Shown here one piece after another: positions 1 through 64,000 of a DNA stretch of 64,000 nucleotides (position 1 is its first letter; each line of letters begins with the position of its first letter). Position numbers and translations under genes: made by a program. Origin of the DNA: Verrucomicrobiota bacterium (GTDB lineage Bacteria; Verrucomicrobiota; Verrucomicrobiia; Chthoniobacterales; UBA10450); the NCBI GenBank assembly GCA_003218135.1, contig QHNQ01000012.1:1-64000 (forward strand), in the 5' to 3' direction. The notes under the pieces were generated by a model. It saw nothing but the letters and a program-made list of their open reading frames with translations, ran no database searches and was not told the DNA's origin.

Positions 1-765
1 ATCATCCTGGCGATGTTCATCGCCATCGCCGCCGGGATGAGCGCGCCTTATCTGCTTTTGAGCGCGCAACCCGGCTGGTTGCGATTTTTGCCGAAGCCCG
101 GCCCGTGGATGCTGCATCTGAAACAGTTCATGGGCTTTCTGCTGCTGGCGACGTTGCTGTTTCTGCTTTACGTGCTCGGCGCCCAGCGCGGCTTGGAAGG
201 CGCAATCTGGGTGAGCTGTTTTCTGCTGGTGATCAGTGTCGCGTGCTGGATGAAAGGCGCGTTCGCGGTCCCAACGGCATCGGCTGCCAAGCGGGGCCTC
301 GTACTCGTGCTCATGCTCCTGCTCGTGATCGGTAGTGGCGTTTATTTCATCGGCGACAAATTTCAGTCGGCGAAAATTGCTTCCGCCGATTCACAGCTCC
401 GAGGTGGTTGGCAGGCCTTCACGCCCGAGCGATTGCAGACCGAGCTGGAGCAAGGCCGCACGGTCTTTGTCGATTTCACTGCCGCGTGGTGTCTCACCTG
501 CAAATTCAATGAAAGCAGTGTTCTCGAAAGTCAGGATGTGCGAGAAGCGTTCCAGCGTCATAGCATCGTAAAAATGAAAGCTGATTGGACCAATGGCGAC
601 CCAGTGATCACGAAGCTATTGCAGCAATTTGGCCGCCCCGGCGTGCCGCTCTACGTGCTGTATCCCGGGAAAAACCAAGAGCCAATCGTCTTTCCGGAAC
701 TGCTCACGAAAAGCATGGTTCTGGACAAACTCGAAAGCGTCATGCACACAGTCGCGTCACAATAG
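1..765 (+). CDS. Thiol:disulfide interchange protein DsbD-like, C-terminal part (truncated by window start)
   Basis: TM segments followed by a thioredoxin-like domain with VFVDFTAAWCLTCKFNE (CxxC); frame is open to the window edge. Confidence 0.88.
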   Translation: MILAMFIAIAAGMSAPYLLLSAQPGWLRFLPKPGPWMLHLKQFMGFLLLATLLFLLYVLGAQRGLEGAIWVSCFLLVISVACWMKGAFAVPTASAAKRGLVLVLMLLLVIGSGVYFIGDKFQSAKIASADSQLRGGWQAFTPERLQTELEQGRTVFVDFTAAWCLTCKFNESSVLESQDVREAFQRHSIVKMKADWTNGDPVITKLLQQFGRPGVPLYVLYPGKNQEPIVFPELLTKSMVLDKLESVMHTVASQ

Positions 766-774
766 CGGTAAGGA

Positions 775-1224
775 ATGGCCCGGGTTTTTGTAAGCAGCGT
801 TGTGGACGCGCCGGCGGAGAAAGTCTGGGCGATGATCCGGCGGTTCGACGCGGTCGCCGACTGGCTACCGTTTGTGAAGTCGAGCCCGATCGAAGACGGC
901 GGCGATCCAACGCGCGTCGGATGCGTCCGCGTCTTGACTCAAACGGATGGAGAAGTATTTCGCGAGGTGCTCGTTGCGCTCTCGGATGCTGAGCGTTTCT
1001 ATTCGTACACGTTCGTCAGCTCGCCGGTTGCCGTTCGTAATCATCGGACCACGCTGAGAGTGTTGCCGATCACTGACGGTAACCGCTCTTATGTCGAGTG
1101 GTCATCGAGATTCGAAATCGATCCGGAACATGAAGCGCAACTAGTGGATTTGATGAACCGAAATTTTCTCGCCGGGCTTCGCAATCTGGACGGGAAATTT
1201 GGCGCAGACGCTGCATGTCCCTGA
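775..1224 (+). CDS. SRPBCC/polyketide cyclase-like (MxaD/START-like) protein
   Basis: MARVFVSSVVDAPAEKVWAMIRRFDAVADWLPFV... typical SRPBCC start; 149 aa. Confidence 0.8.
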   Translation: MARVFVSSVVDAPAEKVWAMIRRFDAVADWLPFVKSSPIEDGGDPTRVGCVRVLTQTDGEVFREVLVALSDAERFYSYTFVSSPVAVRNHRTTLRVLPITDGNRSYVEWSSRFEIDPEHEAQLVDLMNRNFLAGLRNLDGKFGADAACP

Positions 1225-1300
1225 AGTCTACCCAGTCTATTGGCCAATATCCTATTGCCAAAATTGAACTATCCCGAGCACTTCGCTTTCTAATCAACTT

Positions 1301-1915
1301 ATGAATATGAAAACAACCTTGACTCTTTTCGCATCATTGATCGCAACCGCAGTTTTTGCCTCGGACGTGCCGTCTGTCGGAAGCGCTGCTCCCGATTTTT
1401 CGCTGCCGGACGCGAAGGGCAACAGCCACTCACTCTCCCAATACAAGGGTAAGTACGTCGTTCTCGAATGGTTCAACCCGGAATGCCCGTTCGTGAAGAA
1501 GCATTACGGCAGTGACAACATGCAAAAGTTGCAGGAGCAATACACGAGCAAAGGTGTCGTGTGGTTAACTATCGATTCGAATGCGCCCGGTACCGAGGGC
1601 AGCATAACTCCGGAGCAGGCGCAGAAGATCACCGCCTCCTGGAAAACGCATCAGACGGCGTTGCTTCTCGACCCCGAAGGCAAAGCGGGACGCGCATATG
1701 GCGCGAAGAACACGCCGAATATGGTGATCATTGATCCGGATGGAAAAATAGCCTACGAAGGGGCAATCGACAGCAAAGCGAGTCCGAATCCGGCGGATAT
1801 TCCCAGCTCGACAAACTATGTGAAGGCAGCGCTGGATCAATCTTTGGCAGGCAAACCGATTACGACGCCACAGACGAAGCCGTACGGTTGCTCGGTCAAA
1901 TACAAATCGTCCTAA
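1301..1915 (+). CDS. Secreted redoxin / AhpC-TSA family thioredoxin-like protein
   Basis: Signal peptide, then VGSAAPDFSLPDAKGNSHSLSQYKGKYVVLEWFNPECPFVKKHY. Confidence 0.88.
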   Translation: MNMKTTLTLFASLIATAVFASDVPSVGSAAPDFSLPDAKGNSHSLSQYKGKYVVLEWFNPECPFVKKHYGSDNMQKLQEQYTSKGVVWLTIDSNAPGTEGSITPEQAQKITASWKTHQTALLLDPEGKAGRAYGAKNTPNMVIIDPDGKIAYEGAIDSKASPNPADIPSSTNYVKAALDQSLAGKPITTPQTKPYGCSVKYKSS

Positions 1916-1956
1916 CGCTGTAAAAGCTTCCGGCTCGCTTCTAAGTTCCTTTGCGG

Positions 1957-2694
1957 CTAACCGGCCTCTTGTTTCCTGGCCGCCGCCAATAGGGCCACGC
2001 CAATTGGCAGTGAAGTTCTTTTTAAAAGCCGGAGTTCCAGTGCCATCATGTGCTTAAAAAGACGATGCGGAAGCGAATCTGCGACCGAATGAAAATCGCG
2101 GCCGGTTGAAGACCCTCCGAGCGTCCGGGCGATCACCGCCAGCGGGAACAGTAAGGTCGTCCAGTAGGTCAATCGGCGAATAGCAAATCCGTTGTAGCGC
2201 AGCAATTGCCGAATCTCGCTCTTACTGAATCGGTGCGCAGTCATAACTGCTTCATCATGGGCGCTGTGGAGAAATCGGAGAGCCGGGACATTCAGTAGCA
2301 GCAATCCTCCGGGTCTCAAGACGCGGTGCAATTCTCGTACTGCCACAGCGGGATCCTTGACCCATTGGTGATAAACGACGCTGGAGCAAATCACTACATC
2401 GAACGAGGCGTCAGCAAACGGCAACGCACAAATGTCGGCCTGCTGTACGTTGTTCAGACCGCGTTGCCGGCAGAAGGAAACTGCCTCCGGCGCTAAGTCG
2501 ACACCGACGTTCTTCGCGGGGTTGCCCAATTGCTTCAAAATCGAACCGGTACCGCAGCCCGCGTCCAAAATTTCCTTTTCGCGCCAATCAGGCTGCTCGC
2601 TTTGCAGTGTTTGAAAGATCAGCCGATGCAGTGCCTGGTACCACCAGTGCGTCTCTTCGACGCGAAACATGACGCCATATTCTTCCGGCTGCAT
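1957..2694 (-). CDS. Class I SAM-dependent methyltransferase
   Basis: EILDAGCGTGSILKQL motif I and LHRVLRPGGLLLLNVPAL. Confidence 0.88.
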   Translation of the reverse strand: MQPEEYGVMFRVEETHWWYQALHRLIFQTLQSEQPDWREKEILDAGCGTGSILKQLGNPAKNVGVDLAPEAVSFCRQRGLNNVQQADICALPFADASFDVVICSSVVYHQWVKDPAVAVRELHRVLRPGGLLLLNVPALRFLHSAHDEAVMTAHRFSKSEIRQLLRYNGFAIRRLTYWTTLLFPLAVIARTLGGSSTGRDFHSVADSLPHRLFKHMMALELRLLKRTSLPIGVALLAAARKQEAG

Positions 2695-2754
2695 TGACTC
2701 AGTTACGATCCCGCGCGTGCGGTCACCCTCGGTCGCGGGAAAGCAGTTCCGCTT

Positions 2755-3771
2755 CTACAAGGCTGTCGCGTTGCGCTCTGAGCGATCTTCACCATTGATT
2801 GCCACGGCAGACGATTCGTTTTTGAGACCAGCCTGCACCGTGTAGCGAACGACATATTGCGGTGTTCCTGTTTGATCCAGATAAAGTCGTCCGAGATATT
2901 CGCCAACAAGCCCGAGAATCATTAGCTCGAGGCCAGCGAAAAAGACAATACTCGCGAGCACCGTCGGAATCCCAAAGGTCATATTTCGAGTGATCCAAAG
3001 TTTGTCGATCACAATTGCAATTAGCGCCAGTACGCTAAAAGCGGAGACGAGTAGTCCAACGTAAACTGAAAATCGCAGCGGTTTGATTGAAAAATTCAAA
3101 AACATGTTCAGCCAAAGCCTCACAAGTTTTCGAAACGTATACCGTGAAGGTCCGCTGGCACTAGCGCGGTGCTCGACCGGTATCTGGCCTATCTTTCGCG
3201 TGGTTCGGTAGATCAAACCGTCCGTGTAAGGGTACGGGCCCCGATATTTGATGATTTCGTTGACTAGAAATCGATTCATGACTTTGAAGCTGGAAAAATA
3301 AAGCTCCTTCGGTTTCTGAAGAAGGAATGTGGCGACCCTGTCGTTGAACCAACTGCCCGCATTTCTGAACCTCGAATGTTTCTTCTCGATGTAGTGACCA
3401 TAAACGACATCGAAATTCTTACGTTTTAGTTCTTGCAACATCCGCATGATTTCTTCCGGCGGATTCTGGCCGTCATCGTCCAGGACCGCCACATACTGAC
3501 CCCGAGCGTGGCTGAGACCGGCCAGGACGGCGCTGTGCTCACCGAAATTGCGACTTAAGTGCATGAATGCCACGGTTTGCGGGAATTTTTCGGCCAATTC
3601 ACAGCAGACCATTTCGCTTTCGTCGTCGGAGCCGTCATTGACCAAAATGATTTCGAAAGGCGTGGTCGCGAAAATCGTTTGGATGTGCTCAACCAGAGGT
3701 CCGATTGTGCGACTACCGTTGTAGACGGGAATCACTAGCGATAGCTCGATAGTCTCTCGTTCCTCGGTCAT
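2755..3771 (-). CDS. Glycosyltransferase family 2 (polyprenyl-phosphate GT-like) with two C-terminal TM helices
   Basis: SLVIPVYNGSRTIGPLVEHI...ILVNDGSDD...VLDDDGQNPPE; likely start MTEERE at 3771, because the longer ORF (to 3858) overlaps the divergent gene. Confidence 0.9.
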   Translation of the reverse strand: MTEERETIELSLVIPVYNGSRTIGPLVEHIQTIFATTPFEIILVNDGSDDESEMVCCELAEKFPQTVAFMHLSRNFGEHSAVLAGLSHARGQYVAVLDDDGQNPPEEIMRMLQELKRKNFDVVYGHYIEKKHSRFRNAGSWFNDRVATFLLQKPKELYFSSFKVMNRFLVNEIIKYRGPYPYTDGLIYRTTRKIGQIPVEHRASASGPSRYTFRKLVRLWLNMFLNFSIKPLRFSVYVGLLVSAFSVLALIAIVIDKLWITRNMTFGIPTVLASIVFFAGLELMILGLVGEYLGRLYLDQTGTPQYVVRYTVQAGLKNESSAVAINGEDRSERNATAL

Positions 3772-3851
3772 AAGGGCGGTGCTATAAATAACGCCGGGGA
3801 GCTTCGCAAAAAAGTGCAAAAAGTATAGCAAACGCATCGCCGCGACGTACG

Positions 3852-4703
3852 ATGTCACTGATGCCGTTCGACGACGAACTTTTTTCCGGTGCCAACGTTC
3901 TAATAACAGGCGGTCTTGGGTTCATTGGCTCTTCGCTGGCCCGGCAGCTTGTCGCCTTCCGGGCAAAGGTAACGTTGGTTGATAGTCTGATTCCGGAATA
4001 CGGTGGCAACCTTTTCAACATCCATGATTTCCGCGACAGGGTGAGCATTGAGCTTGCTGACGTCCGCGATACAAAGGCTATGGCCGCGCTGATCAAAAAG
4101 CGCGACTTCCTTTTTAATCTTGCCGGTCAGACAAGCCACTTGGATTCGATGACCGATCCGTTGACCGACTTAAACATCAACGCCGTTGCGCAACTCCATA
4201 TTCTGGAGGCATGTCGGTTGCACAACCCGGATGTAAAAATTGTTTTTGCCAGCACCCGACAGATTTACGGCCGCCCGGAGTATCTGCCGGTAAACGAAAA
4301 GCATCCAACTAACCCAGTTGACGTGAACGGAATTAACAAGCTGGCTGGTGAATCTTATCATCTGCTTTACAACAACATTTATAAAATCCGAGCCTGCGCT
4401 TTGCGTTTAACTAATACTTATGGTCCCGGTATGCGCGTTAAAGACGCGCGCCAGACGTTTCTGGGTGTTTGGCTTCGTCGCGTTATCGAAGGAGAACCAA
4501 TTCATGTTTACGGTGACGGAAGACAGCTGCGAGATTTTAATTTCGTTACCGACGTGGTAAAAGCGCTGCTGCAGGCCGCCAGCGATCCGGCATCTGAAGG
4601 TCAACTCTTCAATCTAGGACATTGGGAACACATCAGCCTTGAGGAGTTGTCACGCCCACTACTGGAATTCCAAAACGTGATAGATGGGCCTTTGTCGGTT
4701 TGA
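3852..4703 (+). CDS. NAD-dependent epimerase/dehydratase (extended SDR), apparently short at the C-terminus
   Basis: VLITGGLGFIGSSLARQL Rossmann motif; NLAGQTSHLDSM; YGDGRQLRDFNFVTDVV. Confidence 0.88.
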   Translation: MSLMPFDDELFSGANVLITGGLGFIGSSLARQLVAFRAKVTLVDSLIPEYGGNLFNIHDFRDRVSIELADVRDTKAMAALIKKRDFLFNLAGQTSHLDSMTDPLTDLNINAVAQLHILEACRLHNPDVKIVFASTRQIYGRPEYLPVNEKHPTNPVDVNGINKLAGESYHLLYNNIYKIRACALRLTNTYGPGMRVKDARQTFLGVWLRRVIEGEPIHVYGDGRQLRDFNFVTDVVKALLQAASDPASEGQLFNLGHWEHISLEELSRPLLEFQNVIDGPLSV

Positions 4704-4706
4704 AGG

Positions 4707-7130
4707 ATGAACAGCCATAACCCTGAAAAACTGGCAACGCTTGTTGCCGCTCCGACATCGCAGTTCCATACTTACTTAGCTCGGCCTCGCTGGGCGGTTT
4801 TACTGGTCGGATTATCTCTTTTACTGGTCGGAGTTTTAATTTTCAGCAACTTCCTACTACTTGATAAAGTACTCTTGTATAAAGATGTGGGAGCGGACTC
4901 GGTAAACGATTCGTATCCGTATTTCGTTCATCTCTCGGATTACATTCGGCGTGAGGGCCTTCCTTCATGGTCTTTCTGTGTCGGCATGGGCCAAAGTCTC
5001 TTTTATCTTACGGGTAGCCTGATCTGGGAGCCCGTTATATGGCTACCTAGAGAGCTGATTGCTCATGCACTGGTATTCCAACATCTGTTCAAAACTCTGA
5101 TAGCTGGGTTGCTGTTCTTCCGATTTCTTCAACTGCGGGGTCTTACTTTGGGCGCTTCGTTATTGGGTTCGCTCCTGCTCGCTTTCTCTTCCTACATGTG
5201 CACGGGTAGCTGTTGGATTGTCAGCGCCGATGAGACTGTAGGATTTACGTTTCTGTTGTTCGCGATGGAAGGAGCCATCTCTCGTGGCCGGTGGATTTAT
5301 ATTCCGTTCGCGGTCGCTCTGATGGGTCTGGTTACCGTATTTCATTTCTACCTGAGCGCGGTATTGCTCTGCCTGTATGTTCCGACCCGGCTCTTCGAAT
5401 TACACGGATGGCGGCCGGTGGAGTTAGGCAGTGTTTGCACTCGTCTTGCCCTCTTTGCTTTGCTGGGTGTTGGGTTGGCGGCTGTCGTCTGCTTTGGAAG
5501 CGCGCAATCTATTTTAAATAGTCCGCGCGGCTCGGGTACTATTGGCAACTTCACTTGGGCACCAACACCGGCGCTATTTCAATTGGAGTCGCCCGTCTAC
5601 TATGTGACAGCCGCGCTGCGACCGTTTTCAACGGATATGCTTGGGACTGGGGATGAATTTCGGGGCTGGTTAAACAACTATTTCGAGGCGCCCATGACCT
5701 ACTGCGGCTTGCTTTGTCTGCTGATGGTTCCGCAAGCGTTTATCGGAGCCAGTCGCCGGCAGCGAATTCTCTACGGCCTGTTCCTGGGTTTTGTATTTGT
5801 TCCAGTGATTTTTCCGTGGTTCCGATATCTGTTTTGGATTTTTAAGGGTGCCTACTTTCGGGCGTTTTCATTGTTCGCTGTTCTTGGAATCATCACCCTA
5901 AGCATGACCGCTTTCTCACGCTATACCCAGCGCAAGCCTCTTAATCTATGGATTCTGGGCGCGAGTTTACTTCTGTTACTGAGCGTTCTGTATTTGCCCA
6001 GCCATGAAATACAGATGCTTATTAGCAAGCAGCTTAAACAGACTGTCGCAATTTTCCTCATCCTATACGCAGCTCTGCTGATCATCGGTCAGATCGCAAA
6101 GCGACAAAGCATCACCGGTTCGATCATTCTGTTCCTGGCCGCGATCGAGCTTGTCCACTTCGATCGAATAACTGTGAATCGTCCAACCGTTACCAAGCAA
6201 GAATTGAATGAACACGTCGGTTTTAATGATGAGACCGTTGATGCCATCCGGGATATAAAAGCCAGCGACAGCTCCTTCTTTCGAATCACCAAGACCTGGG
6301 GCTCGGGACCTGCCACGCGTCCTAGTTATAACGACGCAATGGTCTTTAACTACTATGGCACGCTGTCCTACAGCTCGTTTAACAGTCTTAACTACATAAA
6401 GTTCCTGCTGGCGGTGGATGCCGTGTCTAGCGTTGATATAGCGACAGAAGCTCAATGGACACCGGGGCTGGTAGGACAGCCTTTGCTTGCGACTTTCGCT
6501 TGTGAGAAGTACGTCCTGACGAAAACTCCCGTGCCGTTCGAGACGGCTGAGCAGTTCGAATTTATTCGGCGCTATGGCGACATTTATCTGTTCCGTGATA
6601 AGATGGGTCTGCCATTTGGACTTGCATTCGACCGTTACATTCCAGAGGATCTTTTCCTGCATCTGCCGAGTCGGGCAAAGCCGGAGGCGCTGCTGCACGG
6701 GGTCGTTCTTTCGGAGCAAGATGCCGCGCATCAATCGGAGCTCTCGCAGCTAAGCTTCGATGAATTAATGCAGCAAATGAGCCAAGGCTCGATTCCCGAC
6801 GCTCTTGCCGAGCGCCGAGCGACGGCAATGAATATGCACTCATTTAGACAAACACGAATCGATGGGACGATTCGACTCAATCAGAATGGAATCGTCCTGT
6901 TTCAAATGCCGTTCGATGCCGGTTGGCATGCTTTCAGCGACGGGCGTGCGATACCCACGCTTAAGGTGGATGGCGGGCTGCTAGGTGTCGCCCTAAAGGA
7001 TGGCGAACATCGGATCGAGCTGCGCTACCAGCCTCCTCTACTGTATGCAGGAGCAGCCGTAACGTTACTGTCTGTCGGCGTTCTTTTGCTGAGTCTGTGG
7101 AAGTGGCCCCGGATTCGTTTACTTAATTGA
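4707..7130 (+). CDS. YfhO-like large membrane protein
   Basis: Multi-TM 807-aa protein; N-terminal KDVGADSVNDSYPYFVHLSDYIR and C-terminal beta-rich GWHAFSDGRAIPTLKVDGGLLGVALKDGEHRIELRYQPP typical of YfhO. Confidence 0.75.
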   Translation: MNSHNPEKLATLVAAPTSQFHTYLARPRWAVLLVGLSLLLVGVLIFSNFLLLDKVLLYKDVGADSVNDSYPYFVHLSDYIRREGLPSWSFCVGMGQSLFYLTGSLIWEPVIWLPRELIAHALVFQHLFKTLIAGLLFFRFLQLRGLTLGASLLGSLLLAFSSYMCTGSCWIVSADETVGFTFLLFAMEGAISRGRWIYIPFAVALMGLVTVFHFYLSAVLLCLYVPTRLFELHGWRPVELGSVCTRLALFALLGVGLAAVVCFGSAQSILNSPRGSGTIGNFTWAPTPALFQLESPVYYVTAALRPFSTDMLGTGDEFRGWLNNYFEAPMTYCGLLCLLMVPQAFIGASRRQRILYGLFLGFVFVPVIFPWFRYLFWIFKGAYFRAFSLFAVLGIITLSMTAFSRYTQRKPLNLWILGASLLLLLSVLYLPSHEIQMLISKQLKQTVAIFLILYAALLIIGQIAKRQSITGSIILFLAAIELVHFDRITVNRPTVTKQELNEHVGFNDETVDAIRDIKASDSSFFRITKTWGSGPATRPSYNDAMVFNYYGTLSYSSFNSLNYIKFLLAVDAVSSVDIATEAQWTPGLVGQPLLATFACEKYVLTKTPVPFETAEQFEFIRRYGDIYLFRDKMGLPFGLAFDRYIPEDLFLHLPSRAKPEALLHGVVLSEQDAAHQSELSQLSFDELMQQMSQGSIPDALAERRATAMNMHSFRQTRIDGTIRLNQNGIVLFQMPFDAGWHAFSDGRAIPTLKVDGGLLGVALKDGEHRIELRYQPPLLYAGAAVTLLSVGVLLLSLWKWPRIRLLN

Positions 7131-7203
7131 ACATGTTTAGAGCCGCTTGCAGCAAAGCTCGCCGCTGTGGGTGTAGCATCCAAACTTATAACGAGCGGCA
7201 ATA

Positions 7204-8733
7204 TTGAATCATCACGGCGCGCTGCCTCTTTACAAAAAGTTCACCAGCATGTTTGCGATGTTTCACGGCCAACGGTTGGTGATCCTCCTCTTATGTCTCA
7301 TTGCGGCTCTTCGCGTTTTTGTTTTCGCCGCTGCCTTCCCGTTTTTCAGTAATGGCGATGAGGACTTACATTTCGACCTTGTTACGCAGTACGCCGCCGG
7401 GCGGCTGCCGCGTACATTCAATGTACTAACGAATGAATCCCTCAGTTTTATCGTTCCCTACGCCTCGCCGGAGTTCCTTCAAACGCCCGATCAATTCCCG
7501 AACGCCAAATTTCCACCACCTTTGTGGAAACAATCAGCCGAAGAGGCAGCACCTGTTATTGAGGTGACAAGGGCTGCCTGGCAAAAGGAGATCAATTGGG
7601 AATCTTCCCAACCGCCGCTGTATTACGCGTTGGTTGGGTTTTGGTGGAGAGTTGGGCAATACATCGGACTAACACAAATTGAATCGTTGTACTGGATTCG
7701 TTTCCTGAATTGCCTGCTTGTCTCGATATTGGTGTGGCTTGGTTATGTGATTGCGCGAACTCTCGGGCTTGAGCGTCTCGGCTTAAGCATCGGCGTACCA
7801 TTGCTGCTTGCATTCATGCCACAAGATGTGTTGTACGTCCTTAGCAACGACGTGCTGTCCCCTGTCTGCTTTGGTGTGTTGTTCCTTTGCGTTTTGCAAT
7901 GGTTGCGAGCGGAGTCGCCGAGCTTGTTACTTGGCGCAATGACCGGTCTGGCGATCGCAGCAAGCTATCTTACAAAGTTAAGTACCCTGCCTTTGCTCAC
8001 AGTCGCACTCATCGCGATCGTTGCGAAATGGTTACAGATGCTGCGGCAACAACCTGGCGTCGCAACTATTGCGTCCATCCTGACGATTTTATGTGCTGGA
8101 ATCCCAATCGGCGGATGGATGCTCTGGAGCAAGTTTCATTTCGGCGATGTCGCTGGGTCGGCAACTGCGATCGCACTTCTTACCTGGACACCGAAACCTC
8201 TCGCCGATTGGTGGCACCATCCCATTTTCTCTCCACAAGGGCTGTGGACTTTTTGGTCGGAAGTAATCGCTAGGTTTTGGCGCGGCGAGCTTATGTGGCA
8301 GAATCGTGAATTGAGTTGGCGGGTCGCCGATGAATTTTATGCGATCTCATCTCTGCTGCTACTTTGTGCCGCGATGGTCGGAATACTACAGCACAACATG
8401 CTATCAACGTTCCAGCGGCAGGCGCTCTTCCTCGCTGCTCTCACAGTCGTCGCAGCGCTCGCCTTTCTTGCGCTGCTTTCCGTCGGGTTCGATTTTGGCG
8501 AATGCATTTATCCGTCTCGCGCTCACCCGTATTTGACGTCGGGCCGCTTGATGAGCGGCGCGTTGATTCCGTTTGCGTTGCTGTATGTCTATGGCATCGG
8601 CTACCTCTTGCGGCGAGTTGGCCCGGTTGCTTCAATCATCGTCGTCGCGGGGATCATGGCATTTGCGACTGTGTCGGAGATTTTCATTAATCGCGCCGTG
8701 TTCGCGAGCGAGCACAATTGGTTTCATCTTTAG
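7204..8733 (+). CDS. Multi-TM glycosyltransferase-like protein (GT39/DUF2142-like)
   Basis: NGDEDLHFDLVTQYAAGRLPR and SSQPPLYYALVGFWWRVG motifs with repeated TM helices. Confidence 0.65.
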   Translation: MNHHGALPLYKKFTSMFAMFHGQRLVILLLCLIAALRVFVFAAAFPFFSNGDEDLHFDLVTQYAAGRLPRTFNVLTNESLSFIVPYASPEFLQTPDQFPNAKFPPPLWKQSAEEAAPVIEVTRAAWQKEINWESSQPPLYYALVGFWWRVGQYIGLTQIESLYWIRFLNCLLVSILVWLGYVIARTLGLERLGLSIGVPLLLAFMPQDVLYVLSNDVLSPVCFGVLFLCVLQWLRAESPSLLLGAMTGLAIAASYLTKLSTLPLLTVALIAIVAKWLQMLRQQPGVATIASILTILCAGIPIGGWMLWSKFHFGDVAGSATAIALLTWTPKPLADWWHHPIFSPQGLWTFWSEVIARFWRGELMWQNRELSWRVADEFYAISSLLLLCAAMVGILQHNMLSTFQRQALFLAALTVVAALAFLALLSVGFDFGECIYPSRAHPYLTSGRLMSGALIPFALLYVYGIGYLLRRVGPVASIIVVAGIMAFATVSEIFINRAVFASEHNWFHL

Positions 8734-8765
8734 GAGGTTTCTGCAGTCGGAAGCGCGACCTGACG

Positions 8766-9572
8766 CTACGCGACTCCGCGTCTGCTTCGTGAGAGGCGCG
8801 CTACGAGGCGGATGACGGGCATCGGCGTTACTCGAGCCACCAGCATCAGTATCTTCATGGCGAATCCGGGGACCACTAGCGGCCGGTCTGCTTCGAGTGC
8901 TGCCAGCGCATCACGCACAACTTGTTCGACCGGCACAACGAGGAACTTCGGACCGACCTCTGCCTGAGCATTCTCGCGCCTGGCCACTTGCTGGAATTCG
9001 GTGACTACAGGGCCGGGGCAGACAGCGCATACGCTCACGTCTGTTTCACGAAGCTCGGCACGGAGCGCTTCGGAAAAACTTGTCACATACGCCTTGGTCG
9101 CGGCGTAGACAGCGGAGCCGGGGATCGGGAGAAAGCCAGCCGACGAACTGACATTGAGAATACCGCCGCGCTGTTTTGTGATCATCTGCGGAACCAAATG
9201 ACGAGTGAGCGAAGTAAGCGCCGTGACGTTTACAAGCGTCATTTCACTGTTGCGAACGGGATCGCTGTTCGCGAATGGGCCACTGTCGCCGAGTCCGGCG
9301 TTATTGATCAAGAGATCGACGTCGGCCTTTTCGCGATCGAGCCACTGCAGCAAATCCTGCAACTCCCCAAGATCAGCGAGATCAACTTTTCGAATATGAA
9401 TGCGGAGGTTCGGATGCTCTCGTTGCAGTTCATCAGCTAGCTCAACCAGGCTGTCCTCGCGTCGCGCCACCAAAATCATCGAGCGTGCACGTCCGGCGAG
9501 TTGCCGCGCAAATTGGCGGCCAATACCAGCCGAAGCTCCCGTGATTAGAGCGTGACAGCCATCAACTTTCAT
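8766..9572 (-). CDS. Short-chain dehydrogenase/reductase (SDR)
   Basis: ALITGASAGIGRQFA, INNAG, YAATKAYV catalytic motif. Confidence 0.92.
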   Translation of the reverse strand: MKVDGCHALITGASAGIGRQFARQLAGRARSMILVARREDSLVELADELQREHPNLRIHIRKVDLADLGELQDLLQWLDREKADVDLLINNAGLGDSGPFANSDPVRNSEMTLVNVTALTSLTRHLVPQMITKQRGGILNVSSSAGFLPIPGSAVYAATKAYVTSFSEALRAELRETDVSVCAVCPGPVVTEFQQVARRENAQAEVGPKFLVVPVEQVVRDALAALEADRPLVVPGFAMKILMLVARVTPMPVIRLVARLSRSRRGVA

Positions 9573-10131
9573 TCATTCGAATTTTCACGAGCAATGCCAT
9601 AAGACCTCCACCAACGATTCCGCCGGCGTGCCCGGCCATACTAATCCCAGGAAAAAGGGAAATGGTGAACCCGACTAACAGTGCGATCCAAAGCCGTCTG
9701 CGCAATCGATCATTTCCTTTTTGCTGACACGAAATGATTAGCGCTGCGCCCAACAAGCCAAAAATTCCGCCCGACGCGCCGACGGTGGCTCCCGCTTTTG
9801 GATGCCAATCGTGCACGACAAGAATGAGTGCGGCCGAGCAAAGCACGCTGGCAAAATAGATCAGCATCGCCTGTGTAGTTCCCACTTGTCGTTCAACGAT
9901 CCTTCCGATCCACAGAAGCAGAGAAACATTCACAATGAGGTGCAGCCAGTTGAAGTGCAGAAACGAGTACGTTGCAATACGCCAGTATTCACCATGGAGC
10001 TCGCCGTTATCCGGGAGGCCGCCAAGTTTGAGCAATGCAGCCTCGTTTCCGGCGTTACCGGTGACGAGTTCAATCGCAAAACCGATTATCAAGAGAATAA
10101 TGAGGACAAGCGATCCCTGAGCTTTCTTCAT
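9562..10131 (-). CDS. Rhomboid family intramembrane serine protease
   Basis: SFLHFNWLHLIVNV, GASGGIFGLLGA (GxSG), GHAGGIVGG; likely start MKKAQGS at 10131. Confidence 0.88.
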   Translation of the reverse strand: MKKAQGSLVLIILLIIGFAIELVTGNAGNEAALLKLGGLPDNGELHGEYWRIATYSFLHFNWLHLIVNVSLLLWIGRIVERQVGTTQAMLIYFASVLCSAALILVVHDWHPKAGATVGASGGIFGLLGAALIISCQQKGNDRLRRRLWIALLVGFTISLFPGISMAGHAGGIVGGGLMALLVKIRMNES

Positions 10132-10820
10132 CGCGCTGCTCCGAGCCGAGAGAAATCGCGCGCGGTCAGGACCCGCCAATGTCCGCGTGGCAAATCGGCA
10201 AGCCGAAGATTTCCGATTCGGAGCCGCAGAAGATGTTTCAAGCGATAGCCGACCACTTCGAACATGCGGTGAATCTGCCGGTTTATTCCCTGTCGCAACA
10301 CAACGCGTAAATGCGTGGGCGAGACAGAGTGAATTTTCTCAATTTTGGCGCGCTGGCCGTCGAGAAAAATTCCGCGCACTAATTTCGGTGCAAGTGCCGG
10401 GTCCCAGGGGTGATCAAGTGTCACCGCATATTCTTTGTCGATCTTGTGGCGTGGATGGGTAAGCCGCTGCGCCAGTTCGCCGTCATTCGTCAGAAGAAGC
10501 AGACCTTCAGTTTGCGCGTCGAGACGGCCGATGTTGAACAGGCGGTGATATTTTTGTGGAATTAGATCAAACACAGTATCGCGCGCGTGCGGATCTTTTC
10601 GCGTGGAAACAAATCCGGCAGGTTTATGCAACATGATGGTAAGAGCCGGAGCGGTGCGAACAAGTTTGCCATCCACTTTGACATGGTCTTGTGCGCCTGG
10701 CTGTGCGCTGAAGTTCGTGCAGATCTTGCCGTTGACAGTAACGCGACCTGCCGCAATCAACCCATCACAATGTCGTCGCGAACCGACGCCGGCAGCGGCG
10801 AGAAAACGGTTCAAGCGCAA
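10128..10820 (-). CDS. rRNA pseudouridine synthase, RsuA/RluB family
   Basis: S4 domain MRLNRFLAAAGVGSRRHCDGLI plus GRLDAQTEGLLLLTNDGELAQRLTHP. Confidence 0.92.
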   Translation of the reverse strand: MRLNRFLAAAGVGSRRHCDGLIAAGRVTVNGKICTNFSAQPGAQDHVKVDGKLVRTAPALTIMLHKPAGFVSTRKDPHARDTVFDLIPQKYHRLFNIGRLDAQTEGLLLLTNDGELAQRLTHPRHKIDKEYAVTLDHPWDPALAPKLVRGIFLDGQRAKIEKIHSVSPTHLRVVLRQGINRQIHRMFEVVGYRLKHLLRLRIGNLRLADLPRGHWRVLTARDFSRLGAAR

Positions 10821-10848
10821 GGGGGCTACAAAGGTGACTTCCCTCGGC

Positions 10849-11004
10849 TCAGACGTCCGGCTTCGTCTTTGGCAAGCCGATGACTTTACTATCTTTTTTC
10901 CATTGGCCGCGCTTCTTCAGAAGCTCGACGCGCTCGAAGCGTTTCAGCACGTTTCGCCTGGCGGCGATGGTGCTTGTACCTTTTAAACTGCGGTGTTGAG
11001 ACAT
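10849..11004 (-). CDS. Small basic protein (PVC/TIGR04137-like), 51 aa
   Basis: Read directly from the minus strand: MSQHRSLKGTSTIAARRNVLKRFERVELLKKRGQWKKDSKVIGLPKTKPDV*; absent from the supplied ORF track because it is <60 aa. Confidence 0.8.
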   Translation of the reverse strand: MSQHRSLKGTSTIAARRNVLKRFERVELLKKRGQWKKDSKVIGLPKTKPDV

Positions 11005-11147
11005 GGATCGGTCAAGAAGTTGAAAAGTTAAACGGTTACAAGATTAAAATGGAAAATGAGCCCGCATATTAAGCCAGCAGGGGACTTTTTCAACCAACGC
11101 ACCGCATCCGTTTAATCTTTTTAGATTTTTAAACCAATCAACCCCTC

Positions 11148-12941
11148 TTAGAGCTGATTACCAAGCACCACGTACGTCCCCGATGTGGTGATCTGGTGAT
11201 AAACGTGGAACCGGTTGCTCAATAGCTCTTTCCAGTAATCGGCCCGGCTTTGCTCCACAATGAGATAAACCGCATCCCGACCAGCCCATTTGTCCAAGAC
11301 CGCCTTTTCATTCAGGAAAAGATCGATCGAGGTTTTGCCGATCGGCGCCTCTTTGTGGCGGTTTTGATTAACGAAAAGGAACTTCCGGTTGAGATAAAAA
11401 ATGAGACTGCTGCTGTCGTCGAGCGGCCCCTCAAAAATCGCATCGCCGCCTGAGTCGAGGCGCGGATTTAGAAATCGCGCTAAATCAGCGAGTGAAAAAT
11501 AAGGCGCGGTTCGCGCCACCGCTTCGATCATGGCGAGCCCGGCCGGGATCATCGCCGCAGCCAAGGCAATGGCAGCGAGTTTCTCGCGCCGATTGAAAAT
11601 GAAATAGAGCGCCACCAGGGAAAGAAGCATGACCGAAACACCCACGGTCACGGCCAACGGCCGAAGTGTGAACCAAACTGACATCGGCATCTGGTGCAAT
11701 GCCTTCCACGCTGTCCAACGCGCGTCCATTACGCCCCAATTTCCGTTTGCAGGATGCGCGGCACCCGTAAGTAGCAATGCCGCTATGGCAGTCACCATTC
11801 CTGTGAGGCCCACTGCGATTGTTCCTGCGGCGCGTAACTTCTGCGGCGTCCGGTCCCATACCACCGCTGCGCACAGCGCAACCGCACTCCACATCGTCAT
11901 CGAATAGTAATCCTGCCGTTGCCCGAGAAAGAGCAGTGGCACAAAAACAACCGCCATCCAGCACAGCGGCAACGCATCGGCGAAATTGATCTCATGCGGC
12001 CGTATTACGCGGCGCCAGGCGAAAATTACGCCGGGAATCAGTGCGATGGACCACGGAAACCACCACGCCAAATGCATGACCAGAAATTGGTATGCAGGCA
12101 TCCCCTTGTAATCATGCGTTTCATCGGTAAGCCCGCGCAGATGCCCCAGCCATTCGGTACCCAGCTGATACCGAAAATAACCCGGGAAATGCCGCTCTGC
12201 CCAAATGTGCCAGGGAGCAGCAACCAAAACAAAAATCGTCAGATATTCCCATCGCAACAGTGCGCGATATCGCAGCCGCGCTTCGCGATAAAAGATTGAC
12301 AGCACTGCCACAATCGCTACCGGATAGACGGCGCCGAGCAAACCCTTTGTTAAGCAAGCAAAGGCTGAGCAAATCCAAAAGCCAGCGAACCAGGCCGACC
12401 GATGGCGCCGGTGCTGATATCCGCACACTGCGCAGAAAATCGCGCCCGCGATCAATGCGCTCACGAGCGGTTCGGGCATGACGATCCGCGACAGCAGAAA
12501 CGTCCCGCAGAAGCTAAGATAAATCACGCCGGCAATGAAGCCGCGCCAGTAATCCGTGAGCTTTTCGCTGATTAGAAAAATCAAGGCAACCACGGCGACA
12601 ACCGCCAGGGCAACCGGGAGCCGGGCAGCTGCCGCATTCACGCCGAAGAGCTTGAACGAGCCAATAATGAGCCAATAGAGCAACGGCGGTTTTTGCAGGC
12701 GCGGGATACCGTCGTTCGTCGGCAGAAGCCATTCATGGTTCTGGAACATCTCCCGAGCAGCTCCTGCATATTGACCTTCGGTTTGACTGTAGAGATCGCC
12801 TGTTCCGATTGTTGCTACGTGCAACAGCGCCGCCAACGCGATTAGAATCCCTAAAAGCGCGTGCCGCGTCGGCGGCGGGGGCAGCGCGGGCGGCTCGAGC
12901 AAAGTTTCTTCGACGGTTAAGCTTTGGGTCCCTGCGGTCAT
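11148..12941 (-). CDS. ArnT/PMT-like glycosyltransferase (GT39/GT83 family)
   Basis: TGDLYSQTEGQYAGAAREMFQNHEWLLPTNDGIPRLQKPPLLYWLI. Confidence 0.87.
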   Translation of the reverse strand: MTAGTQSLTVEETLLEPPALPPPPTRHALLGILIALAALLHVATIGTGDLYSQTEGQYAGAAREMFQNHEWLLPTNDGIPRLQKPPLLYWLIIGSFKLFGVNAAAARLPVALAVVAVVALIFLISEKLTDYWRGFIAGVIYLSFCGTFLLSRIVMPEPLVSALIAGAIFCAVCGYQHRRHRSAWFAGFWICSAFACLTKGLLGAVYPVAIVAVLSIFYREARLRYRALLRWEYLTIFVLVAAPWHIWAERHFPGYFRYQLGTEWLGHLRGLTDETHDYKGMPAYQFLVMHLAWWFPWSIALIPGVIFAWRRVIRPHEINFADALPLCWMAVVFVPLLFLGQRQDYYSMTMWSAVALCAAVVWDRTPQKLRAAGTIAVGLTGMVTAIAALLLTGAAHPANGNWGVMDARWTAWKALHQMPMSVWFTLRPLAVTVGVSVMLLSLVALYFIFNRREKLAAIALAAAMIPAGLAMIEAVARTAPYFSLADLARFLNPRLDSGGDAIFEGPLDDSSSLIFYLNRKFLFVNQNRHKEAPIGKTSIDLFLNEKAVLDKWAGRDAVYLIVEQSRADYWKELLSNRFHVYHQITTSGTYVVLGNQL

Positions 12942-13414
12942 TGATTGTCTTCTTCGCTAGAAATGTGCATCCCGATTTGGCATTCGCCTTTGGGATACTC
13001 CACTGGATCGGACTTGCGATATTCTTGCCAATGTTCGGGCAGACGCAGCAGTTTTCCTGATGGCATTTCGATCAGCGCAAGCATTTGGCGGCATTGCGCA
13101 ATCAGCGTGTCGTCCCTCGGTCGGGTAATTCGAAATCCACACCAGAACCGCGCGCGCTCCACGTGATCTAGCCAACCCTCAATCATCAACCGATCTCCCA
13201 ACTTGGCTGCGCGGCGATAATCAATCTCCGTACGCACCACGACGGGATATCTTTGCTTTTCAGTCATTTCCGCAAGGCCAAGCCCGAGTTCCTCAGTCAG
13301 ACGTGTACGCGCGATCTCAATGAAACGCAGATAAGCGATATTCGAAACGACGCCTCCACAGTCGGTGTCGAAAAACATCACCTGTACCTCTGTGTGGATT
13401 CGCGGCGGAGTCAT
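12938..13414 (-). CDS. Acyl-CoA thioesterase, 4HBT/YbgC-like
   Basis: VMFFDTDCGGVVSNIAYLRFIEIARTRL hotdog motif. Confidence 0.87.
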   Translation of the reverse strand: MTPPRIHTEVQVMFFDTDCGGVVSNIAYLRFIEIARTRLTEELGLGLAEMTEKQRYPVVVRTEIDYRRAAKLGDRLMIEGWLDHVERARFWCGFRITRPRDDTLIAQCRQMLALIEMPSGKLLRLPEHWQEYRKSDPVEYPKGECQIGMHISSEEDNQ

Positions 13415-13441
13415 GCAGATTTGGGTCTCAAATTGCGAGTC

Positions 13442-13472
13442 TCAGATTTGAAATCTCCAATTCCAAATCTGA
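13442..13472. repeat. 9-bp inverted repeat that includes the stop codon of the acyltransferase/heptosyltransferase gene
   Basis: tcagatttg (13442-13450) ... caaatctga (13464-13472). Confidence 0.65.
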
Positions 13473-15379
13473 AATTTATCGGTCAGAATTGACCGCACGG
13501 CGTCCACAACTTCCTCGGTCGTGACCGCTTTCATGCAGCGAAAATCGATTGGGCATTCGCGGAGAAAACACGGGCTGCATTCGACGTGATGCCGCAGGAT
13601 AATGTGCGCATTCCCGAGCGGCCCCGTCAGAGCCGGCTCAGTCGAGCCGAAGATCGCGACAACTGGCACGCCGAGCAAAGCTGCAAGATGCATCGTCCCG
13701 GTATCATTCGTGAGCAGCAAGCGGCATTCTCGTAATTCGTTGATCAGTTGATCTAGCGTCGTGTGGCCAATCCGATTCACACAATGATCGCTGATCGCAG
13801 CCGCGATTTGATCGCCTATTGCCGCGTCCTTCTCTGTCCCAAATAAAATCCATTGCGCCGATGACTGCGCATTAATCTCTTTCGCAACCTCGGCAAATCG
13901 CTCCGGGAACCATCGCTTGGCTGGGCCGTACTCTGCGCCTGGGCAAAGGCCGATTTTTAGTCGTTCCGGCGAAACTGCAACTTGAACGTTCGATATTCGA
14001 TGTTCAACGTTCGATGTTTCTGCACCGCAATCCCGTGCGATTCGCAGAAATCGAAGCGAATGATGTTCCAGTGGGCCTGCTTTTCGCCGTTCAGGCACGA
14101 TTTGGTTCAATAGCCATTTCCGACAGTGTCCGCGATACCCAACCCGGCGCGGTATCCCGCTCAGCCATGATTCAAGAGCAACCCGCAGCGAATTTGGGAA
14201 AAGGATTGCAACATCGAAAGCGGGTTGTCGCCTCTGCAATGAGACAGCCGGAATGAGCGAACCGTTTGGCAATGGAAGAATTGCATCCACTTCAGGAATC
14301 AGCTTCCACATCGGCGCGATTTTCATAGGCGCAGCGATTGTAACGTGAGCGTCGGGGCGTCCATTCTTGATGGCGCGAACTGCGGGAACGCTCATCACGG
14401 CGTCGCCCAGCCAATTGCTTGAACGAATGAGAATTCGAAATGGCTTTAGATCGCTAGGTGACAGCCCCGGCGGCAGGTGCACGCCGCGTTTGTAGCGGCC
14501 GAGAAGAAAATTGGGCTGCGGCGTTTTCCAGCGATTGTGAACCCAAAACCAATCTTCCGGCGCAACGCGAATCTGTTGCTCGATAATCTCATTTATTCTC
14601 GATGTGAGAGCTGCAACAGAAGCACCAGGCTGATCAAAGCGCTCGGTGAACACCATGCGCCAGCGCGCCGGGCCCGTTGTGTACACCCCGGCGGCGATAA
14701 GCGCCGCTCGGGTGCGTTTCGCAAGCAATCCAGGCAGAGGCGAAGTGGAAGCCAGCCTGCCAAAAAATGGCGTCCAAAGCCCGTGGTCGCCAGCGTGTTG
14801 GTCGGACAAAACACCCACGCCGCCGCCTGAGCGCAGTAACTCAATGACCGGATCGAATCCATCCTGGCGACCGAATAGTTCCAAGCCCGTTTGGCTGCGC
14901 GTCCGGCGGACGTGCGCGTCAATGAGACGGTTGCCGAGCTTTTGATAAACGCTCGCGTTTCGTACGAACCCAACAAACTTGGGCATCAATTGCGCGAATA
15001 ATTCCCAGGTTCCGAGATGACTTAGAACGAGCACCACGGGAACGCCTGCGCGAAATTCGCGGGCCATGGCCTCGATATTTTCGACTTCGGCGTGCTGCAG
15101 GATTTCCTCTGGCGGCATCGCTGTAAGTTTTGCGCTGCAAAGGAGATTGGCGCCGAGCCGTCGAAAATGCCGGCGCACAAGGCGACGCAGTTCACGGGGC
15201 GACTTTTCGTTTGCGAACGCAATCGCAACATTGCATTCCGCTAACCTCCGGTATTTGCCGGAAAGCAGCCAAGCACACGAGCCGAGGAATTGGCCAACAG
15301 CAAACAGAAACCGCAATGGCAGCGCGGCGGCGATGGCCAAGCCTGCGCGGTAGAGAAGATAAACGACAGAGTCGAGCAT
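13442..15379 (-). CDS. Fusion protein: LpxL/HtrB-type lipid A acyltransferase (N-term) + lipopolysaccharide heptosyltransferase II-like (C-term)
   Basis: N-term VLVLSHLGTWELFAQLMP and WFWVHNRWKTPQP; C-term RILIRSSNWLGDAVMSVPAVRAIK and LLTNDTGTMHLAALLGVPVVAIFGSTEPALTGPLG. Likely start MLDSVVYLL at 15379; the upstream extension to 15580 is improbable. Confidence 0.88.
   Translation of the reverse strand: MLDSVVYLLYRAGLAIAAALPLRFLFAVGQFLGSCAWLLSGKYRRLAECNVAIAFANEKSPRELRRLVRRHFRRLGANLLCSAKLTAMPPEEILQHAEVENIEAMAREFRAGVPVVLVLSHLGTWELFAQLMPKFVGFVRNASVYQKLGNRLIDAHVRRTRSQTGLELFGRQDGFDPVIELLRSGGGVGVLSDQHAGDHGLWTPFFGRLASTSPLPGLLAKRTRAALIAAGVYTTGPARWRMVFTERFDQPGASVAALTSRINEIIEQQIRVAPEDWFWVHNRWKTPQPNFLLGRYKRGVHLPPGLSPSDLKPFRILIRSSNWLGDAVMSVPAVRAIKNGRPDAHVTIAAPMKIAPMWKLIPEVDAILPLPNGSLIPAVSLQRRQPAFDVAILFPNSLRVALESWLSGIPRRVGYRGHCRKWLLNQIVPERRKAGPLEHHSLRFLRIARDCGAETSNVEHRISNVQVAVSPERLKIGLCPGAEYGPAKRWFPERFAEVAKEINAQSSAQWILFGTEKDAAIGDQIAAAISDHCVNRIGHTTLDQLINELRECRLLLTNDTGTMHLAALLGVPVVAIFGSTEPALTGPLGNAHIILRHHVECSPCFLRECPIDFRCMKAVTTEEVVDAVRSILTDKFQIWNWRFQI
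13984..14019. repeat. Short degenerate repeat block (gttcgat/attcgatgttcaacgttcgatgt) inside the CDS
   Basis: gaacgttcgatattcgatgttcaacgttcgatgttt, encoding SNVEHRISNVQ on the minus strand. Confidence 0.65.
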
Positions 15380-15488
15380 TGCGGAAGCGGCCGTGTCGCA
15401 GTGTGGCGCGGCAGGGCCGCGCCCGCGTCGCTGCGCGAAGCTGCTGCGGGCAGGGTAGATTTGCCTACGGGTTGCTTCAACCAATATA

Positions 15489-17873
15489 ATGTGTCCGGTG
15501 TCGCCACGATATTCTAATTCCTTTGATTCCGATTTCGCGCGCGTGATATCGCGGAAGTTCGAGCATGGGCGTTTTCTCATCGTCGGAGGCGACGCTGGGA
15601 AACTGGAGTCTCAATTTGCCGAGGCGAAACGAGAAGCCGAGGTATGGTCTTACGATGATGTCGCTTCAAAGTTACGTCGTGGTGAATGGACAAGACGCTT
15701 CGAAACCGCGCTGTGGTTCTATTCTTCGGAAAAAAATCAGGACGACATCATTGCGGAGGCGCTCGCGAGCTGCGCAGACGCCGTGGTCTTACTGCCAGGT
15801 CCGGGGGCTGATGCTGGACGACGGCGCCCGCAATTAATTCAGTGCTTCGGTCGCTTTCGGTTTGCGCCCGATTATGAATGTGGCCTGATCGAACTGGATC
15901 CGGGAGCTATATGTCTTAGGGGTCAGCGGGGCGAAGCAGCTGGCGAGCACGCGCTCGCGATCGAGAAGGCTCTCGCGGGAATCACGAATCAGCTGAGTGC
16001 TCTGCAGCGAAAGCTTCAGATCCGTGAAGCGGAATTGAAAGAGGCGCATCGCCACGTCGCTGGACTAGAACAGAAACTTTTAAAACTCAAAGAATACAGG
16101 CGCGAGTTGAAGTTGCTGAAAAAGGAGAGGCGACTTCTGCGCAGCTCCGCCGAGCGTCGGGTGGGTCAGGTGCTACTCGCGCCGTATCGGATTCCGGAAA
16201 AGCTGGCCAAAACAGTGTGGAAAAAGGTGCGAAAGCCAAAGTCTGCTACAGCAAGCGAATATCAAAAGTGGTTTGAGCGACATCGTGCCAGTGTGCAGGA
16301 CTTGGAGCGCATGCGCGATGAGGCGCGCCTATTCGCCTCACGACCGTTGATTAGCGTGATCACGCCAGTTTTTAATACGCCCTTGCAATGGCTTGAGGAA
16401 GCTGTCCAATCGATGCTCTCGCAAGTATATGAAAACTGGGAGCTCGTGTTAATCGATGACGGATCCACAAACAACGAGTTGCTCCATCTGCTGCCGCGCC
16501 TTGCCGCGCGCGACCGGCGCATCGTAATTGCTAGTCTCGGAAAACACGGAGGTATTTCTGCTGCGTCAAACCATGGACTCGCGCTAGCCCGCGGAGAGTG
16601 GGTGGCTTTTCTTGATCATGATGATCTCCTCGAACCTGATGCACTTTTCCAAAATGTAAGTGTGCTTCAGAAAGATTCCTGCGTCGATATGATCTACTCC
16701 GATGAAGACAAACTCACTGAGGATGGCTTGGGCTCGCCAATGCTGAAACCGGACTGGTCGCCCGATTTCTTTTTATCTTGCAACTATTTATGTCATCTGA
16801 TTTTTTTGCGCCGACAGCTTATCTGCGATGTTGGGAGTTTTCGTTCCGATTTGGATGGCTCGCAGGATTACGATCTTCTGCTGCGTATTACCGAGCGCAC
16901 CGAGCGCATCGTGCACATTCCGCGGGTGTTGTATCATTGGCGGCGCAGCCCAAGCTCCAGCGCTGACAGCGTTCGCCAAAAACCTGGGCAACTCGAAGCC
17001 TCGCGACTTGCAATCGAAGGTCGTCTGCAGCGTCGCCGTGAACTCGCTCATGTCACGGTAGATTGGCGGACACACGTTTTCCATGTCCGACGCGAACTAT
17101 TGGAGGCGAAGAAGATCTCGATTGTCATCCAAAGCGCACGCCACGCGGAGCAACTTAAACGTTGCATTGAAAGTCTAACTCCGAGAACGAGCTATCCCAG
17201 TTACGAGATCATCATTGTTCGACAGGGAAACGAACCTTTCGCGCAGTTACCATGCCGCGTGGTGCACGCACCCGATGCATCCAACGTCGCTGCGCTAAAC
17301 AATCTCGCGGTACAACAGACCGATAACTCATGGCTTTTGTTCCTGGATGCTGGCATCGAACCAATACAAGACGATTGGCTAACAATTATGGCCGAGCACG
17401 TGCAGCGACCAGAGGTCGGCGCAGTCGGTGCGCGGTTAGTGAATTCCAACGGCACAATCGAGCACGCCGGGATCGTCCTTGGCGTTAATGGAATTGCGCA
17501 GCCGGCTTTTGGCGGCTTTCCAGCGGAAGATCCCGGCGTAAACCGTCAATTGCAAATGGTTCGCAACTACAGCGCTGTTTCTGGCGCATGCCTGTTGGTG
17601 CGCCGCGAGGTTTTTCAAGAAGTTGGCGGATTCGATTCGACACTCTCCGAAGCGTTTGCGGACATCGATTTCTGTCTCAAGATACGGCGGGCTGGTTACC
17701 TCATTCTTTACACGCCGCTTGCCAAACTTTATTGGGAAGCACCGGTACCCGACAAGATCGACCTCAGTGGTGAAGCGATCATGCGCCAACGCTGGCCTGA
17801 TGTTCTAGAGCGCGATCCTTATTACAACCCAAATCTCTCCCGCGAGCGCGCCGATTTCTCTGTAGGCAAGTAG
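15489..17873 (+). CDS. Large glycosyltransferase with coiled coil and two GT2 domains
   Basis: LISVITPVFNTPLQWLEEAVQSMLSQVYENWELVLIDDGST..., then a second GT-A domain KKISIVIQSARHAEQLKRCIESL...; C-term RWPDVLERDPYYNPNLSRERADFSVGK. Confidence 0.9.
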   Translation: MCPVSPRYSNSFDSDFARVISRKFEHGRFLIVGGDAGKLESQFAEAKREAEVWSYDDVASKLRRGEWTRRFETALWFYSSEKNQDDIIAEALASCADAVVLLPGPGADAGRRRPQLIQCFGRFRFAPDYECGLIELDPGAICLRGQRGEAAGEHALAIEKALAGITNQLSALQRKLQIREAELKEAHRHVAGLEQKLLKLKEYRRELKLLKKERRLLRSSAERRVGQVLLAPYRIPEKLAKTVWKKVRKPKSATASEYQKWFERHRASVQDLERMRDEARLFASRPLISVITPVFNTPLQWLEEAVQSMLSQVYENWELVLIDDGSTNNELLHLLPRLAARDRRIVIASLGKHGGISAASNHGLALARGEWVAFLDHDDLLEPDALFQNVSVLQKDSCVDMIYSDEDKLTEDGLGSPMLKPDWSPDFFLSCNYLCHLIFLRRQLICDVGSFRSDLDGSQDYDLLLRITERTERIVHIPRVLYHWRRSPSSSADSVRQKPGQLEASRLAIEGRLQRRRELAHVTVDWRTHVFHVRRELLEAKKISIVIQSARHAEQLKRCIESLTPRTSYPSYEIIIVRQGNEPFAQLPCRVVHAPDASNVAALNNLAVQQTDNSWLLFLDAGIEPIQDDWLTIMAEHVQRPEVGAVGARLVNSNGTIEHAGIVLGVNGIAQPAFGGFPAEDPGVNRQLQMVRNYSAVSGACLLVRREVFQEVGGFDSTLSEAFADIDFCLKIRRAGYLILYTPLAKLYWEAPVPDKIDLSGEAIMRQRWPDVLERDPYYNPNLSRERADFSVGK

Positions 17874-17916
17874 CCGCGGTTCGCAGGCGTCGAACTTAGC
17901 TTAGGCTTCGACAAGA

Positions 17917-19020
17917 TCACTGACTGCCGGACAGGTCGTACACTTCCACCAAGGCAGCTCCGACCTCGATGTTTACTGCACGCACAATCGCCGTGTAGTT
18001 GCCCGTTGGCAGATCTGCAATGATGGCAGACTCCAGTGCGTCACTCGGAGCGTGACCGCTATTGATGATATCCTGAACTTGGTCGTGGGTGATGATTCCA
18101 CCGATGACTGTGTGCTGCCAGTCGTTGTTAAAGCCAATCAAAGCTCCGGTACCATCGTGCAGTTCCAATGTGGGATCAGCCAATGGCGTCGGCACCCCAT
18201 ATTGACTGAGTTCCGGACCAATGGCCCGTATAATGACTCTCTTTGTTCCTGTGCCTTGGACGATGAATCCGCCGATCATCACGTTGTCACCATTCTGCAC
18301 AAAGCTGCGCGTACTGATGTTGCTAAGAATTGAAGTGGTGTCGGTGCCAATGTCGTACACTTCCACCAGAGCAATGCCCGTGGTCTCATTTACTCCGCGT
18401 ACGATCGCGGTGTAGTTACCAGGTGAAAGATCTCCAATGATGGCAGATTCCCTCGCATCCGCCGGAGCGTGGCCGCTGTTCTGAATATCCTGGACCTGAT
18501 CGTGGGTGATAATGCCGCCAATGATCGTAGTCTGCCAGTTATCATTACGACCAATCAAAGCTCCTGTGCCATCGTGCAGTTCTAAAGTTGGATCAGCCAT
18601 CGCATTCGGAACGCCATATTGGCTGAGCTCAGGGCCAATGGCGCGTATGATCACTCGTTTTGTCCCTGGGCCTTGGACAATGAAACCGCCGATCATCAGG
18701 TTATCGCCCGTTTGAACAAAACTGCGAGCGCTGAGGTTGGAGAGTGTCGCTGCTTCCGGTGTTGCCGCCAGGTCTTGCCTGGTCGTGTTGACCACGATGC
18801 TGGTCGCAAGGCGGGCGGGCACAGAGGCCGCAGGCTCATATGCGAGAGCAGTGAGCGCCAAACCTACCGCAGCCGTGCAAGCAAGAACACTGCCGAGCAC
18901 GCGGAGATTAAAAAACCCGCCTTCACGGATGCTGCGGTGGGCGCGTACAGATTGGGAGGGAAATTTTTTCTTCACGTAAAATGTTTCGTGGTGCCTCGCG
19001 CTGCTGGATGTCTTGAACAA
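17917..19020 (-). CDS. Secreted protein with two copies of a ~125-aa repeat domain (FVQTGDNVMIGGFIVQG...ADPTLELHDGTGALI...NYTAIVRGVN)
   Basis: Signal-like N-term; two internal homologous repeats (approx. 17929-18320 and 18349-18740). Confidence 0.8.
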   Translation of the reverse strand: MFKTSSSARHHETFYVKKKFPSQSVRAHRSIREGGFFNLRVLGSVLACTAAVGLALTALAYEPAASVPARLATSIVVNTTRQDLAATPEAATLSNLSARSFVQTGDNLMIGGFIVQGPGTKRVIIRAIGPELSQYGVPNAMADPTLELHDGTGALIGRNDNWQTTIIGGIITHDQVQDIQNSGHAPADARESAIIGDLSPGNYTAIVRGVNETTGIALVEVYDIGTDTTSILSNISTRSFVQNGDNVMIGGFIVQGTGTKRVIIRAIGPELSQYGVPTPLADPTLELHDGTGALIGFNNDWQHTVIGGIITHDQVQDIINSGHAPSDALESAIIADLPTGNYTAIVRAVNIEVGAALVEVYDLSGSQ

Positions 19021-19138
19021 TCTTCCGTTACTGACTTTGCAAAACCTTTGGATTTATGACACAAACCCCCGAGAGCGTATCCACCCCTCAGGCTGCCGCA
19101 CGCGACTCTCGACCGGCGATTGAAATCGTTCAGCCGCA

Positions 19139-19306
19139 ACGATACTCGCAAGGTTGTCTTACCACTGGGCTGGAGTTCGCCGCGAAGACGTCGAACCCTC
19201 CGAAGTCCTAACGAAACGCGACCGTTGGGCCGAGGTGCTCAAACACGATCCGTACTACAACCCAAATCTTTCTCGCGAACACGCTGACTTCTCGATAGGC
19301 GAATAG
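19139..19306 (+). pseudogene. Remnant of a GT2-family glycosyltransferase C-terminus
   Basis: Frame reads ...TILARLSYHWAGVRREDVEPSEVLTKRDRWAEVLKHDPYYNPNLSREHADFSIGE*, matching the C-term of the 15489-17873 protein (RWPDVLERDPYYNPNLSRERADFSVGK*); no upstream GT2 body. Confidence 0.8.
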
Positions 19307-19418
19307 CGAAAGCTTTACCAGTCTTGTAATAGCGGTTTTGACACGGCTCCAACACAGCGCCGTGGTCGAATCAACCAAAAGTCGTCAGAGTGAGCGACGA
19401 TAAAATGTGCGCGAGTAG

Positions 19419-21185
19419 TTATTGATGCAGATCGTACACTTCCGCCAGAGCAACTCCGGTGGTGCTGTTTACACCACGCACGATCGCGGTGTAGTTGCCC
19501 GCTGGCAAGTCCGCAATGATCGCAGATTCGCTCGAGTCAGCGGGAGCGTGGCCGCTGTTCATGATATCCTGAACTTGGTCCTGAGTGATAATTCCGCCGA
19601 TGATTGTAGTCTGCCAGTTATCATTAGAGGCAATCAAAGTTCCGGGGCCGTCGTGCAGTTCCAGCGTCGGATTAGCCAAGGGATTCGGTACGCCATACTG
19701 ACTGAGCTCCGGACCGATGGCGCGTATGATCACTCTCTTTGTTTCTGTGCCTTGGACAATGAAACCACCAATCATCACGTTGTCGCCGGTCTGCACAAAG
19801 CTGCGGGTACTGATGTTGCCAAGAATTGAACTGGTACCGGCGCCGATGTCGTACACCTCCACTAAAGCAACTCCAGTGGTATTATTTACGCCACGCACGA
19901 TCGCCGTATAGTTACCGGGTGGCAGGTCTGCAATGATTGCAGATTCCCTTGCGTCTCCGGGAGCGTGGCCGCTGTCCTGAATCTCCTGAACTTGATCGTG
20001 GGTGATAATGCCGCCAAGGATCGTAGTCTGCCAGTTATCATTGGAGCCAATCAAGGCTCCGGTGCCGTCGTGCAGTTCCAATGTCGGATCAGCCAACGGA
20101 TTCGGAACACCATACTGGCCGAGCTCAGGGCCAATGGCGCGAATGATCACGCGCTTTGTGCCGGTGCCTTGGACAATGAACCCCCCAATCATCACGTTGT
20201 CGCCCGTCTGGACAAACGCGCGTGTTGAGATGTTGCCCAGGTTTGCAGCTGCAGTTTCAACCGTATAGATTTGGTTCGTATTAGAAGCGGAGCCCCCGGG
20301 GCCGACTCCGCCACCTGGGATATAGATTTTGTTGCCGATCGCCGATGCCCAGATCCCGTGCCGACCAGCAGGCATGTTGGGTAGCTGACGCCAACTATTA
20401 GTAGCAGGATTATAGACTTCCACCTCTGCATGCACAACGAAATCCAGGACGTCCTCCCCGCCGAAAACCCAAAGCTCATTATCCACCACCGCGGCGGCAA
20501 GCCCGGAACGAGCAGTTGGCATCGGTGGACGAGTCGACCACAGATCAGTCTGCGGATCATAAACCTCAAGGGCGTCTGTTGAACCTGAAAAATCGCTAGC
20601 CCGTCCACCTACAACATAAAATTTCCCTTCGATCACACCGCCAGCTGTGTGATTGCGCGGGACGCTCATGGGAGCCTTGACTGTCCATGTATTTGCGACC
20701 GGATCGTACACCTCCAGTTCGCGCTGGCTCGGAGTACCCGTGCCGCCGGCGACATAAATCTTATTATCGATCACCCCGACTGCCGCAGTCTGGCTGTGGA
20801 CGTAGTGACTGGAAGCTCTCGCAGCCCAGGAGTTGGTGTTCTGATTGTAAACAAACAGCTCGCCTCCTCCGGCACCAAAACTATAAAGGTCTCCTCCTGC
20901 CACAGCCGCGCTGTTGTGATTAACTCCATAGGGAAGCGGATGCGCCAAGGTCCATGTGTCTGTAGTTGGATAATAGACTAGCACCGTGTCCGTGGAATGC
21001 CCCTCTGCATCGAAACCACCGAGGACGTACACATTTCCATTTAGCGCCCCGGTGGCGAGTTCCTGTCGGGGGCCAGGCATTTGGGCGCCTAGTTGCCAGG
21101 TATAACCATTTTGAGTCCGGCCAATGCTGACAAGTATGAGGCACAAGAGCATGCCAAAGACTGGGCCGCGAAAATTCTGGCGCAC
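19419..21185 (-). CDS. Secreted Kelch-repeat protein with two copies of the same ~125-aa C-terminal repeat domain
   Basis: Kelch motifs (NKIYVAGGTG...LEVYDPVANTWTVKAPM etc.), then two FVQTGDNVMIGGFIVQG... repeats; GTG start at 21185 precedes a signal peptide. Confidence 0.82.
   Translation of the reverse strand: MRQNFRGPVFGMLLCLILVSIGRTQNGYTWQLGAQMPGPRQELATGALNGNVYVLGGFDAEGHSTDTVLVYYPTTDTWTLAHPLPYGVNHNSAAVAGGDLYSFGAGGGELFVYNQNTNSWAARASSHYVHSQTAAVGVIDNKIYVAGGTGTPSQRELEVYDPVANTWTVKAPMSVPRNHTAGGVIEGKFYVVGGRASDFSGSTDALEVYDPQTDLWSTRPPMPTARSGLAAAVVDNELWVFGGEDVLDFVVHAEVEVYNPATNSWRQLPNMPAGRHGIWASAIGNKIYIPGGGVGPGGSASNTNQIYTVETAAANLGNISTRAFVQTGDNVMIGGFIVQGTGTKRVIIRAIGPELGQYGVPNPLADPTLELHDGTGALIGSNDNWQTTILGGIITHDQVQEIQDSGHAPGDARESAIIADLPPGNYTAIVRGVNNTTGVALVEVYDIGAGTSSILGNISTRSFVQTGDNVMIGGFIVQGTETKRVIIRAIGPELSQYGVPNPLANPTLELHDGPGTLIASNDNWQTTIIGGIITQDQVQDIMNSGHAPADSSESAIIADLPAGNYTAIVRGVNSTTGVALAEVYDLHQ
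19985..20210 (-). repeat. Arm of a near-identical inverted repeat (partner 31115-31340)
   Basis: Reverse complement matches 31115-31340 with about 4 mismatches by eye. Confidence 0.85.
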
Positions 21186-21576
21186 TTTGTTCTCCCAGTA
21201 TGTTCTACAGCAAACAGACGCCGAGGTTCCCAATAATTTGCTTGGAACGGCAGCAAAGGAGACGGCGCGCAAGTCGATTCATCGAGGGAGCGTCGGGATA
21301 CGAAGCGGAGAGACCACGCGAAAAGTTTTTTTTATGTCGAGCGGTTTTCGCTCGAATATCTTACGCCGACCGCTCCAATGCGGGCGTGTTGCTTGGGACC
21401 TCGAAGAAATCCGGCGCGCTGGCTGCGGATCAGCAGCTGGTGCTTACATGCCGGTCAGCCAATCGAGCGCATTCGCGCTGGGATCACGCCCTGCAGCTTA
21501 CCGCTTCGGTCGCAATTTTGCCGTCCCGTAGTCCCCGGCTTGCTTCGTAAGCTGATTTTCCTAACTTACGTGGCTC

Positions 21577-22401
21577 ATGCTACCCGAGCGAACCGAAGCA
21601 GTGTTGGCAGCGGTGCTCGCATGTCCAGTTTGCAGCGGTGACCTCCGTCACCACTCAACAAGTGTCACGTGTGTGCAGTGCAGCGCCGTTTTCAAACTTC
21701 ACGGACATATACCTGTTTTTCTTAAGGAGCCAGTGACGATTCCGCCGGAAAACCACAGGAGCAACCCGATTGGCGCGGAATTCGAGACAATTCTCCGCGA
21801 GGGAAAAGATTTCGTTCTCCACATTGGCGCAGGAGTTTCGGCGCAGCGCTATCCCAACTGCATTGAATTCGAGCGTCGGCCCTTCCGCCACACTGATGTT
21901 ATAGGCGACGCGCACTCATTGCCGTTTCGCGCCGGCAGCTTTGATCGCGTATTTGCCTTCAATGTTTTCGAGCATCTGGCTGAGCCGCAAAAAGCGGCGG
22001 CTGAAATCCTACGCGTGCTTAAGCCTGGCGGATCGGTCGCCATTCACAGCGCCTTTCTGCAGGCCGTACACGAAGCGCCGCACCACTATTTTAACGCCAC
22101 CGAGTTCGGCCTTCGCAAGTGGTTTTCCAGTTTCGAAGTTGAGCGCTGCCATGTAAGTGGAAACTTCGCTCCGGGTATGATGCTCGCGTATCTAATGTCT
22201 AGCGTGATCAACACGGCCAAAGAGGGAGGCGCCGCTTTGGACAACGTGATGCGCTTAAGGAACACCACCCTGGGGGAATGGGCCGATCTCTGGGCAGGAA
22301 CTGGACACCACCCGGGTGGCTTCGAGATTCTACAGAGCTTGCCGCAGTCAGCTCAAAGCAAGATCGCCGCGGGGTTCGAGCTAGTCGCGCGTAAGCGATA
22401 G
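21577..22401 (+). CDS. Class I SAM methyltransferase with N-terminal Trm112-like zinc-binding segment
   Basis: CPVCSGDLRHHSTSVTCVQCSAVF then FNVFEHLAEPQKAAAEILRVLKPGGSVAIHS. Confidence 0.85.
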   Translation: MLPERTEAVLAAVLACPVCSGDLRHHSTSVTCVQCSAVFKLHGHIPVFLKEPVTIPPENHRSNPIGAEFETILREGKDFVLHIGAGVSAQRYPNCIEFERRPFRHTDVIGDAHSLPFRAGSFDRVFAFNVFEHLAEPQKAAAEILRVLKPGGSVAIHSAFLQAVHEAPHHYFNATEFGLRKWFSSFEVERCHVSGNFAPGMMLAYLMSSVINTAKEGGAALDNVMRLRNTTLGEWADLWAGTGHHPGGFEILQSLPQSAQSKIAAGFELVARKR

Positions 22402-22412
22402 ATTAACAGCAC

Positions 22413-25355
22413 GTGCCTCAGTCCCTCGTTTCAAGTAAGGCGTTGGCCGTGAACGACAATTTAATCTTCTGGTTGGATGCTCCACAAACGTGGAACAGAA
22501 AAACGCGATGGGTAACCCTGGCAGGGTGGTGTGTGTGGAGAAGTGGCCCTCCATTGCAAGCAATCCGGGCGACGATTGGGGGACACGTTTTTGAAGCGCG
22601 AGTCTTCCACGATCGCCACGATGTTATTCAGCACTGCGGCGTGAGCGCTGATCAAGTCCGCTGCGGCTTTTCACTTGAAGTCAGATTGCCACGAGGAGAG
22701 TGGCCGTTGCGCATCGAGGCGAGTAATGGCGCAGATGGCTATTGCATCGTTTGGCAGAAGAACGTCGTTGGACCGATCTTCCTTTCCGCCGATGAACGCC
22801 GTCAGCGTCGCGGGAAGACGCAAGTTGCCGCTGCCGATCGTTTCCATTGGTGGCTTGATCGGCCGTTGAATTGGGACAAACTGGAACGCGAGCTTCCAAT
22901 CTGCGGCTGGTGCATCGATCGAGTTGAAGAACGAATAACCGGATTCCGCGCACGAGTGGGCCGCCAAATTTTTCGCGGCACTTATGGCATACAACGAAGG
23001 GATCTGCGGGGAAGCTTCCCCGACTCCCCGTATGCGCATTGTGCAGGTTTCGCTGCGACAGCGAAGTTGCCGCTTGGCCGCAGCACCCTCGCATTGGAAG
23101 TGAGGGATGTTCGCGGCGAGTGGCGCTCATTCCTCCAACGGCAAGTCATAAGGCAATGTAGAGCCGCGAGAAAAGATCGTCCGCCACTTGAGGACGCAGA
23201 GCTCTTCGACGTCGATCGGCGGGACATCGTATCACGATTTGCTTTTTGGCTTGAACCTCGCTGTGACTGGTCGCGGCTACCTAGAAGCCAGCGTCTCGTG
23301 GGTTGGTGTGTGGCTCTCCACGGAAAACCGATCGAAGCAGTGCGCGCGCGTATCGGCCACCACAAATGGGAGGCCCAGACGGGAATCAAGCGTCCGGAGG
23401 TAAAGGCAGCATACCCCGACGTTATCGGAGCATTGCACAGCGGCTTCTCGGTCACCATAAATCCCCCGCGGGGAAGAAACTTACTTCTGCTGGAAGCGTG
23501 TTCCGACCAGGTGTGGGAGGCTTTTTTCGCTTATCGGATTTATCGCCCGTTTTTTTGGCGACGTGGGGAGAATCGTTTTGGGAAAGCGAACCGTTACGAA
23601 TATTGGCTCCGCCTGTACGATAGACTGGACGCCCGGGATCGCTCGGCAATCCGGCGCCACATCCGCAGCTTCGACAAAAGACCGCGCTTTTCTATATTGA
23701 TACCGTGCTACAATTCTGATCTGCGTTTCCTCCGCGCCGCAATACGCTCGGTGCGAGGACAACTTTATCCCGACTGGGAAATCTGCGCGGTCGATGATGC
23801 TTCAGAAGATCCAGCCGTTTGGCGCCTGTTGCAAAGCGCCGCGCAGCGTGAACCGCGGATGAAAATCCACCGACGCCGGGAGCGCGGTCATATTTCGGCT
23901 GCTTCGAACGACGCGCTCGATATGGCCACCGGCGATTTCATCGTCCTGCTCGATCACGACGACGAGTTGGCGCTACATGCTCTCTACTTCGCGGCTCTAG
24001 CGATTAATCGGCAGCCAGATCTGAAGCTGATTTATGGTGATGAAGATAAAATCGACGAGAACGGCCGCCGATTTAGCCCTTATTTCAAGTCACAGTGGAA
24101 TCCCGATCTCTTTCTGGTGCAAAACTACGCGGCCCACCCGGCAATTCTGCATGCCGGGTTGGCCCGGGACGCGCGCGGATTTGATTCCGAGTACGATGGA
24201 GCGCAGGACCACGAATTCCTGCTGCGGTGCGTCGAGCTAATTGATCAATCGCAAATCCAACGTATCCCGTGGCTACTCTATCACTGGCGCGCGACGCCCC
24301 ACAGCACAGCGGAGGCAGTGTCCGCAAAACCGTATGCGCTCGACGCGCGCGCCCGAGCGGTGGAAGAGTATCTGCAGAGACGCCGCATTGCTGCGGTAGT
24401 TTCACGGCAAGGAGAGTTTCAGCGAGTGCGATACGCAATACCTGTGCAGATGGCCTCCATCATTATTCCGACTCGCGATCAAGCCAGCCTGCTCGAGAAA
24501 TGTCTGCGCAGCATTAAAGAAAAAACCGACTACGAATTCTATGAATTTGTCATCGTCGATAACAGCAGCTCCGAGCCATCGACCCGTGAATTCCTTCAAG
24601 AGGTTGCAAAAGACGAGCGCATTCGCGTCATCTCCGTCCCCGGCGAATTCAACTACAGTAAGCTTTGCAACTGCGGCGCGGCTGCTGCGCGTGGCCATGT
24701 TTTACTGCTCTTGAACAATGATATCGAAGTCATTGACCCCGGTTGGTTATCCGAGTTAATGAGCCAGGTAACGCGACCAGAAGTCGGTGTGGTAGGGGCG
24801 AGCTTATGGTTTCCAGATGGGCAATTACAACACGCGGGCATTGTTCTAAGTCCAGAGCGCATTGGCAACTATGCTTACTTCCGGCAGCGCCGCGGGGATA
24901 CCGGCTATTTTTCGCAACTGCAACTCGTTCGAAACGTAGCTGCCATCACTGGCGCCTGCCTTGCTGTGCGGGCAGAAGTGTATGCACAGGTCGGCGGGCT
25001 GAATGAGCGCGATCTCAGCATTGCATTCAACGACATCGATTTTTGCCTGCGTGTACGTGAATTGAACCTAAGGGTGGTGTGGACGCCACATGCTGAACTC
25101 ATCCATCGCGAATCAAGTTCACGTGGGCTCGAAGATACTGAGGAGAAACAGGGTCGATTTCACCAAGAACTTCGATACATGCAGCAACGCTGGCGCGAAC
25201 CCTTGCGCGATGATCCTTTTTACAACCCGAATCTCGATCTCACCGACGAGCTGTTCACCCTAGCGTTCCCACCCCGCTTGCACGCGCCATGGAAGGATTT
25301 TGATCGCGCTAATAAAGCGACGGGAAAAGGGGGAAGTCCTAATAATGGCGACTGA
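22413..25355 (+). CDS. Giant glycosyltransferase: three tandem ~100-aa N-terminal domains + two GT2 domains
   Basis: Repeats begin FWLDAPQTWNRK..., WWLDRPLNWDKL..., FWLEPRCDWSRL...; GT2: FSILIPCYNSDLRFLRAAIRSVRGQLYPDWEICAVDDAS and ASIIIPTRDQASLLEKCLRSI. Confidence 0.9.
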   Translation: MPQSLVSSKALAVNDNLIFWLDAPQTWNRKTRWVTLAGWCVWRSGPPLQAIRATIGGHVFEARVFHDRHDVIQHCGVSADQVRCGFSLEVRLPRGEWPLRIEASNGADGYCIVWQKNVVGPIFLSADERRQRRGKTQVAAADRFHWWLDRPLNWDKLERELPICGWCIDRVEERITGFRARVGRQIFRGTYGIQRRDLRGSFPDSPYAHCAGFAATAKLPLGRSTLALEVRDVRGEWRSFLQRQVIRQCRAARKDRPPLEDAELFDVDRRDIVSRFAFWLEPRCDWSRLPRSQRLVGWCVALHGKPIEAVRARIGHHKWEAQTGIKRPEVKAAYPDVIGALHSGFSVTINPPRGRNLLLLEACSDQVWEAFFAYRIYRPFFWRRGENRFGKANRYEYWLRLYDRLDARDRSAIRRHIRSFDKRPRFSILIPCYNSDLRFLRAAIRSVRGQLYPDWEICAVDDASEDPAVWRLLQSAAQREPRMKIHRRRERGHISAASNDALDMATGDFIVLLDHDDELALHALYFAALAINRQPDLKLIYGDEDKIDENGRRFSPYFKSQWNPDLFLVQNYAAHPAILHAGLARDARGFDSEYDGAQDHEFLLRCVELIDQSQIQRIPWLLYHWRATPHSTAEAVSAKPYALDARARAVEEYLQRRRIAAVVSRQGEFQRVRYAIPVQMASIIIPTRDQASLLEKCLRSIKEKTDYEFYEFVIVDNSSSEPSTREFLQEVAKDERIRVISVPGEFNYSKLCNCGAAAARGHVLLLLNNDIEVIDPGWLSELMSQVTRPEVGVVGASLWFPDGQLQHAGIVLSPERIGNYAYFRQRRGDTGYFSQLQLVRNVAAITGACLAVRAEVYAQVGGLNERDLSIAFNDIDFCLRVRELNLRVVWTPHAELIHRESSSRGLEDTEEKQGRFHQELRYMQQRWREPLRDDPFYNPNLDLTDELFTLAFPPRLHAPWKDFDRANKATGKGGSPNNGD

Positions 25356-27969
25356 AAGTAGAACAGCGGAAGAATTTGCGTTTGGATTTGACGAGCCGTT
25401 CGAGGCCCTCGTTTTCAGCCGGACGCGACCGGTAAACGGCTGGCTGGTCGACACGAGCGGGGAACCGATCCACGGTATTCGGGTAATTGCGACTAAGCGC
25501 CTGCGGCCACACCGTGTCGTCAGGGCGCGACGCAAGCGTAGCCGACCCGATATCGGGGCCGCTTTCCCAGCGATACCCGCAGCCGAATCCAGTGGATTCT
25601 ATGTCAATGTTCCTCTGCGCACTGGGGGTAATCGCCTGCTGTTCCAAGTACAAGATGCGCGAAACTGCTGGCGCACTTTTTTCACTGCCGAGATCAGGGC
25701 GGCGCCGCTCGAGTTTCTTCTGCGGCTCGGTTTGACCAATCTCCACGAGCACCTACGCACCCGGCGTCAGTATCGGCGAGATGGCTCTGTCGCTCGTTCC
25801 AATCGCCGCGTGCGCCAGGTGCAGGTGCAAGACGAAAGCGCGCCTGTTCAACTTCGGCGCGTCATCGTCTATGCCACCGCCAACGCGAATCTTTTTATTC
25901 GCGAGTTAGGTGAACTCGTTGTGGCTGGATTCACTGAGCTAGGCCTCGAGGCGGCGCTGCTTCTTGATCGAAAACCGGGACTGCCGAGCGACGACTTGGT
26001 TCAAATAGTGCTGACTCCACACGAATATTACAATCTGTTCCTACTGGAAACCGTTTCGCCGAGAGAAGCCCGCGAGCTGACTCGAAACGCGGTTCTCCTC
26101 TGCACCGAGCAACCGGATACCAGCTGGTTTCGGCAGAATCTTCGCTGGGCATGCTACGCGCGCGCCGTCGCTGACATTAACGCTCTGGGTGTCAGGGCGT
26201 ATCGCCAGCTGGGAATCAGAACTCATCACCTCGAGCTTGGTTTTCACGAAATTCTTGCCAGCCGCGATCAACAGCCGCTTCTCGAGAGGCACGTGGACAT
26301 CACCTTTCTCGGGTCGCTCACTCCGCGGCGCGATCTTTTCTTCTCCCGCCACGCCAGCTTCTTCAGCAAATACAATTGTCATCTGCGGTTTGTGCCGCTC
26401 GGCTTTGCGAAGACCGAATCCTCCCGCAGCTATCTCTCCACCGGTGAACGTAACGCCTTACTTGCGAACTCCCGCATACTGCTCAACCTGCACTATTCCG
26501 GTCAGCGGTATTTCGAGTGGCACCGCATGCTGCTCGGTTTCGCCAATGGCTGCTGCGTTATCAGCGAAACGAGCGTGGGTTTTGGCCCGCTAATTCCCAA
26601 TCGACACTTCGTAATGGTGGAAAAGGACGAGTTGATCGATGCGTGCCGATTTTACCTGGAGCATCCGAGCGAGTGCTCGCGCATTGCCAAAGCGGGTCAC
26701 GATTTTGTGCGCGATTCGCTTCGCCAATCGCACGGCTGCCGGAAGTTCTTGCTGGATTTGACGCGCGACGAGACTTCGAATTTTAACATGCAGCCGGCTG
26801 AGTTTGGCGATGATCCTGCTCCAGCCGATCTACCGCAGGCACTGGCTAAATCGCTCAAGCAAGCTGCCCGCGGCAACCTCTGGAAGGCGCTTGCGAGCGA
26901 CCTAAGAAAAATGCTCTCTCATTCGCAGAAGACAATGGCCCACCCCTCACCGGAAATGCCGAGCATTTTGACGAAAAGTCTGAGTGAAGCACGCTCCGGC
27001 GTCATCGAAAAACGCGCGGCCTACCACCAGCGCTTGCAAGAGCAGGCCAGCCGACGAAAACGTGGAGAGAAAGTCTGGACATTGCATGAGAATGCGGCGT
27101 TCAGTGACTCGCTGGCCCCGCAGATTTCGGTAATCATTACGCTCTACAATTACGAGCAATTCATCGAAGGATGTGCGGAATCGATCGGTCGGGCTGCGGC
27201 TCAGCTTTCGGCTCCAATTGAGATCGTGATCGTCGATGATGCGTCCACCGATGGTTCGTTGGCAAGGGCGCGCAGGGTGCAGATGGGGCTCGGGCGACCG
27301 GTGCGGATTGTCCAGAAGTACCTGAACACTGGCCTGGCCGATGCACGCAACATCGGCACGCAAATTGCGCGCGCCCCGTACGTGTTCATGATGGATGCGG
27401 ACAACCTCATTACCCCGCGTGCGCTACGGGTGCTGTTTGAAGAGATCGAGCGCGGACAGCATGCCGCCGCGTATAGTTTGCTCTGTCGGTTTCGTGGCTC
27501 GCCCGAAAACGCGCTTGGCCTTCTGTCCTACTACGATTGGGATCCGGAGATTCTCGTGCAGAGCCCCTATATCGACGCCATGGCGCTATTCCGGCGCGCC
27601 ACCTTGCTCGAGCTTGGCGGTTATGATTGTACCCTGAGCCAGATCGGTTGGTTCGGTTGGGAAGACTATGAAATGTGGCTGCGGTTTGCCGCGCGCGGGT
27701 TCTCCGTTGGCTTCGTACCCAACACCCTCTGTTTCTATCGCCATCACGACAAATCGATGAGCAACACCACCAATCTGTTCGAGGAGGAGCTGGTGCGCGT
27801 TTTACAAGAGCGCTACCAGTCCCTGGTAGATCGCTATCCTGCCCGCAAGAAAATCTTTGGAATGCACCGGCACAAACTCCGCGCGCTCGCAGAGCGCGAC
27901 GGCGCAAACGAGATCAACGCACCCGATGCGCGTCGCGACGCCGGTAAGGAATTTCGGCTCAAAACTTAG
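25345..27969 (+). CDS. Multidomain glycosyltransferase: one N-terminal ~100-aa domain + CgeB/GT1-like middle + C-terminal GT2
   Basis: FAFGFDEPFEALVFSRTRPVNGWLVDTSGEPIHGIRV...; middle RILLNLHYSGQRYFEWHRMLLGFANGCCVISE; C-term ISVIITLYNYEQFIEGCAESIGRA...IVIVDDASTDGS. Confidence 0.87.
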   Translation: MATESRTAEEFAFGFDEPFEALVFSRTRPVNGWLVDTSGEPIHGIRVIATKRLRPHRVVRARRKRSRPDIGAAFPAIPAAESSGFYVNVPLRTGGNRLLFQVQDARNCWRTFFTAEIRAAPLEFLLRLGLTNLHEHLRTRRQYRRDGSVARSNRRVRQVQVQDESAPVQLRRVIVYATANANLFIRELGELVVAGFTELGLEAALLLDRKPGLPSDDLVQIVLTPHEYYNLFLLETVSPREARELTRNAVLLCTEQPDTSWFRQNLRWACYARAVADINALGVRAYRQLGIRTHHLELGFHEILASRDQQPLLERHVDITFLGSLTPRRDLFFSRHASFFSKYNCHLRFVPLGFAKTESSRSYLSTGERNALLANSRILLNLHYSGQRYFEWHRMLLGFANGCCVISETSVGFGPLIPNRHFVMVEKDELIDACRFYLEHPSECSRIAKAGHDFVRDSLRQSHGCRKFLLDLTRDETSNFNMQPAEFGDDPAPADLPQALAKSLKQAARGNLWKALASDLRKMLSHSQKTMAHPSPEMPSILTKSLSEARSGVIEKRAAYHQRLQEQASRRKRGEKVWTLHENAAFSDSLAPQISVIITLYNYEQFIEGCAESIGRAAAQLSAPIEIVIVDDASTDGSLARARRVQMGLGRPVRIVQKYLNTGLADARNIGTQIARAPYVFMMDADNLITPRALRVLFEEIERGQHAAAYSLLCRFRGSPENALGLLSYYDWDPEILVQSPYIDAMALFRRATLLELGGYDCTLSQIGWFGWEDYEMWLRFAARGFSVGFVPNTLCFYRHHDKSMSNTTNLFEEELVRVLQERYQSLVDRYPARKKIFGMHRHKLRALAERDGANEINAPDARRDAGKEFRLKT

Positions 27970-28105
27970 ATCACCATAAGTCGCGGTCGCATTACGGTGA
28001 GAGTAAAAGTGAAATCCCGGCAAGCCGCCCGCAAAAGCGCCGCTGTCGAATTCCTCGTTCAAAGCGCTTGCAGGACAATCACCGTGTTGGATTGATAAGG
28101 CGAAC

Positions 28106-29122
28106 GTGCATCTGAGTTCGATTGACAAAATGACGGCTTTTCGCCGTAGATACCTCGATTCGCAGTCATCTCAGCCGCTTGTTATTGTCGATCTCGGCAG
28201 TCAGGATATTCGGGGAAGTTATCGAGCAATATTTGATCGTCCTCCGTGGCGATATGTGGGCGTTGATATCGTGCCGGGTAAGAATGTCGAACTAGTTATC
28301 CGCGATCCCTATAACTGGCGGGAACTAAAGTCTAATAGCGTTGACGTACTGATCTCCGGCCAAACGTTTGAGCACACCGAGTTTTTTTGGGAGACCGCCG
28401 GGGAGATAGAGCGAATCCTGAAACCAAACGGTCTTTGTTGTATTATCGCTCCTTGGACTGGACCTGTTCACCGATATCCCCTCGACTGCTGGCGGATGAA
28501 CTGTGATGGAATGCTCGCCATCGCCCGATATGCCGGCCTCGAAGTATTGGAAGCCTGGAGTCAAACAGGTGATTCACCCAAGTACGACGCGGACAGCAAT
28601 CAATGGCACGAGTCGATTCTTATCGTACGAAAGCGTGAGGGCGGGCAGAAGTTCCGTGAGCGGATTTACCGCTGGTCAAAGCGCCATGTTCGTCCACCTC
28701 TCAAAAATATCGACTGCTGGATACAGGTTTTCTTTGCGGCCGATCAAACGTACCGGGAAGAGCAATCGGTTTGTTCATTCCTGGATGGCGATCAGTGGCG
28801 GAAAGTTTGGATTGGTCTACCAGCAGACGCACAAGTTCGTAGTGTGCGGATCGACTTTTCCGGGCCGCGGCTTCGTCTGATCGAACTCGCATCGCTCCGT
28901 GTTTCCGACGAGAACCGAAATTTCTTGGACTTCCCCGCACAAAATGCTTGGGACGAAATCCACCTGCAGGGTGATGCCGAACGTTTGGAATCCGCTGGCG
29001 ACCTGCGCGTTAAAACCGAAGGCATTGATCCGCAGCTGCATCTCCCCGCCTTCAAAGAAGCGAGAGAAGATTTGCCCCTTTTTGTGGAAATGCGGGCGCG
29101 CGCGAAATGTGAATCAAGCTAA
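28106..29122 (+). CDS. SAM-dependent methyltransferase domain protein with C-terminal extension
   Basis: VIVDLGSQDIRGSYRAIF...YVGVDIVPGKNVELVIRDPYNW...ERILKPNGLCCIIAPW. Confidence 0.8.
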   Translation: MHLSSIDKMTAFRRRYLDSQSSQPLVIVDLGSQDIRGSYRAIFDRPPWRYVGVDIVPGKNVELVIRDPYNWRELKSNSVDVLISGQTFEHTEFFWETAGEIERILKPNGLCCIIAPWTGPVHRYPLDCWRMNCDGMLAIARYAGLEVLEAWSQTGDSPKYDADSNQWHESILIVRKREGGQKFRERIYRWSKRHVRPPLKNIDCWIQVFFAADQTYREEQSVCSFLDGDQWRKVWIGLPADAQVRSVRIDFSGPRLRLIELASLRVSDENRNFLDFPAQNAWDEIHLQGDAERLESAGDLRVKTEGIDPQLHLPAFKEAREDLPLFVEMRARAKCESS

Positions 29123-29210
29123 TGTTTCGGTTACCGGTGCTGGGAAACTCAGAGCGGTGCGGAGCGCCCAAAACCGCAGAGCTCCTGGCTGACGCTCTTA
29201 TCAATACCGC

Positions 29211-29310
29211 TGTCATGTTGAGCGAAGCGAAACATCTTCGTCTATTGTCGTCGCGGAACAGGCCAGAGGTGATCAAAGATTCGTCGCTACGCTCAGATGA
29301 GACTTGTCAG
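29211..29310. repeat. MITE-like imperfect inverted repeat
   Basis: Left arm tgtcatgttgagcgaagcgaaa (29211-29232), right arm ttcgtcgctacgctcagatgagac (29280-29303), imperfect reverse complements. Confidence 0.75.
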
Positions 29311-29330
29311 GTTCTAAACTATTGGGCGTT

Positions 29331-30017
29331 TCACGCCGCCGTCTCGCGTTTTACCGCCGAAGCCCGGATCCAGTCATCATCCGTACGAATTCGCACGTCG
29401 CCGAAGCCCGCGCGGCTCAGGTACGTCTCGATCTCTTGTGGCGTGGAGTTCTGCGTCATGTGGGGCGGACGGTTCGTGGCCGAAAACGCACGATGGATTT
29501 CGAACACTTTCCAGCCTCCATCGGAGCAAAGATTTATGTTATCGACATAAATTCGGCCGTTGGGCCGTAACACACGAAATGCCTCCAAAACATAATTGTA
29601 CCGGTCCCAGGGCTCGAGATGCATGAAGACCACTGTGCAATAAACAACATCCACAGAAGCATCCGCAACGCCGCTCAGATTATATCCGGATATCTCCTTT
29701 AGCTCGAGGTTGTCCAAACCTCGTAGTCGCTTCGCTGCGAGCGCGAGCATATTCGAGGCGACATCGCACCCGATCCATTTTCGGCAGAGCGGCGCCACCA
29801 ACTTGCCGACGCGTCCGATCCCGCACCCGATTTCAAGAATAACATCATCCTTTCTAATACCCACGCTTTCCTGAAGAAACTTCAAAGTTTGCTCACCAGT
29901 CGATCGCAGCGCGTCTTCTTCCGTTACACCGATGACATGTAATTTTGCCTGATCTTCGGTGGTTGAAAGCGCCGACCAAACCTTCTTGTATTCAGAGCGC
30001 GCCGGCTGCTGTTCCAT
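29331..30017 (-). CDS. Class I SAM-dependent methyltransferase
   Basis: DVILEIGCGIGRVGKLVAPLC...WIGCDVASNML...EAFRVLRPNGRIYVDNIN. Confidence 0.88.
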   Translation of the reverse strand: MEQQPARSEYKKVWSALSTTEDQAKLHVIGVTEEDALRSTGEQTLKFLQESVGIRKDDVILEIGCGIGRVGKLVAPLCRKWIGCDVASNMLALAAKRLRGLDNLELKEISGYNLSGVADASVDVVYCTVVFMHLEPWDRYNYVLEAFRVLRPNGRIYVDNINLCSDGGWKVFEIHRAFSATNRPPHMTQNSTPQEIETYLSRAGFGDVRIRTDDDWIRASAVKRETAA

Positions 30018-30313
30018 CTGGCGTTAATTAGCTCATCATCCCAAGGCGTCAACGTTGCCAAATCACCGGAAGTGTTCAGAGGACCGGCGTTCACGCTGTC
30101 TTGTTTTGCGTGCCAGCATGTTTTGTTGACAGGTTGTGGCGCCGGTTCTAGTTTCGGCGCTCGGTTCGGTAAATTAGGGTTTTACGAAATTGAGGGCTCT
30201 TCTTGCTACTGTTGTTTCTTGGTAAGCGGTACCAGTGCTCATACGCTCATGACAGCGATTACTCCAGCGAATACGGCTACGTCTAGCCCTGCTTTCGAAC
30301 ACAGAACAGCGAC

Positions 30314-31903
30314 ATGAAAAAGCAAATTCGTCCGGCCGTTAAAGCCTATCTGATTCGAGGGGCATTTTACCTGGTTCTGCTGCTTGGTGTCTCGGCAATT
30401 CCATTCGCGCTGGCGCAACGAAACGTGACCAACAGAGGTACCGCCAAGCCGACGTCAAGCCCACCTGTTGTTCCTCAGTTCAGCAGTGGCCGCCTTGGCG
30501 CACGCTTCCTCGTCGCTCCGTCACCACCGAGAGCGCCGCAGACAGTTCTGTACGATCAGTACGACAACTCTGGACAGGATGTTACCCTGTCAGCCACGTT
30601 CACCGATTTTCCTGCGTCCAATGCCGATCTGGCGGACGACTTTGTCGTGCCGGCGGGTCAAACTTGGAATGTGCAGTCGATCGACGCGGATGGCGTGTAT
30701 TTTAATGGGTCGGGACCAGCCATCGATTGGAATGTATTTTTTTATGCAGATAATGCTGGATTTCCTGGCGCGCGGGTTTACAGCGCGACTCATCAGCCGG
30801 ACGTGCAAAACGGCAGCACGTTCACCATAAACCTGCCTACACCTGCTTTGCTGAATCCTGGTACCTACTGGGTCGAGATCCAAGCCAACATGACCTACGG
30901 CACCCAGGGCGAATGGGGCTGGAGCAATCGCACAGTCACGGCGAATAACCCTGCCGCCTGGCAGAATCCTGGTGGTGGCCTTGGAGTCTGCCCGAGTTGG
31001 AGCCGTCGGGGAGCAACTTGCGGCATAGACCCGTCGGAAGCCGATCAAATGTTCCGGCTCAACGGGACAATAGCGGGTGCGCAGCTTGGGAACATCTCCA
31101 CGCGCACCTTTGTTCAGACGGGCGACAACGTGATGATTGGGGGGTTCATTGTCCAAGGAACCGGCACAAAGCGCGTGATCATTCGCGCCATTGGCCCTGA
31201 GCTCGGCCAGTATGGTGTTCCGAATCCGTTGGCTGATCCGACATTGGAACTGCACGACGGCACCGGAGCTTTGATTGGCTCCAATGATAACTGGCAGACT
31301 ACGATCATTGGCGGCATTATCACCCACGATCAAGTCCAGGATATCATGAATAGCGGCCTGGCTCCCGGAGACGCGAGGGAATCTGCCATCATCGCAGACC
31401 TTCCACCGGGCAGTTACACGGCGATTGTGCGCGGCGTAAACAACACTACCGGAGTTGCTCTCGTAGAAGTGTACAACCTTAGCACCAACACCGATTCAAT
31501 TCTTCACAACATCAGTACCCGCAGCTTTGTTCAGACAGGCGACAACGTGATAATTGGTGGCTTCTTTGTTCAGGGATCCACGCCAAGGCGAGTAATCATA
31601 CGCGCCATTGGCCCTGAGCTCGGTCAATACGGTGTTCAGGATCCATTGGCTGATCCAACATTAGAACTGCACGATACTACCGGGGCCTTGATTGCCCGCA
31701 ATGATAACTGGCGGACTACGATCATCGGCGGGATTATCACCCAGGACCAAGTGCAGGATATTATCAACAGCGGACTGGCCCCGGGAGATCCAAACGAGTC
31801 GGCGATCATTGCAGATCTGCCAGTAGGCAACTACACCGCGATCGTACGCGGCGTAAACAACACCATCGGTGTTGCTCTCGCGGAAGTATACGATCTGAAT
31901 TAA
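30314..31903 (+). CDS. Secreted protein with two copies of the ~125-aa repeat domain
   Basis: Signal-like N-term; unique mid region (VLYDQYDNSGQDVTLSATFTDFPASNADLADDFVVPAGQTWNVQSIDADG); two FVQTGDNVMIGGFIVQG-type repeats. Confidence 0.82.
   Translation: MKKQIRPAVKAYLIRGAFYLVLLLGVSAIPFALAQRNVTNRGTAKPTSSPPVVPQFSSGRLGARFLVAPSPPRAPQTVLYDQYDNSGQDVTLSATFTDFPASNADLADDFVVPAGQTWNVQSIDADGVYFNGSGPAIDWNVFFYADNAGFPGARVYSATHQPDVQNGSTFTINLPTPALLNPGTYWVEIQANMTYGTQGEWGWSNRTVTANNPAAWQNPGGGLGVCPSWSRRGATCGIDPSEADQMFRLNGTIAGAQLGNISTRTFVQTGDNVMIGGFIVQGTGTKRVIIRAIGPELGQYGVPNPLADPTLELHDGTGALIGSNDNWQTTIIGGIITHDQVQDIMNSGLAPGDARESAIIADLPPGSYTAIVRGVNNTTGVALVEVYNLSTNTDSILHNISTRSFVQTGDNVIIGGFFVQGSTPRRVIIRAIGPELGQYGVQDPLADPTLELHDTTGALIARNDNWRTTIIGGIITQDQVQDIINSGLAPGDPNESAIIADLPVGNYTAIVRGVNNTIGVALAEVYDLN
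31115..31340 (+). repeat. Arm of a near-identical inverted repeat (partner 19985-20210)
   Basis: See partner; cagacgggcgacaacgtgatgattggggggttcattgtccaagg... shared. Confidence 0.85.
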
Positions 31904-32119
31904 TCTGGCTGCCGAACCCCCACAATTCTGTCACCACTTCGAAACGCTGGCTGCTGTTGCATTGTGCGTTGATTGACCATCACGTTGGTATTCGATCTCG
32001 CGTAACCAGCTGACGATCACAGCGCTTCAATCATGAAGCGCAAGCCGCGCTCCTCAATTCCTCCCGGAGCGGTGGTGGGCTTCGTACGTCAGTGGCGCGG
32101 GAGGGGAGCAAATGGCGTC

Positions 32120-32212
32120 AATCGTCTGAGACCGGATCATTTGTTACAGCGCAATCCATAGTACAACAGAAATCTTGCTCGCGAACACGCCGATTTACCG
32201 TTAGGCATATAG
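32120..32212 (+). pseudogene. Second, more degenerate remnant of a GT2 glycosyltransferase C-terminus
   Basis: Frame reads RPDHLLQRNP*YNRNLAREHADLPLGI* (compare RDPYYNPNLSRERADFSVGK*); internal stop at 32159-32161. Confidence 0.7.
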
Positions 32213-32237
32213 GCCGCTTCACAACATCGACATTCAC

Positions 32238-32978
32238 ATGAACAGGAAAAATTTGTGGATTGGTCTGAACGAGCCAGCGCGAAACGCGCTGGCTGTTCGC
32301 GATTATAAAACTGGCTCGTTCGCCCAACGGCTCCGGGGTTCGGGAGTCGAAGCCAGCGAAGTAACGAGAGTTAACCGAGGCCAGTCCGACGTGAAGAGAA
32401 TCTGGATCCCTGGCGTGGAAATTTTTGCGCGAAAGATTTTTGCGCAGCTGCACCGAGGCAGTTTTGGCGAATTTGTTCGAGAGAACGACGGCGTTCCAGC
32501 AAAGATCGGATTTTGGCCGAAACAATGGTCCGGCGCGCGCATGTTCGTCGGCACGGCGAAAGGCTTTCACGTTCATCCGCCAAGCATTCCTGCGGACACA
32601 ACACCGGAAAAATGGCACCGCCGATTGTTCGTTCGACAGCCGGAAAAATATTCATTACGTCGCTACGACAACGAGCAATGGGACATGATGTTTTTTTTGC
32701 AGGGTCGCGCTGAGATCATCTTGTGCGACATCCGCGCGGGGCTCCCCCGGCGGATAATGCGATTCTTTGTCGATGGTGATAATCATCGTGGCAGCAACAA
32801 CGTCGGCGTTGTAATACCGCCAGGCGTGGCGCACGCCATTCGCGCTGAAGGCGCGGAAGACGTAATCATGGTTTACGGAACCAGTACCGTTTTTCATCCT
32901 GAATTCGAGGGGCGCATCGCTAGCGAAGTTGAGAGCGCAGAGTTGCCCGAATCATGGCCGAGATTTTTAGAGTTGTAG
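32238..32978 (+). CDS. RmlC-like cupin / dTDP-4-dehydrorhamnose 3,5-epimerase family protein
   Basis: VRENDGVPAKIGFWPKQWSGARMFVGTAKGFHVHPPSIP...WHRRLFVRQPEKYSLRRYDNEQWDMMFFLQGRAEIILCDIR...NVGVVIPPGVAHAIRAEG. Confidence 0.72.
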   Translation: MNRKNLWIGLNEPARNALAVRDYKTGSFAQRLRGSGVEASEVTRVNRGQSDVKRIWIPGVEIFARKIFAQLHRGSFGEFVRENDGVPAKIGFWPKQWSGARMFVGTAKGFHVHPPSIPADTTPEKWHRRLFVRQPEKYSLRRYDNEQWDMMFFLQGRAEIILCDIRAGLPRRIMRFFVDGDNHRGSNNVGVVIPPGVAHAIRAEGAEDVIMVYGTSTVFHPEFEGRIASEVESAELPESWPRFLEL

Positions 32979-33032
32979 CGGTCCCCTATGACCGCCGATT
33001 GATTTGTCCAGCGCTCATAGAGCGCCGCTGCA
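32974..33032. repeat. Small palindromic (MITE/REP-like) repeat
   Basis: tgtagcggtcccctatgaccgcc (32974-32996) and cagcgctcatagagcgccgctgca (33009-33032), imperfect inverted copies of one motif. Confidence 0.7.
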
Positions 33033-33036
33033 GTAA

Positions 33037-33726
33037 ATGAAGCGAAGCTTCGATCCGGCCATCCTGGAAATGATGGATCGGCCGCAGCCGGTTTCGGCCG
33101 AACTAGAGCGCGATCTAAAACGGATCCGTCAACTTAATCGCTGGTTCGGCAGCTATCGGCTTGTTTTGAGTTTTATGCGGCGCTGGATAAAACCCGGCGC
33201 GAGAATGCGCGTTGTCGATCTCGCCACCGGTTCGGGAGACATTCCGCGATTGATTGTCGATTACGCGCGAAACAGGGGCGCTCTTGTCGAGATCGCTGCC
33301 GTAGATGGCCAACCTTCGACATTGCAAATCGCCGAAGAACTGAGCACCGAATATCCGGAAATTTCCTATTGCCAGGCAAACATTCTGGAATGGGATGATG
33401 CTCAAGCCTACGACATCGCGCTTTGTTCGCTGGCGCTTCATCACTTTAGCAATGAGGATGCTGTAAAAGTTCTGCAGCGGTGCCGCGAATTGTCGCAGAA
33501 ATTTGTTCTGGTGTCGGATTTGCGGCGCGGATTTCTCCTCCGGGCCGGCGTTGATTTTCTGACCGCGCTGATTTTTCGCGAACCGATGACTCGCTTCGAC
33601 GCGTGTCTTTCCGCCCGGCGCGCATTTTCTTTCAACGAAATGCGCGAACTCGCAGTCCGGGCTGGGTGGCAAAATTTCGGTCACAAAAAATTTCGATTCG
33701 CGAGGCAGGCGCTTTGGCTGGGATAA
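33037..33726 (+). CDS. Class I SAM-dependent methyltransferase
   Basis: MRVVDLATGSGDIPRLIVDYAR...DIALCSLALHHFSNEDAVKVLQRC. Confidence 0.87.
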   Translation: MKRSFDPAILEMMDRPQPVSAELERDLKRIRQLNRWFGSYRLVLSFMRRWIKPGARMRVVDLATGSGDIPRLIVDYARNRGALVEIAAVDGQPSTLQIAEELSTEYPEISYCQANILEWDDAQAYDIALCSLALHHFSNEDAVKVLQRCRELSQKFVLVSDLRRGFLLRAGVDFLTALIFREPMTRFDACLSARRAFSFNEMRELAVRAGWQNFGHKKFRFARQALWLG

Positions 33727-33831
33727 AACTTTACTCAGTGTTCCTGCCTCTCGTTTCAGAATAGCTCGAAATGCCTTGCAAGTTCGTGCTTGAGGCGTAA
33801 GGCAGTTCAACCTTTCAGCACACGAATACTT

Positions 33832-35226
33832 ATGCCTCTCCTGAAACCAGATCCCACCTTTTATCCGTCGCCTCGTCTGGCGATGCAGGCCCCGCCGGAA
33901 AAATACGCGTTCGTCGCGGCGCTGAACCCGCCCGGTAGCGAACTGAATGACGCGCTGCTAGTTGTAGATGTTGATCCTGCGTCCCGGATGTATGGGCTGC
34001 GCGTCGGCGAAGTGAAGATGCCAAACTTTGGCGATGAGCTGCACCACTTCGGTTGGAACGCGTGCAGCTCGGCGCTCTGCGCGTATGCGCCGCATCCGCA
34101 TGTCGAACGCCGTTACCTCGTCGTGCCCGGGATACGGTCGTCACGCATCCACATTATCGACACGAAACCGGACCCGCGAAAACCAGAGATCGTTAAGGTG
34201 CTCGAACCGAAGGAAGTTTTTTCACGCGCGAATTACTCGCGTCCGCACACCATTCATTGTGGACCGGAAGGTATTTACGTTAGCGCCCTCGGCGCGCCTA
34301 ATGGCGACGGCCCGGGCGGTATTTTCCTGCTCGATTGCGAAACATTTGAGATCCTGGGTCAGTGGGAGATGAATCGGGGTCCACAGTTTTTTCAGTACGA
34401 TTTTTGGTGGCACTTGGGCTTCGACACCTTACTCAGCAGCGAATGGGGCACGCCAAACATGATCGAAAACGGGTTGCAACCAGATCTGCTGCTCGGCAGC
34501 AAATACGGTCATCAAATGCATGTGTGGGATCTGCGCCGGCGCCGGCATCTGCAGGCACTCGATTTGGGCAAGGAACAACAGATGGTTCTCGAGATGCGTC
34601 CTGCGCATAACCCAACAAAAGCATACGGTTTCGTTAGCGTTGTCGTTTCTGTCAAAGATTTGTCGGCCTCGATTTGGCTGTGGCATCGTGGCAACGGCGC
34701 ATGGGACTTGAAGAAAGTCATCGAAATTCCCGCCGAAGCTGCGGACCCGGAAAAGCTGCCGCCAATGCTAAAAGATTTTAAAGCAGTGCCGCCACTCGTG
34801 ACCGACATCAATTTGTCGTTGGACGACAAACTCCTTTACGTCTCGTGCTGGGGAACAGGCGAGTTTTTGCAGTACGACGTATCGGACCCGTTCAATCCGA
34901 AGAAGACCGGCTCGGTACGCATCGGTGGCATAGCCAATCGTACAGCGCATCCGAAGAAGCCGGATCAACCGCTCGCGGGCGGACCGCAGATGGTGGAAGT
35001 AAGCCGCGATGGCAAACGAATCTATTTCACGAACTCGCTTTACGCGGCATGGGACGAGCAATTCTATCCCGACGGCGTGGGCAGTTGGATGGTGAAACTC
35101 GATGCGGGTCCCAATGGCGGCATGGAGTTTGATCAAAACTTTTTCCTCGAAAGCAACGACTACCGGGTTCATCAAGTGCGCCTCGAAGGAGGCGATTCCT
35201 CGAGCGATTCTTTTTGTTTTCCGTGA
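33832..35226 (+). CDS. Selenium-binding protein SBP56 / methanethiol oxidase family
   Basis: APPEKYAFVAAL...DELHHFGWNACSS...YSRPHTIHCGPEGIYVSALG...GPGGIFLLDCETFE; likely start MPLLKPDPTFY at 33832. Confidence 0.9.
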   Translation: MPLLKPDPTFYPSPRLAMQAPPEKYAFVAALNPPGSELNDALLVVDVDPASRMYGLRVGEVKMPNFGDELHHFGWNACSSALCAYAPHPHVERRYLVVPGIRSSRIHIIDTKPDPRKPEIVKVLEPKEVFSRANYSRPHTIHCGPEGIYVSALGAPNGDGPGGIFLLDCETFEILGQWEMNRGPQFFQYDFWWHLGFDTLLSSEWGTPNMIENGLQPDLLLGSKYGHQMHVWDLRRRRHLQALDLGKEQQMVLEMRPAHNPTKAYGFVSVVVSVKDLSASIWLWHRGNGAWDLKKVIEIPAEAADPEKLPPMLKDFKAVPPLVTDINLSLDDKLLYVSCWGTGEFLQYDVSDPFNPKKTGSVRIGGIANRTAHPKKPDQPLAGGPQMVEVSRDGKRIYFTNSLYAAWDEQFYPDGVGSWMVKLDAGPNGGMEFDQNFFLESNDYRVHQVRLEGGDSSSDSFCFP

Positions 35227-35867
35227 GTGAGCTCTGGCCGTGGCTGGCGGTCTTTGGGCTCGGCATTTTTCACGGCATCAACCCCGCCATGGGGTGGCTG
35301 TTCGCCGTGGCGCTGGGGCTGCAGGAACAAAAGCGTGCAGCGGTGTTCCGGGCGCTGCCGCCTATCGTGTTGGGGCACGCGCTTTCCATTGCGATAATCA
35401 TTGCCGCGGTTCTCGTGGCTCGCATCAGCTTGCCGCACCGCGCCTTGAAAATTGCCGCGGCGGCGATCCTGTTTGCCTTTGGCCTGTATCGTTTGTTTCG
35501 ATCGCGTCACCCGAACTGGGTCGGCATGCGAGTGGGTTTTGGCGACTTGACACTTTGGTCGTTTATCATGGCATCAGCGCACGGCGCAGGATTGATGCTT
35601 GTCCCGTTCTTTCTGGGATCGCCAGCTGCGCGGAACGCGCATCACCACGATTCGCACGCGCTGTCATTCGCAAATTTCAGCGCGCCTTCTCTGCTCGCAG
35701 CGTCGGTCATAGTCCACACATTGGGGTATCTTATAACGACGGCGCTGATCGCGCTTGTGGTTTACGAAAAACTTGGGGTCGCGATACTGCGCCACGCGTG
35801 GTTCAACATCGATTTGGTCTGGATGGTCGCGCTGATGGTTACCGGGGTACTCATCCTTCTCTTTTGA
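35214..35867 (+). CDS. Multi-TM membrane protein, overlapping the 3' end of the SBP56 gene
   Basis: Repeated hydrophobic helices; LAVFGLGIFHGINPAMGWLFAVALGLQEQ; His-rich AHHHDSHALS. Confidence 0.75.
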   Translation: MFSVSELWPWLAVFGLGIFHGINPAMGWLFAVALGLQEQKRAAVFRALPPIVLGHALSIAIIIAAVLVARISLPHRALKIAAAAILFAFGLYRLFRSRHPNWVGMRVGFGDLTLWSFIMASAHGAGLMLVPFFLGSPAARNAHHHDSHALSFANFSAPSLLAASVIVHTLGYLITTALIALVVYEKLGVAILRHAWFNIDLVWMVALMVTGVLILLF

Positions 35868-35935
35868 TTTGCCATTGCTGGAGCTGATCAAATGGGTGAT
35901 TCGCGCATCGGAGGCAGTTGGGTAAAGCTGGCGGC

Positions 35936-36763
35936 GTGAAAATTTTGACGGCCATCGCAGAGGCACACACTGAACCGCGCGAAAAGCGACGCGTGGTAGT
36001 GCCGACAATGGGCGCGCTCCACAGAGCTCACGGCGAATTGATTCGCGTGGCGCGTGAACATGCGAGCCGCGGTGGTGAAGTAGTGGTGAGCGTTTTTGTG
36101 AATCCGCTGCAATTTGAGCCGGGAAGCGATTACGAGCGGTATCCGCGGCCGGAAAGAGCGGATGAGGATTTTTGTCGAAGCGCCGGTGTCGACTTGTTGT
36201 TCCGTCCAAGCGTTGCGGAGATGTATGCCGATGATCGTTCAGTGTTCGTCAACGAATTCTCTCTTTCGAAAATACTGGAGGGCGAATCGCGCCCCGGACA
36301 TTTTCGCGGAGTTTGTACGGTCGTCGCCAAGTTGTTCAATGTTCTTGCGCCTGACGTAGCGGTTTTTGGCGAAAAAGATTTTCAGCAATTGGTGATCATT
36401 CGCCGTATGGTGCGCGATCTCAATTTTAAGATCGACATCATCGGCGTGCCTACGGTGCGCGAAGAAGACGGATTAGCATACAGCTCGCGTAATCAGTATT
36501 TGAATTTGGAGGAACGGAAACAGGCAGCGGTCTTACATAAAGCGTTGCAGACTGCGGCGAATGCGCGCAGGAAATCCGCTGATGATATCATTGCTCTTGC
36601 GCGGAATGTGATTAACGAAGCGCCGCTGGCGCGGATCGATTATGTTGAGCTCGTCGACGCGGAAACTTTACGGCCGGTCCAAATCGCTGGATCGAACTCT
36701 GTGCTCGTGTTGGCGGTGTTCTTCGGAAAAACCCGTTTGATCGACAATATCCGGTTGGCATGA
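35936..36763 (+). CDS. panC: Pantoate--beta-alanine ligase
   Basis: VVPTMGALHRAHGELIRVAR...SVFVNPLQFEPGSDYERYPR...FGEKDFQQL; GTG start at 35936 (VKILTAIAE) or TTG at 35918. Confidence 0.93.
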   Translation: MKILTAIAEAHTEPREKRRVVVPTMGALHRAHGELIRVAREHASRGGEVVVSVFVNPLQFEPGSDYERYPRPERADEDFCRSAGVDLLFRPSVAEMYADDRSVFVNEFSLSKILEGESRPGHFRGVCTVVAKLFNVLAPDVAVFGEKDFQQLVIIRRMVRDLNFKIDIIGVPTVREEDGLAYSSRNQYLNLEERKQAAVLHKALQTAANARRKSADDIIALARNVINEAPLARIDYVELVDAETLRPVQIAGSNSVLVLAVFFGKTRLIDNIRLA

Positions 36764-38349
36764 AGGAATATGATTTCGTTGTAATCGGAAGCGGCATTGC
36801 CGGTCTCAGCTTTGCATTGAAGGCCGCGAAGCGCGGGTCGGTAGCTGTTATCACGAAACGCAAAGGCTCTGATACGAACACCGCGTGGGCGCAGGGCGGG
36901 ATCGCTTGCGTGACGAGCGATGAAGATTCATTCGAGCTGCACGTGCGCGATACGCTGGAGGCTGGCGCGGGACTCTGCAACGAAGCTGTCGTGCGCACGA
37001 TTGTCACAGAAGGTCCCGAGCGAATCCGCGAGCTCGCGGAGCTGGGCCTGCAATTCGACGAGCGCGAGATTTCCGGACATCGTGAGCTTGATCTGGGCAA
37101 AGAAGGCGGCCACTCGAAGCGGCGAGTACTGCATGTGCGAGACGCAACGGGCAAGGAGATCGAGCAGACGTTGCTGCGCGAACTGGCCAGGCAACCATAC
37201 GCCGAACTTTTGGAAAATCGGATGGCCGTGGATTTGATCACCGCATCCAAGCTCGGCTTCGCGACGGAAGACCGTTGCCTTGGTGCGTATGTTTTGGACG
37301 AGAAAACCGGTGAAGTAGAAACTATCCGGTCGGACCGGGTCGTGCTGGCGACCGGCGGTTGCGGCAAAGTTTATTTGTACACGACCAATCCGGATATCGC
37401 GACCGGAGACGGTGTGGCGATGGCGTGGCGCGCCGGCGTGGAGATCGCAAATATGGAGTTCGTCCAGTTTCATCCGACATGTCTTTTTCACCCCGAGGCG
37501 AAATCATTTCTCATTTCCGAAGCGGTGCGCGGTGAAGGCGGCATTTTGCGCAACGACCGCGGCGAAGATTTTCTGAAGCGCTACGATCCGCGTGGCTCGC
37601 TGGCGCCGCGAGACATTGTCGCGCGCGCTATCGACGCCGAGATCAAGAGGGCGGGGGCGAAGTGCGCCTTTCTGGACATCACGCACGAACCGCCGGAGTT
37701 CATTCGTGATCGTTTCCCGCACATTTATCAGACGTGTTTGCGGTTCGGCATCGACATATCGAAGCAGGCCATTCCAGTTGTTCCGGCGGCGCATTATCAA
37801 TGCGGCGGTATTAAAACTGACGTAAATGGTGCGACGAGTTTGCCAGGTCTATATGCGATTGGGGAGGTTGCCTGCACAGGTATGCACGGTGCGAACCGGC
37901 TTGCGAGCAACTCGCTGCTGGAAGGCCTGGTTGTGGCGCATCGTGCCGCAGCAGCCGCGGCGCAGGGCCGGCCGGCAAAACAAAAAATTCCGCTGCGTGA
38001 ATGGCAATCTGGGAATGTGCAGAACGTAGATGAACTCGTTGTGATTTATCACAACTGGGACGAGATCAGACGTCTCATGTGGGATTACGTAGGCATTGTG
38101 CGCACTGATAAGCGCCTACAGCGAGCGAGCGCCCGGTTAAGAAATCTCCAGCGCGAAATCCGCGAGTTCTATTGGAATTTTAAAGTATCAGTGGATCTGC
38201 TGGAGCTACGCAACCTCGCAGCGGTAGCGGCCTTAATTGTCGATTCAGCACTATGCCGGAAAGAAAGCCGCGGTCTTCATTTCACACTCGATTACCCGGA
38301 AGCGAACGATCGACAATTCAAACATGACATAGTACTGAGTCGCAGTTGA
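36760..38349 (+). CDS. nadB: L-aspartate oxidase
   Basis: VVIGSGIAGLSFALKAAKRGSVAVITKR...NTAWAQGGIACV...GMHGANRLASNSLLEGLV. Confidence 0.95.
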   Translation: MKEYDFVVIGSGIAGLSFALKAAKRGSVAVITKRKGSDTNTAWAQGGIACVTSDEDSFELHVRDTLEAGAGLCNEAVVRTIVTEGPERIRELAELGLQFDEREISGHRELDLGKEGGHSKRRVLHVRDATGKEIEQTLLRELARQPYAELLENRMAVDLITASKLGFATEDRCLGAYVLDEKTGEVETIRSDRVVLATGGCGKVYLYTTNPDIATGDGVAMAWRAGVEIANMEFVQFHPTCLFHPEAKSFLISEAVRGEGGILRNDRGEDFLKRYDPRGSLAPRDIVARAIDAEIKRAGAKCAFLDITHEPPEFIRDRFPHIYQTCLRFGIDISKQAIPVVPAAHYQCGGIKTDVNGATSLPGLYAIGEVACTGMHGANRLASNSLLEGLVVAHRAAAAAAQGRPAKQKIPLREWQSGNVQNVDELVVIYHNWDEIRRLMWDYVGIVRTDKRLQRASARLRNLQREIREFYWNFKVSVDLLELRNLAAVAALIVDSALCRKESRGLHFTLDYPEANDRQFKHDIVLSRS

Positions 38350-38471
38350 GTGAGAATGAACCCAAGAGATCTTAATGCGCTGGCCCCGGAGAGTTTTGAG
38401 ACTCCAGCAGGGAGAGAAAATTCGTCTTGCCTAAGAACGCCTAATCGGATAGAAGGTTGCGGCGTTTTGAG

Positions 38472-39311
38472 ATGAGGAGACTTCTTGCGGTTTGCTTAAG
38501 TCTGGCCGTTGCTGGCATCCCGAAAGTCTTCGGGGATGAGCAATCCACTTCTCCGTACGCGACCGCCGCAGATTTCGCCAAATACGCAATGAAATTGCGG
38601 GAGGAGGCGTTGCTCAAGGTGGAACCGCAAGTGTTTATTCCGACCAGTTCGCGACCTGCGATCCAGCGCTACCCGTGGAAGACGAACATTGTTACCACGG
38701 TGTTTTGGATCGGAGAACAAGCCGCGGGCAATAATCCAGTTCCCAACTACAGGAGCTCTTGGGACTTTAATTGGACGGCAAATTACGGGGGATACGATAA
38801 CCCAGACGCCAGTGCGCGGCGGAATTACATTCCAATAGCCTTTATTCCGAAGCAAAACCCCTTTTACTGTGCGCTCCCGTACAACGATGTTACGCATGGC
38901 CAGTTCAAGCCGGAAGCGCCGCTTGTGATCCCGTGGTTCAAGCAAGCCTATGGGGGGCAGGGACAGTCGGTGTGCTGGCATCGCTGGCTCGCCATTCGCA
39001 AAGGTAATCGCACTTGTTATGCGCAGTGGGAAGATTGCGGCCCATTTCGAACCGACCATTTCCAGTACGTCTTTGGCAATGAGCGTCCCAAACCGAACCT
39101 TAATCATGGCGCCGGTCTCGACGTTTCACCCGCAGTGCGTGATTATCTCGGATTGGCGCCGACTGACGTGACGGATTGGCAGTTCGTCGACGTACGTGAC
39201 GTCCTTCCCGGGCCGTGGCGAAGCTATGGCGAAAATAATCACTTTGTCATTGCGCGTAGTAAGAGCGAGCAGCGGGTTGTTGATCGCAGCCTGGGCGCCG
39301 CGAAGAAATAG
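38472..39311 (+). CDS. Secreted protein of unknown function, possible double-psi beta-barrel-like C-terminal half
   Basis: Signal peptide MRRLLAVCLSLAVAGIPKVFG; CYAQWEDCGPFRTDHFQYVFGNERPKPNLNHGAGLDVSPAVRDYLGL. Confidence 0.6.
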   Translation: MRRLLAVCLSLAVAGIPKVFGDEQSTSPYATAADFAKYAMKLREEALLKVEPQVFIPTSSRPAIQRYPWKTNIVTTVFWIGEQAAGNNPVPNYRSSWDFNWTANYGGYDNPDASARRNYIPIAFIPKQNPFYCALPYNDVTHGQFKPEAPLVIPWFKQAYGGQGQSVCWHRWLAIRKGNRTCYAQWEDCGPFRTDHFQYVFGNERPKPNLNHGAGLDVSPAVRDYLGLAPTDVTDWQFVDVRDVLPGPWRSYGENNHFVIARSKSEQRVVDRSLGAAKK

Positions 39312-39370
39312 CTACGCTCTGTCTCGCCCTCCGGCGCTTCCGAACGGACACACTTTATTTAAAAACCGCT

Positions 39371-40192
39371 CTAGCCGCTCGGAGAAGGTTGTTGAGAGGG
39401 AGCAGGGGATGGAGTCGCACTTGCTGAGATGCTTTCAGCTGAATGCGGCGCGCGAGAGGGTGGCGGCGTTGCCATGCGAAGTAGTTCCGAGACCGTCACG
39501 AATTTGAACCCCTTTGCTTCCAGCGCATCCAGAGTAGAGGGCATCGCCTCGATGGTTCCCGGGTGAATATCGTGAGATAAGACAATCGAACCCCGGTGCG
39601 TCTCCTTAAGAATACGATTGCGAACCACAGCCGGGCCGGGCCGTTTCCAGTCATAGGGATCGACGTCCCAAAGAATGATCCGGTACCCAAATTCATCGTG
39701 AATCCAGCGTTTTTCGCGTGCCGTAATCGATCCATAAGGCGGCCGCAAGAGAGTTGGCCGATTGCCAGTCGCGCCTCTGATTGCGTCGTCGGTTCGGCGT
39801 AATTGACTGCGGACATTGTCGTCCGACATCTTTGCCAAGTTTGGATGCGACCAACTGTGATTGCCAATTTCGTGACCTTCGCGAGCGGCCCGCGCGACGA
39901 TTTCAGGATGTTCCGCAACGTTCTCGCCAATTACGAAGAATGTTGCCTTTATGTGATGAGCAGCCAATAGATCGAGCAATTTTGGGGTAAGCGTCGCGCT
40001 TGGTCCATCGTCAAAGGTCAGAGCAATGTAAGGTTCATCGACGTGAACTGAACTGAATGTAATGCTGTCCTCCGTTGCAACAGGGGGTTCCCGCTTTTCT
40101 GAACTCTGCGTCGGGCTTTCCTTCCCGGTTGCAAAAGCAAGCGTCGCGATGAAACCCGCAAAGCAAATGAAGTAGAAACGGAAAATAAACAT
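39371..40192 (-). CDS. Polysaccharide deacetylase (NodB homology domain)
   Basis: YIALTFDDGPSATLTPKLLDLLAAHHIKATFFVIGENV...GHEIGNHSWSHPNL...RPPYG. Confidence 0.93.
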   Translation of the reverse strand: MFIFRFYFICFAGFIATLAFATGKESPTQSSEKREPPVATEDSITFSSVHVDEPYIALTFDDGPSATLTPKLLDLLAAHHIKATFFVIGENVAEHPEIVARAAREGHEIGNHSWSHPNLAKMSDDNVRSQLRRTDDAIRGATGNRPTLLRPPYGSITAREKRWIHDEFGYRIILWDVDPYDWKRPGPAVVRNRILKETHRGSIVLSHDIHPGTIEAMPSTLDALEAKGFKFVTVSELLRMATPPPSRAPHSAESISASATPSPAPSQQPSPSG

Positions 40193-40306
40193 CGGTGAAA
40201 TGTAATTAAACGCGTGTATCTAGCAGAGGTCACCGGCTACGCAACGCGCGGTACCGCACAGCAACACCAGGAGCTGTTTCTGCGCTCCCGCAAAAGAGCC
40301 GACACC

Positions 40307-40759
40307 CTAGCCCTTCCGCAATTTCTGCAGTTGTGCGATGAATGCTTCCGGGCCGCCAGAGAAGTAACCGTCGTATTGCCACAGCTTCTGTCCACTGCTG
40401 TTTAGCACGACGATTGTAGGAAACCCGAAGACCTCGTATTGCATCGCTAGCTGCCGGTTTTGCTTTTGCAGGTCGGGACTCTGTGGCTTGCGTCGAGGAA
40501 AGTCGAGCTCTACGAGGACCAGATTGTTGTGGGCATAATCTTTAAACTGGGGTTGCGAGAAGACCTCTTTATCGAACTTGATACACCAACCACACCAGTC
40601 CGAACCGGTAAAATTAAGCAGAATGAATTTGTTATTCGTTTTCGCCTCTTCCTGCGCTTTCTTGTAATCATCCACCCAGTCAGATTGGGCCTTGGCAAAT
40701 TGCCCACAAAGGAAGACAGAAGCCGTAACTGCGAAGATAATCAGACGATAAGGTTTCAC
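40307..40759 (-). CDS. Secreted thioredoxin-family protein
   Basis: GTG start at 40759 gives signal peptide VKPYRLIIFAVTASVFLCGQFAKAQ; LLNFTGSDWCGWCIKFDKEVF (CxxC). Confidence 0.82.
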   Translation of the reverse strand: MKPYRLIIFAVTASVFLCGQFAKAQSDWVDDYKKAQEEAKTNNKFILLNFTGSDWCGWCIKFDKEVFSQPQFKDYAHNNLVLVELDFPRRKPQSPDLQKQNRQLAMQYEVFGFPTIVVLNSSGQKLWQYDGYFSGGPEAFIAQLQKLRKG

Positions 40760-40847
40760 TTCACCATTTTCGATGTGATTACAGTTCAGCGCAAGGGCGG
40801 TACGGCGCACCGCCGCTGCGGCAATCATTTTTTTACCAAGCCTCGCA

Positions 40848-40875
40848 ATAGCCCGGCGCAACAACGCCGGGCTAT
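40848..40875. repeat. Perfect 11-bp stem-loop (possible transcriptional/RNA signal)
   Basis: atagcccggcg-caacaa-cgccgggctat between the SWIB and thioredoxin genes; no clear T tract. Confidence 0.6.
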
Positions 40876-40892
40876 CGACGAATAACCGAAAT

Positions 40893-41174
40893 CTAACGCA
40901 GATGTTTCGAGACGAGCTTCGTCATCTCGAACATGCTCACCTGGCTCTTGCCATTAAATACGGGCCTTAGTGAGTCGTCGGCGTTGATCATGGTTCTTTT
41001 CTTTTTATCTTGGCAACCATGCTTCTTGATGTAGTTCCAGAGCTTCTTTGTTAGCTCGGAGCGTGGTAGCGGCTGCGACCCGACAATGGCAGAGAGCTTG
41101 TCATCAGGTTGAACCGGTCTCATGAAGGCTGGATTCGGTTTGCGCTTGGAAGTTTTCTTTTTGGTTTTCGGCAT
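40893..41174 (-). CDS. SWIB/MDM2-domain protein
   Basis: FMRPVQPDDKLSAIVGSQPLPRSELTKKLWNYIKKHGCQDKKKRTMINADDSLRPVFNGKSQVSMFEMTKLVSKHL. Confidence 0.9.
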   Translation of the reverse strand: MPKTKKKTSKRKPNPAFMRPVQPDDKLSAIVGSQPLPRSELTKKLWNYIKKHGCQDKKKRTMINADDSLRPVFNGKSQVSMFEMTKLVSKHLR

Positions 41175-41237
41175 GGAGGCTGACTAACGTTTCGTTTGCG
41201 AGAGAGCAAGACTAAATTTTAGGCAAATCCATTTTTT

Positions 41238-42446
41238 TTATTTTCCAGCTCCCCGCCGTACGACCAGAAGCGTCATATCATCTGGCGAAGTCGTCGCAGC
41301 GGTCTCCGGGGCAGTATGCGCTAAAACGCTCTTAAGCAACGCCTCGGCGGTAGGCGCGGAGTGGTCCAGGATTTTCTCAAGCTGCTCGAGAGTTAAGCGA
41401 TGCCCTTCGTCTTTCGTCCAGCGAAACACACCGTCTGTGTAGAGAAGAAAAGCATCGCCTGGCTCAAGATCGATCGCCGTTTCAGTGAATTCCGGTTGTT
41501 CGATTAACCCCAACGGAGGCGCAATCGAAGCGATCGATTCGGTTGTGCCATTGGGGCGTGTGACCAAAAGCGGGGGATGACCCGCGCCGACAATGCTGGC
41601 CTTTCCGGTTACAGGATCAAGCGCCACACACATCGCCGTCATGAACGAGCGTGAGCCGAAAATGCTGCGAAAGTCATTGTTCACGGCCTCCATGATGCTG
41701 GCTGGCATATCGTGTTCCTCATTTCCGTGATGAAAGAGAAGTTTGGCGAGTGTGGTGAGCAAGGCCGCCGCAGCCCCGTGGCCGGTGCCATCTGCGATCC
41801 AGAACAAAATCCGGCCATCTTTCATGCGCAGCCACCCATAGATATCGCCGCCTACCTGGATCACTGGGCGATAACAGGTTGCGACGTCCCAGTCCCGTAG
41901 CGGCAGCGGTTTTTGCGGAATCAATGATTGCTGTGTTAAACGCGCAGCAGCGAGATCTCGCTCAAGATTGCGCCGCCAACGTTCCAGTTCATCGTTCTGC
42001 CGCTCTAATTGCCGACGCATGGAGCGCAGCCGAAGCTGGGTCTCGATTCGGGCGCGCAGTACTGAGGCATTGACTGGCTTTGTCACAAAATCATCTGCGC
42101 CCGCCTGCAGACAAGATACCTCGCTTTTTTCACTTCCGTGGGCAGTCAACATAATAGTGGGAATTCGTGCGACTGCCGGGTTTCGATCCGAGCGGAGCCG
42201 TTTCAGCACTTCGGCGCCGTTTAGCCCCGGCATATCGAAATCAAGTAAGAGTAGTGTGGGCGGCGTCGCATGAACGATCTCTAAAGCTTCGGAGCCGTCC
42301 TTGCACACGCGACACTTGTAACCCGCAGCTGTGAGCAATTGCGCCAGAACTCTGCGACTCATCGCGTCGTCATCAACCACCAGAATTTCTATATGAGAAT
42401 TGTCTGACATCTCTCCTTCCAATTCGGATGAAACGCGGTCTGTCAT
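41238..42446 (-). CDS. Response regulator receiver + PP2C/SpoIIE-type serine phosphatase
   Basis: EILVVDDDAMSRRVLAQLL...LLLLDFDMPGLNG; ILFWIADGTGHGAAAALLT...GDAFLLYTDGV. Confidence 0.9.
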   Translation of the reverse strand: MTDRVSSELEGEMSDNSHIEILVVDDDAMSRRVLAQLLTAAGYKCRVCKDGSEALEIVHATPPTLLLLDFDMPGLNGAEVLKRLRSDRNPAVARIPTIMLTAHGSEKSEVSCLQAGADDFVTKPVNASVLRARIETQLRLRSMRRQLERQNDELERWRRNLERDLAAARLTQQSLIPQKPLPLRDWDVATCYRPVIQVGGDIYGWLRMKDGRILFWIADGTGHGAAAALLTTLAKLLFHHGNEEHDMPASIMEAVNNDFRSIFGSRSFMTAMCVALDPVTGKASIVGAGHPPLLVTRPNGTTESIASIAPPLGLIEQPEFTETAIDLEPGDAFLLYTDGVFRWTKDEGHRLTLEQLEKILDHSAPTAEALLKSVLAHTAPETAATTSPDDMTLLVVRRGAGK

Positions 42447-42555
42447 TGTATTTGTGATGTTCTTTCTTGAGAGATCACAAGTCCGCAGAAAAAAGTGATT
42501 TAATCATTGGCAACGAATCGGACTGCGGATACGATTCCCACCGGTACCTCGAATT

Positions 42556-42945
42556 ATGAAATTTTCATTGTTACTTGCTCTCGTTGCAGCCTTCTTGGTC
42601 GCCTCATGCTCTGAGGAGCCGCCACCGCCGCCAGCTCGGCATAGAGCGGCGAATTATCCTACCCGAACGGAGCAATACCCGCCTCAGCAACAGCCGTTCA
42701 ATCCCAACGGACCAGTTGAGCCCACTGGTGCGCCGCCGGTGCAGACGACGGCAGCACCACCTCCTCCCGCAGCTCCGCCGACAAAAGTTGCCAAGGGAGA
42801 TTACCCTTACGGAATCCCCGTCCCTGGCAAACCGCACTTGGTAGAGAGCCCGTACTCGCCCGGCAAATATATCGACGTGGAAGGGTTTCCTCCTGGAACC
42901 GAAGTGAAGGATCCTTACACGGATAAGATTTTTCTCGTACCGTAA
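42556..42945 (+). CDS. Proline-rich predicted lipoprotein
   Basis: MKFSLLLALVAAFLVASCSEE lipobox; C-term YPYGIPVPGKPHLVESPYSPGKYIDVEGFPPGTEVKDPYTDKIFLVP. Confidence 0.65.
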   Translation: MKFSLLLALVAAFLVASCSEEPPPPPARHRAANYPTRTEQYPPQQQPFNPNGPVEPTGAPPVQTTAAPPPPAAPPTKVAKGDYPYGIPVPGKPHLVESPYSPGKYIDVEGFPPGTEVKDPYTDKIFLVP

Positions 42946-43060
42946 TAGGATGCTGCCCCGTGATAGTTTAGCGGGCTTTTCTGATGCTGGATGCTGGATT
43001 AGCGTCGCTGATTTTTCATCAAGGATCTATTAAGTACCCAGTATCACTTTTTCATTTTCT

Positions 43061-44413
43061 ATGGAGTTACGTGTAAAGCGCGCGCCTCGGATCGACATCG
43101 AAATCACGGTCCCCGGTGATAAAAGCATCTCGCATCGCGCGGTGATCATTGCGGCGTTGTCTAATGGCCCGTGCACTTTGCGAGGATTTTTGCCCAGCGA
43201 AGATTGCATGCACACCGTGAACGCGATGCGTGCATTAGGCATTAAGATCGAGCAGCCCGACCCGGCGACGTTAGTTGTCCACGGAAAAAAGCGGGTCCTT
43301 ACTACACCGAAGTCCGAGATCAATTGCGGTAATTCCGGTACAACAATGCGGCTGCTTGCTGGCTTGCTGGCCGGGCAGCCCTTTGAAAGTCGACTGGTCG
43401 GGGACGCGGGACTTTCGCGCCGCCCGATGGACCGTGTCATCGCGCCGCTTTGTGAGATGGGCGCCAGTGTTGTGGCCGAGGGACCTGACGGAACGGCGCC
43501 GCTGCGAATCCTCGGCGGTTCACTGCGTGGAATTCATTATCGCCCGCCTGTGGCAAGCGCACAGGTGAAGGGTGCGTTGCTGCTGGCTGGTCTTTTTGCC
43601 AGAGGCAAGACTACCGTCGAAGAAGCCGTACCGACGCGAAACCACATGGAAAAAATTCTCAATTATTTCCTGGTGCGAACGGCAGTTGAAGATCATGGAA
43701 GTATCACTGTATTCGGTGACCAGGTTCCAGAATCGCGCGACTTTGCCATTCCTGGTGACATCTCTTCAGCGGCGTTTTGGCTGGTTGCCGCTGCTGCGCA
43801 GCCGAGAGGCCATTTGCTCATCCGCGACGTTGGCCTCAATGACACACGGACTGCGTTGCTTGCCGTTCTGCTCCGCATGGGTGCGCAAGTGCGCGAGGCT
43901 GTTGAAGACATCGATCAGCTTGAACCCCGGGGGATTGTCGAAGTGACCGGTTCCACGCTCAAGGCAACTGTCATTCACGGCAAGGAGGTACCACAGCTCA
44001 TTGACGAGCTACCGATCTTGTCTGTTGCGGGCGCCATGGCACGCGGCAAAACAATCATTCGGCAGGCAGGAGAGCTACGAGTAAAAGAAACTGATCGGAT
44101 TGCCGCCATCGCACACAACCTGCGCACCATGGGCGTTCATGTGGCCGAGCTGACTGACGGCCTCGAAATCCATGGGCCCGCGCCGCTGCATGGGGCGCGT
44201 GTGGCAAGCTTCGGTGATCATCGCATTGCAATGGCGTTTGCCATAGCGGGTCTTTTTGCGGACGGCGAAACTGTTGTTCAGGATGCCGAATGTATTCGCG
44301 AGTCTTACCCGGGATTTGAAATGGTACTTGAAGAATTCACGAATCTGAAACGGATGCAGGTTAGCACGCCTGTGATCGGTTCGCTTACTCCCACCGCACC
44401 GGAGACAAGCTAA
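43061..44413 (+). CDS. aroA: 3-phosphoshikimate 1-carboxyvinyltransferase
   Basis: VPGDKSISHRAVIIAALSNG, NCGNSGTTMRLLAG, RVKETDRIAAIA, GDHRIAMAFAI. Confidence 0.95.
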   Translation: MELRVKRAPRIDIEITVPGDKSISHRAVIIAALSNGPCTLRGFLPSEDCMHTVNAMRALGIKIEQPDPATLVVHGKKRVLTTPKSEINCGNSGTTMRLLAGLLAGQPFESRLVGDAGLSRRPMDRVIAPLCEMGASVVAEGPDGTAPLRILGGSLRGIHYRPPVASAQVKGALLLAGLFARGKTTVEEAVPTRNHMEKILNYFLVRTAVEDHGSITVFGDQVPESRDFAIPGDISSAAFWLVAAAAQPRGHLLIRDVGLNDTRTALLAVLLRMGAQVREAVEDIDQLEPRGIVEVTGSTLKATVIHGKEVPQLIDELPILSVAGAMARGKTIIRQAGELRVKETDRIAAIAHNLRTMGVHVAELTDGLEIHGPAPLHGARVASFGDHRIAMAFAIAGLFADGETVVQDAECIRESYPGFEMVLEEFTNLKRMQVSTPVIGSLTPTAPETS

Positions 44414-44519
44414 GGCGGCTGGGCGCTGCGCTCCGCACGCCGTGGAGGCGCGACGACTTCAACCAAGCCACGCGTTGCAATTCCGCGGGAGAGACGACTA
44501 AACTGGGAACCTCGGTTTC

Positions 44520-45197
44520 ATGCACTCCTCTCAGCAAATTTTTCAGCAGGTGGTCGCGATTGATGGTCCGGCTGCCTCTGGCAAGAGCAGTGTCGCGCGA
44601 GAACTCGCCCGGCGGCTCGGTTTTGTCTATGTCAATTCCGGTGCCATTTACCGAGCGATCACCTGGCATATCCTGCAAAAAAGGATCGATGTCGAAGATA
44701 CCGACTGCATCGCCGGAGCCCTCGAATCAGTAGCGATTACGAGCAGTCTTCGGGACGCCGAGTTGTGCATCCTGATCGATGGCATCGATCCTGCAGAACA
44801 TCTCCGTGATAATCGGGTGAACGAAAATGTTTCTCGCGTCAGCAGGCTGCCGATGGTTCGGCAAATTGTCGGGCGCAAGCTGCATGAGTATACAAGCAAC
44901 AATGATTTGGTCGTGGAAGGACGAGACATCGGTTCGGTCGTTTTCCCCAATACTCCTTACAAATTTTATGTTGATGCCTCTCCTGAAGTGCGTCTTCAGC
45001 GCCGGGCAGCACAGGGCGAGCGCGATGAAATCGCGCTGCGTGATCATGCCGATTTTTCACGGCCTGTCTCACCCCTGGTTATTGCGAAAGACGCACATGT
45101 TATCGATACATCGCATTTAACCATCGAAAAAGTCATCGACCGGATTCTCACCCGGCTCAAAGAGATAGGTCTTGGGCCTTCGCGGTTTAACGATTAG
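44520..45197 (+). CDS. cmk: Cytidylate kinase
   Basis: VVAIDGPAASGKSSVARELARRLGFVYVNSGAIYRAITW...VVEGRDIGSVVFP. Confidence 0.95.
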   Translation: MHSSQQIFQQVVAIDGPAASGKSSVARELARRLGFVYVNSGAIYRAITWHILQKRIDVEDTDCIAGALESVAITSSLRDAELCILIDGIDPAEHLRDNRVNENVSRVSRLPMVRQIVGRKLHEYTSNNDLVVEGRDIGSVVFPNTPYKFYVDASPEVRLQRRAAQGERDEIALRDHADFSRPVSPLVIAKDAHVIDTSHLTIEKVIDRILTRLKEIGLGPSRFND

Positions 45198-45241
45198 CCG
45201 TTCAGTAAAACAAATCGCTAAATCAGTAAATCGGTCACTCA

Positions 45242-45856
45242 ATGAACTTGTATTACTGGCTTGGCTATCACTTTTCTCGTCTCGCCGGGAGACTGTTCTT
45301 TCGATTTCGCGTGATTCATCGGGAACGCATGATTCAGAGTGGACCGGCGATTCTGGCAATGAACCACCAAAGTTTTCTCGATCCGCCACTTGCGGGTATC
45401 ACGTGCGATCGAGCGATTTATTTTCTAGCCCGGCGAACGTTACTGAACGTGCCGCTGCTCGGCCGGCTTTTGCCAAAGTTGAATGTGATCCCAGTCGATC
45501 AAGAAGGCGTGGACCGGAGCGCTATCAAGGCATTGATCCGTGTTCTCAAGGCCGGGAACGCGGCGCTCGTTTTCCCCGAAGGCTCGCGCACGCTCGACGG
45601 CAACTTGCAGCCGGCCGAGCCGGGATTGGGTTTGGTGATTGGGAAAACACTCGCGCCAGTCGTACCGATGCGAATCTTTGGCGCGCATGAAGCCCTGCCG
45701 CGGGGCGGTGGCGGTTTACACTTTGTGCCAATTACTATCGTAATCGGAGAACCGATTTTTTTTACTCAAGCCGATCTTGGGCCGCCGATGAAAGATGTCT
45801 ACATCCGATTAAGCGGGCGCGTGATGGACGCCATTGCGACGCTGCGCCTTGACTGA
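45242..45856 (+). CDS. plsC: 1-acyl-sn-glycerol-3-phosphate acyltransferase (PlsC family)
   Basis: GPAILAMNHQSFLDPPLAG (NHxxxxD), VFPEGSRTLDGNL. Confidence 0.92.
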   Translation: MNLYYWLGYHFSRLAGRLFFRFRVIHRERMIQSGPAILAMNHQSFLDPPLAGITCDRAIYFLARRTLLNVPLLGRLLPKLNVIPVDQEGVDRSAIKALIRVLKAGNAALVFPEGSRTLDGNLQPAEPGLGLVIGKTLAPVVPMRIFGAHEALPRGGGGLHFVPITIVIGEPIFFTQADLGPPMKDVYIRLSGRVMDAIATLRLD

Positions 45857-45955
45857 GAGCGACAGACCGCGAAGAAAACAACCCAGAGGCGATTCAACGT
45901 CGGAGAGACCTGCATCTCGGGATTGCGCGCGCGAAGTGGCCACGGATACTAAGGC

Positions 45956-46150
45956 GTGAATTCGCCATCTGCGTCTTCCGAAAGGCATCGACCGTTGCGA
46001 GCTTCAAAAAGCGCTATTGTTATGATGCTCGTCGGCATTGGGACACTGGCGCTATTGGCTGTCTTCGCCAATGTCCAGCGCTTTCGGCGCGGCGAAGTGG
46101 AAACGGTCGTGGTGAAGGTGGCAACTTCACCCACACCGCAGCCGCATTAA
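45956..46150 (+). CDS. Small single-TM protein
   Basis: 64 aa with one TM helix (SAIVMMLVGIGTLALLAVFANVQRF); position between operons. Confidence 0.35.
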   Translation: MNSPSASSERHRPLRASKSAIVMMLVGIGTLALLAVFANVQRFRRGEVETVVVKVATSPTPQPH

Positions 46151-46226
46151 GTTTCATTTGACTAGCTGTTGTCCTTCCAGTTTCTTCGTCCGAATTACAG
46201 AAGACCCATGACAATTTACTTTTGAC

Positions 46227-46703
46227 ATGAAAAAATTTTTTGTCCTCTCGATGCTCATCTTTTTGGCGCTGATTGGCTCCTGCCAAAAGCAAACTTCTAC
46301 TGCTGAACAGCAACAACTTGCTCAGCGACAAGCAGAGCTGGATGCACGCGAGAAAGTATTAAACGAACAAGAAAGAGCGTTGGAACAAAGAGAAAGACTC
46401 TTAGCGCGCAGGCGATTGCCTCCCGCACAACCGCAGGGCTCCGTTGCTGATGCCAACCAGGCAAAGGAGAAAGCCTTGGGCGAAAATGAAAACGCAACGA
46501 CACCCAGGGCAACGGTTCCTCCAGAGTTTCAGGGCCTCATTGCTGATCCCGGGCGGGGAGATGAAACGGAGCAAATAATTCAGCAAAGACTCGCTCAGCG
46601 ACAGCGTAAGATGGAGGAATTACGTGCAAGAAGAATGGAGCACGCGGTCGTACGCCCTGGAGAGGAGACGCCTTCGCCAACTCCCTCGCCTACGCCGCAG
46701 TAA
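46227..46703 (+). CDS. Predicted coiled-coil lipoprotein
   Basis: MKKFFVLSMLIFLALIGSC lipobox, then Glu/Gln/Arg heptad-rich region. Confidence 0.6.
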   Translation: MKKFFVLSMLIFLALIGSCQKQTSTAEQQQLAQRQAELDAREKVLNEQERALEQRERLLARRRLPPAQPQGSVADANQAKEKALGENENATTPRATVPPEFQGLIADPGRGDETEQIIQQRLAQRQRKMEELRARRMEHAVVRPGEETPSPTPSPTPQ

Positions 46704-46713
46704 ATGCGGTGCC

Positions 46714-49494
46714 TTAGGCGACCTCGGGAGAAACTGACTGCTGAATTTGCGCGTCGCGCGCCGCGAGCTCGTGGGCGTACTGAAGCGTATCGATTGAATC
46801 GACGTTTTTGTCGCGCCGGATTGCCTTGATTCTTGGAAAACGCAACGCCAGTCCACTGGCGTGCCGAGCGCTTGGCTGAATTGAATTGAAAGCCACCTCA
46901 AGCACGATATCCGGTTTCACTTCACGGTACCGGCCATGATCAGCGAGCGTGTTCTGCTTAAAGTGTTCAGTTAACTCGGCAATTTCGGCATCGGTCAATC
47001 CGCTGTAAGCCTTGCCAATCCGCAAAAGGCCGCCGGTAGTTTCATCTCGCACAGCGAACGTGTAATCGCTTAACACATTGTTACGCTTGCCGTGACCAAG
47101 CTCAGCCGCGACGACCACCACGTCCAGCGTCGCCAGTTCTTTCTTCAGTTTAAACCAAAACATCCCGCGCGTGCCTGGTAAGTAGAGGCTTTCCGGGTCT
47201 TTGATCATCAGGCCTTCGTTCAAATGCCGCCGAGCCTGTCGAAAAGCTTGTTCGATCTCAGCGGCAGAACGGGCCGAGACTACTTTCGCGATTTGGAATT
47301 GCGGCGGTAGTCGCACCTCGCTCAGGCGTGCTCGCCGCTCACGCAACGAAGTTCTCAACAATGACTCTCCGTTTAGCCAGAGAAGATCAAAAGCGACAAA
47401 CGCAACCGGGACGTCTGCCGCAGCCCGCGCGAATAAATCTTCACCGTCGCTCTTGCGGCCGAGCCGCTTTTGCAGATCGAAGAAGGTGAGTCTGCGGCCT
47501 TCTTCAAACGCTATGATTTCGCCGTCGACAATCAGCTTTTCCTGGAAGTTTGTGGCCTGATCGACCAGCTCCGGAAATTGCCCGGTGATGCGTCGTAAAT
47601 CGCGGGAGTAAATTTCAACCCGATCCGCACTGCGATGAAGCTGTGCCCGGATACCATCGAATTTATCTTCCAAAAAAATTGCAGGCTGCGTGGCTAACGC
47701 CGAACCCCCATCCACATCTCCGACATCAACAAAGCGTTGCCACACGGATTCGGCGCTCGGAAGAGGAGTCGCAAGCATGCATTTAATCGGCCGAAAAAGC
47801 GACAGCTGTGCTTGATGTACTTCGTTGCGCAAGGCCAGAGCTGCCGTCTCGCCGATGTCGCCCAGCAACATGTTGGCCTGCTTTACCTGATCGAGAGGAA
47901 CATCGAACGCCTTCGCAATTGCTTCCTCGACCAAACCTTCGCGTAATCCGATGCGAAGGTCACCAGTTAGGATCTTGACGATGTACTGGCCTTCTCGAGC
48001 CGACGAAATCGAAAAGCGGTCTTGGAGGAGCTGCGCTTTCGCGAGCGGGCCGCGCGCCCGATGCAAGCTTTCAAACAGCTCCCGGGATTCCACGATGGTG
48101 AAGGGCCGTGGGGTTGTGCGAGCATCGAGAACTTCAAAGGCAGTTTTGCCCGTGTCACCGTGACGCGCTGCGATGCTGTGAAATGCCGCGTCATCAATTT
48201 TCGTTGCTCCTTGAAGCGTGCGGACAATCACCGACCAGCCGACCTGCAATGTACGCGGGTCGCTCTGCGCAAAAGCTCGACCGGTAAAGTAGGTAGTTAT
48301 GACTGGCAATTGTTCGCTGGTAAGCTCACGAAGATAATCAGAGAGGAGCCGAATTTTCTCCAGCTTTGCCGGAGTCGCGGCGATCGCTTCACCAACCTTC
48401 GCGAACGCCAGGAATTCGGATCGGGTATCGGAGACCTGTTTGTGAAACGAACCTTGTGTTGATTCGGCGGTACGCGAGACCTCCGCGCATGGGTCAACCG
48501 GCAACGCGTTGTCCGCAGCTGATAAATGCAGTTCCATTTGGTTCTGTTCAGTCAGTGCCCAGGCTTCGACGCCGCGCGCGCGCAAATCGCAGGCAAATGC
48601 AGCGGCGAAGCCGTGAAGCGTAAATACTCGGCGTGGCCTAACAAAGTCGACGTACCGAATCAAATCGTCGTAATCGGCATGGTCCGAGAGAGGAAATGCT
48701 GCGTCAACCTGATAGCGATAGACGGCATTTGGGTCGACGGCCCAGCCACTAATCATCGCCACGCGTTTGCGTGGAATTCTTTCCAGCATGTGCGACCTAT
48801 TCGCGCTGGGCGGGCAGATCAGAACTTTTCCTGCAACATCATTCGCCCTGTAACGCACGTATTTACAAAACGATTGCCCCAACTGTTCGTAGATGCGCGT
48901 CATCTGGTAAACGGAGCCGTGGAGCATGGGAGTCAATCCGACACCGTCGAGTGAACAGAGAATTTCCTGCGCCTTTCCCAGCGAATAGCCCAGGAGGACG
49001 GGCACTTCGCCAGCCTCGATTGTTTCGCGGCAGAAAGAGACTATTTGATCAACCACTTGTTGTGTTGGGGGAAACCGATAGCGTGAAAGGCCGAATGTAG
49101 TCTCCATGATGAGCGTATCAGCCTCGCGCCACTGCACCTGTTCGGCGGACTTCCCCGGCCGCAGTTTGAAGTCTCCAGTGTAGAGGAGCGTTTCGTTACC
49201 GAGAAAAAGAAAACATTGCGCCGAACCGAAGATATGTCCGGCGGGCAATAGCATAAGATCCAGGCCGTGTACGCGCCGTTTTTCACCGAATGGCAGAATG
49301 TGTTCAATCCGACGACCTGGCAGCCGGCTTTTCAGCAAACGTGCCGTTCGCTGCGAAACGATAATCTCCTCGTGAGGTGCTACGTGGTCGTTGTGTGCGT
49401 GCGAAATAAAAGCGAAAGGCTTCGCGTCCCACGGATCCAGCCACAAGTTTTGTTGTGGCAAATAAACGCCGCGCTCGTAGCGAACTTCAATCAT
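46714..49494 (-). CDS. Fusion protein: MBL-fold (ligase-associated exonuclease-like) + ATP-dependent DNA ligase
   Basis: N-term FAFISHAHNDHVAPHE and TLLYTGDF; C-term EDKFDGIRAQLHRSADRVEIYSRDLRRITGQFPEL (KxDG ligase motif). Confidence 0.93.
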   Translation of the reverse strand: MIEVRYERGVYLPQQNLWLDPWDAKPFAFISHAHNDHVAPHEEIIVSQRTARLLKSRLPGRRIEHILPFGEKRRVHGLDLMLLPAGHIFGSAQCFLFLGNETLLYTGDFKLRPGKSAEQVQWREADTLIMETTFGLSRYRFPPTQQVVDQIVSFCRETIEAGEVPVLLGYSLGKAQEILCSLDGVGLTPMLHGSVYQMTRIYEQLGQSFCKYVRYRANDVAGKVLICPPSANRSHMLERIPRKRVAMISGWAVDPNAVYRYQVDAAFPLSDHADYDDLIRYVDFVRPRRVFTLHGFAAAFACDLRARGVEAWALTEQNQMELHLSAADNALPVDPCAEVSRTAESTQGSFHKQVSDTRSEFLAFAKVGEAIAATPAKLEKIRLLSDYLRELTSEQLPVITTYFTGRAFAQSDPRTLQVGWSVIVRTLQGATKIDDAAFHSIAARHGDTGKTAFEVLDARTTPRPFTIVESRELFESLHRARGPLAKAQLLQDRFSISSAREGQYIVKILTGDLRIGLREGLVEEAIAKAFDVPLDQVKQANMLLGDIGETAALALRNEVHQAQLSLFRPIKCMLATPLPSAESVWQRFVDVGDVDGGSALATQPAIFLEDKFDGIRAQLHRSADRVEIYSRDLRRITGQFPELVDQATNFQEKLIVDGEIIAFEEGRRLTFFDLQKRLGRKSDGEDLFARAAADVPVAFVAFDLLWLNGESLLRTSLRERRARLSEVRLPPQFQIAKVVSARSAAEIEQAFRQARRHLNEGLMIKDPESLYLPGTRGMFWFKLKKELATLDVVVVAAELGHGKRNNVLSDYTFAVRDETTGGLLRIGKAYSGLTDAEIAELTEHFKQNTLADHGRYREVKPDIVLEVAFNSIQPSARHASGLALRFPRIKAIRRDKNVDSIDTLQYAHELAARDAQIQQSVSPEVA

Positions 49495-49590
49495 CGAAGA
49501 AAACCTACTTTCAGATTCGCGCTGGTGCCACAGAACGTGGAGGAACTATGTGCGTTGACACCGGGTTCAAAAGCCGCCTTTATTTAATTA

Positions 49591-50178
49591 ATGAAGTTTG
49601 GGATCGCGTTCTTCGGTTTCATCTTGGCCCTCAGCGCTTCGGGTAAGCCACCGCTAGAGGAACCAAAGATTGTCGAAAAAGTCACGCCGCTGCCGGTGGC
49701 GTTCGATAAAGATTTTGAGTTTCGAAAAACGAAGCTTTTCTTCCTCAGCGAGAAAGGACAACCGACAAGTGGGAGCGCACGGCAGACGACGAGCACGCTA
49801 CACTCGAAGTCGACTTCACCGAGCCAAAAAACTGCGACCCTTCAGGACGCGCCGATCACTTTTGAGCGCCAGTATCGGCTCTTCGGCGCCGTCACCGGGC
49901 TGGATCAGCGCCAGCGGTTCGGTAATTACTTCGATTTCTTTTGGCGGGCCAAACGTCCCTCCGATGTCACAGTGCGCTTGGAGTATCGCCAGGAAAAATT
50001 ACACGAACACGTGCAAGGACAGGAGATTACGTACCGGAACGTACGTGGCACTCATAAGACGGAATTCAAGGTTATTGGAGACGACTATTTTGACGACGGC
50101 CGTGTGATTGCCTGGCGGTGCCTGTTAATTGCAAATGGCCGGATCGTAGCGGAAAACCGGTCGTTCATGTGGGACTAG
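49591..50178 (+). CDS. Secreted protein of unknown function
   Basis: Signal peptide MKFGIAFFGFILALSASG; 195 aa with coding-like composition. Confidence 0.55.
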   Translation: MKFGIAFFGFILALSASGKPPLEEPKIVEKVTPLPVAFDKDFEFRKTKLFFLSEKGQPTSGSARQTTSTLHSKSTSPSQKTATLQDAPITFERQYRLFGAVTGLDQRQRFGNYFDFFWRAKRPSDVTVRLEYRQEKLHEHVQGQEITYRNVRGTHKTEFKVIGDDYFDDGRVIAWRCLLIANGRIVAENRSFMWD

Positions 50179-50345
50179 GATCGGTCAGAGGCGGCGTGCC
50201 AATTCGCCCTCGGGCGCCGCAGGGGCGAAGGTTTTCATCAATGCGGCCCTTCCTGGTCTGCAATTCGAATCAGCTTCTGAAACTTCTGGAGTCCCGCGAG
50301 GTTTGACAGCATGCCTTCTGGACTGGTATTCTTGAGGAGCTAACT

Positions 50346-50861
50346 GTGGATTCATCTATTCAAGTAGGGGTCAGAGGCCCGACCGTGTGGGTGAAAATTG
50401 AGGGGAAAGGTAGTTTTCTCAATAGCGGCAACCTGAAGGAGTTCGCGCGCGAAATGTTGGATCGCGGGTATCGCGAATTTGTGGTGGATTTAGCGGAGTG
50501 CGCCATGATGGACTCCACATTCATGGGCACGATGGCCAGTGTGGCATTGCGATTGAAGGAACTTGGTCACGGTCACCTCCACATCATTCATTGCGGTAAT
50601 CGCAGCCAGGAGCTTCTTTCCGGATTGGGCCTCGATCAGATATTTGACATTCGTGCCAACGGAGAGCGCCCGCCGGAGTGCGAAGAGCTCGAGCGATCTG
50701 GGACACGTCAATTGCCAGAAACTCAAAAAAAGGAGCAGGCAGAAACAATGCTGGAAGCGCACGAGGCGCTTTGCGAGGCAGCACCGGAAAATATCTTTCG
50801 ATTTAAGGACGTTCTCGATTTCTTAAGACAAGACCTTCATCGCGAGACGCCTTCGAAGTAA
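50346..50861 (+). CDS. STAS-domain protein (anti-sigma factor antagonist-like)
   Basis: REFVVDLAECAMMDSTFMGTMASVALRLKELG (phosphorylatable Ser context). Confidence 0.87.
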   Translation: MDSSIQVGVRGPTVWVKIEGKGSFLNSGNLKEFAREMLDRGYREFVVDLAECAMMDSTFMGTMASVALRLKELGHGHLHIIHCGNRSQELLSGLGLDQIFDIRANGERPPECEELERSGTRQLPETQKKEQAETMLEAHEALCEAAPENIFRFKDVLDFLRQDLHRETPSK

Positions 50862-50873
50862 GCTGGCCTCTGC

Positions 50874-52313
50874 ATGATGTGGCCGACTCTTCTCCTCGGA
50901 CTGCTTGTCGCGTCTGCTGCCGGGTGGATTGCTACCAGCTATCTTCAAGCGCAGCGGATTCGCAGGTTAGAAAGATCTCACGAAGAGATCCAAGTCGAAG
51001 AAACGCTCGTTTTCGATTTTCTGCACGGCCTCGGCGAAGCGTTCCGGGAGAGCATTCGACCTCAGGAACTTCATCGGTTGATAGTCGAAGGCGCTACGCG
51101 CATCCTTGATGCCCAGGGTGGCGCCCTTTATGTGAGCGATCGCACCGGTGCAAAACTCACGCCCGCTTTTATTTCGAAGGGCTGCCCGCCACTAGTCGAC
51201 ATTCCGCCGAATATTTTGCAACAAGCGGCCGCTACTCCTACCGGCCTTGAGAGGTTTCTACGACTGCACACAGTCGCCCCGGGTGAAGGAGTGATCGGTC
51301 GCGTTTGGCAAACAGGGCAGTCTGTTTACCTGAGCGAGTTCTCGGATGCGCCGGAGTTAGCGAAATTGCGCAGCAGCGCATTTGGCACGCGGTCCGTTAT
51401 GGCGGCGGCACTCCGGTATGGAAACCAGGATCTCGGCGTATTGGCGCTCGCCAACGGCCCGATGGGTGTGCCGTTTTCGCAGGGGGACTTCGTCGTTTTT
51501 AAATCTCTTGCCGAGCAATCGGCCTTTGCGCTCTACAACGCGATCATTTACTCCATGGCTAACGAAAAGAAGCGTCTGGATCATGACCTGGAGATCGCCC
51601 GGGACATTCAACGAATTTTGCTCCCTTCGGAAGCGCCGGCGATTGATGGATTTCAGATCAGCGGCATCAATGTGCCAGCCCGCCTGGTGAGCGGCGACTA
51701 TTTCGATTATATTCGCGTAGATGACGAGCGGTTGGGCGTGGCAATCGCAGATGTTTCGGGCAAAGGTGTGCCGGCGTCGCTGATCATGGCGATTTGCCGC
51801 AGCGTGTTACGCGCTGAGGCGGCTCGGAATCCATCTCCCGCTGACGTATTGCGAAAGGTCAATCGACAGCTTTACCCAGACATCAAGGAAGACATGTTCA
51901 TTAGCATGGCCTACCTGATTCTGGACCACCATCGCGATAGCATTACCCTCGCGCGCGCCGGGCACGATGCGCCGTTGCTCTACAAGCAGCAATCGCGAAC
52001 GGTTACGCCCGTGAAATCACCTGGAATGGTCGTTGGAATTGACAGTGGGAACGTGTTTGATAGGCTTACAGTTGACTTCGCGATATCGCTCGAGCGCGAT
52101 GATTGCTTGGTTCTCTACACCGACGGTGTCACCGAGACGCTCAACGCTGAAGAAGACGAGTTTGGCTTGGATCGCGTGATCCAGGCCGTCCGCGCGAGAG
52201 CAAATGATGGCGCGCAGGCGATTGTAAAGAAAATCATACAGGATGTGCGCGACTTTACCGGTTCGCTTCCACAAAACGATGACATCACCTTGATTGCCAT
52301 CCGAAAAACATGA
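50874..52313 (+). CDS. GAF + PP2C/SpoIIE (RsbU-like) serine phosphatase with N-terminal TM helix
   Basis: LEIARDIQRILLPSEAPAIDGFQISGINVPARLVSGDYFDYI...VAIADVSGKGVPASLIMA...YTDGVTET. Confidence 0.92.
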   Translation: MMWPTLLLGLLVASAAGWIATSYLQAQRIRRLERSHEEIQVEETLVFDFLHGLGEAFRESIRPQELHRLIVEGATRILDAQGGALYVSDRTGAKLTPAFISKGCPPLVDIPPNILQQAAATPTGLERFLRLHTVAPGEGVIGRVWQTGQSVYLSEFSDAPELAKLRSSAFGTRSVMAAALRYGNQDLGVLALANGPMGVPFSQGDFVVFKSLAEQSAFALYNAIIYSMANEKKRLDHDLEIARDIQRILLPSEAPAIDGFQISGINVPARLVSGDYFDYIRVDDERLGVAIADVSGKGVPASLIMAICRSVLRAEAARNPSPADVLRKVNRQLYPDIKEDMFISMAYLILDHHRDSITLARAGHDAPLLYKQQSRTVTPVKSPGMVVGIDSGNVFDRLTVDFAISLERDDCLVLYTDGVTETLNAEEDEFGLDRVIQAVRARANDGAQAIVKKIIQDVRDFTGSLPQNDDITLIAIRKT

Positions 52314-52888
52314 AAAAGATTCCTATCGCTGAACAAAACAAAGAAACGAAAGGGTCGGCTGCGGCAAGACAGATGCATTCAGCCGATGCTCCAGCCTCTG
52401 CCGGCATTGAGCAAACTGATGCCGAAGATCCAATGGCAGGCCTGCAGGCTGATCTCGACCGTTTCCGCGACCTGGCACTGCGCAGTCAGGCTGATTTTGA
52501 GAATTATAAAAAGCGCTCTGCGCGAGAAAAGGAAGAGGCGATCAAATACGCCAATAGTTCGTTGCTTCAGCGATTGGCCGCAATTCTCGATAATTTTGAG
52601 CTTGGTCTTGCAGCTGCAAAAGCCCAGGGCGAAGAATCGCCGATCTACTCCGGAATGGTCCTCGTCCAGAAACAACTCAACGATTTGCTTTCAGAACACG
52701 GGCTGCAGCCGATCGAAGCGGATGGCAAAAGATTCGATCCGAATTTGCACGAAGCAATTGCGCATGAGCCCAGCGATCAATTTCCGGAAGGGACTGTGCT
52801 CCGCCAGACTCGTCGCGGTTATCGGTTAAAAGACCGATTGCTTCGGCCTTCCAAAGTCGTTGTTTCCAGCGGGCCAGCAAAGCAGTGA
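52310..52888 (+). CDS. grpE: Nucleotide exchange factor GrpE
   Basis: DLALRSQADFENYKKRSAREKEEAIKYANSSLLQRLAAILDNFELGL...LHEAIAHEPS. Confidence 0.92.
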   Translation: MKKIPIAEQNKETKGSAAARQMHSADAPASAGIEQTDAEDPMAGLQADLDRFRDLALRSQADFENYKKRSAREKEEAIKYANSSLLQRLAAILDNFELGLAAAKAQGEESPIYSGMVLVQKQLNDLLSEHGLQPIEADGKRFDPNLHEAIAHEPSDQFPEGTVLRQTRRGYRLKDRLLRPSKVVVSSGPAKQ

Positions 52889-52944
52889 GGCGGCTTTCTT
52901 GCTTCACGTTCTAGTCCGCAGGTTACGCAGGACTGATTGGCCAC

Positions 52945-54090
52945 ATGGCAACTGAGAAACGCGATTACTACGAGGTGCTTGGCATTGCGCGAAACGCCAC
53001 CGGCGAGGAAGTCAAACGCGCCTATCGCAAACTCGCGGTTAAGGTTCATCCCGATAAAAATCCAGACGACCCGCGCGCCGAAGAAAAATTCAAGGAGTTA
53101 GGAGAAGCGTATGATGTGCTGATGGATGCGGACAAACGCGCTGCCTACGATCGCTTTGGTCACGCAGCATTTGCGCCAGGCGGCATCGGTTTTGGTCGCG
53201 AAGCTTTCCATGATCCATTCGAGATTTTTCGCGAGGTGTTCAGTGGGACCGGATTTGGAGGCGGGATTTTCGAGACGTTCTTCGGTGGTGCCGGTAGCGC
53301 ACGCACTGAAGATCAGCGTCGCGGATCGGATTTGCGCTACGACATGGAAATCAAACTGGAAGAGGCGGCTTTTGGCGCGACCAAGCAGATCGAGATCGCA
53401 AAACTGGATACCTGCGATGAGTGCGGCGGCAGCGGCGCTGAAGCAGGCTCGCACAGGATCGGCTGCCCCACTTGCGGTGGGCGGGGTCAGGTCGTCAGTT
53501 CACGCGGATTTTTTCACATTTCGCAGACATGTCCTCGCTGTCGCGGCGCCGGGGAGATCATCGAGAAACCATGCCAGAAATGCCGCGGCGAGGGACGCGT
53601 AGAAAAATTGAGCCGCGTTAAGTTGCAAATTCCTGCCGGAATCAGAGAAGGCACGCGGCTGCGTTCGTTAGGCAACGGGGAAGCGGGCATGAGTGGTGGA
53701 CCGCCAGGCGACCTTTACGTAGTCGTCCACATCAGGGAGCACAAAATCTTTCAGCGCGACGCCGATGATTTGTATTGCGAGGTGCCGATCCCGTTTTCCG
53801 TCGCGGCGTTGGGAGGCGAGATTGATGTCCCCACACTGGAAGGCAGGGCTCATTTAAAGGTGCCCGACGGCACACAAAGCGGACAGATGTTCAAACTCCG
53901 TGGCAAGGGAATCGTGAACGTCAACGGGCACGGCCATGGCGATTTGTTCGCGCGCCTGATTGTTGAGGTGCCGTCGCACCTGAATGCGGATCAACGCCGC
54001 AAGTTGGAGGAATTCGCAGCGCTTTGCGGTGAGGACAACACGCCGATGCGTAAAGGCTTTTTCGAGCGCGCGAAGGAATTTTTCAAATAA
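52945..54090 (+). CDS. dnaJ: Chaperone DnaJ
   Basis: J domain [25 protein letters not shown], four CxxCxGxG-like motifs, C-terminal domain. Confidence 0.97.
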
Positions 54091-54098
54091 ATGCCGCA

Positions 54099-54968
54099 GT
54101 GTCCGTCGTTTACAACCCTGTGAAGTTGATCGAATGCCCGCGCGATGCCTGGCAAGGGCTCAAGCGACGAATCCCGACGGAGCTGAAGGTGCGTTATTTA
54201 GGCGCGCTGATCGCGGCAGGTTTCAAGCACATCGACGCTGTGAGTTTTGTCTCTCCTAAAGCGGTCCCCCAGATGGCCGATAGCGAAAAAGTGCTGGAGC
54301 GGATTGAACTGCCAGATGACGTCGAAATCATCGGCATCGTGGTGAATGAAAAAGGCGCCGAGCGCGCCATCGCCACGAAAGCAGTTGGCACATTAGGTTT
54401 TCCCTGCTCCATCTCAGAGACCTTTCTGCGCAAGAACCAAAATCAGACAATGGAGGAGTGCTACAAAGTGCTGCAATCAATTAATGCAAAGGCAGACGCC
54501 GCAGGGATCCCGGTAGTCGTTTACATTTCGATGGCGTTCGGAAATCCGTATGGCGATCCGTGGGACGAGAACGAAGTGCATCAGGCAATAACGAAACTGA
54601 CTCGCATCGGTGTTCGATCTATTTCGCTCGCTGACACAGTTGGAGCTGCCGACGCCGATTTGATCGGTCGCGTGGTCGAATCAGTGATGGGCCAATGTCC
54701 TGATTACGACATCGGCGTGCACCTGCACAGCGCGCCTGGGGAAGCCGAAGCAAAAGTGCTTGCCGCGTACGACGCGGGCTGCCGCCGGTTTGATTCCGCC
54801 ATTGGCGGGCTTGGTGGATGCCCATTCGCGCAGGACGCGCTGGTGGGAAACATTCCCACGGAAAGCGCGATCGCCGCAATCGAGAGGCGCGGTGTAGCGT
54901 TGGAAATGAGCAAATCGCTCGCAGATGTGCTGACACTAAACGCGGAGATCGCGTCGAGTTACGCATAG
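54099..54968 (+). CDS. HMG-CoA lyase-like (DRE-TIM metallolyase) protein
   Basis: VKLIECPRDAWQG, FVSPKAVPQMADSEKVLE, GVHLHSAPGEAEAKVLAAYDAGCRRFDSAIGGLGGCPFA; GTG start. Confidence 0.85.
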   Translation: MSVVYNPVKLIECPRDAWQGLKRRIPTELKVRYLGALIAAGFKHIDAVSFVSPKAVPQMADSEKVLERIELPDDVEIIGIVVNEKGAERAIATKAVGTLGFPCSISETFLRKNQNQTMEECYKVLQSINAKADAAGIPVVVYISMAFGNPYGDPWDENEVHQAITKLTRIGVRSISLADTVGAADADLIGRVVESVMGQCPDYDIGVHLHSAPGEAEAKVLAAYDAGCRRFDSAIGGLGGCPFAQDALVGNIPTESAIAAIERRGVALEMSKSLADVLTLNAEIASSYA

Positions 54969-54989
54969 GGAACAAGTCCCAACCGTCCT

Positions 54990-55742
54990 ATGCATCGTTT
55001 CTATGTTTCACCGGAAAACTGGGACTCTCGCACGCTCGCATTGCGTGGCTCCGAGGCGCACCACGCTCGCGACGTGCTGCGCATCAAAGCCGGGGAGAAG
55101 CTCGTGCTGTTCAACGGACAAGGGCGCGAGCTCACGGCGGAAGTTATCGATCCCGGCGGTGACGAAATCCGGCTGCGAAAATTACACGAAGCGGAAACAG
55201 CGCCGCTGCGATGCCGGATCGTTCTTGGACAGGCGATTCCAAAAGGGAAAAACATGGAGTTGATCGTGCAAAAAGCGGTCGAGATCGGCGCAGCCGAAAT
55301 TGCGCCGATCATCTCCGATCGCACTGTCGTGCAGCTCGATTCCGAATCGGTCGCGCAAAAACAATCGAAGTGGCAGCAGATCGCCGTTGAAGCGGCCAAG
55401 CAATGCGGTCAGAACTGGCTCCCGCGCGTGCACCCGCCAAGAAAACTGGACGAATTTTTTTCTGGAGCGGTCGACGGAGCATTTGATCTTCGTCTGATCG
55501 GTTCCCTCCAACCCGATGCGCAAAACTTCAAAAAAATTCTGGCGGATTATTCAAGTGAACACGGCAACCGACCATGCAGCGCGCTCATGCTTATTGGGCC
55601 CGAAGGTGATTTCACACCTGCGGAGCTTGGGCTTGCGCGCCGCCACGGCTGCCAGCCGATCACGCTTGGCCCCATTATTCTGCGAGTGGAAACCGCAGCA
55701 ATCTATTGCCTGAGCATCCTCTCCTACGAACTGCTGATTTAG
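54990..55742 (+). CDS. rsmE: 16S rRNA (uracil(1498)-N(3))-methyltransferase
   Basis: SEAHHARDVLRIKAGEKLVLFNGQGREL...LMLIGPEGDFTPAELGLARRHGCQPITLGPIILRVETAAIYCL. Confidence 0.93.
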   Translation: MHRFYVSPENWDSRTLALRGSEAHHARDVLRIKAGEKLVLFNGQGRELTAEVIDPGGDEIRLRKLHEAETAPLRCRIVLGQAIPKGKNMELIVQKAVEIGAAEIAPIISDRTVVQLDSESVAQKQSKWQQIAVEAAKQCGQNWLPRVHPPRKLDEFFSGAVDGAFDLRLIGSLQPDAQNFKKILADYSSEHGNRPCSALMLIGPEGDFTPAELGLARRHGCQPITLGPIILRVETAAIYCLSILSYELLI

Positions 55743-55751
55743 ACGCTCAGA

Positions 55752-57644
55752 TTACTCGGCGACTGCTGCTTCTACAGCGGATTCGCTCGGAAGGTCGGGT
55801 GCGGACGTGGTTTGATCCGGTGGCGCGGCTTGGATTGAAGCAATCGTAAATTCAGCTGTGCCGTGCTCGGTGTTGAGCGAAACCGTCTCGCCGATTTCGT
55901 GTCCTAGCAGGGCTTGGCCAATCGCGGTTTGGTACGAGATGACGTGACGGTCGGGATCGCCGTCCCATGCACCGAGGATCGTATAGGCTTCTTCCTTGTT
56001 CGTTTCCACGTTGCGCACGGTTACAACGGTGCCAATTGAAACGCGCGACGTATCCGGATTTTCAAATGCAGTTCCACGCGCGTTGTGTAGCATTTGTTCA
56101 AGCTCCGCTTTGCGACGCGTCAGAACGCTTTGCATCTGCTTTGCCGCCTTAAATTCAAAATTCTCGCTCAAGTCGCCATACGACCTGGCAAGCGCGATTT
56201 CCCTCCTGTTCTCGGGAATTTTGACTTTGACGAGTTCTTCGTATTCGGCCTTGCGTTTTTCCAAGCTGCTCCAGGATACAATCAAGGGCGCTGCTTTTTC
56301 TTCTGCTTCCACTCCCGCGATCACGCTTTCCAGTTCTGGATAAACTTTCACGATCCGCGCCAGGAGCGAGCGCTTCGTCAACTCATCGAATAGCGGGCTT
56401 AATTGGAGCCGCCGCATCGCATCACGCGCAACAGAGATATCGGAGTGCTTGAAGATGTCTGCGAGCAATTGTCGATCTTCAACCAGAGCACGTTGCAACC
56501 TGCTGGCGCGACCGGGAGTACTGTGCTGCTCGCGGTCCAGCGCAGCAACAATCGCCCCGAGTAAATCCGGCGTCACCAGCTCACCCCAGTTTTTCCGGTC
56601 GCTGCACAGCCAGATGAGCATCTCGCTCGTTGCTGAGTGTTCGCGAATACCACTCTCGAGCATTGTCCGCAGTTCGGCAGCCTCGCCAGCTTCACTCAAG
56701 ATTCTCGCTGTTTGAGTTACCACCCGAGCGTGATTTGCTTGCATCAAAAGCAAGGCGCGCTCTACCCAGCGCGGGCCGAGCGCCGACGACAACGCTTGCA
56801 AAATTCTTTTTTCTTTTGCAGCGGGCAGCTTCGGCAGAATCGACGCCAGGCGCTTCTCTTCGTCGATGACCAATTTGGAGAGCGTCAAGCCGATATGAGT
56901 CATGTGCAGTCGAGGCTCGCGCTCGAGCAAATCGTCCCGCGCCACGATCAGCTCAAATGCGAGTTCAGGGTGTATTTTCTGATTGCGCGCCGCGGTGTTC
57001 TCGATGTTCGCGATGATTGGTTGAAGCTGTTTTTCGGGCTCTTTGAATTGCTGGTGAGATTTTATGATTTGCTCGAGCGCCACGATTTGTTCTTTCGGGT
57101 GTCGCGCTTTGTTGAAAGCGGCGATCAGCTCGTCAGCTTGCGATACGCCTTCGCCGCGGATTTGGATCGGATCAATTTTTTTTGCGGGAATTGAAAAAGC
57201 GCCGCTCGCCTTTAGTGCCTTCTTAGTTGTTTCCCACCACCGTTTCCATTCCGCTTCAGTGAAAACATCGCCGATCAGCCATTCACCGATCTGCTGCGTG
57301 GTCGCTTTGCCGTCTAGGCTTTCCAGAATGTTCCGCACCAGCGCGGCCGGATTTTCCTTGGCCAAATTCTTGATCGACGCGAGGTCGGTTGCCTTACGTG
57401 CGAGAAAATGCTCCGGCACCAGCGGGGTGACATTTTCCGCGGCGTACTGGGTCTGCATGAGATGGGACTTCTTGCTGGCAAAATCGATCACGATCTGATT
57501 GAGCAGCAGGTTCCATTCGCGCACGCGACCAAATCCCCAGCTCTTATGCAAACAAAACGTGCCAGGCTTTAATTTTTCCAGTTGCTCCGCAGCTCTAGAA
57601 GTAAGTTTGCCAGCTTCGACCAATTTTTGTAATTCCGCGTCCAT
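55752..57644 (-). CDS. GreA/GreB-family transcription elongation factor with long N-terminal extension
   Basis: C-term REIALARSYGDLSENFEFKAAKQMQSVLTRRKAELEQML...GHEIGETVSLNTEHGTAEFTI; ~460-aa N-terminal extension. Confidence 0.88.
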   Translation of the reverse strand: MDAELQKLVEAGKLTSRAAEQLEKLKPGTFCLHKSWGFGRVREWNLLLNQIVIDFASKKSHLMQTQYAAENVTPLVPEHFLARKATDLASIKNLAKENPAALVRNILESLDGKATTQQIGEWLIGDVFTEAEWKRWWETTKKALKASGAFSIPAKKIDPIQIRGEGVSQADELIAAFNKARHPKEQIVALEQIIKSHQQFKEPEKQLQPIIANIENTAARNQKIHPELAFELIVARDDLLEREPRLHMTHIGLTLSKLVIDEEKRLASILPKLPAAKEKRILQALSSALGPRWVERALLLMQANHARVVTQTARILSEAGEAAELRTMLESGIREHSATSEMLIWLCSDRKNWGELVTPDLLGAIVAALDREQHSTPGRASRLQRALVEDRQLLADIFKHSDISVARDAMRRLQLSPLFDELTKRSLLARIVKVYPELESVIAGVEAEEKAAPLIVSWSSLEKRKAEYEELVKVKIPENRREIALARSYGDLSENFEFKAAKQMQSVLTRRKAELEQMLHNARGTAFENPDTSRVSIGTVVTVRNVETNKEEAYTILGAWDGDPDRHVISYQTAIGQALLGHEIGETVSLNTEHGTAEFTIASIQAAPPDQTTSAPDLPSESAVEAAVAE

Positions 57645-57742
57645 TGATGCGAGTCATGAGTCGCATGTGACCTATAGGTCTTATAGGCCACGGGCGCAAT
57701 TTACGATTGCCCCATGCTTCACCACGTGAAACCCTCACCGCG

Positions 57743-58678
57743 ATGACGACGAGCATTTGGTTTTGGATCGCGTTTCACATTGGCGTCTTCATTGCAATCG
57801 GAATCGACCTTTTTGCCTCCAAGCGCCGCGGTCGGGAATTAAGCATGCGCGCTGCGTTCCAGCGAACCGTAATCTGGGTGCTGGTGTCACTGGCGTTCAA
57901 TGCCGTGGTATGGCGTCTCAAGGGACCACATCACGCCCTCGACTTTCTCACGGGTTATCTCATCGAATATTCGCTGAGCATGGATAACATTTTTGTTTTT
58001 GTTTTGATATTCGCGCATTTTCGCGTTCCTCCGCTCGCACAACGTCGCGTTTTGGTTTGGGGAATTGTCGGTGCACTAATCATGCGCGGCACGATGATCC
58101 TGTGCGGTATCGCGCTCGTGCAACGCTTTCATTTCGTCCTTTACTTGTTCGGCGCATTTCTGCTTATCACCGCAGCACGAATGCTTTTTAGAAAACGTGC
58201 GGTGCCCGATTTTACCGAGGGTTGGCTGTTGAGAAGGGGCCGTCAGATCCTTCCGATTACGCGCGAATACCATGCCGAACATTTTCACGTGCGCGTGGAT
58301 GGCCGCTGGATGCTAACGCCGCTTGCCCTGACCATGATGGTGATCGAGATCACGGACCTGATTTTTGCAGTTGATTCGATCCCCGCGATCTTTGCGATTA
58401 CGCGCGACCCTTTCATCGTCTACACGTCCAACATTTGCGCGATTCTGGGCTTGCGGTCGCTCTACTTCCTGCTGGCCGGTTTGATGGATCGCTTTGTTTA
58501 CTTGAGAACAGGACTCGCATTCGTGCTCGGCTTTGTCGGGATCAAAATGATTCTCGTGGATTATTTTCCGATACCGAGGAGCCTTTCACTCGGGGTAATC
58601 GTGGTGATTCTCACACTCACCATGGGTATTTCGATGTTGAAGACGCAGAATCAGGTTGCAGGCGAAGACCGAAAATAA
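57743..58678 (+). CDS. TerC family integral membrane protein
   Basis: LIEYSLSMDNIFVFVLIFAHFRVP...ITDLIFAVDSIPAIFAITRDPFIVYTSNICAILGLRSLYFLL. Confidence 0.95.
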   Translation: MTTSIWFWIAFHIGVFIAIGIDLFASKRRGRELSMRAAFQRTVIWVLVSLAFNAVVWRLKGPHHALDFLTGYLIEYSLSMDNIFVFVLIFAHFRVPPLAQRRVLVWGIVGALIMRGTMILCGIALVQRFHFVLYLFGAFLLITAARMLFRKRAVPDFTEGWLLRRGRQILPITREYHAEHFHVRVDGRWMLTPLALTMMVIEITDLIFAVDSIPAIFAITRDPFIVYTSNICAILGLRSLYFLLAGLMDRFVYLRTGLAFVLGFVGIKMILVDYFPIPRSLSLGVIVVILTLTMGISMLKTQNQVAGEDRK

Positions 58679-58724
58679 GTGTTGCCTTTGCTGTTCGGAA
58701 TCATTTAACTGCTCTGGAACGCCT

Positions 58725-59144
58725 ATGAAAACTATTCTTGCCTTCGCTGCGGTCGCTGGCCTTGCTAGCGTAGCCTTCGCCGATATTCAAGATCCGCCGG
58801 GGAACGATTATGGGCCAACGCGCAAACTCGGTCGCGGTATTTCAAATTTTGTCATCGCTCCTACCGAGTTTTTCGTGACGGTTAACCAAATCAACCAAAC
58901 GGAAGGTAATTCCGCCGGGGCTGGTTACGGCGTTTGGAAGGGAGCGGGGCGCGCAGCCGCACGCCACGTGGCCGGTCTTATTGAAATCCTGACCTTTCCG
59001 TTTCCAATATGGCACAACGGCTATCAACCCTTGCTGCCGTCAGACATTCCTTACATTCATGCCGGGTACGCGGAATTCCCGCCTGAAGTCGGCAATGAAT
59101 CGAAATACCCCTACGTGCGCGATACGCATCACGATTTCAACTAG
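58725..59144 (+). CDS. Exosortase system-associated protein, TIGR04073-like
   Basis: Signal peptide, then TRKLGRGISNFVIAPTEFFVTVNQINQTEGNSAGAGYGVWKGAGRAAARHVAGLIEILTFPFP. Confidence 0.75.
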   Translation: MKTILAFAAVAGLASVAFADIQDPPGNDYGPTRKLGRGISNFVIAPTEFFVTVNQINQTEGNSAGAGYGVWKGAGRAAARHVAGLIEILTFPFPIWHNGYQPLLPSDIPYIHAGYAEFPPEVGNESKYPYVRDTHHDFN

Positions 59145-59342
59145 CCCGTTGGGCATTCTGTTCAGCTTGCGTCTTCTCCCGGCGAGTTAAGCGACTCCTG
59201 CCTATCGCATTGAGGCGGCAATTCAGGCGCGTTGGGCGATGCCTGAGCGCAATCCTCTGGTCCGTGTTAACACGTTCTCAACGTTTGTTGACGTCGTTCC
59301 ACGCCAGCGTAAAAGTAGGCGACTCGTAACGGCCGTTAGGCA

Positions 59343-61364
59343 ATGCGATCGCGAAGTTTCTCTGGCCTGCCGCTCATCGGCTTATTGGCGATTGCATACA
59401 TCATCGCCGGCAAACTTGGCTTAATGCTCGCCTCATTACATGCGAGTGCCTCGCCAGTCTGGCCACCGGCCGGGATCGCACTCGCTGCGATGCTCTTGTT
59501 CGGTTACCGCGTCTGGCCGGCAATTCTTGTTGGGGCATTTCTTGTTAACCTTACCACTGCGGGAAATTTCGCGACCTCGGTTGCCATCGCCGCTGGCAAT
59601 ACGCTGGAGGCGCTGGCCGGTACGTGGTTAGTCAATCGCTTCGGGGATGGCAGGAATTTTTGTGATCGTCCGCAAGGTGTCTTCAAGTTTGCGATTGCAG
59701 CAGCGATCAGCGCGCTGATCAGTGCCGCTCTTGGTGTGACCAGTCTTGCCCTCGCGGGCTTTGCGAATTGGAGCAGCTACAACGCCATCTGGCTGACGTG
59801 GTGGCTGGGCGATGTAACGAGCGATCTCGTTGTTACCCCGCTCATTCTGCTCTGGAGTGCCGCCGGGAAGCAGCGTTGGCATGAAAAGGAAGTATTCGAA
59901 GTCGGCACACTGTTGTTATTATTAGTGCTGCTGAGCGGCGTCGTCTTCGGCGGCTGGCTTGAAATTTCGTCCAAGAATTATCCAATCACCTTTGTTTGCG
60001 GACCCGTTGTGATTTGGATGGCGTTCCGCTTCACTCAACGCGAAACTGCCACTGGGATTTTCATTCTGTCCGCGATTGCAGTCTGGGGAACATTGCGTGG
60101 CTTCGGACCATTCGTTCAACAAACCGAGAATGAATCGCTAGTCGCGTTACAATCGTGGATAGCGGTCCTGACGATTACGGCGCTGGCCCTTTCTGCGGGC
60201 ATGGCTGAGCGACGGCGCATTGAGGAAGAGCTCCAGCAGCAAAAGTCGGCTGTGGAAGCGGCCAATCGAACCAAAGATCACTTTCTCGCGATGCTTTCGC
60301 ACGAATTGCGCACCCCGCTGACCCCGGTCATCTCCACACTGCAGTCGCTTGAGACAGAACCGGCGCAAACGGAAGACACCAAGTCCGCTCTGGCAATGAT
60401 CCGTCGCAACATTGAATTGGAAACACAGCTCATTGATGACTTGCTCGATTTCACGCGAATCGCCAGAGACAAAATGCAGATGCGGTTCGCGCCGGTTGAT
60501 ACGCATTTGGCTATCTCAAATGTCGTAGAGATTTGCCGCGCGGAGGCCGCATCCAAAAGACTTCCTGTGCATCTCAACTTGCAGGCAGATACGCATTTCG
60601 TCGCGGCAGACGCGGCAAAGTTTCAGCAAATCATCTGGAACCTGCTCAAGAATGCGATCAAGTTCACACCGGAGAATGGCGAGATCCTGATCTCTTCTTC
60701 CAATCCCTCGCAAGACGTCCTGAGCATCAGTCTGCGCGATACCGGTATCGGGATGGAACCAGAAGTCATACAACGTATTTTCGACCCGTTTGAACAAGGC
60801 AACCGCTCGTTTGAGAGCCGATTTGGCGGTCTGGGCCTCGGCCTCGCGATTTCAAAATCTCTGACGCAGGCGCACGGCGGAACCCTTACGGCGCAAAGCG
60901 ACGGACGCGATCGCGGATCGACATTCATCTTGTCGATGCAAACGCTGTCGTCGACTGAAGTAGGGACCGTCCTGCATAAAACGACCGGCGAAACTGCGCA
61001 GCAGGGCTTGAAGATTCTGCTCGTCGACGATCACCAGGACACGTGCGCTGCTCTGGAGAAATTGCTGGTCCGTCGCGGGCATCTCGTAGCGGCAACTCAT
61101 AATGTTCGTTCGGCGATGGAAACCGCCGTGCGCAACAAATTCGACCTGCTCATCAGCGATATTGCTCTGCCGGATGGAAGCGGCGTGGATCTGATGAGGC
61201 AATTGCGCGCGATCTCGGCAATTCCTGGAATTGCCATTAGCGGTTTCGGCAACAACGGCGATATCGAAAGAAGTTTGCAGGCGGGTTTCTCCGAGCATCT
61301 AATCAAACCCATCAAGCTCGATGACCTCGAAGCCGCCATCGAGCGCGCTATTGGGCTAACGTGA
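59343..61364 (+). CDS. Hybrid histidine kinase: MASE1-like sensor + HisKA/HATPase + C-terminal receiver
   Basis: MASE1-like TM region; HFLAMLSHELRTPLTPVISTL; FGGLGLGLAISKSLTQAHGG; KILLVDDHQDTCAALEKLL...LLISDIALPDGSG. Confidence 0.93.
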   Translation: MRSRSFSGLPLIGLLAIAYIIAGKLGLMLASLHASASPVWPPAGIALAAMLLFGYRVWPAILVGAFLVNLTTAGNFATSVAIAAGNTLEALAGTWLVNRFGDGRNFCDRPQGVFKFAIAAAISALISAALGVTSLALAGFANWSSYNAIWLTWWLGDVTSDLVVTPLILLWSAAGKQRWHEKEVFEVGTLLLLLVLLSGVVFGGWLEISSKNYPITFVCGPVVIWMAFRFTQRETATGIFILSAIAVWGTLRGFGPFVQQTENESLVALQSWIAVLTITALALSAGMAERRRIEEELQQQKSAVEAANRTKDHFLAMLSHELRTPLTPVISTLQSLETEPAQTEDTKSALAMIRRNIELETQLIDDLLDFTRIARDKMQMRFAPVDTHLAISNVVEICRAEAASKRLPVHLNLQADTHFVAADAAKFQQIIWNLLKNAIKFTPENGEILISSSNPSQDVLSISLRDTGIGMEPEVIQRIFDPFEQGNRSFESRFGGLGLGLAISKSLTQAHGGTLTAQSDGRDRGSTFILSMQTLSSTEVGTVLHKTTGETAQQGLKILLVDDHQDTCAALEKLLVRRGHLVAATHNVRSAMETAVRNKFDLLISDIALPDGSGVDLMRQLRAISAIPGIAISGFGNNGDIERSLQAGFSEHLIKPIKLDDLEAAIERAIGLT

Positions 61365-61384
61365 CAAGTGGCGACGTCTCATTA

Positions 61385-61406
61385 TCACCGCTGTTCAGCG
61401 CGGTGA
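61385..61406. repeat. Small palindromic hairpin
   Basis: tcaccgc-tgttcagc-gcggtga. Confidence 0.55.
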
Positions 61407-61473
61407 CACGAGGCTCTACCAAGCACAACCGCAGGTTTTGTTGGCACGGAAACCCGGCTGAAGCAGGGTGTTA

Positions 61474-62604
61474 ATGAATATGCGCGTTGTCGATCTAAAA
61501 ATCGAAGACATAGCCTTCGGCGGAAAAGGCGTCGCCCGAGAACAAGGCAAGGCCGTCTTTGTTCCGTACACCATCGAGAGCGAGCTCGTCTCGGCCGAGA
61601 TCGTGCGCGAGAAAAAGCAATTTGCCGAAGCGGAACTCGTCGAGGTGAAGCAAGCCTCCCCGGATCGTGTCGAACCGCAATGCCCGTATTTCGGCCGATG
61701 CGGCGGATGCGCTTACCAGCACATGAGCTACGAACATCAGCTTGCGATCAAATGGCGGCAGGTTCGTGACGCTCTTGAGCGGATCGGCAAACTCAAGGAC
61801 GTTCCGATGCGACCAATCATTCCTTCGCCGGAGCAGTATGGATATCGCAACCGCATCACTGTGCACGCGCAGGACGGCGTGATCGGTTTTTTCCGGCGCG
61901 ATTCGCATACCTTGCTTGACATTGAGCGATGCCCGATTTCGCGTGACGAAGTCAATCGCGCGCTGGCGGAGTTACGGGCGTCCCGTAATCGCGGGATCCG
62001 CGATGGACATTACACTTTGCGGGCTTCCGCCGGCGCGCGCGTTTTTTCCCAAACCAACGACGCGGTGGCCAATGCCTTGCGCGATTTGATCGTCGATCTG
62101 GTTCCGCCGAATCAGCAACTGTTGATCGACGCTTATTGCGGGTCCGGATTGTTTGCAAAAGCGTTGCTCGACAAATTTGAGCGTGTGATCGGGATCGATT
62201 GGGACCGGTTCGCGATTGCCGCCGCAAAAGAAGACGCGACCGACAAAGAAACCTACATTGCCGGCGACGTAGAAAGTGAATTGCAACAGGTAGGGGCGGT
62301 TCACCCGAACCGCCCAGTCAGCGCAAACGACGTACAAGCCGGCCGATTGAGGTCAATCGCCCCTACCACGCTCATTGTTGATCCTCCGGCTACCGGACTG
62401 AGTGCAGAGGTGCGAAAAGCGATTCTTGATCTTGCGCCTTCGACGCTCATTTACGTCTCGTGTAACCCGCCGACACTAGCGCGCGATTTGGCAGAGTTGC
62501 AGGATCAGTTCATCATCGAGTCAGTCACACCGCTCGACATGTTCCCGCAAACCGCCGAGATCGAAGTCGGCGCATGCCTGCGAGCTGTGCCACTGGCCTC
62601 CTAA
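61474..62604 (+). CDS. TRAM-domain RumA/TrmA-family RNA (uracil-5-)-methyltransferase
   Basis: KIEDIAFGGKGVAREQGKAVFVPYTI; CPYFGRCGGCAYQHMSYEHQLAIKW; SGLFAKALLDKFERVIGID; YVSCNPPTLARDLAEL. Confidence 0.9.
   Translation: MNMRVVDLKIEDIAFGGKGVAREQGKAVFVPYTIESELVSAEIVREKKQFAEAELVEVKQASPDRVEPQCPYFGRCGGCAYQHMSYEHQLAIKWRQVRDALERIGKLKDVPMRPIIPSPEQYGYRNRITVHAQDGVIGFFRRDSHTLLDIERCPISRDEVNRALAELRASRNRGIRDGHYTLRASAGARVFSQTNDAVANALRDLIVDLVPPNQQLLIDAYCGSGLFAKALLDKFERVIGIDWDRFAIAAAKEDATDKETYIAGDVESELQQVGAVHPNRPVSANDVQAGRLRSIAPTTLIVDPPATGLSAEVRKAILDLAPSTLIYVSCNPPTLARDLAELQDQFIIESVTPLDMFPQTAEIEVGACLRAVPLAS
62289..62367. repeat. Small inverted-repeat element inserted in frame inside the RumA-like CDS
   Basis: Perfect 10-bp terminal inverted repeats ggtaggggcg (62289-62298) / cgcccctacc (62358-62367), with an internal hairpin ggcggttc-accc-gaaccgcc (62295-62314). 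Confidence 0.8.
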
Positions 62605-62701
62605 AGAACGCGCGCCCGGCGTTTTCGAACCGTTCCTCAAAGTAGGCACCGCAAAGCCGAGTTTCATTGACGGATCGTACGGCGATAAGTCCAATGGCAA
62701 G

Positions 62702-63976
62702 ATGATTTGGGTCCTGGGTCTCGTCGCGGCACGCCCGAACTGGCCGATCATGCTGCCGTTTGTGATCTTGCTCGTGGCGATCGCACTCGCTCCACTCATC
62801 GCTCAGCATCATTGGGAGCGGCATTACCACAAGCTTTGCGTCGCTCTCACCGGCATAGTTTGTCTGTATCATCTCTTCGTTGTTAAGCAGTCCGCGCGGG
62901 TCGTTCACGCGGGAATCGATTATGTGACCTTCATGGTCGTCGTCGGTTCTTTCTTCGTTGTCGCAGGCGGAATTCATTTGCGCGTCAAATCGCCGAGCGG
63001 TGCGATGAGAAACACTCTGTTCCTCTTTGTTGGCGCGCTGTTGGGCAATCTAATCGGCACCATCGGCGCCTCGATACTGCTGATTCGCCCGTGGATCGCG
63101 ATGAACAAGGGGCGCGCCGCGCCGATGCATATTGCGTTCTTTATTTTTCTGGTCAGTAACATCGGCGGCGCACTCTTGCCGGTCGGGCCTCCCTTGTTTC
63201 TGGGATTTCTCAAAGGCGTGCCGTTTGGCTGGACGCTGCAAAATTGCTGGCTCCAATGGCTGCTGACGGGCGCGATTGTTTTGGCCGTCTTTTTTGTTCT
63301 CGATCTTGTCAATCTGCGCGCGCGCAAAAGGACCATTCACGAAAGCGAAATCACGCAATGGCGCTGCGACGGCGCCCAGAATTTCCTTTTCCTGTTTGCG
63401 CTTCTGGCTGCGCTCATCGCCATGCGCCCGGGCTGGCGCGAGCCGCTTATGGTATTGATTGCGCTGGGATCGTATTTTGCTACGCCACAGCGCATTCGCG
63501 AAGCCGACAATTTTACCTTTGCTCCGCTCAAGGAAGTAGGCTGGCTCTTTCTCGGTATTTTCGGAACGATGATTCCGGTTTTGGAATTCATGGAACAATC
63601 GGCCGACAAACTGGGATTGGCTTCAGAGAAAGCGTTCTTTTGGGCAACCGGCTTCCTCTCTGCATTGCTCGACAATGCGCCAACGTACTTGGCTTTTTTC
63701 GCGGCGGCGCTCGGACTTCATGGGTACGACCTTAATGATTCGTCGCACATGGTAAGGTTCATTTCCGAAAATGGCCGCGAGGTGATCGCGATTTCATTAG
63801 GCGCCACCTTTTTTGGCGCGCTCACCTACATCGGCAACGCGCCGAATTTGTTCGTGAAAACAATCGCCGAACATGCGCGCGTGCCCACGCCGAGCTTTAT
63901 CGGCTATATCTGGAAGTTCGCGATGCCGATTCTAATCCCGATCTTTGTCGTAATCTCAATACTATTTTTCCGCTGA
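62702..63976 (+). CDS. Sodium:proton antiporter / NhaD-CitMHS-like transporter
   Basis: Multi-TM protein; ASILLIRPWIAMNKGRAAPMHIAFFIFLVSNIGGALLPVGPPLFLGFLKGVPF. Confidence 0.82.
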   Translation: MIWVLGLVAARPNWPIMLPFVILLVAIALAPLIAQHHWERHYHKLCVALTGIVCLYHLFVVKQSARVVHAGIDYVTFMVVVGSFFVVAGGIHLRVKSPSGAMRNTLFLFVGALLGNLIGTIGASILLIRPWIAMNKGRAAPMHIAFFIFLVSNIGGALLPVGPPLFLGFLKGVPFGWTLQNCWLQWLLTGAIVLAVFFVLDLVNLRARKRTIHESEITQWRCDGAQNFLFLFALLAALIAMRPGWREPLMVLIALGSYFATPQRIREADNFTFAPLKEVGWLFLGIFGTMIPVLEFMEQSADKLGLASEKAFFWATGFLSALLDNAPTYLAFFAAALGLHGYDLNDSSHMVRFISENGREVIAISLGATFFGALTYIGNAPNLFVKTIAEHARVPTPSFIGYIWKFAMPILIPIFVVISILFFR

Positions 63977-64000
63977 GACTTTTTTCTTAACAAGATACCA

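Follow-up and report, generated by a model that had tools for sequence, protein, structure and literature searches.

Two inverted, nearly identical segments in the window, the 64,000-nucleotide stretch of DNA analyzed here, are best explained by recent ectopic gene conversion between two paralogous genes for surface proteins, a reading to which we assign a probability of roughly 0.8. The left copy (19985–20210, minus strand) lies in domain 1 of a kelch protein encoded by gene k, and the right copy (31115–31340, plus strand) in domain 1 of a choice-of-anchor-R-like protein encoded by gene a. The two genes bracket a block of glycosyltransferase (GT) and methyltransferase (MT) genes, and the domain that they share recurs at the C-termini of many otherwise unrelated proteins in the Verrucomicrobia.

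A near-identical tract inside two paralogous gene ends

Gene k (19419–21272, minus strand; identified from its open reading frame, Pfam Kelch matches and our domain HMM) encodes a signal-like N-terminus, a kelch beta-propeller and two tandem C-terminal domains (19839–20240 and 19422–19823, minus strand). The first-pass annotation called it a minus-strand surface gene, a description that stands with the product now specified as a kelch beta-propeller protein. Gene a (30314–31903, plus strand) combines a choice-of-anchor-R-like N-terminal part, matched below cutoff, with two tandem domains of the same type (31085–31486 and 31502–31900, plus strand; domain HMM). Gene p (17917–19020, minus strand), which adjoins the left repeat, has a short N-terminal part followed by the same two tandem domains (18343–18744 and 17926–18327, minus strand; domain HMM). 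The k and a proteins are predicted from their sequences to be secreted.

Alignment of the window with itself, a dot-plot-type check proposed in the first-pass annotation, shows an inverted pair of 832 nt at 84% identity (19421–20252 and 31073–31904). Contained within this pair, the reverse complement of 19985–20210 differs from 31115–31340 at exactly 4 of 226 positions (98.2% identity), and the longest exact inverted run is 110 bp. This agrees with the roughly four mismatches that had been counted by eye, and the accompanying remark that synonymous positions were among the differences is also borne out (three synonymous, one non-synonymous). For other parts of the two genes, and for most other copies compared with one another, identity is 74–88%, in keeping with the earlier observation that the other domain copies differ far more.

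The high identity of the tract is local. Just past 31340, still within the same domain, identity drops to ~80%, so that the tract has a sharp edge inside homologous sequence on this side; at the other edge the start of the domain is only ~30 bp away. Synonymous sites follow the same pattern: third-position identity between domain 1 of k and domain 1 of a (k1/a1) is 0.96 in the tract versus 0.57 in the rest of the domain, and the median for other pairs over the same columns as the tract is 0.64. Pairwise identities among 11 domain copies of the genome range from 74 to 88%, except for the two copies that a single gene on contig C169 carries (94%) and the pair C159_2/C79_2 (91%).

We used a GENECONV-style permutation test (193 polymorphic sites, 11 copies, 55 pairs, 1000 shuffles), which assumes independence of sites. 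The k1/a1 fragment ranks first of the 55 pairs, with a global P<0.001 when mismatches are allowed (reached in 0/1000 shuffles) and a global P of 0.001 when they are not. The binomial probability of four or fewer mismatches in 226 positions at a 20% background is ~6e-17. A second significant fragment (global P=0.008, permutation) joins the two copies within the C169 gene, which indicates that conversion is a recurrent event in this genome. A tree was built for 54 copies representing five genomes; the present genome's 11 copies (11/11) form one clade in it, a grouping consistent with either concerted evolution or recent expansion.

The first-pass annotation had left the choice between recent duplication and gene conversion open. 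The 4/226 mismatches and the permutation result favor conversion. Had the entire gene end been duplicated recently, in tandem or inverted form, the two-domain architecture common to k, a and p would be accounted for, but the 98% identity is confined to 226 bp with a sharp edge, directly beyond which the domain continues at ~80%; we consider duplication of the whole gene end ruled out for practical purposes. Another account would have one copy of the tract imported from a related strain.

The genome is a draft metagenome-assembled genome (MAG) of 2.75 Mb in 214 contigs, 87% complete, and some caution about the tract is warranted, as assembly from short reads could go astray at an exact inverted run of 110 bp. 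Reads from one copy might have filled both, or a join at the exact repeat might have been made in the wrong orientation; such a misjoin would look like an inversion, and the opposite orientation would resemble the relatives more. The copies nevertheless have distinct flanks and are kept apart by four scattered differences, which argues against a collapse, each tract copy lies within an intact open reading frame, and a similar conversion tract occurs on another contig. We regard an assembly artefact as unlikely.

Gene conversion remains the preferred reading. As to its mechanism and direction, we infer that homologous recombination, presumably of the RecA type, would have copied ~226 bp of domain 1 from one gene to the other. 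The donor and the recipient would be the genes k and a, both ending in the same pair of ~134-aa domains with a predicted beta-sandwich fold resembling pre-peptidase C-terminal (PPC) domains, and both flanking a variable GT/MT island inserted between GT15489 and gene 32238.

The paired C-terminal domain

The tail unit at the C-terminus of k, a and p consists of two tandem ~134-aa domains with a 417-nt period. This genome contains 13 matches to the domain, on four contigs. Our wider survey comprised 114 open reading frames with the domain from 78 loci, nearly all of them in Verrucomicrobia MAGs; exactly two copies were present in 106/114, and the domains stood at the very C-terminal end in 106/114. 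By tail domain, the nearest named relatives are MAGs of Verrucomicrobia and Chthoniobacterales, several of them from soil series; these relatives and the genome size suggest a Udaeobacter-like organism.

The domain is covered by no Pfam or NCBIfam family (for the tail proteins, NCBIfam matches were all below cutoff), the Pfam scans returned no PPC match to it, and a search of the open-access literature found no described tail domain of this kind from Verrucomicrobia. A comparison of the tail profile with PDB sequences yielded nothing beyond short matches to kelch proteins, designed as well as natural, and was set aside. AlphaFold2 modeled a beta-sandwich with high confidence (pLDDT 94.3 for the single domain and 93.7 for the pair). 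With Foldseek, the best PDB matches of the single-domain model included pre-peptidase C-terminal and collagen-binding domains (target-normalized TM 0.56–0.70); the tandem model gave low-TM matches, and the single-domain model was the clearer of the two. We describe the tail domain as a predicted PPC-like beta-sandwich. Its predicted fold is shared with the PPC and collagen-binding domains of bacterial collagenases (PDB 5sv5 and 1nqj; target-normalized TM 0.67 and 0.70), from which it differs in being only 13–15% identical to them, in lacking a Pfam match and in being nearly always paired.

The same tail is attached to unrelated N-terminal parts, including kelch, plastocyanin-like, fn3 and arylsulfotransferase domains, among others. 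Conversely, a kelch orthologue in G016 (75% identical) and a split one in G006 carry an unrelated repeat-type C-terminus, and the kelch orthologue in G012 ends after the propeller without a tail. Orthologues with other or absent C-termini indicate that the tail is modular over longer times.

The island between GT15489 and gene 32238

The block between the repeats is part of a larger insertion of ~14.3 kb (17.9–32.2 kb) that most relatives lack. The left flank is GT15489 (15489–17873, plus strand), a conserved glycosyltransferase gene, and the right flank is gene 32238 (32238–32978, plus strand), which is conserved (present in 31/35 genomes of the genus) and has a weak Polysacc_synt_C match below the curated cutoff. 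GT15489 directly adjoins 32238 in many relatives, for example G018, G041, G043, G047, G015, G001, G016 and G019. In G044 and G011 the central part of GT15489 has been lost and traces of both ends remain, and GT15489 is missing from G039, G010 and G040, with no clear remnant.

The gene content largely upholds the original description of a glycosyltransferase/methyltransferase block, with the correction that there are three methyltransferase genes, one of which (29331–30017) runs opposite to the rest. From left to right the block contains MT21577 (21577–22401, plus strand; Pfam Methyltransf_11); GT22413 (22413–25355, plus strand), with N-terminal repeats of an unnamed ~110-aa domain followed by two GT2 domains (Pfam); GT25300 (25300–27969, plus strand), with a Glyco_trans_1_2 and a GT2 glycosyltransferase domain (Pfam); MT28106 (28106–29122, plus strand; Pfam); and MT29331 (29331–30017, minus strand), divergent from gene a. 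An interspersed hairpin-like repeat of ~90 bp, with 38 matches in the genome, lies at 29208–29297, and the open reading frame that spans it (29122–29550) is probably not a gene. An Rfam scan of the window gave no match, and neither did a plasmid search with the block as query.

Two relics of the 3' end of GT15489 mark the island. One (19217–19307, plus strand) lies between p and k, and the other (32123–32213, plus strand) is decayed and lies at the right edge, upstream of 32238. The relic near k is 79% identical to the GT15489 of G048 versus 75% to the window's own, which suggests that this segment was imported by recombination with a related species. Site-specific integration at the 3' end of GT15489 was considered and rejected: the two relics are not alike in sequence and no integrase turned up, and for the same reasons we prefer recombination with imported DNA. 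The protein encoded by MT29331 is 83–86% identical to that of the gene upstream of the GT22413-type gene (GT22) in G018, G023 and G048; for MT21577 the only near full-length homologue in the genus is in G042 (57%). Species differ at the site between GT15489 and 32238 through gain, loss and rearrangement.

Gene order and orientation at the site also vary between species. In G023 (L095) and G048 (L250) the GT25300 homologue is convergent into GT15489, opposite to the window, and in G042 (L141) the MT21577 homologue is located close to 32238, directed away from that gene and beside a 3' fragment of GT15489. Conversion and crossover are alternative outcomes of one pairing event, and the repeats could act as substrates for inversion. 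The first-pass annotation had raised such an inversion and proposed looking for it in related genomes. The comparison goes part of the way: related genes are reversed or at the opposite end in three genomes, but the order of MT29331 does not fit. A crossover at the tract that flipped the block in this lineage, or that still flips it in the population, would point GT25300 and GT22413 leftward and bring MT21577 and k beside 32238, as in the relatives. It would, however, put MT29331 far to the left, whereas in G018, G023 and G048 this gene is upstream of GT22, and the resemblance of the k-side relic to another species' allele is also compatible with a segment that was in its present orientation when it was imported. 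We hold a past or continuing flip to be possible but doubtful.

A further proposal, that the block is a phase-variation switch exchanging the C-terminal domains of two surface proteins, is not supported on closer inspection. It has in its favor that the segment is bounded by inverted, highly identical repeats, as an inverton would be, and that invertible capsule switches exist in the Verrucomicrobiota: in Akkermansia, an invertible element beside the cps1 capsule locus switches its expression (PMC13343947). The Akkermansia element acts from a position next to cps1, turning the capsule on or off. In the window, both promoters and both N-terminal parts lie inside the block, so a flip should change neither expression nor protein class, as judged from the gene layout. 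The distal tail parts that would be swapped belong to the same family and are near-equivalent (domain 2 of k and of a are 80% identical in DNA), and no invertase, integrase or site-specific recombinase was found by Pfam among the window genes scanned, all of them larger ORFs. Homologous recombination would need no site-specific recombinase. An ON/OFF switch is unlikely on this gene arrangement, and we give the exchange of C-terminal domains as a phase-variation device very little credence.

The tail domain, a glycosyltransferase pair and known systems

Within the genus, high copy numbers of the tail domain coincide with the two large glycosyltransferases of the island. Among 35 genomes of the genus, strong homologues of GT25300 and genes of the GT22413 type are found only in G000, G012, G018, G023 and G048. 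The N-terminal part of GT22413 has strong matches only in G000, G018, G023 and G048; G012 has GT22-type C-terminal pieces and a weak match to the N-terminal part that falls within its GT25300 homologue. Genomes with at least four domain copies are exactly the same five. The chance of this exact coincidence is ~3e-6 (1 / 35-choose-5) if genomes are independent, which they are not; in a tree of flanking genes the five fall in several separate lineages. G042, G046 and G022 have one or two domain copies or fragments without the genes of the pair. GT22-like genes also occur in G036 and G037, which lie outside the genus and lack the domain, showing that the pairing is not universal.

Tail genes are also found beside the GT22 operon. 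In G000, G018 and G048 one is located upstream of the operon and divergent from it, an arrangement that G023 shares except for a single intervening gene; in G027 a tail gene stands directly before GT22 in the same direction. When the surroundings of the 78 tail loci and of the window are compared, the non-tail neighbor that recurs most often is the two-GT2 glycosyltransferase family (7 genomes).

These patterns suggest that the tail domain and the glycosyltransferase pair may form a glycan-dependent surface-display system, in which the paired tail, in connection with the island's glycan, would present a range of secreted proteins on the cell surface. More broadly, and tentatively, the paired domain may be an undescribed surface-display module of the Verrucomicrobiota: its proteins would depend on the glycan of the linked operon, through binding to it or through carrying it as a modification, the domain proteins and the operon would be gained and lost together, and recombination between tails would keep the copies of a genome alike. 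The finding draws attention to a widespread but uncatalogued paired tail domain in soil Verrucomicrobiota, bacteria known mainly through metagenomes, and to a particular glycan locus that travels with it. Should the pairing prove functional, it would account for the retention of many unrelated secreted proteins at the surface and would provide a testable partner locus.

Gene conversion between surface-protein tails is ordinary in itself. As in other ectopic conversion among bacterial surface-protein paralogues, the high-identity tract lies inside paralogous domains and includes synonymous sites; the present case differs from that general kind in that neither silent cassettes nor a dedicated system is seen, and in that the tract lies in a shared tail and not in a variable region. 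Variable surface-polysaccharide loci with exchangeable glycosyltransferase cassettes are known, and the island resembles them in its conserved flanks and variable glycosyltransferase/methyltransferase content, differing in that it also bears linked genes for tail-bearing secreted proteins. With the Akkermansia cps1 inverton (PMC13343947) it shares the phylum, inverted repeats and a surface polysaccharide locus; here, in contrast, an 11-kb block is bounded by coding repeats and gives no sign of a switch. A parallel in organization is the GlyGly-CTERM/rhombosortase system, a many-to-one pairing of proteins with one partner (PMC3237569). As in that system, many proteins share a C-terminal region, which here too may track one partner locus across genomes. 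In the present case no protease or sortase was identified, the tail is made up of two folded ~134-aa domains, and a glycosyltransferase pair takes the place of the partner.

Copies and remnants of GT15489

The 3' end of GT15489, the conserved left-flank glycosyltransferase gene (15489..17873, +), is present in the window as three copies, one at the left edge of the ~14.3-kb island (17784-17874), one inside it (19217-19307) and one at its right edge (32123-32213). Only the first and last codons of GT15489 are left in the relatives G044 and G011 (L127:15387-15533 and L142), with conserved neighbours on either side.

Repeated elements within the island

An unnamed ~110-residue domain occurs as repeated copies in the N-terminal part of the island glycosyltransferase GT22413 (22413-23600) and as a single copy in GT25300 (25351-25695). 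This domain has no Pfam match and, within the genus, is found only in five genomes. The ORF at 29122-29550, which is probably not a gene, contains a ~90-bp, hairpin-forming interspersed repeat (29208-29297; 38 matches genome-wide).

Kelch orthologues and related loci

The orthologues of the kelch protein in G016 (L082:9364-11049) and G006 (L083:10365-11477) carry a C-terminus of a different repeat type (ADFN-DGHPDYVL repeats); the G012 orthologue (L087:730-1770) has no C-terminal extension of any kind. In G018, a broken remnant resembling the island methyltransferase MT21577 (L068:2577-2951) is flanked by a tail gene, encoding paired ~134-residue C-terminal domains, and by a homologue of the methyltransferase MT29331. 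A tail gene of another MAG, palsa_1413 (L194:8687-10795), is situated between homologues of window genes 33037 and 35918, in the same conserved neighbourhood.
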